This document shows, piece after piece, positions 1 through 64,000 of a stretch of 64,000 nucleotides of DNA (position 1 is the stretch's first letter; every line of letters begins with the position of its first letter). A program made the position numbers and the translations under genes. Where the stretch lies: assembly GCA_022747635.1 (NCBI GenBank), contig JAKTNV010000415.1, forward strand, positions 94,553 to 158,552, in the 5' to 3' direction. Source of the stretch: Hetaerina americana (Eukaryota > Arthropoda > Insecta > Odonata > Calopterygidae). A model generated the notes under the pieces. That model saw only the letters and a program-made list of their open reading frames with translations, was not told where the DNA came from and searched no databases.

Positions 1-656
1 TCCCCGCGACACACTGTGGCATGTCCAATTGTCAAAGCAGTATTTCTTCAGATGGATCCCATGTGCTTGCCGCATACTCTATGTTGGGTCTTACTTAAGT
101 GAACTAGCACGTCACCTTCCTCGTCGCAATATTTTCCAACTTAATTTTTCACGCATGGGAAACGTGGAAGTGCGTTGGAATACTGATCAAAGGGCCCGAA
201 TTCAATTCCCTGGGATGACTCTGGGCACCCTCATATTCACCCAACCTGTGTTACCTTTCGTGTGCCGTATGTGTGAAGTTTGCACGTCATTGGGCTTAGT
301 GCTAATTGAACTCCTCCCTTAAATATCTTACCGACTTTCGGTTTGAAACCTGTGGTTGGTTTCGGGTTTGACTAATTCACGCGTCGTTTGGTCCCTCTGC
401 GAATATTGTGTCTGTGTTTTCCCCGTTTAGGATCCGATGCAAGCATGCCATTCAAGTATTTTACGTGGACGACAGCATTCAATCCAACACCACATGGAAA
501 ATCAGAAATGATCGTGTCCACTTGCTAACGAATATCCCCCAAAAAAGTAATTCATCTTTGAATAAATCAATTGTAACTCCCATGAGCCGTCCTCTCTTAA
601 CCCGTGCTGATCGTTACTTACGAGGGTGATGCAGTGCATTCAAAGTGCATTACGTT
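1..656. other. AT-rich sequence, no gene recognised
   Basis: Short open frames at 29-322 and 408-629 show no domain, codon bias or flanking signal that I recognise, and they are the length expected by chance. I see no RNA gene or transposon terminus here. Confidence 0.5.
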
Positions 657-1477
657 TCAAAGTTTCGCAAAAAAGTGACTCGAAGGAAGTAGGTGTTTAA
701 ATACAGGGATCCTCCCTGACACCGCTGGGAAAAAATTGGGGCCACATGTTTGGTTGCTTAAAGGCTCGTTAGGCGCCCGCGTAAGTTTTTTTAGTTTCAA
801 ATTTTGACAATGTTTGCATGCACGACAACTGATGTTTTTCATTTTCCGCGAATGTTCGATGTTGTAGATGAAAAGCCACTCTCGCAATGCCATATTATAA
901 GTGATCCAATTCTTTTTGTCGCCAGAGAAGTCATGCCTAATATTTTTCATCTTTGCGTGACATAGCCTTTGATTTCGTAATGGCTTTCTAACACCCACTT
1001 TGTACCTTCTAGTTTCCGTACTATCTTTTACAAATTACTAAGAATAAACTTGTTGACTGCTGAGCGCGCGATCTCGGGGAGGGGGTTCCACGTATCCTCA
1101 GTATTTCGTTGATTACTATCTTTCTTAAAACTAGCAAATTGATTATGCTGCGCGCACTTCAGGCCCTTGCAGTCCCCTTCTTTATCCAAGTAAATTTTCT
1201 TGATAGGCTTCTTATTTCGGTTTCCATGAAGTGAAAACGTAGCATTTAATGCCTTATGGTCGCTAATTCCTTTTATAGTGGCTATGGTTAACACTTGTTC
1301 GGGAATATTCGTTGCTAACAAATCAAGAATAGTATCGCTCCTAGTTGGTGAAGTGACAAGTTGATTCCATGATTCGACGAAAAAGAATTCAATAGCGATT
1401 CGCAGATATCTTTTCTTTGCTACCCGTTTCAATACCCTATGTGCTCCCGTCAATAGATTCGACATTGAAAACTTCAC
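657..1477 (-). pseudogene. CR1/L2-like LINE fragment: endonuclease C-terminus and linker
   Basis: Read on the minus strand, 1477-1028 encodes the end of an APE-type endonuclease of a non-LTR retrotransposon. The motif WNQLVTSPTRSDTILDLLAT is followed by GISDHKALNATF, where SDH carries the catalytic histidine region. After a frame change the strand continues at 998-657 with a basic stretch (VRKPLRNQRLCHAKMKN) and WITYNMALRE, which resembles the linker between endonuclease and RT in the CR1/L2 group. The N-terminal half of the endonuclease and the whole RT are missing. Other pieces of what looks like the same family lie at 3,376, 4,330, 10,428, 12,490 and 13,187. The endonuclease assignment is fairly secure. 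The 657-998 linker is an inference from position and composition. Confidence 0.7.
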
Positions 1478-1479
1478 TG

Positions 1480-1830
1480 ACTATAACGTGGCGATAATTG
1501 TGTTGGAATAAAAAAAGCTTTGATTGGCTATGTGGTTAAAAGGAAATTTAACATTTCCACCATAAAGCTTTAAGGTGAAAATGTTAATTGAATAAATGAA
1601 AAACTACCATAGCTGTAACAGTTTACCTTTCTAAGCAGAGTAAAAATGTGGTTAGTTGGCTAACGCCACAAGTCAAGGATGAGGTAAAAGGTAACAAGGA
1701 ACGGGATAAGTAAGGTATGCGTATTTCGGCCACAAAGTAGCCCTCATCAGTGTACTGAAGGTGAATCGTCACGACAAAACAAGTCGAAGTGAGAAAGGGT
1801 AAAGGCAATCCGAAGTATGTATAGTGTAAA
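1480..1830. other. AT-rich spacer, nothing recognised
   Basis: No coding or structural signal is visible between the LINE fragment and the G-rich tract that follows. Confidence 0.4.
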
Positions 1831-1832
1831 AT

Positions 1833-1867
1833 GTGGGGGAGGGGGTGTTGGGGTGGGTCAAAGGGAC
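1833..1867 (+). other. G-rich tract with G-quadruplex pattern
   Basis: Five runs of three to five G are separated by one- to five-base loops (GGGGG-A-GGGGG-TGTT-GGGG-T-GGG-TCAAA-GGG). This fits the standard intramolecular G-quadruplex rule on the plus strand. Further G runs occur at 1,925-1,935 and 1,968-1,992. No function is implied. Confidence 0.55.
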
Positions 1868-2139
1868 GGGAGCCAATAGACAGCTGATAGTTGAGGATTT
1901 TGAAAAGATAGGTTATGTAGTGAAGGGGAGGGGGAATTGCACGATGAAGAAAATCACCTTTGCAAGGCGGGGGAGGGGAGAAGTGAAGGGGAAGCCTAGC
2001 ACAAACGTTGAGATCAACATCAACTTTTAAAGAACAATTCAGAAACTCCCCTGCGGTTTATTTACTACGACGACAATGGTGACGACATTTTCTCAATATT
2101 TGATACGACTGAGTAAGAATTAGAATACATTTAAAATAC

Positions 2140-2568
2140 TGCCGAACGGAATGGTTTCCAAGAATCACTTATCGACAACATGTTAAAGAAACTCAAATTG
2201 AAAAAAATAATCTCGACTTCCACCGCACACAAAAAAGACGGAACAAAGAAATACATTAAATTACCCTTCTATCCTCAATTATCGGCAAAATGTTCAAGAC
2301 TGTTGACCCAAAAGTCTCCTACACCAACAACAGCAAACTAAACAGCTCCTGGGAAACACCAAAGGCATGACAACCACAACTGAGAAGTCAAGTATTTACC
2401 AAATCAATTGTGGGAAGTTGCCAAGCTTCTTACTTAGGTCAAACACGCAGAAAAATTCTTACTAGAGATAAAGAACACTACTCCCACTACAAACACAATA
2501 AACCAAGTAAATCCAGTATGGCAGAGCATTTAATTGAAACAGGACACCACTTGACAAAAGACGATTAA
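2140..2568 (+). pseudogene. Penelope-like element fragment, GIY-YIG endonuclease end
   Basis: In shifting frames the plus strand reads NGFQESLIDNMLKKLKLKK (about 2,148-2,205), then KYIKLPFYPQLSAKM (2,251-2,295), then TTTTEKSSIYQINCG and LGQTRRKILTRDKEHYSHYK, ending with KSSMAEHLIETGHH and a stop at 2,566-2,568. This order is the C-terminal half of Penelope-like retroelements: the end of RT/thumb, a linker, then the GIY-YIG endonuclease with its conserved (Y/L)GQT-R and SxxAEHxxxxGHH stretches. At least two frameshifts (near 2,345 and 2,418) show that it is dead. The catalytic RT core is absent, so it is a truncated relic. Confidence 0.75.
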
Positions 2569-3375
2569 AAATCTCCTAAAACAAACCACGAATAATTTAC
2601 TTGGCGCTTATGAGAGCATTTTGATTTTTAAAGACTGAGGCAATCTCTTAAACAGTGACACAGGACCTATTGCATGTTCCTCGCTTTTCTCCCTGTTAAA
2701 TTTGAAATAGCCCTTTGTTTATTTTGGACCTACTGTCTCTTGAACATTTGTGCTTCTCAATGTTTAGGGCCACACCTTTTCCAGTGTGCTCTAATCTTTT
2801 AGAATATTACTGAAATTGCATTTATTTACTGACAAGACTTTTTCCTGTCACCGCCGATGCATCAGATTCGTGTTACATCGTCACGCAAAAAAATGTTTTC
2901 AAACGATAAAATTGATACCGGTGAGTCGTTCCATCTTTTAGCTATCCAATTTTTTTTGTTTTGTTATGTATTTTCTTTTGAATTGTATCGTAATATTTTT
3001 TGAACAATCTACACTAACAAAAGTTACGAAATGATAAAAGCGTAACTTGCATAACTTAACTTGGTAAACGTTGACGTTTTGCAAAGCATATTTATTTTCG
3101 TAACAGTTTGTCGTGTACCAGTATTTTCCATGTCTAGCTTCAATGTTGACTCAAAATCGATTATAATGTTGTAGTTTTTAGTTACAGGTAATTTATATCT
3201 TCCCAACAAAGGAGAAGTTGTGTCATAAAGTGATGTCCCAAGTAAATTGCATCGACACCTATTTACCTGGCAGCTTTGCAACGCACATAAGATTTTCATT
3301 TATATTTAAATTCTGGGAACTGAAATTCACGCGCAAAATTATGTAATGAGATTAGCCACTACTGCATGTTTAGGA
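2569..3375. other. AT-rich spacer, nothing recognised
   Basis: Composition is T/A-rich with no domain-bearing frame. It may include the 3' tail of the Penelope relic, but no boundary can be placed. Confidence 0.35.
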
Positions 3376-4168
3376 GATTTAGATATTTGGGGGTAGTCTT
3401 ACACTACGCCTTTTATTTGGTGAACGCATCGGGAAAATGTGCGGATCTTTCTGCATTAATCTAGGCTTCATGAAACGAGTGGGGGGTTAAACATGTAATG
3501 GTAAAGTTTTAGAGAAGTGTTATATCGCTTTTAGTTGGGCCATATTTGGAATACGCCGCCAGTATTTGGGATCTTTGTGAGAAAGCGTTGATGAAAGAAT
3601 TACATAAGATCCAGATAAAATACCTCAGATTCGTCAAACGTTTTTACCTTATTCCTTTACCTTTTTACCTTCATTCGTCAAACGCCGCCTTTTGCGAGAA
3701 GAGATCAAGGGAGGGTTTTATCAAGGTTCAATACACATGGATTTAACAATAACTCAAAGGGAATTACAATGACCCCACACTACTTGGGTAGGCTGGACCG
3801 CAATTATAAGATAAGGGAAACTGACTCCAGTGCAGATACGAGAAATGTAGATGTAAATGTTCGTTTTTTCCTCCCACAATCCGGAATCAAATTAGTAATA
3901 ATAATAGTAATTCAATTTTTTGATAAGCGAAAATTATATTAAACGCTCAGTCGAACTCCAGTGCCTTCCTTAGCGCATATTATTGTGTATATTTGTAACT
4001 AGTAGATGTATTAAAATATGTAAGTTAAATAAGATTTTCGTGAATACGTACATCTGTGTGGATGTTTATTATCATGTTTTTTCATGTAGCATTCTATTTA
4101 ATGGGTGTTGTCCTAACACCCTCGCCACAGGTCTTGCGGCGGTCACCGTGGTATCTTGTAGATGTAGT
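3376..4168 (+). pseudogene. CR1/L2-like LINE, RT C-terminus and 3' end (degenerate)
   Basis: This segment parallels the better copy at 10,428-11,436. It starts at the RT-thumb stretch (ylgvvlt equivalent at about 3,382), then LEYAASIWD (3,546-3,575) and basic residues. Next comes a block with cacactacttgggtagg (3,776-3,793) and a terminal block with the ggtgttgtcctaacac motif (4,105-4,120) that ends in cttgtagatgtag (4,155-4,167). Many stops and indels break the frame. Shared 3' sequence with the solo copies at 4,553, 4,787, 7,463 and 8,288 shows that they belong to one family. Confidence 0.7.
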
Positions 4169-4329
4169 TATGAGAGAGAGTGTATAAGATCAGAGAGTTC
4201 AAGTTTAGAACTGAGACATTTCTGATGGCATTTTTCCTTTATCATTTTTCATCAATGCACTCCCCCGTAAGCCGTCGCAAAAATGTGTTATCAAATGTCT
4301 GCTCGCGTATGTAAAATAATGGCTTCAGA

Positions 4330-4520
4330 ATTAGCTGCTTATTTGGAAATAATATTTATAAAATCCTCCAATTATGGCGCTGTACCTTAAGACTGGACAT
4401 TAACCACTGTAACGCCCATATTTATAAAAAAAGGTGGTAGAGAAGATCCGAGTGATCAGTAGCCGATTTTCCTCACATCCATTTCATGTAAAATCTTAAG
4501 CGCACAGTTCAATCATGAAG
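4330..4520 (+). pseudogene. CR1/L2-like LINE, RT N-terminal fragment
   Basis: The plus strand reads ELAAYLEIIF, then NYGAVP, then DWTLTTVTPIFIKKGGREDP and PIFLTSISCKILS, with stop codons replacing two residues. This is the RT motif 0/1 region (consensus PxDWKxANVTPIFKKG...PISLTSxxCKxxE) of CR1/L2-type LINEs. The homologous piece at 13,187-13,459 on the minus strand carries the same stretch. The fragment is isolated from the rest of RT. Confidence 0.75.
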
Positions 4521-4552
4521 TATCTTTATACCCAGAGTCAACCGATTAAATC

Positions 4553-4620
4553 CTACATCTACATAATACCCCGCAAGCCGCCGCAAGGGCGTGTGGCGGG
4601 GGTGTTAGGTCACCAACCGT
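4553..4620 (-). repeat. CR1/L2-like 3'-end fragment, left arm of an inverted pair
   Basis: This block runs from ctacatctacataat to caccaaccgt and is the reverse complement of the LINE 3' end. It is mirrored by 4,787-4,855 with only a few differences. It marks a second 3'-end insertion in the opposite orientation to the first. Confidence 0.75.
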
Positions 4621-4679
4621 GTTGTAGGATGGCTTTCGTGCTGCATCATGGGGTGCAGTTTTTTAGTTGTTTTGCGGTA

Positions 4680-4855
4680 TATGTGTTTGCATGAGTATTG
4701 GATGAAGGGATTTTTGCATGAGTGTGTGCGCTGCTGTGGGTGTAATTTTCCGTGTTGTTTTTTTGCATGTGGTATTTTTCCTTTTTACGGTTGGTGACCT
4801 AACACCCCCCGCCACACGCCCTTGCGGCGGCTTGCGGGGTATTATGTAGATGTAG
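4680..4855 (+). repeat. CR1/L2-like 3'-end solo copy, right arm of an inverted pair
   Basis: The segment runs from the gcatgagtgtgtgcgctgct region through acggttggtgacctaaca and cccttgcggcggcttgc, ending with attatgtagatgtag. It matches, in the other orientation, the solo copies at 7,463-7,600 and 8,288-8,427 over their whole length. It could be either a severely 5'-truncated LINE copy or a SINE that shares the LINE 3' tail. Confidence 0.75.
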
Positions 4856-5039
4856 ATGAATTGATAAAAACCCAGGAAGCGATTAGAAATCAATTTTACC
4901 ATAGTTTGGATGTGTTTTTGTATGTTACAACAGTGTTAATAGCGATTAGATTAGTATATATATTGTTGATTTCTAATATAATTATCGATTGGAATATGCA
5001 TTTGTCGAATTCCATTTAACGTACAGTGTAATTTAGTTG

Positions 5040-5680
5040 ATGTAATGCGAGCCATTTTCGTGGCCATAGATATCGGGAATAGGACTTGGTGTCCTTCAAC
5101 GGAAGCTCCAATCATGGAATTTCCAGAGGGTAATGTTAAGGGGAAGGCGACGTTCCTCTGTGAAGGTAGGGGTCTTCCATATCTCCACATCTTCTGTTCA
5201 ACCGCCTTCCCTTCCCTCCCCAACATTTGCCCTTTCTTCGGTGGTCGCTCTTTCTGGACCCTCTCCCCCCCGCCGTGAGCTTTGCTCTACCCCCTCCTCT
5301 TTACCAATTAGAACGGTCCTTTCGTCTCTTCGCCCTGGCTCCCCGCCGAAGGTGACCACGAGTTAAATGACGCCGCCTTCCCGCCCTTGCAAGTGAAAGG
5401 GGGCAAGTCTCCTTCCCCACCGTCTTCCCTCTCCCCCCCACACTCTCGCTTCAACCCCCTCCCCTATCGTCTCTCGTCGTGGGACTAGCGTCTTCACACT
5501 TCGTTCTTTTCCATTCGGGAAGCAACAGGCGTATTATCCCGCAAGTGCCGGGAGTTCGGGGGTTAGATTTTCCGCTCCTAAGGGAACCAGTGGTGACCGT
5601 TTCTCGTTATAGGCCTCCAGACCATGATTTCTCGCCGCGATGTATATCCATTTGTGACACCTAATCCAGCGATTTCCGTT
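5040..5680. other. C/T-rich block with no clear gene
   Basis: From about 5,190 to 5,470 the plus strand is strongly pyrimidine-rich and GC-richer than its surroundings. Several overlapping frames are open in all registers, which is typical of biased composition rather than coding. It could be a promoter-proximal region for the putative exons that follow, but no core promoter element can be identified. Confidence 0.3.
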
Positions 5681-6336
5681 TATCTTAATTAGGTGTTCTA
5701 TTGCGGACTTATCATCGACCCTAACTGCGAGTTACTTTATACATCCCATCTATATTTAATATATATATTCCGATTTAAATCAATTTCCCTTTGATGCTGG
5801 GAGTGGGTTGCCCTGGAAGTAACGTGTTCAGAAGTGGATGCAGTATCATTGGGGTCATAATTTTCGGTAGTTGTTGTCTTTTTGTTTCGGATGAACTAAA
5901 ATTTGTTGGTGTGTGTTCCTGCTTAGAATGATGCCAGCTCATTTCAAATTTTTTTCGGTATGTGTTGAAATTTGTGTCCTCTGAGTGCTTGAAGATTGTG
6001 CTTTGAAGTGTTAGGAGCCGTTATGAGGATATCAGGCGTCTCATCCGGATGAAAGGGTAAGTGAATATTTTTACAGTTGCAATGTTGCCTCGTGTGTATG
6101 GAATATTTATGTTGTATAGATGAGTGTTCATAGAATAGGGGAATCCGTAATTTTTGCCTAGATTTTTTAATGAGGGTGGGAAACTGCCCGATTAACGGCT
6201 CTCTAGTGACTTTGTCATACTTAAAATATTAATAATTTAATCACGCATTGATCTCTCAGTTTTCAGTGTTCATTCGTCTTAATCATAAGAAAATGCATCT
6301 TCCCTTGACTAATTTATGTTAATTTTTCCCGAACAG

Positions 6337-6376
6337 GTGCTGTCTCTCAACAGCGTCCCTCAGTGGCCATGGTTAG
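6337..6376 (+). other. Candidate host-gene exon with Kozak start (tentative)
   Basis: The acceptor tttttcccgaacag precedes a 40-nt segment ending ggccATGgttag followed by the donor gtgagtac. The ATG at 6,369 has a strong Kozak context (gccATGg). An upstream segment ending at 6,056 is followed by gtaagtg, a good donor for a 5' untranslated exon. A further segment at 9,295-9,353, between tctttcacag and gtaagtac, joins in the correct phase without a stop and adds about 20 codons beginning MVRNRVRVAYCDV. I do not recognise the protein, and the splice signals could be fortuitous. Confidence 0.3.
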
Positions 6377-7462
6377 GTGAGTACAGTATTTTTATACTTT
6401 TTAAAATAACATATTTTGTGCTCCCATCTAAAACATCGTGTCTTCTCGGCCACAACCTGCCATGTCAGGAAAGTGTACTTGTGTGTTTGTTGTTTTGATC
6501 CTCTGATTTTTTGGCTTTCGATGATTTTATCCTTTGATCTGTTGCCCGTTAACTTCGGGGTGCGCTTGCGAAAGTAATTAACATGTTTTTTTCATCGAGT
6601 GCTCACATATTATCCTCAATTCTGCCAACATTTTCGATAAATTTTGGATTCATTGCAAACTACGAAATTAGATTCCTGTTGATAAACAGGTTTTTTGGAG
6701 CTCCAACCGAAGGAAACCACAATTTTAATTAAATGAATGCTAGTTTACGGTCATGGGTTTTTCGTTTTCAATGTAAACAATAATTCATATCATATGAAGG
6801 CAAATTTTAAAGGTTCTTTTACTCTTCACATCTATACTTGGCTCTGGGATGGAATGTGTAATGTAATATGTTACTCTCGTCATGAGAATTAGGTGGGAAA
6901 TATTTTTTCCAACGCAGCATGTTAGTTCCATTATTATTGAATCGTCTATTGATTTTTAGTTTCCTCAACTATCGTCATTAAGTTCGTGGTGTTATTTGTG
7001 TTAATTCTTCCTTATTGTCTGTAGAAAGGTATTTTTTGTGCCGGTTTTTATGCAGTGTGGCCCATTTTCCCCTCAACCAATTAAAACAAGCGTGGTTAAC
7101 GATATGACAGATTGTGTTAAACTAATTTGTTACACTCTATAATTAGATATTTGGATATTGGCAATCGTGCCCTTGATATTTAATTGCTACTTGCAATCAG
7201 TAGTCTGAATGGTTAGCAAAAACAGTTTTTACGGTGTCTCTAACGTTGATGTTATCGTTGTTTACTGTTTTCTGAGGGTATTTAATATTTCTCGTGCTCT
7301 GTTGCATTATTAGAATTTATCATTTTAAAGTACTGGGCCACTCGAATTCCATTTGTTTCGCGGCGTTAAATCGTAATATTACCGAACAACACGATGTTCG
7401 GAAGGGGTCTTTTCTAATCAAAATCTCCATGGAACTCGGGATGATATCCGAAAGCCTAGCTT

Positions 7463-7600
7463 TACATCTACATTATAGCCCTCATGCCGCCGCAAGGGTG
7501 TGTGGCGGGGGGTGCTAGGTCACCAACCGTAAAAGAACAACACCATATGCATAACAACATGGAAAATTACACCCACAGCAGCACACCCACGCATGCCAAA
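7463..7600 (-). repeat. CR1/L2-like 3'-end solo copy
   Basis: Reading in reverse from tacatctacattatagcc, it contains ccgccgcaagggtgtgtggc, then tgctaggtcaccaaccgtaa, acaacatggaaaattacacc and cacagcagcac. The order and length match 8,288-8,427 and the reverse of 4,680-4,855. Confidence 0.75.
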
Positions 7601-8287
7601 ATCCAATCTATCTAATTCTAGCTGATACTTTCTTAAGTCAGTGACCCGCTTATCTTACTCAATCTCACATTTTATTCCATCTTTTCTCCTATTTTCTAAT
7701 ACTGCTAATTTTTAGGATTTACTTTCTTCCCACGGTCGTAAATAATTCGGGTATTGAACGAGTGTCTATTCATTAGGAATGGCTATTTTATACAAATCTT
7801 ACCGTCATGCCATTAATTAATCCAATAGAGTTGGCATATACGGTGATATGGACTTTTCAATAAAGTACTGCCTTTTTCTGGCGCCCAAAATACGAATCAA
7901 TGTGTTTTAAATCCCTATTTTGTTTCTTAAACTTATCGAGATAGTTATTTGTCAAAATTACTCTAATGACTGAATTTCCTGGCAAGTTGTTACCCTCTTG
8001 TTCGGTGGATTGCGTGCTCTGATTGTCATGAATGTATCATTAAGAAAGACATCGGAACTTCCGTTAGGTCTTGAAAAGCTTACAAAACATGAATTCATTT
8101 TTCAACTCTAAGAACGGTGATATTTGAACAGCTATGGGTAAAAAACTATTAGAGTAGATATTTGATGAAGTTCAATTCGATTTCATGTCAAATTTCGCAA
8201 ATTATGTACTTAGTGTTATTTCGCTGCTTGCCACCGTGGGTAATACGAATGGCATTGGCAGCATGCCTCCATGAATGGAGTTCAGAA

Positions 8288-8427
8288 TACATCTACATAC
8301 TACCCGCAAGCCGCCGCAAGGGCGTGGGGGGTGTTAGGTCACCAACCGTAAAAAGGAAAATACCACATGCAAAAAAACAACACGGAAAATTACACCCACA
8401 GCAGCGCACACACTCATGCAAATAATA
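8288..8427 (-). repeat. CR1/L2-like 3'-end solo copy
   Basis: It starts atacatctacatactacc, continues with ccgccgcaagggcgtggggg and ttaggtcaccaaccgtaaaa, and ends near acactcatgcaaa. Its outer end coincides with that of the other solo copies, which suggests a defined unit of about 140 bp. Confidence 0.75.
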
Positions 8428-8769
8428 AAGGCGTATGTGTCACTATTTTGATTGGCATTCATGATTAGAAGAAATGCTATGGGAACTTCACGGGGTTTTC
8501 TAAATTCCTTTTAAATTATAAAAAATTGGATAGAATGATAGATGAATCTTACGGAGAAAATAAAAAAAATGCAATGACGATGACAGATAGGATTCATTTC
8601 AAGCGTTCATCGAATGTCGGGTGCATTTAAACATTTTTTGGATATGTTTTCTGTTGCTTTCGTATCAAATTACTTGAAAAGTGTTTTTGTAATCGCTGCA
8701 TTTAGGGATTTAGTTGACTAATATATGACTTCCTGGTGGAACAAACGCTACGACCATTTTTATTATCTT

Positions 8770-9340
8770 CCGCAATATTATACGCGATATTTCTGCTTGC
8801 TTCATGCGTTTAATAGGCAAATAATGGTTGTTGATGTTTTGTTTATTGCTTTGGCGTTATTACTGTTTTTTTAATTTTGATTTTTCCATCTTAGCGATGG
8901 CAAGGTGACTTCGTGTGCTTCGGTTAATTCATCGGGTAATGCCAGAAGATATTTCTTTAGAGTAACTTTTCAGTCAATCAGTGTGCTTCAGGGATTAGTT
9001 AATATTTGTTTTTCCTATTTCTGTGAATATTTAAAGACAATTTTCAATAAAAAGTGTGGCTCTACACATGTGAGCTTATATTAGACACGTTTGTGTTTAT
9101 ATTTAGCAACATGTTACAAGCCGCCGACTTTAATGTCCCAATGGTCTTAACTGCTCATCCTTATAGCTAAACAGTTTGCGTCATATCGAGGTAGTATTTT
9201 TGTAAGCCTGCGATATCGGCGACTTTTCTCTAGTTATTTTGTAATCGCGCCATTGAACGATTTGGGCGAAATCTAAGATTGTTGTCTTTCACAGAAACCG
9301 CGTTCGCGTTGCTTATTGCGATGTGCTATCATTTTATGAA
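8770..9340. repeat. Old diverged duplication, copy A (copy B at 11,460-12,440)
   Basis: Collinear similarities link this stretch to 11,460-12,440: gcaatatt...atatttctgc, then gcgttattactg versus gcattattactgg, then gatggcaaggtgact versus gattggcaaggatgact. These are followed by ttctttagagtaacttttca in both and atatcggcgactt versus atatcggtggctt. The copies are heavily diverged by indels. It may be an unknown repeat family or an old segmental duplication. Confidence 0.5.
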
Positions 9341-9353
9341 ATACATCGGAAAA
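9295..9353 (+). other. Candidate host-gene coding exon (tentative)
   Basis: This 59-nt segment lies between a good acceptor (ttgttgtctttcacag) and a good donor (gtaagtac). Joined to the ATG exon at 6,337-6,376 it is open throughout (phase 2 in, phase 1 out). The corresponding place in the diverged duplicate near 12,400 lacks the acceptor and about 15 nt, which weakens the case. No family is recognised. Confidence 0.25.
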
Positions 9354-10224
9354 GTAAGTACAGATGGACATCGCATCAATCCATTGTTTAAACTGTAGAC
9401 TATGTAATCCATTTAAACAGTTGTAGTGAAGTGAGGATATATGTCAACTGAATCTAGTGTTATGGTTGTGATATGCACACTTATGACCATGCATCTGCCG
9501 GATTTTCCATAGAACGGGCCCATTTGAGAGTGCTTGGCTATGGTCACATTTACATTGGTCTCTCCAATGCTGCACAATTGAAGAGAGTGTATTGATTTGC
9601 TTGCTTTTGCGTTCACAATGCTGGTCGCTCCAATAATGCCTCGGCAAATGCCTCTTCTTTCCAGAGGCACTGTTTATTTCACTTTCAAAAGTAGCTACTT
9701 TAAAGCTTTCCGTTGTTTGCTATGAATAGTAGTTTTCTGTGCATAGTTATGGCTTCATTCTTTTAATTTGATAAGATTTTATTTTTAGTAGCTTACTGTT
9801 TCCTCACCTTATATTCTGTTTCTGCTCATTTTGAGAACGATGATGGTGAATCTAAAATTGCCTCTTGAATCATTTTACGCTTTCATCATTGGGCACTTGG
9901 CAGTCGTTTTTAGATTTCACGTTTGTTGAACGGAATGGTCCCACCCCATTTTGTGTGCCGTTCCAAGTGTGGTGTGCTTGCCTCCCGGCCGGCTGCTTTC
10001 AGGGTCGTCACTACTCTCGAAAATATGGGTATGCCACCCTGGCGTCTTGGAATAACAGAGAGAAATGTCATTCACAAAAACTTCAATCGCGTAGCTTTCT
10101 CGAAAGCCATTAACATTTGTCCTCGCAATGGTGTCTCGATATTGATAAACACGAGTGAGAACGTGGCAGAAAACCTGCTGTGGGATTAAATGTTGATTAT
10201 TGAAATTTGATGTAGATATTTCTG
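9354..10224. other. No gene recognised
   Basis: Overlapping frames on both strands at 9,413-9,670 and 9,865-10,258 encode no domain that I recognise. The segment adjoins the mariner relic, but its translation does not continue the mariner transposase. Confidence 0.3.
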
Positions 10225-10427
10225 TGGAATCAAAAGTTACTGTTTTTTTCATTTCCAATGTTGAGCATTCCTTTGCACCAATTGACTAGAGCATCTTTTT
10301 GAGCTGTTGTCAAATTTTGCGGGATCCAACGCGGGCAATTTTATTTCACAGCCAAATGTTCATACAATATCTTATTGATGCTCGTCATACTAATTCCCAA
10401 GGATGCTTCAAACTCATGATTAGTCAC
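10225..10427 (-). pseudogene. mariner-like transposase fragment
   Basis: The minus strand from 10,427 reads HEFEASLGISMTSINKILYE, HLAVK, a stop, then NCPRWIPQNLTTAQKDALVN and WCKGMLN. This matches the end of the DNA-binding half of mariner transposases (consensus SLGIS..S...ILHE.L..KK.C.RWIPHNLT..QK..RV.WC..ML). The catalytic D,D34D domain is absent. An in-frame stop, the loss of both ends and an abrupt junction with the LINE at 10,428 show a small relic. Confidence 0.75.
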
Positions 10428-11436
10428 TTGAGCTACTCTCTAGAGACTTAGACAGTATCTCAGAATGGTGAAATACATGGGGATTAACACTTAATTTAGA
10501 TAAATGCCTAGTTTTGAAATTTTTGAACAAAGGAGGCGACGAACAAGATATAAACTACAAAATAGAGGGTTCAGTTCTGACTATGGCCAATCAAGTTAAA
10601 TATTTGGGGGTTGTTCTAACGCCTCGCCTTTCATGGGGAGCACATATCAGGACAGTATGCGGATCAGCTTTAAAGAAACTTGGCTTCATAAAACGGGTGG
10701 TGGGGAAATGTAATGAAAAAGTTAAAGAGAGGTGTTATTTTGCTCTAGTTAGACCTCATTTGGAATATGCCGCAAGTATTTGGGATCCTTGGGAGAAATT
10801 TAGGCAAAAAGAATTGCGGAGAAAACCCGCTATATTCGTTAAAAATTGTTATGATAAGAACGCAAGTGTGACGGGTCTCTTAGGGGATTTACGCTGGGAA
10901 CCACTTGAAGTGCGGAGAGAACAAGCGAGCCCTAGACTTTTAGAAAGGTTCAGAACAAACGAGTTTAACTATGACACTGAAGGAATTATAATGGCTCCAC
11001 ACTACTTAGGTAGATCAGACCACAAAGATTAAATTTCAGACATCAAAGATTAAGGGAGATAGATTCCAGGACAGATAGGTACAAATACTCATTCTTTCCC
11101 CGAACAATTAGAAATCATAATAGTAAGAAACCGAAGTCACTTTAGAAATATTAAAAACGTTGAATTTACAAGTCGGAACAAATTAAACACTCTAAAGATG
11201 TTAGGTATACTTTCAGGTGCATGTGTATGTAAGGTGTAGATTGAGTGTTTGCATGTGTGTGGGGTGTAAGTGTTCATGCATGAATTTATGCCAAGTTTTT
11301 TTTTTGGACATATGATTTTGTGGTTATTGCATGCGGTTTTTTTTTCTCTTTCTTTTCTAAATTACGGGTGGTGTCCTAACACCCCCCGCCACACGCCCTT
11401 GCGGCGGCTTGCGGGCTATTAAGTAGATGTAGATGT
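10428..11436 (+). pseudogene. CR1/L2-like LINE, RT C-terminal half and 3' end
   Basis: This is the best-preserved copy of the family in the window. The frame opens with LSRDLDSISEW and LNLDKCLVLKFLNKGGDEQD, continues with VKYLGVVLTPRLSWGAHI, KKLGFIKRVVGKCNEKVKER and RPHLEYAASIWDP, and stops at 11,030-11,032. It covers RT from just after the catalytic YxDD motif through the thumb. The 3' untranslated part ends with gtcctaacaccccccgccac, gcggcggcttgcgg and aagtagatgtagatg, the terminus shared by all solo copies. It is 5'-truncated within RT, and one indel lies near 10,490. Confidence 0.8.
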
Positions 11437-11996
11437 ATAGGTGAAAATATAAGTAGATACAGAAATATTTTCTGCAATATTGTATTCAATATTTCTGCAT
11501 TACTTATTTCTGAGGTATCCAAGTCGTTGTTCATTTTCTTGACATCGCCTGGGCATTATTACTGGTTTGTTAATTTGTTTATTAAAATTGATTTTTTATC
11601 AAACCGATTGGCAAGGATGACTTTGATAAGGATTTCGGTTCATCTTTCTGGGACGGCAGGGAGATGTTTGCTAATTTATTTAATTTATTTACACAGTACC
11701 CTGCTGGCTGCCGCTAGGATATGTGACCAGTGTTTACACACCCTAGCGTTGGCTTGCAGGGTTTACATGAATAAATTAAAAAAATAAAATGTACGACATT
11801 TCATCCAAAATGTATTTTCCCTCCCAGAGCGGTCAGACAAAGCAATTCCGATCCCTTATCATTCTTTGGGAAAATACATATTTTATCTGTCTGATCGAAA
11901 ATTCTTTAGAGTAACTTTTCACCCATTAAATCCTTCTTTAAGAATAAGGTGATATATAATCGATGGTTTCAGGCGTTATTTAATGGAATCGGTTCA
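11437..11996. repeat. Old diverged duplication, copy B (left part)
   Basis: Collinear with 8,770-8,990: gcaatattgtattcaatattt, gcattattactgg, gattggcaaggatgact and ttctttagagtaacttttca. The duplicate is interrupted by the foldback at 11,997-12,135 and resumes to about 12,440. No gene is seen here. Confidence 0.45.
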
Positions 11997-12135
11997 TTCT
12001 TAAGCGGATAAAATAATACTTTGTAATTCCACAGGTTTATTTCACAAACACACGACGTTGCACGTCGAAACCCGGGCCGTGTGTTTGTGAAATAAATCTG
12101 TGGAATTACAAAGTATTATTTTATCCGCTTAAGAA
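11997..12135. repeat. Near-perfect foldback, 58-bp arms and 23-bp spacer
   Basis: Left arm 11,997-12,054 and right arm 12,078-12,135 are reverse complements with a single mismatch (g at 12,035 against t in the right arm). The spacer 12,055-12,077 contains acgttgcacgtcgaaacccg, whose reverse complement has a tRNA B-box-like gggtttcga. Short similar tracts (aagaataaggtgatatat on the left, aagaaggtgatatatg on the right) flank it and could be remnants of a target duplication. It could be a foldback or MITE-type insertion, or two SINE 3' ends joined head to head. Such arms would form a long hairpin if transcribed. Confidence 0.9.
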
Positions 12136-12489
12136 GGTGATATATGTTTTCATTATTTGTGCCAGTATTATTAACTTTTTCCATTACGTAGAGTTCTTTT
12201 TCGGGTGTTGCATGTCATTTAATGCGTCTTAGTGAACATGTAACGCAATGCTAACAATGGTAACACATTGATTTCAACCCCATATTCGACCAGTCATATC
12301 CATTATCACGTAATGCTGTCAATGACTTAAATGTGTAATTAAATCTGATGAAGACTACATATCGGTGGCTTATCTCCAGTGTTAGGAAAACTCGAGGTTA
12401 CTGTCGTCTATCGCGATGTACCGCTAATTTTGTGTATTGCGTCGCAGTGGATGAGCACAGACTAGAATTGCAAATATCTACCACGAAGC

Positions 12490-13070
12490 ATTAATTATTA
12501 TAGCCCCACCCTGTTCGGGTAGGTTATACATCTAAGATAAAATGTAAATAGACTCAAGTAGAGATAATTATAAATATTCCTTCATTCCTCCTGCAATCGG
12601 GGTTCATTATAGTAAGCAATTGTATGTTGCATGTTGTGTTGTTTTGTGATGCAAGTAATCTTAAGAAAGACTAATTGGTCTTTAGAAATAACGAAGACTT
12701 TTAAATTACAAATTTAAATTTACAAATGAGGACAGAATTAAACGGTATGCATGGTAAAACGGTGCATTCGTGGTAATTTTATTTGTGGAAAACGACCGGT
12801 TAAGTTTATTTGTGCAAAACGACCGGTTAAGGTGGTTTTTGCCCTCCGAAACGGTGTGTGTAAGGGCCTTCAATGACTCGTACTTAGGTGCATGTGATAG
12901 TCTATGTTAGTCGCTAGTATATGTACTTGAATTAATGTTAGTTAAAATGGGTTAGCATGAATGTATACGTCTCTAATGGTGTGAATATGCATTTTACATA
13001 AAACATACATTTATTAGTTTTGCAATTGGTTTTATTGTTCGACGGGTTGTGTGCTAACGCCCCACGCCGC
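12490..13070 (+). pseudogene. CR1/L2-like LINE 3' region, very degenerate
   Basis: Stepwise similarity to 10,985-11,436 and 3,765-4,168 supports the call: attatagccccaccctgttc parallels ataatggctccacactactt; the gataattataaatattcctt block with ttcattcctcctgcaatcgg parallels the equivalent block; gggttgtgtgctaacgcccc with acgccgc parallels the terminal gggtggtgtcctaacacccc. No coding frame survives. Confidence 0.55.
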
Positions 13071-13186
13071 AATGAATTCTGTCGATGTCACAGCCACAAG
13101 GATTAGTTACCCCCTTCCCTGCATTGAGGTAACTGCGTTTCACTCAATTTTGTTGCACTTCGACTGTCTCACTATCTGGAAAGCAG

Positions 13187-13459
13187 CTAATGTCCCATGC
13201 CCTTGCATGGAATGGACGTAAGGGAAATAGGTATGTTTTTGCTCGGTACCTCCTCTTCTCCGTTTTTAAATATAGGGGTTACATTAGCCGTTTTCCAATC
13301 ACTGGGAACCTCGCGAAAACCACGAGAGATGCAGCGATAGTTAAGCGTAGGCCTCGTGGAATGTGGCGGAGTGCTCATGACTAATACCTGTATGTACGGT
13401 ATTTCGTCATAACATCTTGTTCTCTCAATCCAAAAAATATTCTGAACGTAGAAGCACAC
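13187..13459 (-). pseudogene. CR1/L2-like LINE, RT N-terminal fragment
   Basis: An uninterrupted 90-codon frame contains REVPSDWKTANVTPIFKNGE, EEVPSKN and IPISLTSIPCKGMGH. This is the RT motif 0/1 block, homologous to 4,330-4,520 but better preserved. The rest of RT is absent on both sides, so it is a fragment and not an independent gene. Confidence 0.8.
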
Positions 13460-13460
13460 G

Positions 13461-13525
13461 TCGTTAGCTTAACTGGTTAAAGCCCTCGGCCGGATACTGG
13501 TAAATTCGAATGATTTTCACGCTTA
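13461..13525 (+). repeat. tRNA-like SINE head (degenerate)
   Basis: The sequence gtcgttagcttaactggtta resembles a pol III A box (TRGCNNAGYNGG) inside a tRNA 5' half. About 40 nt later aaattcgaatgat resembles a B box. It does not fold into a convincing tRNA: no matching acceptor stem is seen. A decayed tRNA-derived SINE is therefore more likely than a tRNA gene. Confidence 0.45.
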
Positions 13526-14002
13526 AAATTTCTACATTTGAATTGTTTACGTTTTCATTCGTGTTAAACCATTCTTGATTTTTACGACTTTGATCTTAGA
13601 ATGACGGTTGAATGGCATGTTGTTTTATTATGGACTAGAATTAAAACGTTATTATGGGCAATATCATACCCAGTTTATTTAGCCGCGTAAATAAAATTTC
13701 AGTCCCACGCAGTGGGATACTCCGGCCGGCCCGGCTCAAATTCGCAAATGGAGCAGAATGTTGCGGATTACCCTATATAAACCGACCACTCGATGGAAAC
13801 TATTTATATGTTAGGATAAGAATACGGGTATTGCGAGGAGACTGCGATGACTGTTTGTCGGCTATATCTGAGAAAAATCAATTAGGATATTTGGTCTTTG
13901 TGCATTGATCTGGCACATAAATACAATCTCAGCTTATGAATTAGTAATCGTAGTGGAGATAACTGCAAAAAACGGTTGCAAAAGCATGTGTAATCAAACT
14001 TA
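13526..14002. other. No gene recognised
   Basis: This mixed-composition stretch includes a short GC-rich block around 13,705-13,735 (cacgcagtgggatactccgg). The frame at 13,654-13,908 has no recognisable domain. Confidence 0.3.
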
Positions 14003-15308
14003 CATCTACAACGGCTGCGTCAGGATTTCCTATTTCCCGACCACTTGGAAGAGAGCGAGGATCATATGTCTCCCGAAGACGTCGAGGACGGAGGTGGGAC
14101 CCGGAGACTTCCGGCCCATTTCTCTACTCGACGGATTCGGGAAGATGTACGAGAGACTTCTGCTGGAGCCGATAGTAGGTTTCGTCCGTGAGGCTGACAT
14201 CCTCCCGGATGAGCAGTTCGGCTTCCGCGAGCGGCATTCCACGGTCCATCAGCTGGTGAGAGCCACGGACTTCATCACGGACGCCTTCAACAGGAAGATG
14301 TCGGTGGCAGGCGCATTTTTCGACGTCAGCAAGGCGTTTGACCGCGTCTGGCACCAGGCACTGCTGTTGAAGATGCGGAGACTCCACTTCCCGACGTGGA
14401 TCATCGAGGTGATCCGCTCCTACCTAAGAGACAGGACCTTCGTCGTTTCCTGGTCTGACTCGTTCTCTGGGGTGCACCGGATCTCCGCTGGTGTCCCCCA
14501 GGGTTCGGTTCTCGGGCCAGTATTATTCAACATCTTCTCCCATGACATTCCCAGGAGTCATGGGAGGCACGAGGTCCTGTCACTATACGCGGACGACGCG
14601 GCGCTCCTGTGCAGCTCCCGGCGAATATCTTTCGCCGTGGAGAGGCTGCAGATCGTCGTCGACGAGCTACTTTCGTGGTATCGTCGCTGGCGGTTTGCAG
14701 TCAATGCCGGGAAAACGAAGGCAATCGTCTTCCATACCGGCAGAGGAGCGCCGACAGAAGAGGAGCTGTCGGTGAATGGAGTCACCCTTCCGTGGGAATC
14801 CGAGGTTCTCTACCTCGGAGTGCTGATGGACCGGAAACTCCTTTGGAACGCCCAAGCGCGACGTGTCCGAGGGAAGGCCTTCGCGGCGCTTAACCGGCTT
14901 CGGCCGATTATTCGTCCGGGGGTCCTGAGCTCGGAAACGAAGCGTCGACTGTACCGAGCGTGCGTGTTGCCTGTCATCACGTACGCAGCGCCGGTATGGT
15001 CAGGAGTGCCGAAGTCTACCCTCGCTCTCATCCAAGTGGTGCAGAACTCTGCGCTACGGTGCATCTTGGGATGCGGGCGCTACGCCCGCGTGGAAGAGAT
15101 GCACCAGGACGGGAACATGGAACCTCTGAACGTCCTTCTTCCGGAGCTGTCTCGAAGATTCTTCGAGAGGGCTGCGGATTCAGACGTCGCCACCATCCGA
15201 CGCCTCGGAGAGATCCAGGTTTCAACGTGGGACCGCTATAAGCGCCCCATTGCGAGCATGGATCGCCAAGATGCCCTCCCAGCGAAGAAGAGGCCCAGGC
15301 TTCAGTAG
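14003..15308 (+). pseudogene. Jockey-like LINE ORF2, 5'-truncated (RT to C-terminus)
   Basis: An uninterrupted frame encodes about 435 residues of RT. In order it shows FPTTWKRARIICLPK, DFRPISLLDGFGKMYERLLL, EQFGFRERHSTVHQL, motif A AFFDVSKAFDRVW (about 14,311), motif B GVPQGSVLGPVLFN, motif C YADDAALL (about 14,585, catalytic DD kept) and the thumb LYLGVLMDRKLLW. No RNase H follows; the frame ends ALPAKKRPRLQ and stops at 15,306-15,308. This architecture (RT without RNase H, this thumb style) fits the Jockey clade. The endonuclease is lost by 5' truncation inside RT, so the copy cannot move. GC content is higher and codon use different from the AT-rich flanks, and the lack of stops suggests a fairly young insertion. 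Confidence 0.85.
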
Positions 15309-15431
15309 CAGGGATCGCCAGAACGCCGTGACAACGCAGAAGACGACGCCCTGCCTTAGAAGCCTAGGCGGCTTGAAAGGCAACACAGTGGAGCCCCGAC
15401 CGGAGTAACGGGGGTCCGTCCACGAGAATTG
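15309..15431 (+). other. Jockey-like 3' region or U1 upstream flank
   Basis: The 123 bp between the Jockey-like stop and U1 nucleotide 1 are GC-rich and include a small inverted repeat (agcctaggcggct at about 15,361). No poly(A) tail, target duplication or snRNA proximal sequence element is evident. It therefore cannot be decided where the LINE ends and U1 flank begins. Confidence 0.4.
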
Positions 15432-15459
15432 AAACTTACCTGGCGTAGGGGCTACCGTG
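15432..15459 (+). ncRNA. U1: U1 snRNA gene, 5' part (nt 1-28), split by an insertion
   Basis: The sequence begins aaacttacctggcgtagggg and continues ctaccgtg. It corresponds to the U1 5' end (AUACUUACCUG, which pairs with 5' splice sites) with one change at position 2 (T to A). After nt 28 the sequence switches to an R2-like retrotransposon, and U1 resumes at 15,947. The break lies at stem-loop I, whose loop (AUCACGAAG) binds U1-70K. The six bases that would read ATCACG are missing or replaced. The upstream 60 bp contain no recognisable snRNA promoter element. The interrupted gene cannot make U1 RNA. Confidence 0.88.
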
Positions 15460-15946
15460 CCGCGAAGGGGACAATATCCATATCGTGGATGTTACGGTCC
15501 CCTTCGAAAACCGGATGGCGGCTTTCCGAGTGGCACGGGCGGTAAAACTGGAAAAATACCGTGGGCTGGCCGAGAGCATTCGCGTCGCCCACGAGTACAA
15601 AGTTACTGTCCGCCTGGGTGCCATCATCGTTGGGGCCCTCGGGTCCTGGGATAGAAAAAATGATGCGGTTTTATCCCGACTCGGCATCCAGAAGGGCAGG
15701 GCTCGTGGGCTGAGCAGGAAAATGTGTTCGGCAGCCATCGCGGTATCAACAGATACATACCGGAAGCACATGAAGTTGCAGGACCGGTAGCGTGTAGTGC
15801 TATAGTGTAGTGTTTAAGGGACATGTAGGTTTCCTTTTATGTATTCATGGACTTGTAGGGACACATCCATTGCCCTTGGGACGTGGATAACTCCACCTGG
15901 AGGATAAATTTTGTTTTATGTACATGTCACTAATTATGTGAATAAA
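15460..15946 (+). mobile_element. R2-like (RLE) retrotransposon, 3' end, inserted in U1
   Basis: An open frame from the junction to the stop at 15,788-15,790 reads REGDNIHIVDVTVPFENR, ARAVKLEKYRGLAESI, AIIVGALGSWDRKNDAVL and KMCSAAIAVSTDTYRKH. This is the C-terminal half of the restriction-like endonuclease found in the R2/NeSL superclade, with the catalytic aspartate in VDVTVPFE and the downstream lysines of KLEKY. The PD motif, zinc knuckle and RT are removed by 5' truncation. A 3' untranslated stretch of 156 bp ends gtgaataaaa exactly where U1 resumes. The element has the same orientation as U1. It is related to, but a different family from, the R2-like copies at 19,985-27,371. A short CGAAGG microhomology is shared by U1 and the 5' end of the insert. 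Confidence 0.85.
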
Positions 15947-16074
15947 AAGGCGGTTCCCCCAGGACGAGGCTTACCCATTGCACTCCGGGTAGGCTGACCC
16001 CTGCGATTGCCCCAAATGTGGGTAACTCGGGCGCGTAATTTTTGGTAGTAGGGACTGCGTTCGCGCCGTCCCTT
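15947..16074 (+). ncRNA. U1: U1 snRNA gene, 3' part (from about nt 35)
   Basis: The sequence resumes aaggcggttcccccaggacg and contains ggcttacccattgcactccg, ctgacccctgcgattgcccc and aaatgtgggtaactcgggcg. The Sm site aatttttgg (16,037-16,045) and the final stem gactgcgttcgcgccgtccc follow. These are, in order, stem-loops I (3' side), II, III, the Sm site and stem-loop IV of U1. Joined to the 5' part, the RNA would be about 162 nt, close to the usual 164. The ggtagtagggactgcgttcg end is more like insect than vertebrate U1. Apart from the insertion there is little decay, so the interruption is probably recent. Confidence 0.92.
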
Positions 16075-17820
16075 AATAACTCTTCCACTGGTAATCGAAA
16101 CTGATTTCATTGGGTGCAAGTGTGCCGTCGAAGAACGATACGCGGGTAAATTCCTCTCAAGGACTTCTCAGTAGATACACCCTCGTAAGTGATCATTCGC
16201 GCGCGCGTCCTCGAATCCTTAAGGTGGCTTATTAAAATTAGTTTTTTTGGTATGGCGCTGGGTGTGGTCACTCACTGTATAGTGAACCACCGTCAGCAGG
16301 GCCTTATCACTTATTATGTTGGATTTTTTGGGTATCAGATCTTTCTATCGAACACCCCTAAAGCCCTCATTCTCTCCTGTGCCGCGCATGCATTTCATAC
16401 TGTCGGCTTATTTCGAGGTGATATCACTCATTCTTACCAGGGAAAGTGTCGCGTTTTTTATTTATTTAGGGATTACGTTGCAATTAGGCGGTTTTCCTGG
16501 TGGCAACCGTCTAGTTTGGTCTCTTACTGTGATCACACTCCTACAACGAAAAATACATACGTACACGCACTAGAAAAACTTAGGAGACAAAATATTCTTG
16601 CATACTACGAATCATTGCAGTTGGCCCCGAAAGAGGTGCCACACGTTTTATTTAAATACCAAAAATGAATTATGAATCCATATGGTCTATGAGGCTTAGA
16701 AAATAGAGATGGAAAAATTTCAATGGTATTTGAGAAATTTTATTGCTTTTCGTATTCTGGTGGTATTTAGGCGAACGACATTATTTTTGTGAAATTGAAA
16801 TGGGCAAATATGGATGCATGAGTCCGTTTTCCCCCGGTCTTCGTATTTCTGACGGCCAATTTTATGAGAAAAACTTGATGTAAGTCATCAGCGTTTCTGA
16901 TAGAACAATATAACTTCTTTCTTAGTCAAATCGCCTCTTCAATCTTTGCAATGCCTAACTACTCCCCTTGACTCGCGAGTTGATTTCTTAGTGGGTGAAT
17001 ACCGCCTTGATCTAGACAGCAGCAGTTAACAAATTTTACGATAGCGTTTCCAGTGCACGGAATGGCAGATGCTTGTAGAAATAGTGTTCGAATTCCCCGG
17101 TGGCGTCCTAGTGCAGGGAGTGGCTGATATTGGTCGCTGTTAACCAAGGTCGGACGGCGTTCATGGCGACCTCCCGCTAACGGCATTAAGTACATTTATC
17201 CGAGGCCGCCAATTTCGAAAGTTCATGTTCAAGTTCCCCTGTGTGGCTTATCAATGTTTGACGTCAAAGTTTGTACCTGTGATCCGACATGATGACTTAT
17301 CTAGACTGCAATATAGTAAAATATTTTTCGTGATAACAATGTCAATGTGAGCTTTAATTTTAATAGTAAAACGTACGTTCTTTTGTCAGTACTTCAACAC
17401 TTTCCTCTGTGGCGAAAGTTGGGCTCACACTAAAAGTATCGCGCTATCATAACCTATTGAAACACGTGTGGTTATGTTTAATAATTGATGTAACGGTATG
17501 AATAACTTCGTTGCGCAAAAAGGTTAGGTTTTGGGTGAGAGACAATTAGAAAAGTTGAATGTAAATCCGAATGCATGATGGCCAATGTTTAGGAGGAAGG
17601 CATCGACTAAAAATGTCGTCATGTATACATGTCCTGCAAGCCTCCGTAAGGGTTGATCATGTACTGGAAAAAATTAAATCACAAGATGAAAGGTTCTTAA
17701 ATGCAGCAATATTCAAGGGCAGGGTAATTGTATTGAAATGGTGCGGTAGGAGTGCTTAAAGATGAGTGGTATAATAATTAGAAACATGCAGGATATTATT
17801 AACAAAAGGTGTACACTGCC
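16075..17820. other. AT-rich DNA, one unassigned 159-codon open frame
   Basis: The frame at 16,189-16,668 (plus) has two hydrophobic stretches and no recognisable domain. Its length is unusual but not decisive in this composition. Around 16,975-17,250 two B-box-like phrases (gtgttcgaattcccc and atgttcaagttcccc) and repeated gtcc/gtgg tracts suggest an old SINE, but no head or tail can be placed. At 17,625-17,655 a cctgcaagcctccgtaaggg tract weakly resembles the CR1/L2-like terminus. Confidence 0.3.
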
Positions 17821-18150
17821 AATGCTATTTATCTCCTTCGCGTCTGTGTTCATATCTATTTTGAACTCTATTGGTACGAGGAAAGGATGATTACTTATGC
17901 TTTAGTGCTATTTTATTGTTCTGTATTGTATTTAATTTTGTGTATTTGTCTTTGTTCTCTGTATTGTTTGGCTCGCCCCAATTGGGAATGCTATTTATCT
18001 CCTTTGCGCCTGTGGTGGTATCTATGTTGAACTCTATTGGTACGAAGAAAGGACGATTATACTCTTTAGTGCTGTTTTATTGTTCTGTATTATATTTAAT
18101 TTTGTGTATTTGTCTTTGATCTCTGTATTGTTTGGCTCGCCCCAATTGGG
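17821..18150. repeat. Direct tandem duplication of about 165 bp
   Basis: 17,821-17,986 and 17,987-18,150 both start aatgctatttatctcctt and end ttggctcgccccaattggg, with roughly a dozen differences and small indels. No coding function is evident; open frames in both units are compositional. Confidence 0.9.
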
Positions 18151-18486
18151 ACTCAACATTTTTTAATACAATGCTCTTTGCTGTTGGAATACTTTAAGTA
18201 ACATCCATGTTCCCTCCTGTTTCTACTATTCAATGTACTAGGCATGTGTTGTTCTATTGCAGTCCGAGAAATGCACCCTACAAACTAGTAGAATGATAGT
18301 TTACTCTGGTGGGTGTTAGTACTAATTCGTTTAACGATTGTGATCGACGGCTCTGATAAATCATGGCAGAAGTCAATCATATAATTCGAAGGGCTACTCT
18401 TGACTATAATAAAAAGTGGGCGTGAGGTATTTTAAGTTACACGCATGGGGAAGCTAAAGCATGGAAGAAATCGGCGCCGGTGCTTG

Positions 18487-18502
18487 TACATACATGTATG
18501 TA
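18487..18502. repeat. 16-bp perfect palindrome within a GC-capped inverted repeat
   Basis: tacatacatgtatgta is self-complementary. It is flanked by gcgccggtgcttg on the left and aggcgctgatgcaggcgc on the right, which are partly complementary. A small hairpin is possible; no function is assigned. Confidence 0.6.
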
Positions 18503-18824
18503 AAAGTACAGGCGCTGATGCAGGCGCTAGGTTTTTTTACCATCATGCTTCCTGATTGCCCCTTCTTAAAGTAGAACGCGATATTAGGTTCGTCCGAGGC
18601 AACACGTGTGTAAACGACAAATATTCCCAGTTCATGTTGTTTGAAAACTTCAGAACGACAAATATAAATGTCCGATATTCTTTCTTTATTTGGTAATATC
18701 GTCTGGCAGTAAGAAAATCCCTTGCTGGCATAATTTTCTTTAAATTAAATTGTTTCTCCTTAATTTGAATTATTTTGTTTTTCGTCTCCATTCTTTGTTG
18801 GTCTCGTCGTAATATTTCATTCTC

Positions 18825-19150
18825 ATGCCTTGTGATGATATTACATACATTTTCATTAATTTTTATATTTTTCCTGAATAGTTAAACAAATATCGCCAAA
18901 TTGTCACCTATCAACGGTAAAATTTGGAGGATATTTATTCAATTGAGCCTTGTGATGTTACAAACATTTTGATTAATTTTTACATTTTTCCCGAATATTT
19001 TCATCGCCAAATTGCCACCCTATAGTTTCAACGTATGGTAAAATTTGGCGATTAACTCAATTGAATCTCCTGAATGGCGCAACGGTTTGATTTTGATTTA
19101 TTTTTAAATTTTTCCTCAGTATTTTAACGAATACCACCAAATTATATATT
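18825..19150. repeat. Degenerate tandem repeat, about 125-bp unit, 2.5 copies
   Basis: Each unit has an opening ccttgtgatg or acggtttgat, then cattttgattaatttttaca, tttttcc.gaatatttt, cgccaaattg and a ggtaaaatttgg tract. The third unit is partial. Confidence 0.7.
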
Positions 19151-19189
19151 ATTTGTTTTTAGATAGCTTTTTGCTCTTCATTTTCAAGA

Positions 19190-19570
19190 TATTTTTGAGT
19201 ATTTTTTATCCTTTGATTTCATCTTGCTATGCCTGTTCTTCGTATTAAAGATTTTTTCAGTGTTTTTGTTTATAGTTTTATTTTAATTTTTGGTGCTTAT
19301 GAATATTTGTTCTTATTTATGATTCTTTGATTCATTTTGCTGTTTCTTTTCTTCATTTTTAAGTAATATTTGAATATTTTCGATTCTTTGATATCATTTT
19401 GCTGTGTTTTTCATTTTTAAGATTTTTTCAGTATTTTTCTTAGTGGTTTAGATTATGGTTTTATTTTAGATGCTTTTGAATATGTTCTTCGGTAGTTTTT
19501 GGTGTCTGTTGGACACAATTTTAAAGATATTTTTGAGTGTGTTTCTGTTTTTAATTTTTAAGATTTGTTT
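19190..19570. repeat. T-rich degenerate direct repeat of about 175 bp
   Basis: The motif order tgagtattttttatcctttg, tttcatcttgct, aagattttttcagtg.tttt, gttttattttaa and tatttgttc recurs from about 19,366 in diverged form. The tract is more than two-thirds T plus A and has no gene. Confidence 0.55.
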
Positions 19571-19865
19571 TGATAGAGTTTTAGTAGGGTCTTTTGATTT
19601 TAATTATTTTTTTTTTATAATTTCGATTTTGAACTAATACATTTTGATCATTTCGATTTTGAACTGACTGCTTGGCGCATTCTATTTTCATTTCAGTTTT
19701 TATATCTTTTTTGAGTAAATATTAATATTTGTAATATTTGATATCTTTTCATGTCATATGTCACTTGCACTTTTCATTGAGGACTGTTTTTGTGTTTTAT
19801 ATTTTCTTATTCATTTTCATAATTTGTATGTCAAATTGCAATTTTTAAAATTTGCTTCTGTGATC

Positions 19866-19985
19866 CGGCTTTGCTTTGATTATCTTTAGAAAAATCAGTG
19901 GTCCTGAAAAGGGCCGTTAGCTCCATTCACAAAACCGTGGAGGGTTTGGCAAATGCGCATAAAAATTGAAAACACCGCTGCTGCA
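19866..19985 (-). pseudogene. Degenerate histone H4 3' end with stem-loop
   Basis: On the minus strand GGCCCTTTTCAGGACC (19,915-19,900) fits the histone 3' stem-loop consensus GGYYYUUHUHARRRCC. It is followed by ACTGATTTTTCTAAAGATAA, a purine-rich downstream-element-like tract. Just upstream, caaaccctccacggttttg translates QTLHGF, matching the H4 C-terminus RTLYGFGG, and a few more matches extend back. The stop codon is lost and the spacing to the stem-loop is short, so it is a decayed remnant. R2-like copy 1 begins where the H4 similarity ends. The stem-loop is clear; the H4 assignment is tentative. Confidence 0.5.
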
Positions 19986-22711
19986 ATGAGCCAGGACCGA
20001 AGCATCCAGTTTCCACCGCCACCATCGATCAGCTCCACCGACTGGCCAGCACATCCGGCCAGTCGTGGGAGGAGTTTGAGGTCATGGTGAAGGATCTGGT
20101 GGCCACCATCCAGGCGGAGAGGAAGAGGGAGGCCAAAGCTGTAGACGGAGGGGAAGCTGCTCGGCCACAGAACGTCGTGCACAGACAACCACCAAGACTC
20201 AGACAAGTAGTTGACTACGACGTGAAAAAGGCATCAGACCTACAGAAGCTCTTCAGGAGTCATCCCAGGAGGGCAGTGAAGAGCATCCTGTCCGATAAGT
20301 CACCCTATTGCGACATTCCCGTGGAGGAGGTGGAAAAGCATTTCCGCCTAGTCTACGGGAGTGTCGGGATGGGGGTCTTGGAGGACGAGGGTGACGACTC
20401 GGTCTACCGTCGCACGACGGAGACCGAGAAGAAGCTGCTCCTAGAAAGGATCACTCCTGAAGAAGTGACACGACGAATGTCTAGAACAAAGAACATTGCC
20501 CCAGGCCTTACCTACGGCGACCTGAGGGTGGTCGATAGACATGGACGAATTCTTTCCTTTATCTTTGACAGATGCCTGAAGGAGGCCAGAACACCGGCCG
20601 CGTGGAAGACCTCTTGGACTGTCCTCCTGCACAAAGGGGGGGACCGCCAGGACATCGGCAACTGGAGGCCCATAGCGCTTGGCAACACAATCGCCAAGCT
20701 GTATGCCGGGGTGCTTGCTGACCGCATACTATCTTGGGCGGTAAGCGGGAAGAAGATGCACCCGGCATAGAAGGGCTTCCGGGAGTTCGAGGGGTGCCAC
20801 GAGCACAATTGTCGACGAAATGAGACACAGACGTTCCCGAATTGCACTGGCTTGGCTTGATCTATGGAACACGTTCAGGTCCATCCCGCCCCAACACCTC
20901 CAGAAGACCTTGCGGAGGAGATGAGGAGGACCATGGAGGAGTTGCAGAAGGGCTCCACGGTCGTGAAGACGGCCAGCAGCGACACTGGTGTCATTGACAT
21001 CTGCGCCGGTGTCAAGCAGGGGTGCCCGTTATCACCGACCATTTTCAATCTGGGAATGGAGCTGGTGATATGGGCAGTCGCTGGCGAGGCAGGCAAGTGC
21101 GGCGTCGTCATCCAGGGGCAGAACATCGCCATCCTGGCCTACGTGGACGACTTGGTGCTGGTGGCCCGGGACCAGGAGCACCTGCAGTACCTGCTGAACA
21201 TTGCAGGAGAAGTGGCGACCGCTGCAGGTCTACAGTTCAAGCCAAGCAAGTGCGCAATGCTGGACCTCAACTTTTCAACAAACCAGCCCGTTCAGCCGTC
21301 CCAACTCACCATCCAGGGGGTGGCCATTCCCAGCCTGAAGGACGGCAAAGCGCACCGGTACCTCGGGGTTCCTTTCGGGTTCCACGTGGACCAGACCCCC
21401 GAGGAGGACTCGGTGTGCTTGGGCGAGGACGTCAAGAAGATCAACGAGTCACTCCTCGCCCCGTGGCAGAAGATCGCCGCCACCAACATCTTCCTTCTGC
21501 CCAGGCTGGAATTCATCTTGCGGGCTGGTAATGTTAAAAAGAAAAACTTGATCGACATCGACAAGAGGCTGAAGGCCTGCGCCAAGGGCTGACTCCATTT
21601 ACCCAAAAGGGTATTGCCTGAGATGGTCTTCATTGGCCATCAACATGGCGGCGCAGGTCTTCTCCCTCTTTCTGACTTGACTGACATATTGACCATCGTG
21701 CAGGGATATCGACTCCTCCATTCCCGTGACCCCAACGTGAGAGTGCTCCCCTATGGTCGCCTGAAGGAGGTAGTGCGGAGGAAGCTGAGGAGGCCGCCAA
21801 CCACCGGTGATCTCACAGATTAACTTAGTGGTAGTCTGCGGGATGACTTTGGAAGGGAAAGCGGCGACTTCAGTTCCCTCTTCACGCAGGTTCGCTCCGC
21901 GTCACACCGTATCGCCGGGCACATAGGCTTGAGCTGGAGATGGTCGGACGAGCTAAGGGAGATGCAGATTTCGTTTAGCGACATGAATGACGGGGCTGAA
22001 GACCGCCCCCCCTTCATCAGGGTTCCTCCGAAGGCCGTAAGGCAACTGACGGGTGCCCTGAAGATCGCGGTGCGGCGCTACTACCTGAACAAGGTAAGCG
22101 CCATGCTCGATCAAGGGACAGTTATTCGTGCCTCGGCGAAATCTGAAGCCTCTAATCACTTCCTGGCAGGAGGGAGGTACACCAGGTTTTGTGATTGGAG
22201 GTTCATCTTTAGGGCTCGGCTTGATCTACTCCCGCTCAATGCCTGTCGCCGTTGGGAAACCAATGGGGACAAGCGGTGTTGACGATGCGGCCACGCAGAA
22301 GAGACCCTGCCCCATGTCATTAACCACTGTAAAATGCATTCAAGGACGTGGCAGCGTAGACATAACGCTGTCCAAGACCGACTACACAAGGCTCTGATTG
22401 GACGCCGGGGAAAAGGTGACGATGAAATCAGAGTCAACAGACAAGTACCTGGCACCGACTCGACTCTTAGACCAGACCTGGTTATAACTAACTAGGCCGA
22501 CAAGACTGTGACATTGACAGACGTAGCAGTTCCATTCGAAAATACGGACGACGCACTGCTGGCAGCCAGGACCGCAAAGGAGGAGAAGTATGCCGCCCTG
22601 GCAGAGACCATCCGCCAGCAGGGAAGCCGAGCATCAGTCGCCGCCATCGTCGTGGGAAGCCTGGGGACTTGGGACCCGAAGAACGATTCTGTCCTGAAAC
22701 CCTGGGTCTAA
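19985..22711 (+). pseudogene. R2-like element copy 1: RT, zinc knuckle and RLE
   Basis: One reading frame holds for 2.7 kb with point defects. After IDQLHRLASTSGQSWEEFEV it shows YCDIPVEEVEKHF, LTYGDLRVVDRHGRILSFIF, TVLLHKGGDRQDIGNWRPIA, motif A LAWLDLWNTFRSIP, motif B KQGCPLSPTIFNLGME, motif C YVDDLVLVA and the thumb HRYLGVPFGFHVD. A zinc knuckle CRRCGHAEETLPHVINHC follows, then an RLE with RPDLV (PD) and TDVAVPFEN (D). Defects are a TAG at 20,768 (CAG in copy 2), 17- and 16-nt deletions near 20,807 and 20,905 that cancel in frame, TGA 21,590, TAA 21,821, TGA 22,280, TAG 22,493 and a frameshift near 22,695. The N-terminal zinc fingers are missing. This order (RT, CCHC, RLE) defines the R2/NeSL superclade. 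Confidence 0.9.
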
Positions 22712-23291
22712 CTCGATGATACTGCACCACCATGCGGCGGCTAATGGTGAGCGACGTTATCCGATGGTCGCGGGACTGCTACGTTGAGCACATCACGGGT
22801 CACCGACAATATGAGGATGGCTCCGGAGGCTGAAATAAAGACAAAAGTGAAGTCGTGTTAAATCATTTCCCCTCTTTCCTTTTTCCATACTTCTCTGTAA
22901 AACCTTTTTCTGTCCCCTTTCTTATGAGCCATGGTGTATAAATGGACAAAAGCCATAGTTTATAAACGGCCCCCCAAGTGTAAACCCCCGTCCCCCACTG
23001 TGAAAAACAATATAAACTTTACTTAAAGACAAAAATGCGAGAAGCATAAAATAAATATAAAAATTCTCCGAGAGAAGGGCAAAGACTTGTTTCCCAGCTC
23101 CCTCATTTGGAGGGAGCCGGACTTGTATTAAATCAACCACATATGTAAATTTGAAAACTAATGCTTAAACTGTATTTCTAAGAATTTAAATAAACAAATT
23201 TTATCTGTTCTTAACAGCTTAATCCCCTTCACTTCTTGTTTTTAGCCCTTTAAATTTCAAATGAACAGATCTACCGCATTTGGATTTTTTT
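22712..23291 (+). other. 3' untranslated region of R2-like copy 1
   Basis: After the frameshifted C-terminus (MRRLMVSDVIRWSRDCYVEH, then ITGHRQYEDG in the next frame) comes ggctgaaataaagac, then tatgagccatggtgtataaa and a tail ending ctaccgcatttggatttttt. Copy 2 carries the parallel series at 24,890-25,388, which fixes the 3' end to within a few bases. Confidence 0.75.
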
Positions 23292-24889
23292 GCCAGGAGA
23301 AGCTGTGGCTCGACCGACTGGCCAGCACATCCAGCCAGTCATGGGAGGAGTTTGAGGTCGTGGTGGAGGAACTGGTGGCCACCATCCAGGCAGAAAGGAA
23401 GAGGTAGGCCAAAGCAGCGGATGGAGGGGAAGCTCCTCGGCCACGAAACGTCATGCACAGACAACCTAGGCGATGCAGACAAGTAGCTGACTACAACGTG
23501 AAAAGGGCGTCGGACCTACAGAAACTCTTCAGGAGTCATCCCAGGAGGGCAGTGGAGATCATCCTGTCCGATAAGTCACCCTATTGTGACATTCCCATGG
23601 AGGAGATGGAAAAGCTTCTCCGCCAAGTCTACGGGAATGTCGGGATGGGGGGCTGCTCCTTGAAAGGATTACTCCTGAGGAAGTGACGCGACGAATGTCT
23701 AGAACCATGAACACCGCCCCAGGCCCCGATGGCCTCACCTACGGCGACCTGAGGGTGGTCGACAGACATGGACGAATTCTTTCTTTTATCTTCGACAGAT
23801 GCCTGAAGGAGGCCAGAACACTGGCCGCGTGGAAGACCTCTCGGACTATCTTCCTGCAAAAAGGTGGGGGCTGCCTGGACATCGGCAACTAGAGGCCCAT
23901 AGCGCTTGGCAACACCATCGCCAAGCTGTACGCCAGGGTGCTTGCTGACCGCATACTATCTTGGGCGGTCAGCGGGAAGAAGATGCACCCGGCACAGAAG
24001 GGCTTCCAGGAGTTCAAGGGGTGCCACGAGCACAACTTCACCCTTCAGGCAGCTGTCAACGAGATTAGACGCAGACGTTCCCACATCACATTGGCTTGGC
24101 TTGACCTTCGGAATGCATTCGGGTCCATCCCGCAGACACCTCCAGAAGACCTTGCGGAGGATGGACTTGCCTGAGGAGATGAGGAGGACCGTGGAGGGAT
24201 TGCAGAAGGGCTCCACGGTCGTGAAGACGGCCAGCGGCGACACCGGCATCATTGACATCTGCGCCGGATTCAAGCAGGGGTGCCCGTTATACCGACCATT
24301 TTCAATCTGGGAATGGAGCAGGTGATATGGGCGGTCGCTGGCGAGGCAGGCAAGTTCGGCGTCATCGTCCAGGGAAAGAACATCGCCGTCCTGGCGTACG
24401 CGGACGACTTGGTGCTGGTGGCCCGGGACAAGGAGCACCTGCAGCGCCTGCTGAACATCGCAGGAGAAGAGGTTACCGCTGCAGGTCTACAGTTCAAGCC
24501 AAGCAAGTGTGCAATGCTGGACCTCAACTTTTCAACAAACCAGCCCGTTCAGCCGTCCTAACTCACCATCCAGGGAGTGGCCATTCCCAGCCTGAAGGAC
24601 GGCGAAGCGCACCGGTACCTCGGGGTTCCTTTCGGGTTCCACGTGGACCAGACCCCCGAGGAGGACCTGGTGCACTTGGGCGAGGACGTCAATAAAACTG
24701 ACGAGTCACTCCTCGCCCTGTGGCAGAAGATCGCCGCGACCAACATCTTCCTTCTGCTTAGGCTGGAATTCCTCTTGCGGGCTGGCAACGTTAAGAAGAA
24801 GCACCTGACCGACATAGACAAGAGGCTGAAGGCCTGCGCAAAGGGCTGACTCCATTTGCCCAAAAGGGCATCGCCTGAGATGGTCTTGA
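23292..24889 (+). pseudogene. R2-like element copy 2: RT region, RLE deleted
   Basis: It begins almost at the same internal point as copy 1 (CTGTGGCTCGACCGACTGGC) and follows it closely. It keeps features lost in copy 1: APGPDGLTYGDL, AQKGFQEFKGCHEHNFTLQA and YADDLVLVA. Its defects are TAG 23,404 (GAG in copy 1), a deletion of about 60 nt near 23,650 that shifts frame, TAG 23,890 (TGG in copy 1), a 2-nt loss near 24,131, a frameshift near 24,285 and TAA 24,558 (CAA in copy 1). The TGA after CAKG at 24,847 is shared with copy 1. About 1.2 kb equivalent to 21,627-22,805 of copy 1 is missing, which removes the zinc knuckle and whole endonuclease. The copy is non-autonomous. Confidence 0.88.
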
Positions 24890-25388
24890 GATGGACAAAT
24901 ACAGTATGAAGACGGCTCCAGAGGCTGAAATGAAAAGACTAAAGTGAAGTTGTGTTAAAACATTCCCTTACTCTTTCCATATTTCTTCTTTGTAATTCCT
25001 TTTTCTGTCCCCTTTCTCTTTATGTTCCTATGAGCCATGGTGTATGAATGGCCAAGCCGTGGTGTATAAACGGCCTCCCCAAATTGTGTGATTCCCCCCA
25101 ACAAAAAACAGAAAACTTTAATAACATTTATCAGTGGGGAGCGAATGGACCTATATTAATTCCCCGGAAAGGGGCAAAAAACTTGTGCTTTGGCTCCCTC
25201 CCTCGGAGGATGCCGGGTGATGTTTAAAATCAACAAAATGTTATATATTAGTTTTATTAAGGAGTGAAACTATCTGTAACATTTTAAATAAAACACTTTA
25301 ATCTGTTCTTTTTAGCTTAATCACCTTCGCTTCTTGTTTTCCGCCCGCCAAATTTGAATTTTTAATTGAACAGTGCTACCATTTTTTG
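24890..25388 (+). other. 3' untranslated region of R2-like copy 2
   Basis: It resumes after the deletion with tatgaagacggctccagagg and runs parallel to copy 1, including tatgagccatggtgtatgaa, ttaatctgttctttttagct and a terminus near gctaccattttttgaacc. Copy 3 starts immediately after. Confidence 0.75.
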
Positions 25389-26440
25389 AACCATTCTTGC
25401 CTTCTCCCCGACCAACGTTAAGCCTTCCCAGGACACTCCCAGAGGGAAGGAGCAACAGGATACTAGGGGTCGGCTCTTCCCAGTAGCCCCTATTTGCCCC
25501 CCCCCGGTTGCCCCACAGCAAACTGCCTCTTCAAGGCGGACCTTGGGACCGCCCGCCCCCTCAGGGCCCCCCGGTCGCTCACGGACCGGGTCCCACGCCC
25601 ACTCGGGGCGATAACCTCCCCACCCCCGGTGCACCGTCGAGTCCCCTCAGGACCGGTAGGCTGAGCACCGGACCTTCCCCGGTGCCTTTCCAGGTCCCCT
25701 CCGGACCGGTAGCTTGAGTACCGAGGCACCCTGGCCCCCGGGGGCAACCTCCGTCTATCCCGTACGATCGGCGCAGAGCGATTGATTCTAACAGGGCGCG
25801 GTTTCGTTTTCGGCCGCGCCGCCGGTCAACCGACGTAATGGCACGCTTCAGCTCCGGCCGGTATTTGTGGAAGACCTCGTCTTCCACATAACCGTTTATT
25901 CAAATCCCCCGATAATTTAAATGTCCCCCCGACCCACTTGTACGGGCCGAGAAGCGGGTTGAGCGCCTTCAGTGCCATCCCTAGGCGGCCACCTGGGTTT
26001 CATTCAGGTGCACGCCACGCGCAACATTTTAATTTTTAAACTATTCCGTTTCGCGGTCTTTCAGACCGCTGAAAAGCCCGCCGTCGCCCCCTTGGCCTTC
26101 AGCATTTATATCTTTTTGAATTTTTGGTGTCCTTAAAAGAACAATTTTTCAATACATATTCCACGGTCCTTCAGACCGCGGAATATCAGCCTCAAGGTCC
26201 CGTTGCACATTGTCAACGCCCTCCCATGCCCCCAAGTCCTCCCCATAAAAACGGGGGGCCGGGGCCGTGGGGGGGGGGAGAAAAGCACCCACGCGTGCTA
26301 GTTTCTCCACCCCCCACTCCTCCTCTCGTACTTTGCGGAGGAGGAAAGTCGAGGCGTCAGAGCCCGACTCTTCACCTCCCCATACACCAGTGGGCGACGC
26401 GTCCGAATGCGTATTAACGCGCCGCCCGAGGAAATTCATA
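25389..26440 (+). other. GC-rich, hairpin-rich 5' region of R2-like copy 3
   Basis: This 1-kb C/G-rich block lies directly after the 3' end of copy 2 and upstream of R2-type zinc fingers, so it is read as the 5' untranslated region. It contains perfect or near-perfect hairpins at 25,866-25,888 (10-bp stem, loop ctc), 26,053-26,069 (7-bp stem) and 26,158-26,184 (11-bp stem with one mismatch). A stem ccttccc/gggaagg lies at about 25,424-25,450, and a direct repeat with ggaccggtag lies at about 25,640-25,728. Open frames here are proline-rich by composition and are not convincing genes. Confidence 0.6.
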
Positions 26441-27262
26441 CACGATGGCCCCCGTTACTTCTTCTCCATCCGGCGTCCGAAAGCCGTCCCTTGAGACCTC
26501 CCCGCTTTCGGATGTTACCTATACCCCCCAATTCCCGTTCTTCTTCCCCTCTCTCCCTCGACGACTTCACGACGCCTCCGGATTCTTCTTCGTCCAGACG
26601 TCCGGCGCTGGATTTCCCCCCCCCCCGACTAACCCCGCCCCCCAAACGACTGATAGGATCTCGACGCCCCTCCTGACCGGCACTGCGATGTCGGCCAGGA
26701 GGGTCGAAAATCAACTTGTGGTTTACTTTCCCGTGGCGGAAATGACCTCCACCAAAGTGGGATGCAGCATGTCCTTCCGCGCTGCGGATAAGTCTCCTCC
26801 GGCACGTGATGAAGCAGCACGGCCACCGACTCACGTCGGTGAACGTCTGCTCCATCTGCGGCGGGACTCTCGGCCGCAAGCCGTCCACTCATCCCTGCCT
26901 CAAAGGAGGGATCCGTAAGGCGGTGGACGGAGGTTTGGCATTCTCGCATCGGTGCGGGACATGCGATTTCGCATGCACTGACCGTCGCGGGTTTGCGAAC
27001 CACATGGTGACCTACAAAAGACCTCACCCTTGATTGCTCCCCTTCAGGAGGCAATCGAGGAGACAGATGCACGACGCCGCTCAACGTGACCGAGGCGGAA
27101 CCTTCCGTTCCAGACGAAGCAGTAGACGCTCCGGCCGAACACCTCCTTCGGGGCAGCCTACCGAGGTCGGTGACACCAAGGATACTGGGTCACCGCCGCC
27201 CGAGGATGCAGCAACGTCGCCGCCACCAGCTCCCGACGCAGCAGAAGGAGCAGACGCTTTTG
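26441..27262 (+). pseudogene. R2-like copy 3: N-terminal zinc-finger region
   Basis: In the frame of 26,445 the protein reads RRVENQLVVYFPVAEMTST and SMSFRAADKS. A frameshift near 26,795 leads into RHVMKQHGHRLTSVNVCSIC, GGTLGRKPSTHPC, then HRCGTCDFACTDRRGFANHM and a stop at 27,031. These are a finger-like F-x5-LLRHVMKQH segment, a C-x2-C...H..C segment, and a C-x2-C-x12-H finger. The arrangement resembles the N-terminus of R2 proteins with several zinc fingers that bind target DNA. The first finger lacks one cysteine and the last has an irregular final histidine. Downstream coding is frameshifted and not recognisable. Confidence 0.65.
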
Positions 27263-27371
27263 TTTCCATGTGGACCAGACTCCCGAGGAGGACCTGCTGC
27301 GCTTGGCCGAGGACATCAGGAAGATCGACGAGTCACTCCTCGCCCCGTTATAGAAGATCGCCACGACGAAT
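27263..27371 (+). pseudogene. R2-like copy 3: RT-thumb remnant after an internal deletion
   Basis: tttccatgtggaccagactc onwards matches copy 1 at 21,378-21,485 (FHVDQTPEED...DESLLAPW region). The N-terminal zinc-finger part is therefore joined directly to the RT thumb, skipping the whole RT core. The match ends at cgacgaat (27,371), where satellite sequence starts. Confidence 0.85.
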
Positions 27372-28655
27372 AGCCTAGTCTTCGGGACCAGAATAATGCG
27401 CAACTGCGATGCGGGACCAGAATAAAGCGCCACCGCAATTAGGGACTAGAAGAAAGCACGTAGGACCACAATAAAGCCTGCGGGACCAGAATCAATCCCC
27501 ACCGTAAAGCATTACAGAAGAACTAAAATCTGCTGCTGAGAGAAAATCAATGCTGAAGAGATTACGTTTTTCGAAAAAATGGGAAATAAAAACAATGAAA
27601 ATAATCCGGTTCCCGTCGTTCGTTTCGGATAGTTACCGTCTTTCAGAATTTATATTATGCAATTGAAACCGCCACTACTAAGCGGGACCAGAATAAAGCA
27701 TGTGGGACCAGAGTTAAGCATGCGGGACCAGAATAAAGCGCCACCACACAGCGGGACCAGAAACAATCCCACCGTAAAGCATTACAGAAGAAATAAAATC
27801 TGCTGCTGACAGAAAATCAATACTGAAGAGAAAACGTTTTTCGAAAAAATGGCAAATACAAACAATAAAAATAATCCGGTTCCCGTCGTTCGGTTCCGAT
27901 GATTCCTGTCATTCACAATTTATCTTGTGCAATTGAAAGCGCCACCGAAAAGCGGGACCAGAAAACAGCATGTGAGACAAGAATAAAGCATGCGGGACCA
28001 GAATAAATCCCCACCGCAATGCATTGCTGAAGAATAATAATAATATAATAATTTGCTGCCGAGAGAACATCATTGCTGAAGAGAAAATTTTTATTATTAA
28101 TTTAATAAAACTAATCATGTTACAGTCGTTTGATTCCGATAATTCCCGTCGTTCAACACTAATCTTGTGCAATTGAAAGCGCCACCAATGCGGGAACAGA
28201 ATAAAGCATGTGGGACCAGAATAAAGCATGCGGGACCAGAATAAGGTGCCACCTCAATGCGGGACCAGAATAAGCATGTGGGACTAGAATACAGCATGCG
28301 GGACCAAAACATAGAGCCACCAATGCGGTCTAGTCCCGCGACGCGGGACCAGAAAAAAGCATATGGGTCCAGAATAGAGAATGCGGAACCAGAATAAACC
28401 CCGCTGCATTACTGGACCAGAAGAAACCATGGGGGCCCAGAATAAAGCGCCACCGCAATGCGGGACGTAAATCAATCCCCACCGCAATGCATTGCTGAAG
28501 AAATATAACCTGCTGCTGAGAGAAAATCATGGCTGAAGATGAAATGTTTTTCGAAAAAATGGGAAAAATCAACTAATAAGATAACCCAGTTCCCGTCGTT
28601 CGGTTCCGTTTATTCCCGTCATTCTTAATTTATATTATTGAATGTGCAACCAATG
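27372..28655. repeat. Satellite edge: 20-bp units mixed with a 180-190 bp unit
   Basis: Four copies of a longer unit lie at about 27,493-27,680, 27,764-27,949, 28,005-28,187 and 28,472-28,653. Each starts caatccccaccg.aa.gcat and has ctgctgctgagagaaaatca, cgtttttcgaaaaaatggga and ttcccgtcgttcggttccga, ending caattgaaagcgccacc. They alternate with short runs of the 20-bp unit. The gcgccacc end joins agcgggaccag, and the same gcgcca tract appears in degenerate form inside the main array. The copies are diverged, as expected at an array margin. Confidence 0.85.
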
Positions 28656-31600
28656 CGGGACCAGAATAAAGCATGTGGGACAGAATATAGTGTCATCGCA
28701 ATGTGGGACCAGAATAAAGCTTGTGGGACCAAAATAAAGCATGTGATACCAGAATAAAGCATGTGGGACCAGAATAAAACATGTAGGACCAGAATAAAAC
28801 ATGCAGGACCAGAATAAAACATGCAGGACCAGAATTAAGCGCCACCGATAACTGGGACCAGAATAGAGCATGTGGGACCAGAATCTAGTGGCATCGCAAT
28901 GCGGGACCAGAATAAAGCATGTACGATCAGAATAAAGCATTAGGCACCAGAATAAAGCATATAAGAACAGTATAAAGCATGTGGGACCAGAATAAAGCAC
29001 ATGAGACAAGAATAAATCGCCACGGCAAACTGGGACCAGAATAAAGCATGCGAAACCAGAATAAAGCATGTGGGACCAGAATAAAGCATGTGGGACAAGA
29101 ATAACGCATGTGGGACCAGAATCTTGTGGAATCGCAATGCGGGACCAAAATAAAAATGTGGGACCAGAATAAAGCATGCTGAACCAGAATAAAGCTTATG
29201 GGACCAGAATCTAGTGGCATCGCAATGCGGGACCAGAATAAAATTGTGGGACCAGAATAAAGCATGTGGGACCAGAATAAAGCATGCTAAACCAGAAAAA
29301 AGCATGTACGATGTGAATTAAGCATGTGGTACCAGAATAAAGAATATAAAACCAGTATAAAGCATGTGGGACAAGAATAAAGCATGCGGGACCAGAATTA
29401 AGCGCCACGGCAAACTGGGACCAGAATAGAGCCTGCGGGATCAGAATAAAGCATATGGGACCAGAATCTAGTGGCATCGCAATGCGGGACCTGAATAAAA
29501 ATGTGGGACCAGAATAAAGCATGTGGGACCAGAATAAAGCATGTGGGACCAGATTCTAGTGGCATCGCAATGCGGGACCTGAATAAAAATGTGGGACCAG
29601 AATACAGCATGTGGGACCAGAATAAAGCATATACGATCTGAATAAAGCATGTGGCACCAGAATAAAAGATATAAGACCAGTATAAGGCATGTGGGACCAG
29701 AATAAAGCATGTTGGACCAGAATAAAGCGCCACGACCAACTGGGACCAGAATAAAGCATGCGGGACCAGAATAAAGCATGTGGGACCAGAATAAAGCATG
29801 TTGGACCAGAATAAAGCATGTGGGACCAGAATCTAGTGGCAACGCAATGCGGGACCAGAATAAAAATGTGGGACCAGAATAAAGCATGTGGGACCAGAAT
29901 AAAGCACGCTGGACCAGAATAAAGCATGTACGATCTGAATAAAGCATGTGGCACTAGAATAAAGCATATAAGACCAGTATAAAGCATGTGGGACCAGAAT
30001 GAAGCGCCACGGCAAACTGGGACCAGAATAGAGCATGTGTGACCAGAATAAAGCATGTAGGACCAGAATAAAGCATGTGGGACCAGAATCTAGTGGCATC
30101 GCAATGCGGGACCAGAATAAAAATGTGGGGCCAGAATAAAGCATGTAGGACCAGAATAAAGCATGCTGGACCAGAATAAAGCATATGGGACCAGTATAAA
30201 GCATGCGGGACCTGAATAAAGCGCCTGGGCAAACTGGGACCAGAATAGAGCATGCGGGACCAGTATAAAGCATGTGGGACCAGAACAAAACATGTGGGAC
30301 CAGAATGAAGCATGTGGGACCAGAATAAATCATCCTGGACCAGAATAATAACTCATATGGGACCAGAATAAAGCATGTGGGACCAGAATAGAGCATGCGG
30401 GACCACTATAAAGCATGTGGGACCAGAATAAAGCATGTGGGACCAGAATAAAGCATGTGGGACCAGAATCTCGTGGCATCGCAATGCGGGACCAGAATAA
30501 AAATGTGGGACCAGAATAAAGCATGTGGGACATGAATAAAGCATGCTGGAAAAGAATAAAGCATGTACGATCTGAATAAAGCATGTGGCACCAGAATAAA
30601 GCATATATGACCTGTCTAAAGAATGTGGGACCAGAATAAAGCATGTGGGACCCGAATAAAGCATGCGGGACCTGAATAAAGCGCCACGGCAAACTGGGAC
30701 CATAATAGAGCATGCGGGACCAGTATAAAGCATGTTGGACCAGAAAAAAGCATGTGGGACCAGACTAAAGCATGTGGGACCAGTATAAAGCATGCGGGAC
30801 CTGAATAAAGCGCCACGGCAAACTGGGACAAGAATAGAGCATACGGGACCAGTTTAAAGCATGTGGGACCAGAATAAAGCATGTGGGACCAGAATCTCGT
30901 GGCATCGCAATGCGGGACCAGGATAAAAATGTGGGACCAGAATAAAGCATGTGAGACCAGAATAAAGCATGCTGGACCAGAATAAAGCATGTACGACCTG
31001 AATAAAGCATGTGGCACCAGAATAAAGTATATAAGACCAGTATAAAGCATGTGGGACCAGAATACAGCATGTGGGACCAGAATAAAGCATGTGGGACCAA
31101 AATAAAGCATGCAGGACCAGAATTAAGCGCCACCGAAAACTGGGATTAGGATAGAGCATGTGGGGCCAGAATAAAGCATGTGGGACAAGAATGAAGCATG
31201 TGGGACCAGAATAAAGCATGTACGATCAGAATAAAGCATATTGCACCAGAATAAAGCATATAAGACCAGTATAAAGCATGTGGGACAAATATAAAGCATG
31301 CTGGTCCAGAATAAAGCCCTTAACACGAGAATCTAGTGGCATCGCAATGCCGGACCAGAATAAAAATGTGGGACCAGAATAAAGCGCAACGGTAAACTGG
31401 GACCAGAATAAAGCATGCGGGACCAGAGTAAAGCATGTGGGACCAGAATAAAGCATGCTGGACCAGAATAAAGCCCTAGGGACGAGAATCTAGTGGCATC
31501 GCAATGCCGGACCAGAATAAAAATGTGGGACCAGAATAAAGCATGTGGGACCAGAAAAAAGTATAATGGACCAGAGTAAAGCATGTACGATCTGAATAAA

Positions 31601-31972
31601 GCATGTGGTACCAGAATAAAGCATATAAGACCAGTATAAAGAATTTTGGGACCAGAATAAAATGTGGGACCAGAATAAAGCATGTGGGACCAGAATAAAG
31701 CATGCTGGACCAGAATTAAGCATAGGGAACCAGAATCTAGTGGCATCGCAATGCGGGACCAGGATAAAAATGTGGGACTAGAATAAAGCATGTGGGACCA
31801 GAATAAAGCATGCTGGACCAGAATAAAGCATGTGCGATCTGAATAAAGCATGTGGAACCAGAATAAAGCGTGTGGGACCAGAATCTAGTGGCATCGCAAT
31901 GTGAGACCAGAATAAAAATGTGGGACCAGAATAAAGCATGTGGGACCAGAATAAAACATGTACGATCTGAAT
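28656..31972. repeat. 20-bp satellite array, left block
   Basis: Tandem units have the consensus gcatgtgggaccagaataaa. Recurrent variants keep a fixed order: gcatgctgg..., gcatgtacgatctgaataaa, gcatgtggcacc..., gcatataagaccagtataaa. Two spacer blocks recur, one with ctagtggcatcgcaatgcgg and one with gcgccacggcaaactgggac. Every unit's plus strand carries AATAAA. The reverse strand lacks stops in all three frames, which produces long spurious frames. 30,262-31,792 is nearly identical to 58,394-59,904. Confidence 0.95.
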
Positions 31973-32572
31973 CGCCCCCTGCGGGTAGGGGGGTAGAGAA
32001 TACTCCCGCAGTATCCCTGCTTGTCGTAAGAGGCGGCTAAAAGGGCGGGGAGAAAACCCCGAAAACAAACCCCAAGCCAGCAAGGGATGCGTCCGGACAG
32101 TGCTGTGGATCCACTGTCTGTGAGCGGCCATACCATCTGGCCTGCGATCCGCCCAGGTGTTTGCCGTGCCTGGAGACCCGTAAGGGAGAAAAGGGGATCC
32201 TGGAGGGTGAGCTTTCTGGTTCCCAGCAGGGTGTCGGATGCCCTGTATGGACCGGGGAGTGATACCCCTCTTCGGCCCCGGATTTCGTGTAAACGGGAGG
32301 CCGGGAGCTAGCCACTCCCGGTCAATCGGCTTCCGTCGCGTTTTCGCTCCGGTGGCGAGTGCCAAGGTTGTGGGGGTCTGCGTAGGGAGGTCGGAGATGT
32401 AAGGGTTTTGGTGGGCCCTTGCACCGAAGATCCACCCCGAAACAGACAACCACTCCAGAAGCGCTATATCCCTCGAGTTAGCCCTGGCGACCACTCCGGT
32501 TTGGCGGAGTGGCGTCCCAAATGTGTGGCTCCGTGGCGGGTGGGGAGGCCGAGGGACGAATCATTTCTTATT
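31973..32572 (+). promoter_or_regulatory. 5' untranslated region of the I-like LINE
   Basis: This GC-rich 600-bp leader begins with a self-complementary ccccctgcgggtaggggg and continues ctcccgcagtatccctgctt and gtcgtaagaggcggctaaaa. LINE 5' regions normally carry an internal pol II promoter. No core element was assigned here. Confidence 0.6.
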
Positions 32573-33568
32573 ATGGAGGAAAAACCCTTTCCACCACTAA
32601 AAAGATCCCGTCCGGACACCGGCGGGGGAGAAAAGTGTATCGGCGCATGTAAGCGCTATTTAATTATGTCTTGTGCAAAGGAAGGTGAGACCTTGAAAAA
32701 GGTTTCTCCCTTCTTAATTCGCAGAGTGTTATCACAGATTGTGCCTGGGGACCCAAAGAGACATCGAAGAAATCAAGAGAGAAATGTTCTCTCAGGGAGT
32801 GACTGATTGTCGTCGACTCACCACAAGGCGCAACGGAGAAAACGTAAACAGCACCTCCGTGATCTTGACGTTTGCGCGTGATAGACTACCCGACAAGGTG
32901 TTTGTGGGCTATGAATCGGTACCAGTGAGGCCATTCATCCCAAATCCCGTGCGTTGTTTCAAATGCCAACGGTTCGGCCATGTCGCGTCGCGCTGCGAGG
33001 GCAAGGCCACCTGCCCGCGCTGTGGCAAAGACGCGCACGAGGATAAAGAGTGCTCTTCGGAACCTCTTTGTGTCAATTGCGAGGGTACACACCCAGTGTA
33101 CTCTCGTGATTGCCCGAAGATGAAAGAAGAGAGGAAAGTCATGGAGATAAAAACACTGGAAAAATCCCATATGCGGAAGCGAGGAGAAAATACAGGGCGC
33201 TAATCGCTCCAACTTTCTCCCGGTCCTTTGCTTCCGTTGCAACCACGCAATGTGTAAAGTGTACCATCGCCACGCAGACAGAGATCCCGAAAGAATCCCC
33301 AATAGAAATCACGCAAGTGCCTAAACCAAAAAGGGTGAAGGATGGAAAGAGTAAGGTGGACAAGGAGCCACCTACTCCTGTGGGCCCTTCAAAGAAGAGC
33401 CCACTAAAAACCACCAAGGGGAACACGCCAAAAGGGCGTGAGAATACACCTTCCCCGCCGCCTCCAGTCAAGCCAAAGAAGCCGGAGGTAATTGAAGAGG
33501 ACCAGAGTATCTCTGATACTGAGGTCTTCGCAAACGAGTGGAAGAGGAAACATCGCTTCAAGCGATAA
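32573..33568 (+). pseudogene. I-like LINE ORF1 (gag-like, CCHC), broken
   Basis: The likely start is ATG 32,573 (MEEKPFPPLKRSRPDTGGGE), followed by KKVSPFLIRRVLSQI. Near 32,750 an internal deletion and frame change lead to DIEEIKREMFSQGVTDCRRL, DRLPDKVFVGYESVPVRPFI and three zinc knuckles: CFKCQRFGHVASRC, CPRCGKDAHEDKEC and CVNCEGTHPVYSRDC. Near 33,155 a second frame change returns to the first frame (KIPYAEARRKYRAL), followed by a lysine/proline-rich tail (KKSPLKTTKGNTPKG) to the stop at 33,566-33,568. Compared with relatives, roughly 50-60 residues of the RNA-binding core are missing. ORF1 proteins of this group coat the element RNA; this copy cannot supply it. Confidence 0.85.
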
Positions 33569-33654
33569 CCTCAATAAGGTTGGTCATCTCCCTTTTTAGT
33601 CAACTTATTTATTTATATATTTATTTATTTATTTATTTTAATTTAACATTTTAA

Positions 33655-36600
33655 ATGTGTTCCATTCTGCAGTGGAACTGCAATAGTTTTTATCGGCACA
33701 AGGAGGAGCTGGCCATTTTAATCCAAGATTTTAAACCCTCTTGTATTTGTCTCCAAGAGACCCATTTTAAGGCTGAAGATAAGGGTATTTTGAAGGGGTT
33801 CACTGTTTTTAGAACGGATGACCTAAGTGGCCAACGAGCCCAAGGGGGAGTAGCAGTTGCGGCCCGTGAGGCCCTTTACACCTCGCGAGTCCAACTGAAC
33901 TCTCCATTCCAGGCCGTCGCTGTCACGGTGCACACCCCTGAGAGGATGACGTTATGCAACGTGTATCTGCCAGAGGGTGCACCGGTGACCCGCCTGAACC
34001 TTGAAGCCCTTGTCCACCAGCTTCCTCAGCCGTTCATTTTGATGGGAGATTTTAATGCCCATGATCCTCTCTGGGGAGGTCCAGAAACCCAAAGCAATAG
34101 GAGAGGTCGAATTTTATCCAACTTTATTGAGGATTTTAACCTGTTTTTATTAAATAGCGGCGAAAAAACCCGGTTTAACAGCTTCAATGGGGAATTCTCA
34201 GCAATAGATCTTTGTCTATGCTCGAGAAGTCTAGCCCCAAAGCTGAAAATGTCCACCCAGAACGATCTCTGTGGGAGTGACCATTTTCCTCTTCTACTCG
34301 TTAAAGAAGACTCTTCGCCCACCATTTCAAAACCTCCGGAAAAGTGGCGTATTAACCGTGCGGACTGGCCACTTTTCAAGCGTACGTTTACATATAAACA
34401 CGACGCAAGTTTCGACGCGTTGCACAACGTCGATAAACTAAGTTCAACGCTGTTGGCGGCAGCTACCAAAAGTATCCCTCGTACGTCCGGGAACATTAAT
34501 CGAGCTCCTGTCCCTTGGTGGAACGGGGAATGCGACCGGGCGATTCGGGCGAGGAAAAAAGCATTGAATATTTTTAGAAAATATCCCACGGCAACTAATC
34601 TGGCATCGTACCGCCGCCTGAGAGCGCGAGCTCGAAGGGCCGTGAAGGAGGCCAAGAGGGCTTCCTGGATAGAATACGTCTCTACCATCAACCATCGCAC
34701 GCCACTTGGTCAGGTATGGGACAAAGTGAAGAAAATCTCCGGGTCCAAGGGCTCATTTGTCATCTCGCCATTGCTTGTTGCTGGCCGGGTGGTTAATTCA
34801 CCTGCCGAAATAAGCAACATATTTGCCAGTCAGTTCGCGGCCAAGAGCAGTGACGAGGGCTATGCCGCGGACTTTGCGAACCTGAAGAGGCGATGCGAGA
34901 GAGTCCCTCTCAATTTCGGTGCAGGTCCTACAAGCGAATATTACAATGAGCCTTTCACGTCCTGGGAGCTTAAATCCGCCATCGAAGTCTCCCATTACAC
35001 CTCGCCAGGGGCGGACGAAATCCACAACGCATTTCTCCGGAACATTCCGGAAACTGCGATTGGGGAGGTCCTAAATACCCTCAACCAACTTTGGAACGAG
35101 GGCAGTTTTCCAAATGCCTGGCGAGAGTCCATCGTGATACCAATCCCAAAACAGGGCAAGGACAAAAATGACCCGAACAACTACCGTCCCATATCTCTCA
35201 CCAGCTGCCTGTGCAAGGTGATGGAACGGATGGTAAACCGACGTCTCATGTGGTGCTTGGAGAGTCGACATCTGCTCTCCGACGCTCAGTGCGGCTTTCG
35301 GCGTGGCAGGTCCACGACAGACCATCTGGTTCGCACTGAGAACTTCATCCAGGAAGCCTTTCTCCACCGTCAACACGTCATAGCAGTCTTTTTCGACCTG
35401 GAGAAGGCCTATGATAGTGTGTGGCGATGGAGAATCCTTAACACGTTGCACAAGTGGGGATTTAGAGGCAACATGGCCCTATTTATCAGAAATTTTTTAA
35501 CTAACCGCCTTTTTAAAGTAAGGACTGGGAAGCACTTATCCCGATCTTTTACACAGGAGAACGGGGTACCCCAGGGTTCAGTACTGAGCGTGACGTTATT
35601 TGCCATCGCCATCAACGACGTGGTGGAATGCATCAATGCCCCGGTGATGGCATCGCTCTATGTGGACGACTTAGCCATATTTTGCCGGTCGACACGACTG
35701 CCAAACGCTTCCAGGCAAGCCCAGGTGACTCTAAACAAACTGGGAGAGTGGTCGCTAAAGAACGGATTTCGTTTCTCCATGGAGAAAACGAAATGCGTGC
35801 ACTTTCACCGTCTTCGCGGTTACCACGTTACCCCGACCCTAACCCTGTTGGGTAGGATTCTTTCATTTGTGGAGTCCGTCCGCTTTCTCGGCATGATCCT
35901 GGACCAAAAGCTGAACTGGCGGGAGCATATCCGCGTGTTACGCGAGAGGTGTCGCCAAACCCTCAACGTTTTAAAGTTTTTAACTCACTCCACTTTGGGA
36001 GCAGACCGCACCACCGTGCTTTTATTGTACAGAGGCTTGGTGCGATCCAAACTGGACTATGGTTCCATAGTGTATTCCTCAGCACGAGAGTCTTACTTGA
36101 GACCACTCACATGTGTCCACAATGCTGGGATACGGTTGGCCACCGGGGCATTTAGAACAAGCCCAGTCCCAAGCTTACTTGCAGACGCAGGGGAGCCTCC
36201 GTTGGAAACCCGCAGGATGATTTTAATGGGCAACTATGCCTGTAAAATTTTGTCAGAGACAATCCACCCTTGTTTTAACATAGTTTTTAACCAACGGTTT
36301 TTAGACTTATTTAACAGGCGGAGAAGGGCAACTAGGCCCTTTGCCGTTCGTTTTAATGATTTTATTAATGAGGTAAATTTTACATTTCCTCAAATATGCC
36401 CCGTCTCCTATGCTAAGTATCCGCCTTGGTTAACACCAATGCCGGATATTAAACTCATTGCCAGTGCACGCCGCAAAGCCAAGACGACCGATTCCGAATA
36501 CCAGCAGCTCTTTAGTGCCGTCCTCAGCTCAATTTCTGACTTCGTCCCAGTCTACACCGACGGGTCAAAGTCAGAATCTGCATGTACCTATGCGGTCGTG

Positions 36601-37356
36601 TCCCACTACCATGGAGTCGTGAGGAAAAAACTGCACACTTCTTGCAGCATTTTCACAGCCGAGCTGTCAGCCATAAGGACGGCCCTAGGAGAAATAAAAG
36701 AAAGCAATGGCTCTTTCCTCATCTGCACCGACTCGTTGAGCGCCCTAAAATCTTTATCGGTCTTTGCACCTGTGCACCCGATAGTCCAGGAGATCCATTA
36801 TACCCTGTTGTCCCTTCAGAGAAAGGGGAACAGGGTCTCCTTTATATGGACTCCTGGTCACGTCGGCATAAGAGGCAACGAAAAAGCTGACCAGGCAGCG
36901 AAGGATGCCCTTCGACAACCCGAGACCGACTCCACCTTGGTTCCAATGGAGGATGTGAAGGCCGCCTTAGGGAACTTGGTCCTGCATCAGTGGAAGGAGA
37001 CTTGGCAGTCTCTGCAAAATAATAAACTCAGGGCAATAAAACCGGTCGTTTCCCCATGGTCCTCTTCCATCCGGAGCATTCGGAGGGAAGAGGTCATGAT
37101 TACGCGCATGAGAATAGGACACTCTGCACTCACTCATTCGTACCTCTTTGCGCAGGTAAAAGAACAGCCCCGCTGCAATGAGTGCCTCCAACCCCTGACG
37201 ATAAAACATATCCTGACGGAATGTTAAACATACGAAAGGGCCAGAGACATGTTGAAGATAAGGGGAGACTTAAGAAATATTTTAGGGGATGACTCTGGGT
37301 CTATAAACCGAGTCTTAAGTTTTTTAAGGTCAACCGGTTTAATGGGGCAGCTTTAG
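33655..37356 (+). pseudogene. I-like LINE ORF2: endonuclease, RT, RNase H; one late stop
   Basis: From ATG 33,655 the frame runs 1,190 codons to TAA at 37,225 and then continues in frame 42 more codons to TAG at 37,354, so the TAA is a premature stop. The APE endonuclease (about 1-220) keeps N8, E35, GDFN at 131-134 and SDH at 208-210. RT (about 480-790) has motif A FFDLEKAYD (D581), motif B NGVPQGSVLS and motif C YVDD (671-672). RNase H (about 960-1,090) has the full acidic set: D969 in YTDGS, E1003 in TAELSA, D1026 in CTDSLSA and D1079 in EKADQAA. A C-terminal knuckle CNECLQPLTIKHILTEC ends right at the stop. All catalytic sites survive, so the copy is young; the lost tail (TYERARDMLKIRGDLRN onwards) may or may not matter. 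Confidence 0.92.
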
Positions 37357-37563
37357 CTTTGGAGCTCATAATTTTAATGCTTTTGATTTTAGCATTTTCC
37401 TTTTTTTTTTTTTTTGTTTAATTTATTTATTTATATATTTATTCGTATTTATTTGTTTACTTATTCCTAGTTTAAAAGGAACATAAGTTTTACGTAATGA
37501 CAGTGGTGCAAAACGACCATAGCTGTCGACGCACCCTACAAACCCCTAAAACTACTACTACTA
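37357..37563 (+). other. 3' region and (act)n tail of the I-like LINE
   Basis: AT-rich, with a T16 run at about 37,397-37,412, a tttatttatttatatattta tract, and the end gcaccctacaaacccctaaa followed by act repeats. Elements of the I group typically end in short simple repeats rather than poly(A). Confidence 0.8.
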
Positions 37564-40500
37564 TGCATGCTGGACCAGAATAAAGCCCTTGGGACGAGAA
37601 TCTAGTGGCATCGCAATGCCGGACCAGAATAAAAATGTGGGACCAGAATAAAGCAATTGGGACCAGAAAAAAGTATGCTGGACCAGAGTAAAGCATGTAC
37701 GATCTGAATAAAGCATGTGGTACCAGAATAAAGCATATAAGACCAGTATAAAGAATTTTGGGACCAGAATAAAATGTGGGACCAGAATAAAGCATGCGGG
37801 ACCAGAATAAAGCATGCTTGACCAGAATAAAGCATAGGGGACCAGAATCTAGTGGCATCGCAATGCGGGACCAGAATAAAAATGTGGGACTAGAATAAAG
37901 CATGTGGGACCAGAATAAAGCATGCTGGACCAGAATAAAGCATGTGCGATCTGATAAAGCATGTGGGACCAGAATAAAGCGTGAGGGACCAGAATCTAGT
38001 GGCATCGAATGTGAGACCAGAATAAAAATGTGGGACCAGAATAAAACATGTACGATCTGAATAAAGCATGTGGCACCAGAATAAAGCATATAAGACCAGT
38101 ATAAAGCATGTGGGACAAGAATAAAGCATGTGGGACCAGAATAAAGCGCCACGACCAACTGGGACCAGAATAAAGCATGCGGGACCTGAATAAAGCATGT
38201 GGGACCAGAATAAAGCATGTGGGACCAGAATAAAGCATGTGGGACCAGAATCTAGTGGCATCGCAATGCGGGACCAGAATAAAAATGTGGGACCAGAATA
38301 AAGCATGTGGGACCAGAATAAAGCACGCTGGACCAGAATAAAGCATGTACGATCTGAATAAAGCATGTGGCACAAGAATAAAGCATATAAGACCAGTATA
38401 AAGCATATGGGACCAGAATAAAGCATGCGGGACCAGAATTAAGCGCCATGGAAAACTGGGACCAGAATAGAGCATGCGGGACCAGAATAAAGCATGTGGG
38501 GCCAGAATAAAGCATGTGGGACCAGAATAAAGCATGCTGGACCAGAATAAAGCATGTACGATCTGAATAAAGCATGTGGCACCAGAATAAAGCATGTGCG
38601 ACCAGAATAAATCATGCTGGACCAGAATAATGCATATGGGACCAGTTTAAAGCTTGTGGGACCAGAATAAAGCATGCAGGACCTGAATAAAGCCCAAGGG
38701 CAAACTGGAACCAGAATAGAGCATGCGGGACCAGTATAAAGCATGTTGGACCAGAATAAAGCATGTGGGACACGAATAAAGCATGTGGGACCAGAATCTC
38801 GTGGCATTGCAATGCGGGACCAGAATAAAAATGTGGGACCAGAAGAAAGCATGTGGGACCAGAATAAAGAATGCTGGACCAGAATAAAGCATCTACGATC
38901 TGAATAAAGCATGTGGCGCCAGAATAAAGCATGTAAGACCAGTATAAAGAATGTGGGACCAGAATAAAGCATGTGGGATCAGAATAAAGCATGTGTGACC
39001 AGAATAAGGCATGTGGGACCAGAATAAAGCATGCTGGACCAGAATAAACCATATGGGACCAATATAAAGCATGTGGGACCCGAATGAAGCATGCGGGACC
39101 TGAATAAAGCATGTGGGACAAGAATGAAGCATGTGGGACCAGAATAAAGCATATAAGACCAGTATAAAGCATGTGGGACAAAAATAAAGCATGCTGGACC
39201 AGAATAAAGCCCTTAACACGAGAATCTAGTGGCATCGCAATGCCGGACCAGAATAAAAATGTGGGACCAGAATAAAGCGCAACGGTAAACTGGGACCAGA
39301 ATAAAGCATGCGGGACCAGAATAAAGCATGTGGGACCAGAATAAAGCATGCTGGACCAGAAAAAAGCCCTTGGGACGAGAATCTAGTGGCATCGCAATGC
39401 CGGACCAGAATAAAAATGTGGGACCAGAATAAAGCATGTGGGACCAGAAAAAAGTACGCTGGACCAGAGTAAAGCATGTACGATCTGAATAAAGCATGTG
39501 GTACCAGAATAAAGCATATAAGACCAGTATAAAGAATTTTGGGACCAGAATAAAATGTGGGACCAGAATAAAGCATGCGGGACCAGAATAAAGCATGCTT
39601 GACCAGAATAAAGCAAAGGGGACCAGAATCTAGTGGCATCGCAATGCGGGACCAGAATAAAAATGTGGGACTAGAATAAAGCATGTGGGACCAGAATAAA
39701 TCATGCTGGACCAGAATAAAGTATGTGCGATCTGATAAAGCATGTAGGACCAGAATAAAGCGTGAGGGACCAGAATCTAGTGGCATCGAATGTGAGACCA
39801 GAATAAAAATGTGGGACCAGAATAAAACATGTACGATCTGAATAAAGCATGTGGCACCAGAATAAAGCATATAAGACCAGTATAAAGCATGTGGGACCAG
39901 AATAAAGCATGTGGGACCAGAATAAAGCGCCACGACCAACTGGGACCAGAATAGACCATACGGGACCAGTTTAAAGCATGTGGGACCAGAATAAAGCATG
40001 TGGGACCAGAATCTCGTGGCATCGCAATGCGGGACCAGGATAAAAATGTGGGACCAGAATAAAGCATGTGGGACCAGAATAAAGCATGCTGGACCAGAAT
40101 AAAGCATGTACGATCTGAATAAAGCATGTGGCACCAGAATAAAGCATATAAGACCAGTATAAAGCATGTGGGACCAGAATACAGCATGTGGGACCAGAAT
40201 AAAGCATGTGGGACCAAAATAAAGCATGCAGGACCAGAATTAAGCGCCACCGAAAACTGGGATTAGGATAGAGCATGTGGGACCAGAATAAAGCATGTGG
40301 GACAAGAATGAAGCATGTGGGACCAGAATAAAGCATATAAGACCAGTATAAAGCATGTGGGACAAAAATAAAGCATGCTGGACCAGAATAAAGCCCTTAA
40401 CACGAGAATCTAGTGGCATCGCAATGCCGGACCAGAATAAAAATGTGGGACCAGAATAAAGCGCAACCATAAACTGGGACCAGAATAAAGCATGCGGGAC

Positions 40501-42915
40501 CAGAATAAAGCATGTCGGACCAGAATAAAGCATGCTGGACCAGAATAAAGCCCTTGGGACGAGAATCTAGTGGCATCGCAATGCCGGACCAGAATAAAAA
40601 TGTGGAACCAGAATAAAGCATGTGGGACCAGAAAAAAGTATGCTGGACCAGAGTAAAGCATGTACGATCTGAATAAAGCATGTGGTACCAGAATAAAGCA
40701 TATAAGACCAGTATAAAGAATTTTGGGACCAGAATAAAATGTGGGACCAGAATAAAGCATGCGGGACCAGAAAAAAGCATGCTTGACCAGAATAAAGCAT
40801 AGGGGACCAGAATCTAGTGGCATGGCAATGCGGGACCAGAATAAAAATGTGGGACTAGAATAAAGCATGTGGGACCAGAATAAAGCATGCTGGACCAGAA
40901 TAAAGCATGTGCGATCTGATAAAGCATGTGGGACCAGAATAAAGCGTGAGGGACCAGAATCTAGTGGCATCGAATGTGAGACCAGAATAAAAATGTGGGA
41001 CCAGAATAAAACATGTACGATCTGAATAAAGCATGTGGCACCAGAATAAAGCATATAAGACCAGTATAAAGCATGTGGGACCAGAATAAAGCATGTGGGA
41101 CCAGAATAAAGCGCCACGACCAACTGGGACCAGAATAAAGCATGCGGGACCTGAATAAAGCATGTGGGACCAGAATAAAGTATGTGGGACCAGAATAAAG
41201 CATGTGGGACCAGAATCTAGTGGCATCGCAATGCGGGACCAGAATAAAAATGTGGGACCAGAATAAAGCATGTGGGACCAGAATAAAGCACGCTGGACCA
41301 GAATAAAGCATGTACGATCTGAATAAAGCATGTGGCACCAGAATAAAGCATATAAGACCAGTATAAAGCATATGGGACCAGAATAAAGCATGCGGGACCA
41401 GAATTAAGCGCCATGGAAAACTGGGACCAGAATAGAGCATGCGGGACCAGAATAAAGCATGTGGGGCCAGAATAAAGCATGTGGGACCAGAATAAAGCAT
41501 GCTGGCCCAGAATAAAGCATGTACGATCTGAATAAAGCATGTGGCACCAGAATAAAGCATGTGCGACCAGAATAAATCATGCTGGACCAGAATAATGCAT
41601 ATGGGACCAGTTTAAAGCTTGTGGGACCAGAATAAAGCATGCAGGACCTGAATAAAGCGCAAGGGCAAACTGGAACCAGAATAGAGCATGCGGGACCAGT
41701 ATAAAGCATGTTGGACCAGAATAAAGCATGTGGGACACGAATAAAGCATGTGGGACCAGAATCTCGTGGCATTGCAATGCGGGACCAGAATAAAAATGTG
41801 GGACCAGAATAAAGCATGTGGGACCAGAATAAAGAATGCTGGACCAGAATAAAGCATCTACGATCTGAATAAAGCATGTGGCACCAGAATAAAGCATGTA
41901 AGACCAGTATAAAGAATGTGGGACCAGAATAAAGCATGTGGGATCAGAATAAAGCATGTGTGACCAGAATAAAGCATGTGGGACCAGAATAAAGCATGCT
42001 GGACCAGAATAAAGCATATGGGACCAGTATAAAGCATGTGGGACCCGAATGAAGCATGCGGGACCTGAATAAAGCATGTGGGACAAGAATGAAGCATGTG
42101 GGACCAGAATAAAGCATATAAGACCAGTATAAAGCATGTGGGACAAAAATAAAGCATGCTGGACCAGAATAAAGCCCTTAACACGAGAATCTAGTGGCAT
42201 CGCAATGCCGGACCAGAATAAAAATGTGGGACCAGAATAAAGCGCAACGGTAAACTGGGACCAGAATAAAGCATGCGGGACCAGAATAAAGCATGTGGGA
42301 CCAGAATAAAGCATGCTGGACCAGAAAAAAGCCCTTGGGACGAGTATCTAGTGGCATCGCAATGCCGGACCAGAATAAAAATGTGGGACCAGAATAAAGC
42401 ATGTGGGACTAGAAAAAAGTACGCTGGACCAGAGTAAAGCATGTACGATCTGAATAAAGCATGTGGTACCAGAATAAAGCATATAAGACCAGTATAAAGA
42501 ATTTTGGGACCAGATAAAAATGTGGGACCAGAATAAAGCATGCGGGACCAGAATAAAGCATGCTTGACCAGAATAAAGCATAGGGGACCAGAATCTAGTG
42601 GCATCGCAATGCGGGACCAGAATAAAAATGTGGGACTAGAATAAAGCATGTGGGACCAGAATAAATCATGCTGGACCAGAATAAAGCATGTGCGATCTTA
42701 TAAAGCATGTGGGACCAGAATAAAGCGTGAGGGACCAGAATCTAGTGGCATCGAATGTGAGACCAGAATAAAAATGTGGGACCAGAATAAAACATGTACG
42801 ATCTGAATAAAGCATGTGGCACCAGAATAAAGCATATAAGACCAGTACAAAGCATGTGGGACCAGAATAAAGCATGTGGGACCAGAATAAACGCCACGAC
42901 CAACTGGGACCAGAA
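37563..42915. repeat. Tandem higher-order duplication, offset 2,965 bp
   Basis: 37,563-39,950 and 40,528-42,915 match unit for unit with scattered single-base differences. Inside, a sub-block starting at 37,602 recurs at 39,383, 40,567 and 42,348, so the period alternates 1,781 and 1,184 bp. 41,100-41,940 recurs again at 42,880-43,720 (offset 1,780). This is typical of unequal exchange in a satellite. Confidence 0.85.
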
Positions 42916-44465
42916 TAAAGCATGCGGGACCTGAATAAAGCATGTGGGACCAGAATAAAGCATGTGGGACCAGAATAAAGCATGTGGGACCAGAATCTAG
43001 TGGCATCGCAATGCGAGACCAGAATAAAAATGTGGGACCAGAATTAAGCATGTGGGACCAGAATAAAGCACGCTGGACCAGAATAAAGCATGTACGATCT
43101 GAATAAAGCATGTAGCACCAGAATAAAGCATATAAGACCAGTATAAAGCATATGGGACCAGAATAAAGCATGCGGGACCAGAATTAAGCGCCATGGAAAA
43201 CTGGGACCAGAATAGAGCATGCGGGACCAGAATAAGGCATGTGGGGCCAGAATAAAGCATGTGGGACCAGAATAAAGCATGCTGGACCAGAATAAAGCAT
43301 GTACGATCTGAATAAAGCATGTGGCACCAGAATAAAGCATGTGCGACCAGAATAAATCATGCTGGACCAGAATAATGCATATGGGACCAGGTTAAAGCTT
43401 GTGGGACCAGAATAAAGCATGCAGGACCTGAATAAAGCGCAAGGGCATACTGGAACCAGAATAAAGCATGCGGGACCAGTATAAAGCATGTTGGACCAGA
43501 ATAAAGCATGTGGGACACGAATAAAGCATGTGGGACCAGAATCTCGTGGCATTGCAATGCGGGACCAGAATAAAGATGTGGGACCAGAATAAAGCATGTG
43601 GGACCAGAATAAAGAATGCTGGACCAGAATAAAGCATCTACGATCTGAACAAAGCATGTGGCACCAGAATAAAGCATGTAAGACCAGTATAAAGAATTTG
43701 GGACCAGAATAAAGCATGTGGGATCAGAATAAAGCATGTGTGACCAGAATAAAGCATGTGGGACCAGAATAAAGCATGCTGGACCAGAATAAAGCATATG
43801 GGACCAGTATAAAGCATGTTGGACCCGAATGAAGCATGCGGGACCTGAATAAAGCATGTGGGACAAGAATGAAGCATCTACGATCTGAATAAAACAAGTG
43901 GCTCCAGAATAAAGCATGTAAGACCAGTATAAAGAATGCGGGACCTGAATAAAGCATGTGGGACCAGAATAAAACATTGGGAACCAGAATAAAGCATGTG
44001 GGACCAGAATAAAGCATGTGGGACCAGAATAAATCATGCTGGACCAGAATAAAGCATGTGGGACCAGAATAAAGCATGCGGGACCTGAATAAAGCGCCAC
44101 GGGAAACTGGGACCAGAATAGACCATGCGGGACCAGTATAAACATGTGGGACCAGAATAAAGCATGTGGGACCAGAATCTCGTGGCATCGCAATGCGGGA
44201 CCAGGATAAAAATGTGGGACCAGAATAAAGCACGTGGGACCAGAATAAAGCATGCTGGACAAGAATAAAGCATGTATGATCTGAATAAAGCATGTGGCAC
44301 CAGAATAAAGCATATAACACAAGTATAAAGCATGTGGGACCAGAATAAAGCATGTGGGACCAAAATAAAGCATGCAGGGCCAGAATTAAGCGCCACCGAA
44401 AACTATGATTAGAATAAAGCATGTGGGACCAGAATAAAGCACGCGGGAGCAGAATTAAGCGCCAC

Positions 44466-47400
44466 GGCAAACTGGGACCAGAATAGAGCCTGCGAGACCA
44501 GAATAAAGCATATGGGACCAGAATCTAGTGGCATCGCAATGCGGGACCTGAATAAAGCATGTGATACCAGAATAAAGCATATAAGACAAGTATAAAGAAT
44601 TTTGGGACCAGAATAAAATGTGGGACCAGAATAAAGCATGCGGGACCAGAATAAAGCATGCTTGACCAGAATAAAGCATAGGGGACCAGAATCTAGTGTC
44701 ATCGCAATGCGGGACCAGAATAAAAATGTGGGACTAGAATAAAGCATGTGGGACCAGAATAAAGCATGCTGGACCAGAATAAAGCATGTGCGATCTGAAT
44801 AAAGCATGTGGCACCAGAATAAAGCATGTGATACCAGAATAAATCATGCTGGACCAGAATAAAGCATGTGGGACCAGAATAAAGCATGCGGGACCTGAAT
44901 AAAGCGCCACGGCAAACTGGGACCAGAATAGAGCATGCGGGACCAGTATAAAGCATGTGGGACCAGAATAAAGCATGTGGGACCAGAATCTCGTGGAATC
45001 GCAATGCGGGACCAGGATAAAAATGTGGGACCAGAATAAAGCATGTGGGACCAGAATAAAGCATGCTGGACCAGAATAAAGCCTGTACGATCTGAATAAA
45101 GCATGCGGCACCAGAATAAAGCATATAACACCAGTATAAGGCATGTGGGACCAGAATAAAGCATGTGGGACCAGAATAAAGCATGTGGGACCAGAATAAA
45201 GCATGCAGGGCCAGAATTAAGCGCCACCGAAAACTATGGTTAGAATAAAGCATGTGGGACCAAAATAACGCATGCGGGACCAGAATTAAGCGCCACGGCA
45301 AACTGGGACCAGAATAGAGCCTTCGGGACCAGAATAAAGCATATGGGACCAGAATCTAGTGGCATCGCAATGCGGGACCTGAATAAAAATGTGGGACCAG
45401 AATAAAGCATGTGGGACCAGAATAAAGCATGTGGGACCAGAATAAAGCATGTGGAACCAGAATCTAGTGGCATCGCAATGCGGGACCAGAATAAAAATGT
45501 GGGAACAGAATAAAGCATGTGGGACCAGAATAAAGCACGCTGGACCAGAATAAAGCATGTACGATCTGAATAAAGCATGTGGCACTAGAATAAAGCATAT
45601 AAGACCAGTATAAAGCATGTGGGACCAGAATTAAACGCCACGGCAAACTGGGACCAGAATAGAGCATGCGGGACCAGAATAGGGCATGTGGGACCAGAAT
45701 AAAGCATGTGGGACCAGAATAAAGCATGTGGGACCAGAATCTAGTGGCATCGCAATGCGGGACCTAAATAAAAACGTGGGGCCAGAATAAAGCATGTAGG
45801 ACCAGAATAAGGCATGCTGGACCAGAATAAAGCATATGGGACCAGTATAAGGCATGCGGGACCTGAATAAAGAGCAACGGCAAACTGGGACCAGAATAGA
45901 GCATGCGGGACCAGAATAAAGCATGTGGGACCAGAATAAAGCATGTGGACCAGAATAAAGCATGTGGGACCAGAATAAAGCATGTGGGACCAGAATAAAT
46001 CATCCTGGACCAAAATAATGCATATGAGACAAGTATAAAGAAACTGGGACCAGAATAAAGCATGTGGGACCAGAATAAAGCATGTGGGACCAGAATAGAG
46101 CATGCAGGACTAGTATAAAGCATGTGTGACCAGAATAAAGTATGTGGGACCAGAATAAAGCATGTGGGACCAGAATAAAGCATGTGGGACCAGAATCTCG
46201 TGGCATCGCAATGCGGGACCAGAATAAAAATGTGGGACCAGAATAAAGCATGTGGGACCAAAATAAAGCATGCTGGACCAGAATAAAGCATGTACGATCT
46301 GAATAAAGCATATATCACCAGAATAAAGCGTGTGGGACCAGAATCTAGTGGCATCGCAATGTGATACCAGAATAAAAATGTGGGACCAGAATAAAGCATG
46401 TGGGACCAGAATAAAACATGTACGATCTGAATAAAGCATGTGGCAACAGAATAAAGCAAAAAAGACCAGTATAAAGAATGTGGGACCAGAATCAAGCATG
46501 TGGGACCAGAATAAAGCATGTGGGACCAGAATAAAGCATGCTGGACCAGAAAAAACATATGGAACCAGTATAAAGCATGTGAGACCCGAATAAAGCATGC
46601 GGGACCTGAATAAAGCGCCACGGGAAAGTTGGACCAGAATAGAGCATGCGGGACCAGTATAAAGCATGTGGGATCAGAATAAAGCATGTGGGACCAGACT
46701 AAAGCATGTGGGACCAGAATAAAGCATGCGGGACCTGAATAAAGCGCCACGGCAAACTGGGACCAGAATAGAGCATGCGGGACCAGTATAAAGCCTGTGG
46801 GACCAGAATAAAGCATGTGGGACCAGAATATCGTGGCATCGCAATGCGGGACCAGGATAAAAATGTGGGACCAGAATAAAGCATGAAGGACCAGAATAAA
46901 GCATGTACGATCTGAATTAAGCATGTGGCACCAGAATAAAGCATATAAGACTAGTATAAAGAATTTTGGGGCCAGAATAAAAATGCGGGACCAGAAAAAA
47001 AATGTGGGACTAGAATAAAGCATGCTGGACCAGAATAAAGCATGTGCGATCAGAATTAAGCATGTGGGACCAGAATCTAGTGGCATCGCAATGTGAGACC
47101 AGAATAAAAATGTGGGACCAGAATAAAGCATGTGGGAACAGAATAAAGCATGCTGGACCAGAAAAAAGCATGTACGATCTGAATAAAGCATGTGGCACCA
47201 GAATAAAGCAAATAAGACCAGTAAAAAGAATGTGGGACCAGAATCAAGCATGTGGGACCAGAATAAAGCATGTGGGACCATAAAAAAGCATGCTGGACCA
47301 GAATAAAGCATATGGGACCAGTATAAAGCATGTGGGACCCGAATAAAGCATGCGTGACCTGAATAAAGCGCCACGGGAAACTGGGACCAGAATAGAGCAT

Positions 47401-50400
47401 GAGGGACAAGTATAAAGCATGTGGGATCAGAATAAAGCATGTGGGACCAGACTAAAGCATGTGGGACCAGAATAAAGCATGCGGGACCTGAATAAAGCGC
47501 CACTGCAAACTGGGACCAGAATAGAGCCTGCGAGACCAGAATAAAGCATATGGGACCAGAATCTAGTGGCATCGCAATGCGGGACCTGAATAAAGCATGT
47601 GATACCAGAATAAAGCATATAAGACAAGTATAAAGAATTTTGGGACCAGAATAAAATGTGGGACCAGAATAAAGCATGCGGGACCAGAATAAAGCATGCT
47701 TGACCAGAATAAAGCATAGGGGACCAGAATCTAGTGTCATCGCAATGCGGGACCAGAATAAAAATGTGGGACTAGAATAAAGCATGTGGGACCAGAATAA
47801 AGCATGCTGGACCAGAATAAAGCATGTGCGATCTGAATAAAGCATGTGGCACCAGAATAAAGCATGTGATACCAGAATAAATCATGCTGGACCAGAATAA
47901 AGCATGTGGGACCAGAATAAAGCATGCGGGACCTGAATAAAGCGCCACGGCAAACTGGGACCAGAATAGAGCATGCGGGACCAGTATAAAGCATGTGGGA
48001 CCAGAATAAAGCATGTGGGACCAGAATCTCGTGGAATCGCAATGCGGGACCAGGATAAAAATGTGGGACCAGAATAAAGCATGTGGGACCAGAATAAAGC
48101 ATGCTGGACCAGAATAAAGCCTGTACGATCTGAATAAAGCATGCGGCACCAGAATAAAGCATATAACACCAGTATAAGGCATGTGGGACCAGAATAAAGC
48201 ATGTGGGACCAGAATAAAGCATGTGGGACCAGAATAAAGCATGCAGGGCCAGAATTAAGCGCCACCGAAAACTATGGTTAGAATAAAGCATGTGGGACCA
48301 AAATAACGCATGCGGGACCAGAATTAAGCGCCACGGCAAACTGGGACCAGAATAGAGCCTTCGGGACCAGAATAAAGCATATGGGACCAGAATCTAGTGG
48401 CATCGCAATGCGGGACCTGAATAAAAATGTGGGACCAGAATAAAGCATGTGGGACCAGAATAAAGCATGTGGGACCAGAATAAAGCATGTGGAACCAGAA
48501 TCTAGTGGCATCGCAATGCGGGACCAGAATAAAAATGTGGGAACAGAATAAAGCATGTGGGACCAGAATAAAGCACGCTGGACCAGAATAAAGCATGTAC
48601 GATCTGAATAAAGCATGTGGCACTAGAATAAAGCATATAAGACCAGTATAAAGCATGTGGGACCAGAATTAAACGCCACGGCAAACTGGGACCAGAATAG
48701 AGCATGCGGGACCAGAATAGGGCATGTGGGACCAGAATAAAGCATGTGGGACCAGAATAAAGCATGTGGGACCAGAATCTAGTGGCATCGCAATGCGGGA
48801 CCTAAATAAAAACGTGGGGCCAGAATAAAGCATGTAGGACCAGAATAAGGCATGCTGGACCAGAATAAAGCATATGGGACCAGTATAAGGCATGCGGGAC
48901 CTGAATAAAGAGCAACGGCAAACTGGGACCAGAATAGAGCATGCGGGACCAGAATAAAGCATGTGGGACCAGAATAAAGCATGTGGACCAGAATAAAGCA
49001 TGTGGGACCAGAATAAAGCATGTGGGACCAGAATAAATCATCCTGGACCAAAATAATGCATATGAGACAAGTATAAAGAAACTGGGACCAGAATAAAGCA
49101 TGTGGGACCAGAATAAAGCATGTGGGACCAGAATAGAGCATGCAGGACTAGTATAAAGCATGTGTGACCAGAATAAAGTATGTGGGACCAGAATAAAGCA
49201 TGTGGGACCAGAATAAAGCATGTGGGACCAGAATCTCGTGGCATCGCAATGCGGGACCAGAATAAAAATGTGGGACCAGAATAAAGCATGTGGGACCAAA
49301 ATAAAGCATGCTGGACCAGAATAAAGCATGTACGATCTGAATAAAGCATATATCACCAGAATAAAGCGTGTGGGACCAGAATCTAGTGGCATCGCAATGT
49401 GATACCAGAATAAAAATGTGGGACCAGAATAAAGCATGTGGGACCAGAATAAAACATGTACGATCTGAATAAAGCATGTGGCAACAGAATAAAGCAAAAA
49501 AGACCAGTATAAAGAATGTGGGACCAGAATCAAGCATGTGGGACCAGAATAAAGCATGTGGGACCAGAATAAAGCATGCTGGACCAGAAAAAACATATGG
49601 AACCAGTATAAAGCATGTGAGACCCGAATAAAGCATGCGGGACCTGAATAAAGCGCCACGGGAAAGTTGGACCAGAATAGAGCATGCGGGACCAGTATAA
49701 AGCATGTGGGATCAGAATAAAGCATGTGGGACCAGACTAAAGCATGTGGGACCAGAATAAAGCATGCGGGACCTGAATAAAGCGCCACGGCAAACTGGGA
49801 CCAGAATAGAGCATGCGGGACCAGTATAAAGCCTGTGGGACCAGAATAAAGCATGTGGGACCAGAATATCGTGGCATCGCAATGCGGGACCAGGATAAAA
49901 ATGTGGGACCAGAATAAAGCATGAAGGACCAGAATAAAGCATGTACGATCTGAATTAAGCATGTGGCACCAGAATAAAGCATATAAGACTAGTATAAAGA
50001 ATTTTGGGGCCAGAATAAAAATGCGGGACCAGAAAAAAAATGTGGGACTAGAATAAAGCATGCTGGACCAGAATAAAGCATGTGCGATCAGAATTAAGCA
50101 TGTGGGACCAGAATCTAGTGGCATCGCAATGTGAGACCAGAATAAAAATGTGGGACCAGAATAAAGCATGTGGGAACAGAATAAAGCATGCTGGACCAGA
50201 AAAAAGCATGTACGATCTGAATAAAGCATGTGGCACCAGAATAAAGCAAATAAGACCAGTAAAAAGAATGTGGGACCAGAATCAAGCATGTGGGACCAGA
50301 ATAAAGCATGTGGGACCATAAAAAAGCATGCTGGACCAGAATAAAGCATATGGGACCAGTATAAAGCATGTGGGACCCGAATAAAGCATGCGTGACCTGA

Positions 50401-50541
50401 ATAAAGCGCCACGGGAAACTGGGACCAGAATAGAGCATGAGGGACAAGTATAAAGCATGTGGGATCAGAATAAAGCATGTGGGACCAGACTAAAGCATGT
50501 GGGACCAGAATAAAGCATGCGGGACCTGAATAAAGCGCCAC
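44466..50541. repeat. Recent tandem duplication of 3,038 bp
   Basis: 44,466-47,503 and 47,504-50,541 are direct repeats. Every stretch compared at +3,038 was identical, and translations of many long frames in both units are the same residue for residue. The left edge shows one difference (ggcaaactggg versus tgcaaactggg). The near absence of differences in a rapidly diverging satellite means either a very recent event or an assembly duplication. Confidence 0.9.
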
Positions 50542-53500
50542 TGCAAACTGGGACCAGAATAGAGCATGCGGGACCAGTATAAAGCATGTGGGACCAAAAT
50601 AAAGCATGTGGGACCAGAATCTCGTGGCATCACAATGCGGGACCAGAATAAAAATGTGGGACCAGAATAAAGCATGTGGGACCAGAATAAAGCACGCTTG
50701 ACCAGAATAAAGCATGTACGGTCTGAATAAAGCATGTGGACCAGAATAAAGCATGCTGGCCCAGAATAAAGCTTATGGGACCAGTATAAATTATGCGGGA
50801 CCTGAATAAAGCGCCACGGAAACTGGGACCAGAATAGAGCATGTGGGACCAGAATCTCGTGGCATCGCAATGCGGGACCATGATCTGAATAAGCATGTGG
50901 CACCAGAATAAATCATATAAGACCATTATAAAGCATGTGGGACCAAAATAAAGCATGTGGGACCAGAATAAAGCGCCACGACCAACTGGGACCAGAATAA
51001 AGCATGCGGGACCAGAATTAAGCATGTGGGACCAGAATAAAGCATGTGGGACCAGAATCTAGTGGCATCGCAATGCAGGACCAGAATAAAAATGTGGGAC
51101 CAGAATAAAGCATGTGGGACCAGAATAAAGCACGCTTGACAAGAATAAAGCATGTATGGTCTGAATAAAGCATGTGGACCAGAATAAAGCATGCTGGCCC
51201 AGAATAAAGCTTATGGGACCAGTATAAATTATGCGGGACCTGAATAAAGCGCCACGGAAACTGGGACCAGAATAGAGCATGCGGGACCAGTATAAAGCAT
51301 GTGGGACCAGAACAAAACATGTGGGACCAGAATGAAGCATGTGGGACCAGAATAAAGCAATAGGGACCAGAATAAAGCATGTGGGACCAGATAAAATCAT
51401 GCTGGTCCAGAATAATGCATATGGGACCAGTATAAAGCATGTGGGACCAGAATAAAACATGCGGGACCTGAATAAAGCGCCACGGCAAACTGGGACCAGA
51501 ATAGAGCATGTGGGACCAGAATCTCGTGGCATCGCAATGCGGGACCAGAATAAAAATGTGGGACCAGAATAAAGCATGCTGGACCAAAATAAAGCATGTA
51601 CGATCTGAATAAAGCATGTGGCACCAGAATAAAGCATATAAGACCAGTATAAAGAATGTGGGACCAGAATAAAGCATGGGGGACCAGAATATTGCATATG
51701 GGACCAGAATAAAGCATTCTGGACCAGAATAAAGCATATGGGAACAGTATAAAGCATGTGGGACCCGAATAAGGCATGTGGGACCAGAATAAACCATTTG
51801 GGACCAGAATAAAGCATGTGGGACCAGATTAAAGCATGTGGGATCAGAATCTAGTGGCATCGCAATGCGGGACCAGAATAAAAATAAGAGGCCAGAATGA
51901 AGCATGTAGGACCAGAATAAAGCATGCTGGACCAGAATAAAGAATATGGGACCAGTATAAGGCATGCGGGACCTGAATAAATTGCCACGGCAAACTATGA
52001 CCAGAATAGAGCATGCGGGACCAGTATAAATTATGTGGGACCAGAACAAAACATGTGGGACCAGAATGAAGCATGTGGGACCAGAATAAAGCATGTGGGA
52101 CCAGAATAAATCATCCTGGACAAGAATAATGCATATGGGACCAGTATAAAGCATGTGGGACCAGAATAAATCATGTGGGACCAGAATAAAGCATGTGGGA
52201 CCAGAATAGAGTATGCGGGACTAGTATAAAGGATGTAGACCCAGAATAAAGTATGTGGGACCAGAATAAAGCATGTGGCACCAGAATAAAGCATGTGGGA
52301 CCAGAATCTCGTGGCATCGCAATGCGGGACCAGAATAAAAATGTGGGACCAGAATAAAGCATGTGGGACCAGAATAAAGCATGCTGGACAAGAATAAAGC
52401 ATGTACGATCTGAATAAAGCATGTGGCACCAGAATAAAGCAAATAAGACCAGTAAAAAGAATGTGGGACCAGAATCAAGCATGTGGGACCAGAATAATGC
52501 ATGTGGGACCATAATAAAGCATGCTGGACCAGAATAAAGTAAATGGGACCAGTATAAAGCATGTGGGACCCGAATAAAGCATGCGGGACCTGAATAGAGC
52601 GCCACGGGAAACTGGGACCAGAATAGAGCATGAGGGACAAGTATAAAGCATGTGGGATCAGAATAAAGCATGTGGGACCAGACTAAAGCATGTGGGACCA
52701 GAATAAAGCATGCGGGACCTGAATAAAGCGCCACTGCAAACTGGGACCAGAATAGAGCATGCGGGACCAGTATAAAGCATGTGGGACCAAAATAAAGCAT
52801 GTGGGACCAGAATCTCGTGGCATCACAATGCGGGACCAGGATAAAAATGTGGGACCAGAATAAAGCATGCTGGACCAGAATAAAGCATGTACGATCTGAA
52901 TAAAGCATGTGGCACCAGAATAAAGCATATAAGACCAGTATTAAGCATGTGGGACATGAATAAAGCAGGTAGGACCAGAATAAAGCATGTGGGACCAAAA
53001 AAAGCATGCAGGACCAGAATAAAGCATGTGGGACCAAAATGAAGCATGCAGGACCAGAATTAAGCGCCACCGAAAACTGGGATTAGGATAGAGCATGTAG
53101 GACCAGAATAAAGCATGCTGGACCAGAATAAAGCATATGGGACCAGTATAAGGCATGCGGGACCTGAATAAAGAGCAACGGCAAACTGGGACCAGAATAG
53201 AGCATGCGGGACCAGAATAAAGCATGTGGGACCAGAATAAAGCATGTGGACCAGAATAAAGCATGTGGGACCAGAATAAAGCATGTGGGACCAGAATAAA
53301 TCATCCTGGACCAGAATAATGCATATGAGACAAGTATAAAGAAACTGGGACCAGAATAAAGCATGTGGGACCAGAATAAAGCATGTGGGACCAGAATAGA
53401 GCATGCAGGACTAGTATAAAGCATGTGTGACCAGAATAAAGTATGTGGGACCAGAATGAAGCATGTGGGACCAGAATAAAGCATGTGGGACCAGAATCTC

Positions 53501-56500
53501 GTGGCATCGCAATGCGGGACCAGAATAAAAATGTGGGACCAGAATAAAGCATGTGGGACCAAAATAAAGCATGCTGGACCAGAATAAAGCATGTACGATC
53601 TGAATAAAGCATATATCACCAGAATAAAGCGTGTGGGACCAGAATCTAGTGGCATCGCAATGTGATACCAGAATAAAAATGTGGGACCAGAATAAAGCAT
53701 GTGGGACCAGAATAAAACATGTACGATCTGAATAAAGCATGTGGCAACAGAATAAAGCAAAAAAGACCAGTATAAAGAATGTGGGACCAGAATCAAGCAT
53801 GTGGGACCAGAATAAAGCATGTGGGACCAGAATAAAGCATGCTGGACCAGAAAAAACATATGGAACCAGTTATAAAGCATGTGGGACCCGAATAAAGCAT
53901 GCGGGACCTGAATAAAGCGCCACGGGAAAGTTGGACCAGAATAGAGCATGCGGGACCAGTATAAAGCATGTGGGATCAGAATAAAGCATGTGGGACCAGA
54001 CTAAAGCATATGGGAACAGAATAAAGCATGCGGGACCTGAATAAAGCGCCACGGCAAACTGGGACCAGAATAGAGCATGCGGGACCAGTATAAAGCCTGT
54101 GGGACCAGAATAAAGCATGTGGGACCAGAATATCGTGGCATCGCAATGCGGGACCAGGATAAAAATGTGGGACCAGAATAAAGCATGAAGGACCAGAATA
54201 AAGCATGTACGATCTGAATTAAGCATGTGGCACCAGAATAAAGCATATAAGACTAGTATAAAGAATTTTGGGGCCAGAATAAAAATCCGGGACCAGAAAA
54301 AAAATGTGGGACTAGAATAAAGCATGCTGGACCAGAATAAAGCATGTGCGATCAGAATTAAGCATGTGGGACCAGAATCTAGTGGCATCGCAATGTGAGA
54401 CCAGAATAAAAATGTGGGACCAGAATAAAGCATGTGGGAACAGAATAAAGCATGCTGGACCAGAAAAAAGCATGTACGATCTGAATAAAGCATGTGGCAC
54501 CAGAATAAAGCAAATAAGACCAGTAAAAAGAATGTGGGACCAGAATCAAGCATGTGGGACCAGAATAAAGCATGTGGGACCATAAAAAAGCATGCTGGAC
54601 CAGAATAAAGCATATGGGACCAGTATAAAGCATGTGGGACCCGAATAAAGCATGCGTGACCTGAATAAAGCGCCACGGGAAACTGGGACCAGAATAGAGC
54701 ATGAGGGACAAGTATAAAGCATGTGGGATCAGAATAAAGCATGTGGGACCAGACTAAAGCATGTGGGACCAGAATAAAGCATGCGGGACCTGAATAAACA
54801 GCCACTGCAAACTGGGACCAGAATAGAGCATGCGGGACCAGTATAAAGCATGTGGGACCAAAATAAAGCATGTGGGACCAGAATCTCGTGGCATCACAAT
54901 GCGGGACCAGAATAAAAATGTGGGACCAGAATAAAGCATGTGGGACCAGAATAAAGCACGCTTGACCAGAATAAAGCATGTACGGTCTGAATAAAGCATG
55001 TGGACCAGAATAAAGCATGCTGGCCCAGAATAAAGCTTATGGGACCAGTATAAATTATGCGGGACCTGAATAAAGCGCCACGGAAACTGGGACCAGAATA
55101 GAGAATGTGGGACCAGAATCTCGTGGCATCGCAATGCGGGACCATGATCTGAATAAGCATGTGGCACCAGAATAAATCATATAAGACCATTATAAAGCAT
55201 GTGGGACCAAAATAAAGCATGTGGGACCAGAATAAAGCGCCACGACCAACTGGGACCAGAATAAAGCATGCGGGACCAGAATTAAGCATGTGGGACCAGA
55301 ATAAAGCATGTGGGACCAGAATCTAGTGGCATCGCAATGCGGGACCAGAATAAAAATGTGGGACCAGAATAAAGCATGTGGGACCAGAATAAAGCACGCT
55401 TGACAAGAATAAAGCATGTATGGTCTGAATAAAGCATGTGGACCAGAATAAAGCATGCTGGCCCAGAATAAAGCTTATGGGACCAGTATAAATTATGCGG
55501 GACCTGAATAAAGCGCCACGGAAACTGGGACCAGAATAGAGCATGCGGGACCAGTATAAAGCATGTGGGACCAGAACAAAACATGTGGGACCAGAATGAA
55601 GCATGTGGGACCAGAATAAAGCAATAGGGACCAGAATAAAGCATGTGGGACCAGTAAAAATCATGCTGGTCCAGAATAATGCATATGGGACCAGTATAAA
55701 GCATGTGGGACCAGAATAAAACATGCGGGACCTGAATAAAGCGCCACGGCAAACTGGGACCAGAATAGAGCATGTGGGACCAGAATCTCGTGGCATCGAA
55801 ATGCGGGACCAGAATAAAAATGTGGGACCAGAATAAAGCATGCTGGACCAGAATAAAGCATGTACGATCTGAATAAAGCATGTGGCACCAGAATAAAGCA
55901 TATAAGACCAGTATAAAGAATGTGGGACCAGAATAAAGCATGGGGGACCAGAATAATGCATATGGGACCAGAATAAAGCATTCTGGACCAGAATAAAGCA
56001 TATGGGAACAGTATAAAGCATGTGGGACCGAATAAGGCATGTGGGACCAGAATAAAGCATTTGGGACCAGAATAAAGCATGTGGGACCAGATTAAAGCAT
56101 GTGGGATCAGAATCTAGTGGCATCGCAATGCGGGACCAGAATAAAAATAAGAGGCCAGAATGAAGCATGTAGGACCAGAATAAAGCATGCTGGACCAGAA
56201 TAAAGAATATGGGACCAGTATAAGGCATGCGGGACCTGAATAAATTGCCACGGCAAACTATGACCAGAATAAAGCATGTGGGACCAGAATAGAGTATGCG
56301 GGACTAGTATAAAGGATGTAGACCCAGAATAAAGTATGTGGGACCAGAATAAAGCATGTGGGACCAGAATAAAGCATGTGGGACCAGAATCTCGTGGCAT
56401 CGCAATGCGGGACCAGAATAAAAATGTGGGACCAGAATAAAGCATGTGGGACCAGAATAAAGCATGCTGGACCAGAATAAAGCATGTACGATCTGAATAA

Positions 56501-57170
56501 AGCATGTGGCACCAGAATAAAGCAAATAAGACCAGTAAAAAGAATGTGGGACCAGAATCAAGCATGTGGGACCAGAATAATGCATGTGGGACCATAATAA
56601 AGCATGCTGGACCAGAATAAAGCATATGGGACCAGTATAAAGCATGTGGGACCCGAATAAAGCATGCGGGACCTGAATAGAGCGCCACGGGAAACTGGGA
56701 CCAGAATAGAGCATGAGGGACAAGTATAAAGCATGTGGGATCAGAATAAAGCATGTGGGACCAGAGTAAAGCATGTGGGACCAGAATAAAGCATGCGGGA
56801 CCTGAATAAAGCGCCACTGCAAAGTGGGACCAGAATAGAGCATGCGGGACCAGTATAAAGCATGTGGGACCAAAATAAAGCATGTGGGACCAGAATCTCG
56901 TGGCATCACAATTCGGGACCAGGATAAAAATGTGGGACCAGAATAAAGCATGCTGGACCAGAATAAAGCATGTACGATCTGAATAAAGCATGTGGCACCA
57001 GAATAAAGCATATAAGACCAGTATTAAGCATGTGGGACATGAATAAAGCAGGTAGGACCAGAATAAAGCATGTGGGACCAAGAAAAGCATGCAGGACCAG
57101 AATAAAGCATGTGGGACCAAAATAAAGCATGCAGGACCAGAATTAAGCGCCACCGAAAACTGGGATTAGG
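48834..57170. repeat. Tandem duplication with offset of about 4,264 bp
   Basis: 48,834-52,000 matches 53,098-56,262 at +4,264 with a few substitutions and single-base indels. Beyond a deletion of about 181 bp in the second unit, 52,190-53,090 matches 56,270-57,170 at about +4,083. This unit overlaps the second half of the 3,038-bp duplication, so the events are nested. Confidence 0.85.
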
Positions 57171-58393
57171 ATAGAGCATGTAGGACCAGAATAAAGCATG
57201 TGGGACAAGAATGAAGCATGTGGGACCAGAATAAAGCATGTACGATCAGAATAAAGCATATGGCACCAGAATAAAGCATATAAGACCAGTATAAAGCATG
57301 TGGGACCAGAATAAAGCATGTTGGACCAGAATAAAGCGCCACGGCAAACTGGGAGCAGAATAAAGCATGCGGGACCAGAATAAAGCATGTGGGACCAGAA
57401 TAAAGCATGTGGGACCAGAATCTCGTGGCATTGCAATGCGGGACCAGGATAAAAATGTGGGACCAGAATAAAGCATGCTGGACCAGAATAAAGTACGTAA
57501 GATCTGAATAAAGCATGTGGCAACAGAATAAAGCATATAAGACCAGTTTAAAGAATTTTGGGACCAGAATAAAAATGTGGGACCAGAATAAAGCATGTTG
57601 TACCAGAATAAAGCATGGTGGACCAGAATACAGCATATGGGACCAGAATCTAGTGGCATCGCAATGCGGGACCAGAATAAAAATTAGGGACTAGAATAAA
57701 GCATGCTGGACCAGAATAAAGCATGTGCGATCTGAATAAAGTATGTGGGACCAGAATCTAGTGGCATCGCAATGTGAGACCAGAATAAAAATGTGGGACC
57801 AGAATAAAGCATGTGGGACCAGAATAAAGCATTTATGATCTGAATAAATATGTGGCACCAGAATATATCATATAAGACCATTATAAAGCATGTGGGACAA
57901 AATAAAGCATGTGGGACCAGAATTAAGCATGTGGGACCAGAATAAAGCATGCGGGACCAGAATTAAGCATGTGGGACTAGAATAAAGCATGTGGGACCAG
58001 AATAAAGCATGTGGGATCAGAATCTAGTGGCATCGCAATGCGGGACCAGAATAAAAATGTGGGACCAGAATAAAGCATGTGGGACCAGAATAAAGCACGC
58101 TTGACAAGAATAAAGCATGTACGGTCTGAATAAAGCATGTGGACCAGAATAAAGCATGCTGGACCAGAATAAAGCATATGGGACCAGTATAAAGCATGCG
58201 GGACCTGAATAAAGCGCCACGGAAACTGGGACCAGAATAGAGCATGCGGGACCAGGATAAAGCATGTGGGACCAGAACAAAACATGTTGGACCAGAATGA
58301 AGCATGTGGGACCAGAATAAAGCATGTGGGACCAGAATAAAGCATGTGGGACCAGAATAAAACATGCTGGTCCAGAATAATGCATATGGGACC

Positions 58394-59904
58394 AGTATAA
58401 AGCATGTGGGACCAGAACAAAACATGTGGGACCAGAATGAAGCATGTGGGACCAGAATAAATCATCCTGGACCAGAATAATAACTCATATGGGACCAGAA
58501 TAAAGCATGTGGGACCAGAATAGAGCATGCGGGACCACTATAAAGCATGTGGGACCAGAATAAAGCATGTGGGACCAGAATAAAGCATGTGGGACCAGAA
58601 TCTCGTGGCATCGCAATGCGGGACCAGAATAAAAATGTGGGACCAGAATAAAGCATGTGGGACATGAATAAAGCATGCTGGAAAAGAATAAAGCATGTAC
58701 GAACTGAATAAAGCATGTGGCACCAGAATAAAGCATATATGACCTGTCTAAAGAATGTGGGACCAGAATAAAGCATGCGGGACCTGAATAAAGCGCCACG
58801 GCAAACTGGGACCATAATAGAGCATGCGGGACCAGTATAAAGCATGTGGGACCAGAAAAAAGCATGTGGGACCAGACTAAAGCATGTGGGACCAGTATAA
58901 AGCATGCGGGACCTGAATAAAGCGCCACGGCAAACTGGGACCAGAATAGAGCATACGGGACCAGTTTAAAGCATGTGGGACCAGAATAAAGCATGTGGGA
59001 CCAGAATCTCGTGGCATCGCAATGCGGGACCAGGATAAAAATGTGGGACCAGAATAAAGCATGTGAGACCAGAATAAAGCATGCTGGACCAGAATAAAGC
59101 ATGTACGACCTGAATAAAGCATGTGGCACCAGAATAAAGCATATAAGACCAGTATAAAGCATGTGGGACCAGAATACAGCATGTGGGACCAGAATAAAGC
59201 ATGTGGGACCAAAATAAAGCATGCAGGACCAGAATTAAGCGCCACCGAAAACTGGGATTAGGATAGAGCATGTGGGGCCAGAATAAAGCATGTGGGACAA
59301 GAATGAAGCATGTGGGACCAGAATAAAGCATGTACGATCAGAATAAAGCATATTGCACCAGAATAAAGCATATAAGACCAGTATAAAGCATGTGGGACAA
59401 ATATAAAGCATGCTGGTCCAGAATAAAGCCCTTAACACGAGAATCTAGTGGCATCGCAATGCCGGACCAGAATAAAAATGTGGGACCAGAATAAAGCGCA
59501 ACGGTAAACTGGGACCAGAATAAAGCATGCGGGACCAGAGTAAAGCATGTGGGACCAGAATAAAGCATGCTGGACCAGAATAAAGCCCTAGGGACGAGAA
59601 TCTAGTGGCATCGCAATGCCGGACCAGAATAAAAATGTGGGACCAGAATAAAGCATGTGGGACCAGAAAAAAGTATAATGGACCAGAGTAAAGCATGTAC
59701 GATCTGAATAAAGCATGTGGTACCAGAATAAAGCATATAAGACCAGTATAAAGAATTTTGGGACCAGAATAAAATGTGGGACAATAATAAAGCATGTGGG
59801 ACCAGAATAAAGCATGCTGGACCAGAATTAAGCATAGGGAACCAGAATCTAGTGGCATCGCAATGCGGGACCAGGATAAAAATGTGGGACTAGAATAAAG
59901 CATG
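58394..59904. repeat. Satellite block nearly identical to 30,262-31,792
   Basis: The offset is 28,132 bp in the left part and 28,112 bp after one 20-bp unit is lost near 58,760. Several long frames are identical in translation between the blocks. One lies left of the I-like LINE and the other far right, so the two parts of the array belong to one array. Confidence 0.85.
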
Positions 59905-62900
59905 TACGATCTGAATAAAGCATGTGGCACCAGAATAAAGCAAATAAGACCAGTAAAAAGAATGTGGGACCAGAATCAAGCATGTGGGACCAGAAGAAAG
60001 CATGTGGGACCATAATAAAGCATGCTGGACCAGAATAAAGCATATGGGACCAGTATAAAGCATGTGGGACCCGAATAAAGCATGCGGGACCTGAATAAAG
60101 CGCCACGGGAAACTGGGACCAGAATAGAGCATGAGGGACAAGTATAAAGCATGTGGGATCAGAATAAAGCATGTGGGACCAGACTAAAGCATGTGGGCCC
60201 AGAATAAAGCATGCGGGACCTGAATAAAGCGCCACTGCAAACTGGGACCAGAATAGAGCATGCGGGACCAGTATAAAGCATGTGGGACCAGAATAAAGCA
60301 TGTGGGACCAGAATCTCGTGGCATCGCAATGCGGGACCAGGATAAAAATGTGGGACCAGAATAAAGCATCCTGGACCAGAATAAAGCATGTATGATCTGA
60401 ATAAAGCATGTGGCACCAGAATAAAGCATATAAGACCAGTATTAAGCATGTGGGTCATGAATAAAGCAGGTAGGACCAGAATAAAGCATGTGGGACCAAA
60501 ATAAAGCATGCAGGACCAGAATTAAGCGCCACCGAAAACTGGGATTAGGATAGAGCATGTAGGACCAGAATAAAGCATGTGGGACAAGAATGAAGCATGT
60601 GGGACCAGAATAAAGCATGTACGATCAGAATAAAGCATATGGCACCAGAATAAAGCATATAAGACCAGTATAAAGCATGTGGGACCAGAATAAAGCATGT
60701 TGGACCAGAATAAAGCGCCACGGAAAACTGGGAGCAGAATAAAGCATGCGGGACCAGAATAAAGCATGTGGGACCAGAATAAAGCATGTGGGACCAGAAT
60801 CTCGTGGCATTGCAATGCGGGACCAGGATAAAAATGTGGGACCAGATTAAAGCATGCTGGACCATAATAAAGCATGTACGATCTGAATAAAGCATGTGGC
60901 AACAGAATAAAGCATATAAGACCAGTTTAAAGAATTTTGGGACCAGAATAAAAATGTGGGACCAGAATAAAGCATGTTGGACCAGAAAAAGCAGTGTGGA
61001 CCAGAATACAGCATATGGGACCAGAATCTAGTGGCATCGCAATGCGGGACCAGAATAAAAATTAGGCACTAGAATAAAGCATGCTGGACCAGAATAAAGC
61101 ATGTGCGATCTGAATAAAGTATGTGGGACCAGAATCTAGTGGCATCGCAATGTTTGTTGACCAGAATAAAAATGTGGGACTAGAATTAAGCATGTGGGAC
61201 CAGAATAAAGCATTTATGATCTGAATAAATATGTGGCAACAGAATATATCATATAAGACCATTATAAAGCATGTGGGACCAAAATAAAGCATGTGGGACC
61301 AGAATTAAGCATGTGGGACCAGAATAAAGCATGCGGGACCAGAATTAAGCATGTGGGACCAGAATTAAGCATGTGGGACCAGAATAAAGCATGTGGGACC
61401 AGAATCTAGTGGCATCGCAATGCGGGACCAGAATAAAAATGTGGGACCAGAATAAAGCATGTGGGACCAGAATACAGCACGCTGGACCGGAATAAAGCAT
61501 GTACGGTCTGAATAAAGCATGTGCACCAGAATAAAGCATGCTGGACCAGAATAAAGCATATGGGACCAGTATAAAGCATGCGGGACCTGAATAAAGCGCC
61601 ACGGAAACTGGGACCAGAATAGAGCATGCGGGACCAGTATAAAGCATGTGGGACCAGAACAAAACATGTTGGACCAGAATGAAGCATGTGGGACCAGAAT
61701 AAAGCATGTGGGACCAGAATAAAGCATGTGGGACCAGAATAAATCATGCTGGTCCAGAATAATGCATATGGGACCAGTATAAAGCATGTGGGACCAGAAT
61801 AAAGCATGCGGGACCTGAATAAAGCGCCACGGCAAACTGGGACCAGAATAGAGCATGCGGGACCAATATAAAGCATGTGGGACCAGAATAAAGCATGTAG
61901 GACCAGAATAAAGCATTTGGGACCAGACTAAAGCATGTGGGACCAGAATAAAGCATGTGGGACCAGAATCTAGTGGCATCGCAATGCGGGACCAGAATAA
62001 AAATGTGGGGCCAGAATAAAGCATGTAGGACCAGAATAAAGCATGCTGGACCAGAATAAAGAATATGGGACCAGTATAAGGCATGCGGGACCTGAATAAA
62101 GCGCCATGGCAAACTGGGACCAGAATAGAGCATGCGGGACCCGTATAAATTATGTGGGACCAGAACAAAACATGTTGGACCAGAATGAAGCATGTGGGAC
62201 CAGAATAAAGCATGTGGGACCAGAATAAAGCATGTGGAACCAGAATAAATCATCCTGGACCAGAATAATGCATATGGGACCAGTATAAAGCATGTGGGAC
62301 CAGAATAAAGCATGTGGGACCAGAATAAAGCATGTGGGACCAGAATAGAGCATGCGGGACTAGTATAAAGCATGTAGGACCAGAATAAAGTATGTGGGAC
62401 CGGAAGAAAGCATGTGGGACCAGAATAAAGCATGTGGGACCAGAATCTCGTGGCATCGCAATGCGGGACCAGGATAAAAATGTGGGACCAGAATAAAGCA
62501 TGTAGGACCAGAATAAAGCACGCTGGACCAGAATAAAGCATATGGGACCAGTATAAAGCATGTGGGACACGAATAAAGCATGCGGGACCTGAATAAAGCG
62601 CCGTGGGAAACTGGCACCAGAATAGAGCTTGCGGGACTAGTATAAAGCATTTAGGATCAGAATAAAGCATGTGGGACCAGACTAAAGCATGTGGGACCAG
62701 AATAAAGAATGCGGGACCAGAATAAAGCATGTGGGACCAGAATAAAGCATGCTGGACCAGAATAAAGCCCTTGGGACGAGAATCTAGTGGCATCGCAATG
62801 CCGGACCAGAATAAAAATGTGGGACCAGAATAAAGCATGTGGGACCTGAAAAAAGTATGCTGGATCAGAGTTAAGCATGTACGATCTGAATAAAGCATGT

Positions 62901-64000
62901 GGTACCAGAATGAAGCATATGAGACCAGTATAAACAATTTTGGGACCAGAATAAAATGTGGGACCCGAATAAAGCATGTGGGACCAGAATAAAGCATGCT
63001 GGACCAGAATAAAGCATAGGGGACCAGAATCTAGTGGCATCGCAATGCGGGACCAGAATAAAAATGTGGGACTAGAATAAAGCATGTGGGACCAGAATAA
63101 AGCATGCTGGACCAGAATAAAGCATGTGCGATCTGATAAAGCATGTGGGACCAGAATAAAGCGTGAGGGACCATAATCTAGTGGCATCGCAATGTGAGAC
63201 CAGAATAAAAATGTGGGACCAGGATAAAGCATGTGGGACCAGAATAAAACATGTACGATCTGAATAAAGCATGTGGCACCAAAATAAAGCACATAAGACC
63301 AGTGTAAGGCATGTGGGACCAGAATAAAGTATTACGGACCAGAATAAAGCATGTGGGTCCAGAATAAAGCATGTGGGACCAGAATCTCGTGGCATCGCAA
63401 TGCGGGACCAGAAGAAAAATGTGGGACCAGAATAAAGCATGTGGGACCAGAATAAAGCATGCTGGACCAGAATAAAGCATGTACGATCTGAATAAAGCAT
63501 GTGGCACCAGAATAAAGCAAATAAGACCAGTAAAAAGAATGTGGGACTAGAATCAAGCATGTGGGACCAGAATAAAGCATGTGGGACCATAATAAAGCAT
63601 GCTGGACCAGAATAAAGCATATGGGACCAGTATAAAGTATGTGGGACCCGAATAATGCATGCGGGACCTGAATAAAGCGCCACGGGAAACTGGGACCAGA
63701 ATAGAGCATGAGGGACAAGTATAAAGCATGTGGGATCAGAATAAAGCATGTGGGACCAGACTAAAGCATGCGGGACCAGAATAAAGCATGCGGGACCTGA
63801 ATAAAGCGCCACTGCAAACTGGGACCAGAATACATCAGGCGGGACCAGTATAAAGCATGTGGGACCAGAATAAAGCATGTGGGACCAGAATCTCGTGGCA
63901 TCGCAATGCGGGACCAGGATAAAAATGTGGGACCAGAATAAAGCATGCTGGACCAGAATAAAGCATGTACGATCTGAATAAAGCATGTGGCACCAGAATA

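Follow-up and report, generated by a model that had tools for sequence, protein, structure and literature searches.

In the 64-kb stretch of Hetaerina americana DNA analysed here (hereafter, the window), a U1 snRNA gene is split by a fragment of a non-LTR retrotransposon of the restriction-like endonuclease (RLE) type. On the plus strand, positions 15432–16074 read in order as U1 nt 1–28, approximately 487 foreign bases, and the remainder of U1 from approximately nt 35. Insert and U1 gene share one orientation, as is usual for such RLE elements. A second non-LTR element, a LINE that we take to be of the Jockey type from its motifs, adjoins the start of the same gene. The features of the locus are as follows:

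13996–14003, plus strand: AAACTTAC, the left-hand one of the two 8-bp repeats that flank the LINE; if this is a target-site duplication, it equals U1 nt 1–8
14004–15431, plus strand: 5'-truncated LINE, presumably Jockey-type, with reverse transcriptase and C-terminal part and a short 3' UTR, without a long poly-A (from RVT_1, ORF, and sequence)
15432–15459, plus strand: U1 snRNA gene, nt 1–28, AAACTTACCTGGCGTAGGGGCTACCGTG; its first eight bases form the right-hand AAACTTAC repeat (from sequence)
15460–15946, plus strand: 5'-truncated RLE-type non-LTR retrotransposon, its end uncertain by two bases within the A run at 15944–15948 (from sequence and homology)
15461–15790, plus strand: C-terminal part of the restriction-like endonuclease domain (109 codons), and stop (from ORF and the alignment of relatives)
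15791–15946, plus strand: 3' UTR of the RLE element, ending in TGTGAATAAAA (from sequence)
15947–16074, plus strand: U1 snRNA gene from approximately nt 35 to the 3' end, with the rest of stem-loop I, stem-loops II–IV, and the Sm site (from Rfam and alignment)

Elsewhere in the window, positions 28653–31972 and 37621–64000 consist of a long satellite built on a 20-bp basic unit (GGACCAGAATAAAGCATGTG); it also shows longer periods (e.g. 337, 365, and 417) and yields long repetitive ORFs. Between the two satellite blocks, an open frame of 1190 aa (33655–37227) belongs to a LINE of the APE type and encodes its endonuclease, RT, and RNase H domains.

The Rfam scan of the 64-kb window returned U1 (RF00003; positions 15916–16074, plus strand) at 93.7 bits, well above the family's cut-off (69.5), and this is the sole RNA match at the gathering level. 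Approximately the first 34 positions of the RF00003 model were aligned onto retrotransposon sequence rather than onto U1. Besides the split gene, the window holds no further significant match to U1, and the exact sequence AAGGCGGTTCCCC occurs in it once, at 15947. On the minus strand, the histone 3' UTR stem-loop family matches positions 19875–19920 with 24.4 bits (E-value = 0.0028), short of its cut-off of 34.

When the two halves of the gene were joined, with the gap represented as N, 130 of 156 aligned bases were identical to human U1 and 124 of 156 to fly U1 (both reference sequences were entered by hand). One departure from U1 is an A in place of U at nt 2. Fifty of the 51 consensus pairs of U1 are canonical in the split gene, and seven pairs differ from those of human U1 on both sides. 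On these figures, we read the split U1 as a real gene that was under selection until recently, and not as an old pseudogene. Both the identity to human U1 and the pairing uphold the original prediction that the remaining U1 sequence is nearly undamaged.

Frame 3 of the insert is open from 15461 to 15787 (109 codons) and is closed by a stop at 15788–15790. The frame begins a few residues past the position of the PD motif in related proteins, and the encoded endonuclease fragment contains VDVTVPFENR...KLEKY. A Pfam search with this fragment gave nothing above cut-off, the only entry being Pcc1 (E-value = 0.19, below its own cut-off). The 3' UTR of the insert shows no unusual fold (z = −0.26), and no second copy of the insert was found within the 64-kb window.

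At the 5' junction, U1 stops at CCGTG (nt 28). At the 3' junction, the AAAAA run at 15944–15948 can be assigned either to the insert or to U1, and therefore six to eight U1 bases are missing (beginning with nt 29 and ending with nt 34, 35, or 36). The insert bases beside the 5' junction, CGCGAAGGGG, resemble U1 nt 31–40; because they read in frame (R-E-G) and align with the related proteins, we assign them, with some doubt, to the element rather than to U1. R2 elements are known for target-primed reverse transcription (TPRT), for truncation at the 5' end, and for small alterations of the target. The precise 3' end, the 5' truncation, and the small change to the target are all compatible with TPRT in this single copy; a constant 3' end would take several copies to demonstrate. 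The original description of a 5'-truncated RLE-type element inserted in stem-loop I in the orientation of the gene is supported. The precise 3' junction that it reported is clean as well, with U1 resuming at approximately nt 35 and the AAAAA run shareable between the two sides.

The affinity of the insert was examined through its endonuclease fragment. In a phmmer comparison, the fragment matched three R2 endonuclease chains in the PDB, with E-values of 1.5e-5 to 2e-4 and scores of at most 28.3 bits. A protein search with a joined query matched 28 proteins among 569 candidates; the scored part of that query consisted of the insert fragment and approximately 70 residues of a second RLE family in the window (elem2, described below), and the list of 28 proteins is thus partly selected by elem2. 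Compared alone in blastp, the insert fragment matches all 28 of these proteins at 28–54 per cent identity (often 45–54 per cent), with E-values of 2e-24 to 4e-8 that refer to a database of those 28 proteins only. Scoring on the words of the fragment only left two unnamed proteins of 224 candidates (48–49 per cent identity, 69–72 bits), and a protein search with the fragment alone gave 23 candidates, none at an E-value of 0.001. Viral contigs searched with the fragment and with alignment A1, and contigs of prokaryote-only genomes searched with alignment A1, yielded nothing useful; a degenerate U1 pattern had no matches in viral contigs. In the predicted protein P0001 of Macrochelys suwanniensis, the RLE domain is repeated in tandem, with four copies that are nearly identical; this may reflect how tandem 3' ends were annotated or assembled.

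The 28 matched proteins come from 12 host species that are named and from others that are not; four of the named ones (Pelodiscus sinensis, Ladona fulva, Drosophila yakuba, and Solenopsis invicta) occur in the Utopia host table of PMC4640811. Judging from host and likeness, the matched proteins would be the Utopia elements of that paper. In the RLE tree (31 rows and 106 columns, with no reference NeSL, R4, HERO, or CRE protein among the rows), the insert and the Ladona fulva protein P0005 (locus J437_LFUL017008) fall outside a cluster of 25 rows that contains elem2 and whose support is 85/97 (not starred). Measured along the tree, P0005 is the relative nearest to the insert. Constraining the insert and P0005 to group together was not rejected (approximately unbiased [AU] test; P-value = 0.345), and constraining these two to group together with the 25-row cluster improved on the original tree by 2.55 log units (P-value = 0.574). 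An arrangement in which the insert and R2 form one side of the tree, with a support of 94/57, is neither shown nor rejected.

The 106 columns of the tree do not settle the clade of the insert; by identity, NeSL/Utopia appears to be the nearest group, and the lineage of the insert is probably near NeSL/Utopia. The label ‘R2-like’ in the original prediction holds only in the broad sense: the fragment is closer to NeSL/Utopia-type proteins (up to 54 per cent identity) than to the solved R2 chains with their low scores, and the insert lies in U1 and not at the 28S rRNA gene site of R2. Within the R2 clade, passages of PMC5035012 list R8, R9, and R2NS as exceptions to the 28S site, and passages of PMC13188248 name the R2 Myb domain as a hallmark. 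The insert, truncated inside its endonuclease domain, lacks the RT domain and the N-terminal part in which zinc fingers and a Myb domain would lie. Utopia, of the NeSL clade, resembles the insert in its RLE domain (approximately 50 per cent identity to proteins from Utopia hosts), in its snRNA gene site, and in its precise 3' junction. It differs in its target, which is U2 rather than U1 with sites that are not clearly alike, and the tree does not put the insert within that group.

The second RLE family, elem2, is itself of NeSL/Utopia type and is present in the window as two broken copies and one fragment (19970–25430 and 27264–27370). The two copies (approximately 20.0–23.2 kb and 23.3–25.4 kb) are 88 per cent alike over 1.2 kb, and the third piece measures 107 bp. 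Given 48 per cent identity over 67 residues between the first elem2 copy and the insert, and no significant DNA match between the two, we rejected elem2 as the family of the U1 insert. Behind both elem2 copies lies a U2-like 21-mer (U2 nt 37–57, from a U2 reference entered by hand), with two mismatches at 23202 and four at 25300; at up to five mismatches, this U2 segment occurs at these two positions only in the 64-kb window. When the U2-like stretch is taken as a whole, 0 and 15 of 500 shuffles equal its scores. A continuation of the likeness past U2 nt 57–58 was rejected, since 87 and 224 of 500 shuffles reach the same scores. The copies remain alike for approximately 50 bases past the U2-like stretch, and because this likeness goes on where that to U2 stops, the stretch may be part of elem2's own end. 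An Rfam scan of positions 19000–28600 at an E-value of 0.5 did not list U2. Our reading is that elem2 is of the Utopia type and keeps a remnant of its U2 site.

Since the nearest relatives of the insert look Utopia-type, a U2-targeting element of that type might have inserted off-target in U1 through a likeness of the two sites. In register, however, the best of the comparisons at U1 nt 34–36 matches 9 of 35 bases of the U2 site, which 64 of 127 U1 positions equal or exceed, and in three narrower frames 42, 66, and 21 of the 127 positions score at least as high. With 21–66 of 127 U1 positions as good across the four frames, a motif common to the U1 and U2 target sites was rejected. Because the U1 site is without clear likeness to the U2 site, we consider such off-target use very improbable.

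The LINE upstream of U1 has an RVT_1 match at 1.9e-35 within an ORF at 13872–15308 (stop at 15306–15308), and its frame between the repeats starts at IYNGC. The two copies of AAACTTAC, at 13996–14003 and 15432–15439 (the latter being U1 nt 1–8), coincide precisely with the two ends of the LINE, and both have the A at U1 nt 2. Over the 41 × 27 allowed positions, a repeat of at least eight bases arose by chance in 22 of 1000 draws, and the repeat alone was rejected as proof of a duplication; with the ends fixed to 5 × 3 positions, a frame chosen after the match had been seen, none of 5000 draws gave such a repeat. We read the LINE as a 5'-truncated insertion with an 8-bp target duplication at the start of U1, and the true 5' flank of the gene would therefore lie upstream of 13996. 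This suggests that the same U1 copy was also struck by an element of a different kind. A single snRNA gene has thus received two different non-LTR elements within a span of about 30 of its bases; the original prediction had mentioned neither this LINE (14004–15431) nor the elem2 family ending in the U2-like 21-mer.

The 3' end of the LINE adjoins U1 exactly at nt 1, as it would if the U1 sequence were a retrocopied or dispersed unit, such as a Jockey–U1 template-switch chimera or a U1-derived repeat, that was later hit by the RLE element or carried it along. SINEs with snRNA-derived heads have been described. A template switch does not account well for AAACTTAC standing exactly at both ends of the LINE with the same departure at U1 nt 2 in both copies, and the best repeat between the matching flanks of the chimera model is six bases. 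The lack of poly-A after U1, the intact U1 structure with its compensated changes, and the lack of another significant U1 match in the 64-kb window point the other way. We therefore regard this origin as improbable and retain the reading of a U1 gene in place that received two insertions.

We propose that a 5'-truncated RLE element, probably from near NeSL/Utopia, entered stem-loop I of this gene via TPRT. The bottom strand would have been nicked at U1 nt 34–36, where the element was then attached by its 3' end. A cut of the top strand approximately 6–8 bases upstream would have led to the loss of those U1 bases, and reverse transcription may have halted inside the endonuclease domain, leaving the element truncated at its 5' end. 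For Utopia, passages of PMC4640811 describe precise 3' boundaries, variable 5' borders, and arthropod families without target-site duplication; an upper cut located upstream of the lower one is thought to delete the bases between (PMC4640811).

Does the family target U1 genes? From a single copy, the answer is a matter of judgement and not of computed odds, and we place it just short of an even chance. The two U1 parts stand in order with 6–8 bases missing, 50 of 51 pairs are kept, and the 109-codon frame is open to its natural stop; additionally, the insert has the orientation of the gene, and its likely kin insert in small RNA genes. On the other side stand the single copy, the Jockey-type LINE in the same gene, and the TE-rich surroundings. 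Narrowly ahead of chance, the leading explanation for the site is that the family targets U1, much as its likely kin aim at U2 and other small RNA genes. In the passages of PMC4640811 that concern their targets, families of the NeSL/Utopia lineage have their insertion sites in genes for U2, spliced leaders, and tRNAs.

An RLE family of loose or no specificity may instead have landed by chance, through TPRT, in a U1 gene within a TE-rich region. The second, unrelated LINE counts against U1 targeting because it suggests that untargeted insertions reach the same U1 copy. Because RLE elements are dense locally (elem2, within 64 kb), a chance RLE hit on some U1 of the genome is not remote. A chance landing would also agree with the U1 site, which does not clearly resemble the target that related elements use in U2. 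U1 genes, however, are a tiny part of any genome, the group to which the element appears to belong is known for small-RNA-gene targets, and the insert follows the orientation of the gene. Non-specific families of R2 (PMC5035012) and weakly specific families of Utopia (PMC4640811) exist according to passages of these papers. Overall, we judge a chance landing to be only slightly less probable than U1 targeting.

Among transposons of snRNA genes, the pertinent passages of PMC4640811 report only Keno and Utopia (U2), Dada-U1 (U1), and Dada-U6 (U6). Keno, like the insert, is a non-LTR retrotransposon in an snRNA gene but has an APE-like endonuclease and lies in U2 (PMC4640811). Dada-U1A_DR and Dada-U1B_DR are, like the insert, mobile elements in U1 snRNA genes, but they are DDE DNA transposons, described in passages of PMC3706591 at a fixed site in U1 genes of zebrafish; because their proposed duplications are GCGAAT/GCGAAC, that site is another one than the site of the insert. 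The titles and abstract openings that we searched, a scope outside which most subscription papers, preprints, and Repbase fall, named no U1-targeting non-LTR element.

Taken further, the targeting reading would make the insert a member of an undescribed RLE lineage near NeSL/Utopia, with the U1-70K-binding loop as its fixed target and with snRNA genes divided between Utopia (U2) and the new lineage (U1); we hold this extended version tentatively, at somewhat less than an even chance. A chance insertion would be ordinary nested TE damage to an snRNA gene. If the family does target U1, it would be the first non-LTR U1 target that literature searches would have met, it would imply a shift of target between snRNA genes among related elements, and it would add a site to those used as references for RLE retrotransposons, a group whose choice of site is of current interest.
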